A program made the translations under genes and the position numbers. Positions 1 through 5,805 of a stretch of DNA of 5,805 bases are shown in pieces. The stretch lies in NCBI GenBank assembly GCA_002849045.2, contig NCRO01000091.1, positions 1 through 5,805 of the forward strand. Direction: 5' to 3'. The notes beneath the pieces were generated by a model. The model was not told the DNA's origin. It searched no databases and saw only the letters and a program-made list of their open reading frames with translations. Within the stretch, counting starts at the first letter, position 1. Each line of letters begins with the position of its first letter. Source of the stretch: Candidatus Sediminicultor secundus. GTDB taxonomy: Bacteria; Atribacterota; JS1; SB-45; 34-128.

Positions 1-19
1 AGATGTGTATAAGAGCCAG
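1..19 (+). other. Residual tagmentation adapter (Tn5 mosaic end), not genomic
   Basis: The first 19 bases read AGATGTGTATAAGAGCCAG. The Tn5 19-base mosaic end present in Nextera-type adapters is AGATGTGTATAAGAGACAG, so 18 of 19 positions match, with an A-to-C difference at position 16. The match starts exactly at base 1, as expected for an untrimmed adapter at a contig end. The single mismatch would explain why trimming missed it. The genomic sequence probably begins at about base 20. Confidence 0.93.
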
Positions 20-27
20 AATAATAA

Positions 28-49
28 CAATGATAAGAACCTCCTTTTT
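28..49 (-). promoter_or_regulatory. Possible ribosome binding site and TTG start of a truncated minus-strand gene
   Basis: Read on the minus strand, 49-40 is AAAAAGGAGG, a full Shine-Dalgarno sequence. Nine bases later comes a TTG codon (30-28), followed by TTA TTA TTC before the adapter begins. Spacing and strength suit translation initiation, and the direction matches the hepT-mntA genes. Only about four codons remain, so the product is unknown and the site could be chance. Confidence 0.27.
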
Positions 50-99
50 GGTTAGCCCGTTAAATTAGTCGTTAGTAAATAGTGAATAGTCGTTAGCAC
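48..99. repeat. Degenerate octamer pair followed by five heptamer tandem units
   Basis: Positions 48-63 hold two 8-base units, TTGGTTAG and CCCGTTAA. Positions 65-99 then divide into five 7-base units: TTAGTCG, TTAGTAA, ATAGTGA, ATAGTCG, TTAGCAC. The 13-base string TAGTCGTTAGTAA at 66-78 recurs exactly at 3736-3748, and TTGGTTAG recurs twice at 3684-3699. No coding or RNA-gene signal overlaps it. Confidence 0.7.
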
Positions 100-125
100 A
101 AATACAAGTTTTCACGGTAGGACAG

Positions 126-157
126 CCAGTTACCCGGTTAACCAGTTTGCCGATTAA
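126..157. repeat. Four degenerate octamer tandem units, CCRRTTNN family
   Basis: The stretch divides exactly into CCAGTTAC, CCGGTTAA, CCAGTTTG and CCGATTAA. The same pattern appears at 3784-3823. It lies in the 204-base stretch downstream of hepT. Apart from the adapter, the possible ribosome binding site and the repeats, I see no gene in that stretch. Confidence 0.7.
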
Positions 158-204
158 CGCAGCAACGCGGCGTACTGTGTTTGATTAAATAGGTACAAAA
201 AAAT

Positions 205-630
205 CTATTTTCTTTGAGATAACCATTTTTTAATATAATCCATAAACTTATAGAATTGATCCATCTTTTGAAGATTTTTATATACTTCATCCCAGTCAAT
301 ATCCAAATATTCGTGAATTAAAATATTTCTAAAACCAGTAATAGGAGCAAATTTTTGAGCAAAATCATACGGTAAAATACTTTCTTCCCCTAACCTTATA
401 ATAGAGCCATAATAATCTTTAGGTTTTTCTAATTCATCTAAGGAAATTATCCTGTTGGCAATATCAATACAGGATTGAATAGCAACTTCTAAATTTCTTT
501 CTACGATATCTTGTAAATACTCATCTTGATAGAATTCTTTTTTACTTTTTTCTTTAAAAGGCTCTAATTTTATTAAGCATTTCTTCAGTCTTTCTAAGCG
601 CTGTTCTATACCGCTGAATTCTGTCTCCAT
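205..630 (-). CDS. hepT: HepT-like HEPN-domain ribonuclease toxin (DUF86)
   Basis: A 141-residue all-helical protein of the HepT/DUF86 family, close to the usual family length. It carries the HEPN catalytic motif RX4HXY as R101, H106 and Y108, inside a segment reading GFRNILIHEYLDIDWDEVY that is very typical of the family. Characterised HepT proteins are RNases that act as toxins and are silenced when a partner MNT enzyme AMPylates the motif tyrosine, here Y108. The start at 630 is supported by a strong Shine-Dalgarno sequence (AAAGGAG, about six bases upstream). The partner gene mntA lies immediately upstream on the same strand and overlaps the first 77 bases. All three motif residues are present, so it should be active. 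Toxicity here is inferred from the family, not shown. Confidence 0.93.
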   Translation of the reverse strand: METEFSGIEQRLERLKKCLIKLEPFKEKSKKEFYQDEYLQDIVERNLEVAIQSCIDIANRIISLDELEKPKDYYGSIIRLGEESILPYDFAQKFAPITGFRNILIHEYLDIDWDEVYKNLQKMDQFYKFMDYIKKWLSQRK

Positions 631-1033
631 GTCTCTCTCCTTTAGATTTGACTTTAAGTATATCTTTTTTTTGTGCCCGTAAAACAGGTAAATAATCGAA
701 ATATTGACTTAAGGTATCTGCTTCAAACTCAGTCCTAACTATAGAATTTTTCTGAAAAATAACTTTTCCTGTAGCAACAACTTTATATTTTAATTCTATA
801 GGAGCATCATTAAGAATAACCAGGTCCACTTGTTTATTGTCCAAAATATTAATTAATTTGTTTTTTAATCTATATTTAAATGGAAAAGATATTTTTTGTG
901 ACAAAAAAACTGCAAAATCATAATCACTTAGCGGGCCTATTTTCCCCTTTAATTGAGAGCCAAAAATATAAGTTAATAAGATATTCTTTTCTTCTGCGAC
1001 TATTTTTTTTATATCATTAAATTTATCAAACAT
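554..1033 (-). CDS. mntA: MntA-like minimal nucleotidyltransferase antitoxin
   Basis: A 159-residue MNT-fold nucleotidyltransferase. The signature GSX10DXD is intact (G25, S26, D37, D39), and a third likely metal-binding aspartate is D70 in the strand QVDLVIL. Known MntA enzymes transfer AMP from ATP to the tyrosine of the HepT RX4HXY motif and so neutralise the toxin; the adjacent hepT has that motif. I chose the ATG at 1033, which has AGAGGA 12 bases upstream. The frame stays open to a TTG at 1072, but that would add 13 residues drawn partly from heptamer repeat sequence. The C-terminus is odd: roughly the last 25 residues (about 135-159) are read from DNA that also encodes the hepT N-terminus in another frame. 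This makes it longer than the roughly 100-140 residues common in the family. Confidence 0.9.
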   Translation of the reverse strand: MFDKFNDIKKIVAEEKNILLTYIFGSQLKGKIGPLSDYDFAVFLSQKISFPFKYRLKNKLINILDNKQVDLVILNDAPIELKYKVVATGKVIFQKNSIVRTEFEADTLSQYFDYLPVLRAQKKDILKVKSKGERHGDRIQRYRTALRKTEEMLNKIRAF

Positions 1034-1069
1034 ATTCTTTTTATATCCTCTAACTATTGAATAATCTCG

Positions 1070-1090
1070 CAACTTGTAACTTGCAACCAG
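1070..1090. repeat. Three heptamer units between the TPR gene and mntA
   Basis: The units are CAACTTG, TAACTTG and CAACCAG. On the minus strand this is a GTTGCAA-type heptamer, resembling the GGTGCAA units at 3757-3777. It fills part of the 60-base gap between the two minus-strand genes. I see no terminator hairpin in that gap, so transcription could run through. Confidence 0.55.
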
Positions 1091-1093
1091 TTT

Positions 1094-2260
1094 TTATTTA
1101 TTTAATTTCTTTAATTTTTTTTCCGCTTCTTGGGCAAACCCCGATTGAGGGGCAAGTTCAATCACTCGGGAGAGGCATTCTCGGGCTTTCTCTTTTTCCC
1201 CTATTTTATCATAAGATAATCCCAAATAATAGGCAACTTCTACATTTTGGGGAGACATCTCTTCCGCTTTTTCCAAATATTCTTTAGCTTGGGAGTATTT
1301 CTTTTTCTCAAAATGTATATATCCTATCCTGGTGTTAAGGTAAATAATAATTCCTGTATTCCCTGCTGGAGAAGAGCTTGTTGTTAAATCTAAAGCTTTT
1401 AAATAATATTCTAAAGCTTTATTGTAATCATTGATAAAGGGGACTATGCTTCTTACTTCATAGATATAGCCTAATCTGAGATAACTATTTAAATCTTCCG
1501 GATTATTTTTAATAATTTGTTCATATTGAGGTATGACTTGCTCCGCGAACTTATTAGCTTTTCGGTATAAACTGTAGGCTTTTAAAATATTTTTGTTATT
1601 ATATTCTATTATGCCTTTTTGAAGATAACATTGCCCCAGGTAATAGTAACTCTCTGTATGGTTTTCGTCCAATTCAATTGATTTTTCAAATTCAATAATA
1701 GCTTTATCGTATTCTCCCTTGCCAAAATAAGACATTCCTATTCTAAAAGGAGTCTGGGGCTGGGGCTTGGGTTGAACCTTGGCGGTAGGTTCATTTTTTT
1801 CTTTAATAAATCCGGATACGATAACTTCTAACCGAGGATTGACCGGGTCATTAGATTCTACATAAATCCGCTTGGTGAACCACCCTATCATATCCAGTGA
1901 ATTAACGGTAATTTTTAGTTCACCCACTTCTCCCGGATTAAGTTCTTTAGTAGAAATTAGAGGGTCAATACAGGATTCACAGCTAACCTTAACCCATTTG
2001 ATAATTAAAATCTCATCTCCGCTATTTTCGAATGTAAAGATATGTGTAGGAAGCTCATCAGGAGTAATTTCTCCAAAATCCCAGGAATCTTCCGGAAAGT
2101 AAATAGAGGGACCCGAACTGGCTAGTGCGATAGCCGTAGCGCCAAACAAAGGTAAAGCTTGAACCATAAGAATAAAGAGCAAAGAAAAAGCGATACACAT
2201 TATTAAAGAAAATATTCTATTTTTTTTGCTTGCATTATTTTTCATATACCTATTCGTCAT
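1094..2260 (-). CDS. Exported DUF1573-domain protein with TPR repeats
   Basis: A 388-residue protein with a recognisable domain order. Residues 1-47 form an export signal with a long hydrophobic stretch (about 16-47) and a possible signal peptidase site after A47 (ALA-SS); an uncleaved membrane anchor is the alternative. Residues about 56-153 match DUF1573, an immunoglobulin-like fold, shown by DFGEITPDE, the FTFENSGDEIL strand, the LNPGEVGEL turn and a closing IVSGFIK. A Pro-rich linker (about 154-171) leads to TPR repeats at roughly 172-205, 206-250, 257-291, 307-340 and 341-374, with typical phrases such as KGEYDKAIIEFEKSIEL. The cysteine motif is SCESC (C94, C97), where the family often has SCGC. 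The protein is probably periplasmic or surface-exposed and a scaffold for protein contacts; its specific role is unknown. The ATG at 2260 follows AGAAGGA closely. An ATG at 2245 is the alternative start. Confidence 0.88.
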   Translation of the reverse strand: MTNRYMKNNASKKNRIFSLIMCIAFSLLFILMVQALPLFGATAIALASSGPSIYFPEDSWDFGEITPDELPTHIFTFENSGDEILIIKWVKVSCESCIDPLISTKELNPGEVGELKITVNSLDMIGWFTKRIYVESNDPVNPRLEVIVSGFIKEKNEPTAKVQPKPQPQTPFRIGMSYFGKGEYDKAIIEFEKSIELDENHTESYYYLGQCYLQKGIIEYNNKNILKAYSLYRKANKFAEQVIPQYEQIIKNNPEDLNSYLRLGYIYEVRSIVPFINDYNKALEYYLKALDLTTSSSPAGNTGIIIYLNTRIGYIHFEKKKYSQAKEYLEKAEEMSPQNVEVAYYLGLSYDKIGEKEKARECLSRVIELAPQSGFAQEAEKKLKKLNK

Positions 2261-2295
2261 ATTTCCTTCTTTTTCTCTAATTTCTAATCTTTTAA

Positions 2296-2325
2296 ATTAT
2301 ATAATATACAACCCACTTTTGGCAA
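2296..2325 (-). promoter_or_regulatory. Sigma70-type promoter for the DUF1573-TPR gene
   Basis: On the minus strand a -35 box TTGCCA (2325-2320) and a perfect -10 box TATAAT (2301-2296) are separated by 18 bases. The predicted transcript would start near 2289, leaving a short leader of about 28 bases before the ATG at 2260. The same promoter may also serve mntA and hepT, because no terminator is visible between those genes. Confidence 0.7.
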
Positions 2326-2340
2326 ATCCATAAAAATAAA

Positions 2341-2437
2341 GTATCGAGTATATAGTATCGGGTATCGAGTTAAGAAAGAGAAAGAAAAGATAGAAAAAAA
2401 TAGCGGGTAGTGTAAAGTGTATAGCATATAGTTGCGG
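2341..2437. repeat. Two blocks of degenerate heptamer tandem repeats
   Basis: Positions 2341-2368 divide exactly into GTATCGA, GTATATA, GTATCGG and GTATCGA. Positions 2403-2437 divide into GCGGGTA, GTGTAAA, GTGTATA, GCATATA and GTTGCGG. An A/G-rich stretch (about 2369-2400) separates them. The blocks lie between the two divergent promoters. A 61-codon minus-strand reading frame that spans them lacks support as a gene. Confidence 0.68.
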
Positions 2438-2467
2438 GCAGGAGATGTAAGTAAAGTAGAAAAAACC

Positions 2468-2506
2468 AAATGACAAATCTGGTGCCAGGCACCAAATTTG
2501 TCATTT
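2468..2506. repeat. 39-base near-perfect inverted repeat with GGTGCC-A-GGCACC core
   Basis: Two 19-base arms (2468-2486 and 2488-2506) flank a single central A at 2487 and pair at 18 of 19 positions. The only mismatch is C2479 with A2495. The arms read from AAATGACAAAT into the GGTGCC core. A T-rich run follows on the plus side, so it resembles an intrinsic terminator. However, no plus-strand gene lies upstream in the window, and the element sits upstream of the next gene's promoter. A REP- or MITE-like dispersed palindrome is therefore more likely than a working terminator. Confidence 0.85.
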
Positions 2507-2514
2507 TTTAATTT

Positions 2515-2541
2515 TTGTAAAGAATGAAAATATGATATACT
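2515..2541 (+). promoter_or_regulatory. Probable promoter for the lptF/lptG-like gene
   Basis: A -10 box TATACT (2536-2541) is preceded by TG one base earlier (2533-2534), making an extended -10 element. A -35-like TTGTAA lies at 2515-2520, with a short 15-base spacer; extended -10 promoters can tolerate a weak -35. Transcription would start near 2548, giving a leader of about 20 bases. The 39-base hairpin ends nine bases before the -35 box. Confidence 0.5.
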
Positions 2542-2565
2542 TAGAAAAATGTTTTAAGTAGGAGA

Positions 2566-3681
2566 ATGATGACTGTAAATATATCAATCAGGAAGTTTCC
2601 GCGGCCTAAGGTATTAGACCGCTATATTGTAAAGGAAGTAATGAGCTTTGTGGCTCTGGCTGTTGCCGCCCTAACCATTATGTTAATCATGCAAACTCTC
2701 TTTGAGTTAATGGATATGTTAATTAATAAGAGAGTGGCCTGGCCCTATATTGTCAAGTTATTAGCCTATCGCCTTCCGGCATTTCTGGTAGTAACCTTCC
2801 CTATCTCTTTGCTGGCTTCCAGCGAACTGGCTATTGGCCGCCTATCCACAGATGGTGAGATAACCGCCATGAGAGCAGGAGGGATAAGCCTGCGCCGAAT
2901 AATGTTCCCTTTTTTGACTGCTGCTTTGGCCATCAGTATTTTGGCTTTTGTGATTAATGATTATATCGTTCCCGAGGCCAACCATATCTCACAAAATATT
3001 ATCCGGGAGATTGTATTAAAGAAAGGCCCACCCAATATTAGGCGAAACGTATTTTTCCGTGATGCTGAAAACCGTTATTTCTATATCAATCGATTAGACG
3101 AAAAGAATATGATTATGCAAGACATTATGATCTATGAAATGACTCGGGAAAAATTTCCCCGAATGATAACCGCCAAGTCAGGTAAGTGGGTAATCGATAC
3201 CTGGAAACTGGAGAATGGGACTATATATAATTATGATAAAGATGGCAAAATCACCTATGAAATGAGTTTTGCAAATATGGATATAATTGTCAAGGAAGAC
3301 CTGCAAAAATTCTTTAAAAATCAGAGAACCCCCCAAGAGATGAGTAGCAAGGAATTAAAACAACAGATAGATATTTTAGAACAGGTGGGGGCAGATACTA
3401 AAAATTTCAAAGTAGACCTCTATATGAAATATTCTATCCCCTTTAGCGGGTTAATCTTTGTGCTGCTGGGAGTGCCTTTGGGCCTGCGGGTAAAACGGGG
3501 GAGCAAAGCTACCGGAGTGATCCTCAGCATTGTCCTGGTTTTACTTTATTACATCCTACTTTCCACTACCAGATCCATGGGAAGAGGAGATATGTTAACG
3601 CCAGTTCTGGCGGCCTGGGCACCTAACATGATTTTTGGTATTTTAGGGGTGCTTATTATGCTTGGATCGGAGAAAAAGTGA
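2566..3681 (+). CDS. LptF/LptG-family LPS export permease (YjgP/YjgQ)
   Basis: A complete 371-residue inner-membrane permease of the YjgP/YjgQ family, the usual family size. Six membrane segments can be seen, near residues 24-48, 62-86, 111-133, 290-308, 315-335 and 344-366. A periplasmic jelly-roll domain fills about 134-285. Family hallmarks include GRLSTDGEITAMRAGGISL (91-109) after the second segment and LLGVPLGLRVKRG (300-312). In the known system LptF and LptG pair with the ATPase LptB to extract LPS and push it along LptC, LptA and LptD. Sequence alone does not tell LptF from LptG, and no second permease is in the window. AGGAG at 2560-2564 is one base before the ATG at 2566 and four before the ATG at 2569, so 2569 may be the true start. 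The lptD-like gene follows on the same strand, which fits the assignment. Confidence 0.93.
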   Translation: MMTVNISIRKFPRPKVLDRYIVKEVMSFVALAVAALTIMLIMQTLFELMDMLINKRVAWPYIVKLLAYRLPAFLVVTFPISLLASSELAIGRLSTDGEITAMRAGGISLRRIMFPFLTAALAISILAFVINDYIVPEANHISQNIIREIVLKKGPPNIRRNVFFRDAENRYFYINRLDEKNMIMQDIMIYEMTREKFPRMITAKSGKWVIDTWKLENGTIYNYDKDGKITYEMSFANMDIIVKEDLQKFFKNQRTPQEMSSKELKQQIDILEQVGADTKNFKVDLYMKYSIPFSGLIFVLLGVPLGLRVKRGSKATGVILSIVLVLLYYILLSTTRSMGRGDMLTPVLAAWAPNMIFGILGVLIMLGSEKK

Positions 3682-3683
3682 AT

Positions 3684-3707
3684 TTGGTTAGTTGGTTAGC
3701 TAGTTAG
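3684..3707. repeat. Three octamer tandem units just after the permease gene
   Basis: The units are TTGGTTAG, TTGGTTAG and CTAGTTAG, beginning two bases after the stop codon. TTGGTTAN is the reverse complement of the NTAACCAA phase of the octamer array at 3784-3823, so the same family occurs in both orientations within this gap. Confidence 0.65.
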
Positions 3708-3735
3708 GAAGTAAAGTACAAAACGCAGGATAAAA

Positions 3736-3777
3736 TAGTCGTTAGTAAGAAATACAGGTGCAAGGTGCAAGATGCAA
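3736..3777. repeat. Heptamer repeats, including a 13-base copy of the left-end array
   Basis: TAGTCGTTAGTAA at 3736-3748 is identical to 66-78, about 3.7 kb away. It is followed by three tandem heptamers, GGTGCAA, GGTGCAA and GATGCAA (3757-3777). There is no coding signal. Confidence 0.65.
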
Positions 3778-3783
3778 GTTAAT

Positions 3784-3823
3784 ACAATTAACCAATTCTC
3801 CGATTGACCAATTAACCAATTAA
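3784..3823. repeat. Five octamer tandem units, CCRRTTNN family
   Basis: The stretch divides exactly into ACAATTAA, CCAATTCT, CCGATTGA, CCAATTAA and CCAATTAA. The pattern, including alternating CCAR and CCGR units, matches the array at 126-157. Confidence 0.7.
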
Positions 3824-3826
3824 AGA

Positions 3827-3896
3827 TAGTTTTTAGTCATTAGTTTTTGGTTTTTAGATAAAGAAAATCGATTTTCAGTTATCAGCTTATAGTTTT
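3827..3896. repeat. Two YAGTYNN-type heptamer blocks upstream of the lptD-like gene
   Basis: Positions 3827-3854 divide into TAGTTTT, TAGTCAT, TAGTTTT and TGGTTTT. Positions 3876-3896 divide into CAGTTAT, CAGCTTA and TAGTTTT. A 14-base palindrome lies between the blocks. I could not find a convincing -35/-10 promoter for the lptD-like gene in this gap. Confidence 0.6.
3863..3876. repeat. Perfect 14-base palindrome GAAAATCGATTTTC
   Basis: Each half is the exact reverse complement of the other, with no spacer. It lies 37 bases before the lptD-like start codon. A dimeric regulator site is possible, but AT-rich DNA makes short palindromes common and no known operator is recognised. Confidence 0.4.
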
Positions 3897-3913
3897 TAAG
3901 GAATATCTAGAAT

Positions 3914-5805
3914 ATGATGAGAACCATAATGGGAACAACAAGAAATGCAGCAATTTTTTTAATATTATTTTCAATAATTCTATTTTTATTTTTAAATATA
4001 AATACAAATTTAATCCTAACTTCTTCTTATGCGCAAGAAACCAAAAAGACAAATGAATTAGAAACAGCCATAGAAGAGGAAACAGAAGAAGAACTAGATA
4101 TTTCCCTTACTGCTGAATTTATTACTTATGAAAAAGTCGATGAAGAAGACCTAATTATCGCTAAAGATGGGGTACAGCTCAAATACCAGGACATCGAGAT
4201 AAAGGCTGATTATCTGAAGATTAATTTAACCACCAACCTTCTCTTCGCCTCCGGAGAAGTCCTCTTTAAACAAGATGAGACCGAAACTAACTGTGAGGAA
4301 CTTACCTATAACTGGGAGACCAAAAAAATAATTTTGCTCCGCTTAAAGGGTGAATTAACCGGGGAAGGCATCAAGGGAAAGATATATTATCAGGGAGAGA
4401 AGATGGAAAACTTCCCAGAAACAGTGGAACTTACCGAAGGAGGTTTTACAACCTGTGATTTAGAAGAACCTCACTATCACATAGTCGCTAAAGAAATGAT
4501 TATCTATCCCAAGGATAAAATAATTGCCCGTAATATTTCCTGGTATGAAGGCAAGACTAAAATTATTACCCTCCCCTATTTCCTGATTTTTTTAGATCGT
4601 AAAACCCAACTTCCCATTCTACCCAAAATAGGACAAAACAGCAATGACGGCTGGTTTATAAAGACTTATTTTAATTATTATGTAAATGATAAATCTTATG
4701 GAACCCTTTATGTTGACTGGTTTGAAAAGAAAGGGATTGGTACGGGGGTTGAACATACCTGGGAAATAGGAGATGAGAATAATTCCGGGGAAACTTCTTT
4801 ATACTTATATCAAATCAAGGAAAAAGATTCGGGTGAATTTAAATTAACCGGAAATCTAAATTATAAACAAGAATTTACAGAGGAAAATATCAAGACCCAA
4901 GTAACTCTTAACTATAGTGGAACTAAAGCTGAAGGAGGAGAACTCCCTTATAATACTCTAAAATCCCAATTCAGTTTTGATAAAGACGGAGAAAAATATA
5001 AGCTTAAAATTAGTGGCAAATATAATTTTAGCGGAACAGGACTGGGGCAAGAGGATTTAAGTATCGATGGTAACATTAAAGTGAACCATAATTTCACTTT
5101 TAATGATAAATTAAGTTCAGTCCTCACTTTGGTTTACACTGACAAAAACCCGGCCAGTCAGGAAGTGGCAGACCTCGAATTAAAACCAAAATGGGAACTA
5201 AAATATAAGGGTGAGGGTTATACTTTAAATTTGACAACCGAAAAGAGGTTTGACCTGGATGGTGATAATTATACCGGAGAAAACATTTCTAAGATAATCA
5301 ACCGTTTACCTGAGTTTGTTTTTAACAAAAGTGCTACCGCCATCGGGGATACCAAAATAACTTATGATATTGATGCCTCGGTGGGACATTTTTATGAAGC
5401 AGCTACCGAGGAAGATAACTGGCGGGGAGAATATATTATTAATGTTAAAAGACCTTTTAATTTGGGTGAATATTTAACTTTAACCCCTTCGGGAATTTTC
5501 CGCCAGGATGTTTATCTGACTGGAGAAGCCCGCTATCTTTTGGGAGGGAAAATGGATTTAAAGGCTTCTTATGAAAGTAACGTCTCCGCTACACTCTCTT
5601 ATAGTTATAATAAATCAGTAGGTCCAACTCCTTTTAATTTTGATTACATTGCTCCTCTAACTAACACAGTGAGTGGAAAATTGACCTTAAAGCCCTCCGA
5701 AAAAGTTAAATTAGATTTATCCACTAATTATAATTTTGTTACGGAAAATTTTGGAAATTTAGTAGCCAAAGTAGAGTATAAACAGAAAGACAACTGGAAG
5801 ATGAA
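3914..5805 (+). CDS. lptD: LptD/OstA-like outer-membrane LPS assembly protein, 3' end missing
   Basis: An open frame of 630 codons with no stop runs off the window end, so the C-terminus is missing; LptD proteins are often 700-900 residues. Residues 1-40 are a signal peptide with a likely cleavage site after A40 (SSYA-QE). A very acidic linker (41-62) follows, then an OstA-like beta-jellyroll domain from about 63 to 150. Residues 178-240 show LptD hallmarks: GFTTCDLEEPHYHI, then YPKDKIIARNISWYEG, LPYF and PILPKIG. After about residue 250 the protein is rich in alternating beta strands, as in the LptD outer-membrane barrel. LptD with lipoprotein LptE inserts LPS into the outer leaflet. Only C127 and C181 are present in the N-terminal part, so the disulfide pattern of Escherichia coli LptD is not obviously conserved. 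AAGGA (3898-3902) is 11 bases before the ATG at 3914; the ATG at 3917 is also possible. The permease gene upstream supports the role. Confidence 0.88.
   Translation, partial: MMRTIMGTTRNAAIFLILFSIILFLFLNINTNLILTSSYAQETKKTNELETAIEEETEEELDISLTAEFITYEKVDEEDLIIAKDGVQLKYQDIEIKADYLKINLTTNLLFASGEVLFKQDETETNCEELTYNWETKKIILLRLKGELTGEGIKGKIYYQGEKMENFPETVELTEGGFTTCDLEEPHYHIVAKEMIIYPKDKIIARNISWYEGKTKIITLPYFLIFLDRKTQLPILPKIGQNSNDGWFIKTYFNYYVNDKSYGTLYVDWFEKKGIGTGVEHTWEIGDENNSGETSLYLYQIKEKDSGEFKLTGNLNYKQEFTEENIKTQVTLNYSGTKAEGGELPYNTLKSQFSFDKDGEKYKLKISGKYNFSGTGLGQEDLSIDGNIKVNHNFTFNDKLSSVLTLVYTDKNPASQEVADLELKPKWELKYKGEGYTLNLTTEKRFDLDGDNYTGENISKIINRLPEFVFNKSATAIGDTKITYDIDASVGHFYEAATEEDNWRGEYIINVKRPFNLGEYLTLTPSGIFRQDVYLTGEARYLLGGKMDLKASYESNVSATLSYSYNKSVGPTPFNFDYIAPLTNTVSGKLTLKPSEKVKLDLSTNYNFVTENFGNLVAKVEYKQKDNWKM

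What the first reader, a model, noticed from the sequence alone, without database searches (positions are those of the whole stretch)
48..3896. Intergenic DNA built from degenerate 7-base and 8-base tandem repeats
Nearly every gap between genes divides cleanly into tandem units of exactly 7 or 8 bases. Octamers of the CCRRTTNN family occur at 126-157 and 3784-3823, and in the opposite orientation at 3684-3707. Heptamers occur at 65-99, 1070-1090, 2341-2368, 2403-2437, 3757-3777, 3827-3854 and 3876-3896. A 13-base string is shared exactly between 66-78 and 3736-3748. Short tandemly repeated heptamers are known from cyanobacteria, but here two unit lengths and several sequence families alternate within one gap. 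This suggests a generating process such as slippage, repeat spread or a repeat-linked enzyme, rather than selection on single sites.
Basis: seen in the sequence. Interest (0 to 1): 0.72.

Follow-up and report, generated by a model that had tools for sequence, protein, structure and literature searches.

The report
Direction-obeying heptamer arrays between genes
In one group of uncultured bacteria, much of the DNA between genes is built from short 7- and 8-letter repeat modules that nearly always point away from the nearest gene and differ from species to species, which fits neither ordinary copying slippage nor simple mirror-ended jumping DNA.

Summary
The repeats are real. In the window's gaps, period 7 (z 7.6) and period 8 (z 3.2) exceed dinucleotide shuffles; coding DNA shows neither. 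The window belongs to Atribacterota (LptF relatives 87-93% identical). In 1.1 Mb from six relatives the gaps show the same periods, as TAGTNNN, CGTATNN, AGCGTNN and other heptamers and CCRRTTNR octamers. The window alone does not show this cleanly. The outermost arrays of one gap agree in family little more than by chance (25 of 75, 23.2 expected), so most are not terminal inverted repeats. Neighbouring units are no more often identical than random draws (66 of 280), so slippage is not the main maker. Orthologous gaps carry different arrays. Best reading: a fast-turnover mosaic of directional end modules copied between gaps. No enzyme is shown; Y1 transposases are commoner in array-rich genomes (13 of 14 against 11 of 24), but that is one clade. 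A new variant of known intergenic heptamer repeats and mosaic elements.

The parts
66..99 (+). TAGTNNN heptamer array (TAGTCGTTAGTAAATAGTGAATAGTCGTTAGC); points away from whatever gene lies to the left (an anti-sense ribosome-binding-site-like CCTCC is at 40-44)
   Evidence: 66-90; sequence; not listed by TRF
126..158 (+). CCRRTTNN octamer array, near the middle of its gap
1069..1090 (-). GCAAGTT-type heptamers; on the - strand they point away from the 3' end of the TPR gene
   Evidence: period 7
2341..2370 (+). GTATCNN heptamer array pointing away from the TPR gene start; lies in an insertion shared with L003 and not seen in L001, L002, L004 and L007
   Evidence: comparison by eye
2402..2437 (+). 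weak AG(C/T)GNNN heptamers in the same insertion
   Evidence: 2402-2422; not listed by TRF
3684..3707 (+). TTGGTTAG octamers 2 bp after the lptF stop codon
   Evidence: other arrays stand here in orthologs
3736..3748 (+). short TAGTCGTTAGTAA array
   Evidence: sequence
3756..3778 (+). GGTGCAA/GATGCAA heptamers
3784..3823 (+). CCRATTNN octamer array in mid-gap
3827..3896 (+). degenerate TAGTNNN and CAGTTNN heptamers pointing toward the next gene, against the orientation rule
   Evidence: 3827-3844; rest read

Best explanation
The gaps are a fast-turnover mosaic of directional end modules. The commonest module is about 35 bp: terminus TWAAT, then up to five TAGT cores separated by words such as CGT and GAA. 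Modules sit at the edge of functional DNA (2 or 4 bp after a stop codon, about 20 bp before a start, or beside a tRNA gene) and read into the gap. Shown here: the two periods, the orientation, near-independence of the two ends of a gap, no slippage signature in unit order, and different mosaics in orthologous gaps. Inferred: modules are copied from gap to gap, most likely when a gap is broken and repaired on another gap's array of the same polarity, so that arrays act as interchangeable homology adaptors; now and then a whole bracket (array, core, inverted array) is copied as one piece. Selection against damage to genes sets the outer limit. No enzyme is identified.
For: Orientation 307 of 325 within 60 bp of a gene for five families, also 6 of 6 arrays beside tRNA genes (five tRNAs, not all independent), and in a family-free 8-mer test. 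Outermost families on the two sides agree in 25 of 75 gaps, 23.2 expected within genomes, and paired arms are no more alike than unpaired ones (0.82 against 0.84). Random unit order. Orthologous junctions carry different families. Of 140 matches to a whole 138-bp bracket only 2 are full length (40 candidates scored per genome).
Against: Over all 531 gaps, left and right arrays of one family co-occur more than independence gives (TAGTNNN 28 against 13.9, octamers 13 against 2.6, CGTATNN 9 against 3.3); part of this is because 301 gaps have no outward array of the eight families, but it also fits paired ends. Whole brackets do occur at two sites. Without the 60-bp limit the rule is weaker: TAGTNNN 189 out, 38 in; AGTAATN 23/12; divergent gaps 18/12. 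No repair intermediate, donor or strain-level event was seen.
Confidence: 0.42

Rival explanations
1. Non-autonomous mobile elements (MITE- or REP-like) whose two ends are directional arrays of unlike sequence, moved as whole units by a transposase, perhaps a Y1 (REP-associated) one.
For: A 138-bp bracket with termini AATTAGT and ACTAATT stands at two unrelated sites of G003, 87% identical, inverted, unrelated flanks; 7 same-genome alignments (6 gap pairs) run from outer array edge to outer array edge. Same-family co-occurrence above independence. Y1 transposase domain in 13 of 14 array-rich genomes, 10 of 12 with few matches, 11 of 24 with none.
Against: Most matches to that bracket cover one arm only (138 of 140). 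Outermost families are near independent and arms of a pair no more alike than strangers. No target-site duplication was established. The Y1 association is confounded by descent, as the array-rich genomes form one clade.
Confidence: 0.28
2. Synthesis at broken ends: both 3' ends of a break in a gap are extended with 7- or 8-base units by a templated or patterned polymerase (telomere-like in logic), then joined.
For: Predicts reading away from each gene edge on both sides whatever the gene strand, unlike families on the two sides, short arrays and turnover, as seen.
Against: Reverse transcriptase domain in only 3 of the 14 array-rich genomes; Ku over the cut-off in 0 of 50. Several unit families would need several templates. 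Arrays begin at a fixed terminus and complete brackets are copied.
Confidence: 0.12
3. Selected function in the transcript: stop codons in all frames after genes, G-poor leaders before them.
For: TAGTNNN holds TAG once per 7 bases; 30 of 57 arrays at 3' ends start 2 or 4 bp after the stop codon.
Against: Families without stop codons, such as CGTATNN (60 of 63) and AGCGTNN (31 of 31), obey the same polarity; arrays beside tRNA genes do too; orthologs do not keep an array at a given gene.
Confidence: 0.1
4. Replication slippage expanding chance seeds, followed by point mutation.
For: Tandem structure with fixed periods; two 91%-alike copies in G004 differ by one whole heptamer.
Against: Neighbouring units are no more often identical than random draws. 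408 of 507 spacer words are exactly CGT, GAA, ATT or ATA, words 1-3 changes apart. Length cap at five cores. Slippage gives no polarity.
Confidence: 0.04

Closest known systems
TAACTGA direct repeats of Beggiatoaceae, some Cyanobacteria and Bacteroidetes (MacGregor 2015, PMC4679880; abstract, sections 7 and 8, and passages seen)
   Same: Short tandem heptamers, mostly intergenic; 147 of 170 sets in one genome point toward a start codon, most often ending 1 nt before it, and one set in F. [quoted passage not shown] Both agree with TCAGTTA pointing away from the gene, as the CAGTTNN family does here (16 of 19).
   Different: One unit there, with related heptamers rarely repeated; here at least eight families and two periods. 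The paper suggests translational control. Its Microcystis sample (6 forward, 8 reverse, 8 between stop codons) does not clearly show the rule.
Cyanobacterial heptanucleotide repeats (STRR) and Xanthomonas/Nostoc GGGAATC-type repeats (PMC4692102, passages seen)
   Same: Heptamer units, intergenic, degenerate (GGGANTN), differing between related species.
   Different: G-rich and studied as quadruplexes; the passages seen give no orientation rule at both gene ends and no octamer companion.
REP / bacterial interspersed mosaic elements (PMC3733652 abstract and outline seen; PMC2817692 search listing only)
   Same: Small modules in alternating orientation forming mosaic extragenic DNA by the hundred; a Y1 transposase link is possible here too.
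   Different: REP modules are palindromes; the arrays here are not.
MITEs (PMC10969869 search listing only)
   Same: Small intergenic elements, some whole copies at unrelated sites.
   Different: No matching inverted ends in most gaps and no established target duplication.

Membership tests
Intergenic tandem heptamer repeats (STRR / TAACTGA kind) | Tandem 7-base units in many intergenic regions | tested here: met
   76 segments in G001 against 4.4 in shuffles, 65 in G004 against 1.8 (5 shuffles)
Intergenic tandem heptamer repeats (STRR / TAACTGA kind) | One favoured unit, relatives rarely repeated (TAACTGA case) | tested here: not met
   Many families and a second period of 8
REP / BIME | Modules are palindromes | tested here: not met
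   TAGTNNN, CGTATNN and AGCGTNN arrays are not self-complementary (sequence); separate palindromes of GTAG type lie inside gaps
REP / BIME | Modules in opposite orientations within extragenic mosaics | tested here: met
REP / BIME | Associated Y1 (RAYT) transposase | tested here: inconclusive
   Domain in 13 of 14 array-rich against 11 of 24 array-free genomes, confounded by clade; no link to the arrays shown
MITE | Terminal inverted repeats | tested here: not met
   Families near independent and arms unrelated within gaps; one 138-bp element has 7-bp matching termini; same-family excess over all gaps
MITE | Whole copies at unrelated sites | tested here: met
   7 same-genome alignments, 6 gap pairs
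MITE | Target-site duplication | tested here: inconclusive
   AATT stands at both ends of one copy but not of the other
Slippage-made simple repeats | Excess of identical neighbouring units | tested here: not met
   66 of 280, expected 66; 4 of 58, expected 3.7

The most novel reading that the evidence does not exclude
A directional process, telomere-like in logic, rebuilds broken intergenic DNA by adding 7- or 8-base units from each surviving gene edge into the gap, so that much of the space between genes in this clade is newly synthesised filler that turns over between species.
Probability: 0.12. Interest if true: 0.93.

Novelty: new variant of a known kind. Interest (0 to 1): 0.62.

Why it matters
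Intergenic heptamer repeats are known from several phyla without an agreed mechanism. An orientation rule tied to gene edges, near-independent ends and random unit order are quantitative constraints that disfavour the usual answers and can be tested in cyanobacteria and Beggiatoaceae, where close strains exist. If the process is repair-driven or enzymatic, it would be a new way in which bacterial non-coding DNA is made.

Tried and rejected
Slippage as main maker: rejected on unit order and length cap. Terminal inverted repeats as a general account: disfavoured; kept as part of a rival because whole brackets occur and same-family pairs exceed independence over all gaps. Reverse transcriptase and Ku: no fit. 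Y1 transposase: I first took it as unspecific; on recount it is commoner in array-rich genomes (13 of 14 against 11 of 24), so it stays open and the MITE/REP rival was raised from 0.25 to 0.28. Absence in draft genomes is weak evidence. Translation-level selection: weakened by stop-free families and tRNA edges. Viral or plasmid source: an exact 25-mer has no match in viral contigs, and a 33-bp consensus and six TAACTGA copies match nothing in the plasmid collection (BLAST's low-complexity filter may have hidden them). Test on a cyanobacterial plasmid: record not held. Matches mostly begin at the ends of the query; I do not use that as proof of a boundary, since the query was cut there; the boundary rests.

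Limits. Gene calls are greedy longest ORFs of 80 aa or more. Gaps under 60 or over 900 bp or without two called neighbours were left out, and 3 of 62 TAGTNNN arrays were unclassified. In the first sample 3 TAGTNNN and 5 octamer arrays lay in called ORFs. Families were defined after seeing part of the data; the 8-mer test is free of that. Contigs were partly picked from match lists, so densities are not unbiased. Gaps of related genomes are not fully independent. The comparisons by eye are named as such.

No paper on such repeats in Atribacterota turned up in one search (Atribacter + tandem repeat + intergenic: 0 papers), which covers open-licence PMC papers only.
Full report
What was checked. 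The window (5805 bp) carries a HepT gene and a MntA-like nucleotidyltransferase gene, a DUF1573/TPR gene, an LptF/LptG permease gene and a long open frame that runs past the window end. No tRNA and no Rfam family at gathering score. In the four gaps together the share of bases equal to the base 7 positions on is 0.410 (expected 0.288, z 7.6), and 8 positions on 0.340 (z 3.2); coding DNA shows neither.

Where it comes from. LptF relatives at 87-93% identity lie in Candidatus Atribacteria genomes (L001-L004, L007; L005 79%, L006 77%). The window's own genome is not held, so relatives were sampled: 315 kb of G001, 419 kb of G004, 226 kb of G006, 94 kb of G007, 24 kb of G003 and 18 kb of G002 (sums). 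Part of the contigs were picked from match lists, so densities are biased upward; orientation is not affected by that.

The two periods. In a 315-kb sample of G001, gaps hold 76 period-7 and 65 period-8 segments against 4.4 and 3.0 in five shuffles; the other periods from 4 to 13 give 3-15 segments (shuffle means 2.2-6.6), and the multiples 14 and 16 give 41 and 38. In 74 kb of G004 period 7 gives 65 against 1.8 and period 8 gives 5 against 1.0. Of gaps of 60 bp or more, 78 of 162 (G001) and 29 of 40 (G004) hold at least one such segment. Over 50 genomes of the phylum, three TAGT cores 7 bp apart occur 60 or more times in 14 genomes, 1-40 times in 12 and never in 24; the reversed pattern occurs 0-7 times. 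Three CCRRTTNR cores occur 20 or more times in 12 genomes, all among those 14, 1-5 times in 6, never in 32; reversed pattern 0-10.

The orientation rule. Call an array outward when it reads away from the nearest gene. In the first sample 57 of 59 classifiable TAGTNNN arrays were outward (30 of 31 at 3' ends, 27 of 28 at 5' ends) and 54 of 64 octamer arrays. In 531 gaps, within 60 bp of a gene: TAGTNNN 144 out, 8 in; CGTATNN 60, 3; AGCGTNN 31, 0; CCRRTTNR 56, 7; the AGTCAGG family 16, 0, together 307 of 325; by arrangement 131/9, 150/5, 14/1 and 12/3 for --, ++, +- and -+. Without the distance limit the numbers are 189/38, 93/19, 48/5, 92/24 and 31/4, and AGTAATN 23/12, CAGTTNN 16/3, GCAAGNT 6/2; divergent gaps then give only 18/12. 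A family-free test agrees: array 8-mers are strongly polar (TCGTTAGT 194/26, GTGAATAG 145/10, AGCGTATA 69/6), A/T-rich ones such as TTAAAAAA (33/30) are not. Of 14 arrays whose nearest feature is one of 49 tRNA genes, 11 are outward, and 6 of 6 within 60 bp (all at 3' ends, five tRNAs, some orthologous); at tRNA 5' ends arrays lie 72-179 bp off. In G004 a TAGTNNN array follows 16S rRNA and an inverted one precedes the next tRNA (read). In the window itself I count seven arrays that obey and four that are central or against the rule, by eye; the rule rests on the relatives.

The two ends of a gap. In 75 gaps with an outward array within 80 bp on both sides, the outermost families agree in 25; 20.6 expected from the totals, 23.2 when right sides are permuted within genomes (p 0.34). 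In 16 gaps with TAGTNNN on both sides the arms are 0.82 alike, against 0.84 for arms of different gaps. Against this, over all 531 gaps the same family occurs on both sides more than independence gives (28 against 13.9 for TAGTNNN, 13 against 2.6 for octamers, 9 against 3.3 for CGTATNN). Part of that reflects the 301 gaps without any outward array, but a share of true pairs is not excluded.

Unit order. 507 TAGTNNN spacer words are CGT (194), GAA (140), ATT (40), ATA (34) and rarer ones; neighbours are identical in 66 of 280 cases, expected 66. 408 words are exactly one of the four main words, 91 are one base off. Arrays with four words peak at CGT-GAA-GAA-CGT (34 of 50 at each position; 18 complete arrays). 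Only 2 of 227 arrays exceed five cores. Octamer neighbours are identical in 4 of 58 cases (3.7 expected), yet core position 4 is the same in 168 of 174 neighbouring pairs while position 3 mixes. Before the first TAGT the consensus is TWAAT, fading beyond position -6 (n = 121). Of 57 arrays at 3' ends, 19 start 2 bp and 11 start 4 bp after the stop codon.

Turnover. Directly after the lptF stop codon the window has TTGGTTAG octamers, L001 and L007 CCRATTNN octamers, L003 AATTGGCT followed by TAGTNNN, L004 and L006 TAGTNNN, L005 none. Upstream of lptF the window and L003 share an insertion not seen in L001, L002, L004 and L007; inside it the array words differ (GTATCGA against CGTATCT) while about 80 bp beside it is nearly the same (by eye). 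Over 24 kb of G001 and its syntenic contigs, ribosome-binding leaders are mostly kept and interiors are different mosaics in each genome; gaps of 17-48 bp mostly show no array by eye, though a 34-bp gap of G004 holds an octamer pair (output cut in part).

Whole brackets and arms. Seven same-genome alignments of 90 bp or more (six gap pairs) run from outer array edge to outer array edge in both copies. The best is 138 bp, 87% identical, inverted, with unrelated flanks. That sequence has 140 matches in eight genomes (40 candidates scored per genome): two are full length, 138 cover about half or less. Two 246-bp stretches of G004, 91% identical, differ by one heptamer in an array. An ordinary-looking MITE without arrays lives in these gaps too.

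Reading. Directional modules are placed at each edge of functional DNA and exchanged between gaps, sometimes with the core between them. I favour copying during repair of gaps, arrays of equal polarity serving as adaptors; a MITE- or REP-like element with unlike ends and synthesis at broken ends are the main rivals. No enzyme is shown: reverse transcriptase domain in 10 of 50 genomes and 3 of the 14 array-rich ones, Ku over the cut-off in 0 of 50, Y1 transposase in 34 of 50, namely 13 of 14 array-rich, 10 of 12 with few matches and 11 of 24 with none, an association that common descent may explain.

Relation to print. MacGregor (PMC4679880; abstract, sections 7 and 8, passages) describes TAACTGA repeats, 147 of 170 sets toward a start codon; this and one set after a stop codon in F. 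litoralis agree with the outward rule, while the Microcystis sample there is mixed. Of PMC4692102 and PMC6749651 I saw passages, of PMC3733652 abstract and outline, of the other papers named only listings. No passage I saw states an orientation rule at both gene ends. Searches.

Noticed in passing
window 1-19: The window begins with AGATGTGTATAAGAGCCAG, one base off the Nextera transposase end AGATGTGTATAAGAGACAG (recalled), probably adapter left at a contig end.
   Followed up: no
window 2468-2507; L001-L005 and L007 upstream of lptF: A hairpin with a constant GTGCC(A/T)GGCAC core and arms that are rewritten between species yet stay complementary (by eye): a covarying palindrome beside the arrays.
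   Followed up: partly
window 205-1033; L001 7942-8660: A HepT and nucleotidyltransferase gene pair in the window; L001 has what looks like a HepT remnant between arrays in the same neighbourhood (by eye).
   Followed up: no
gaps of G001, G004, G006 and G007: GTAG-type palindromes (GTAGGGGC...GCCCCTAC) in inverted pairs, and a MITE of about 230 bp with ends like ATTACAACCCAAAAAGT...CTTTTTGGG(A/G)A.
   Followed up: partly
octamer arrays of the sampled genomes: Within one octamer array core position 4 is fixed (A or G; 168 of 174 neighbouring pairs) while position 3 and the spacer vary freely; unexplained.
   Followed up: partly
G004:C3:24463-25007: An apparently exact tandem duplication of about 160 bp that includes a TAGTNNN array.
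   Followed up: no
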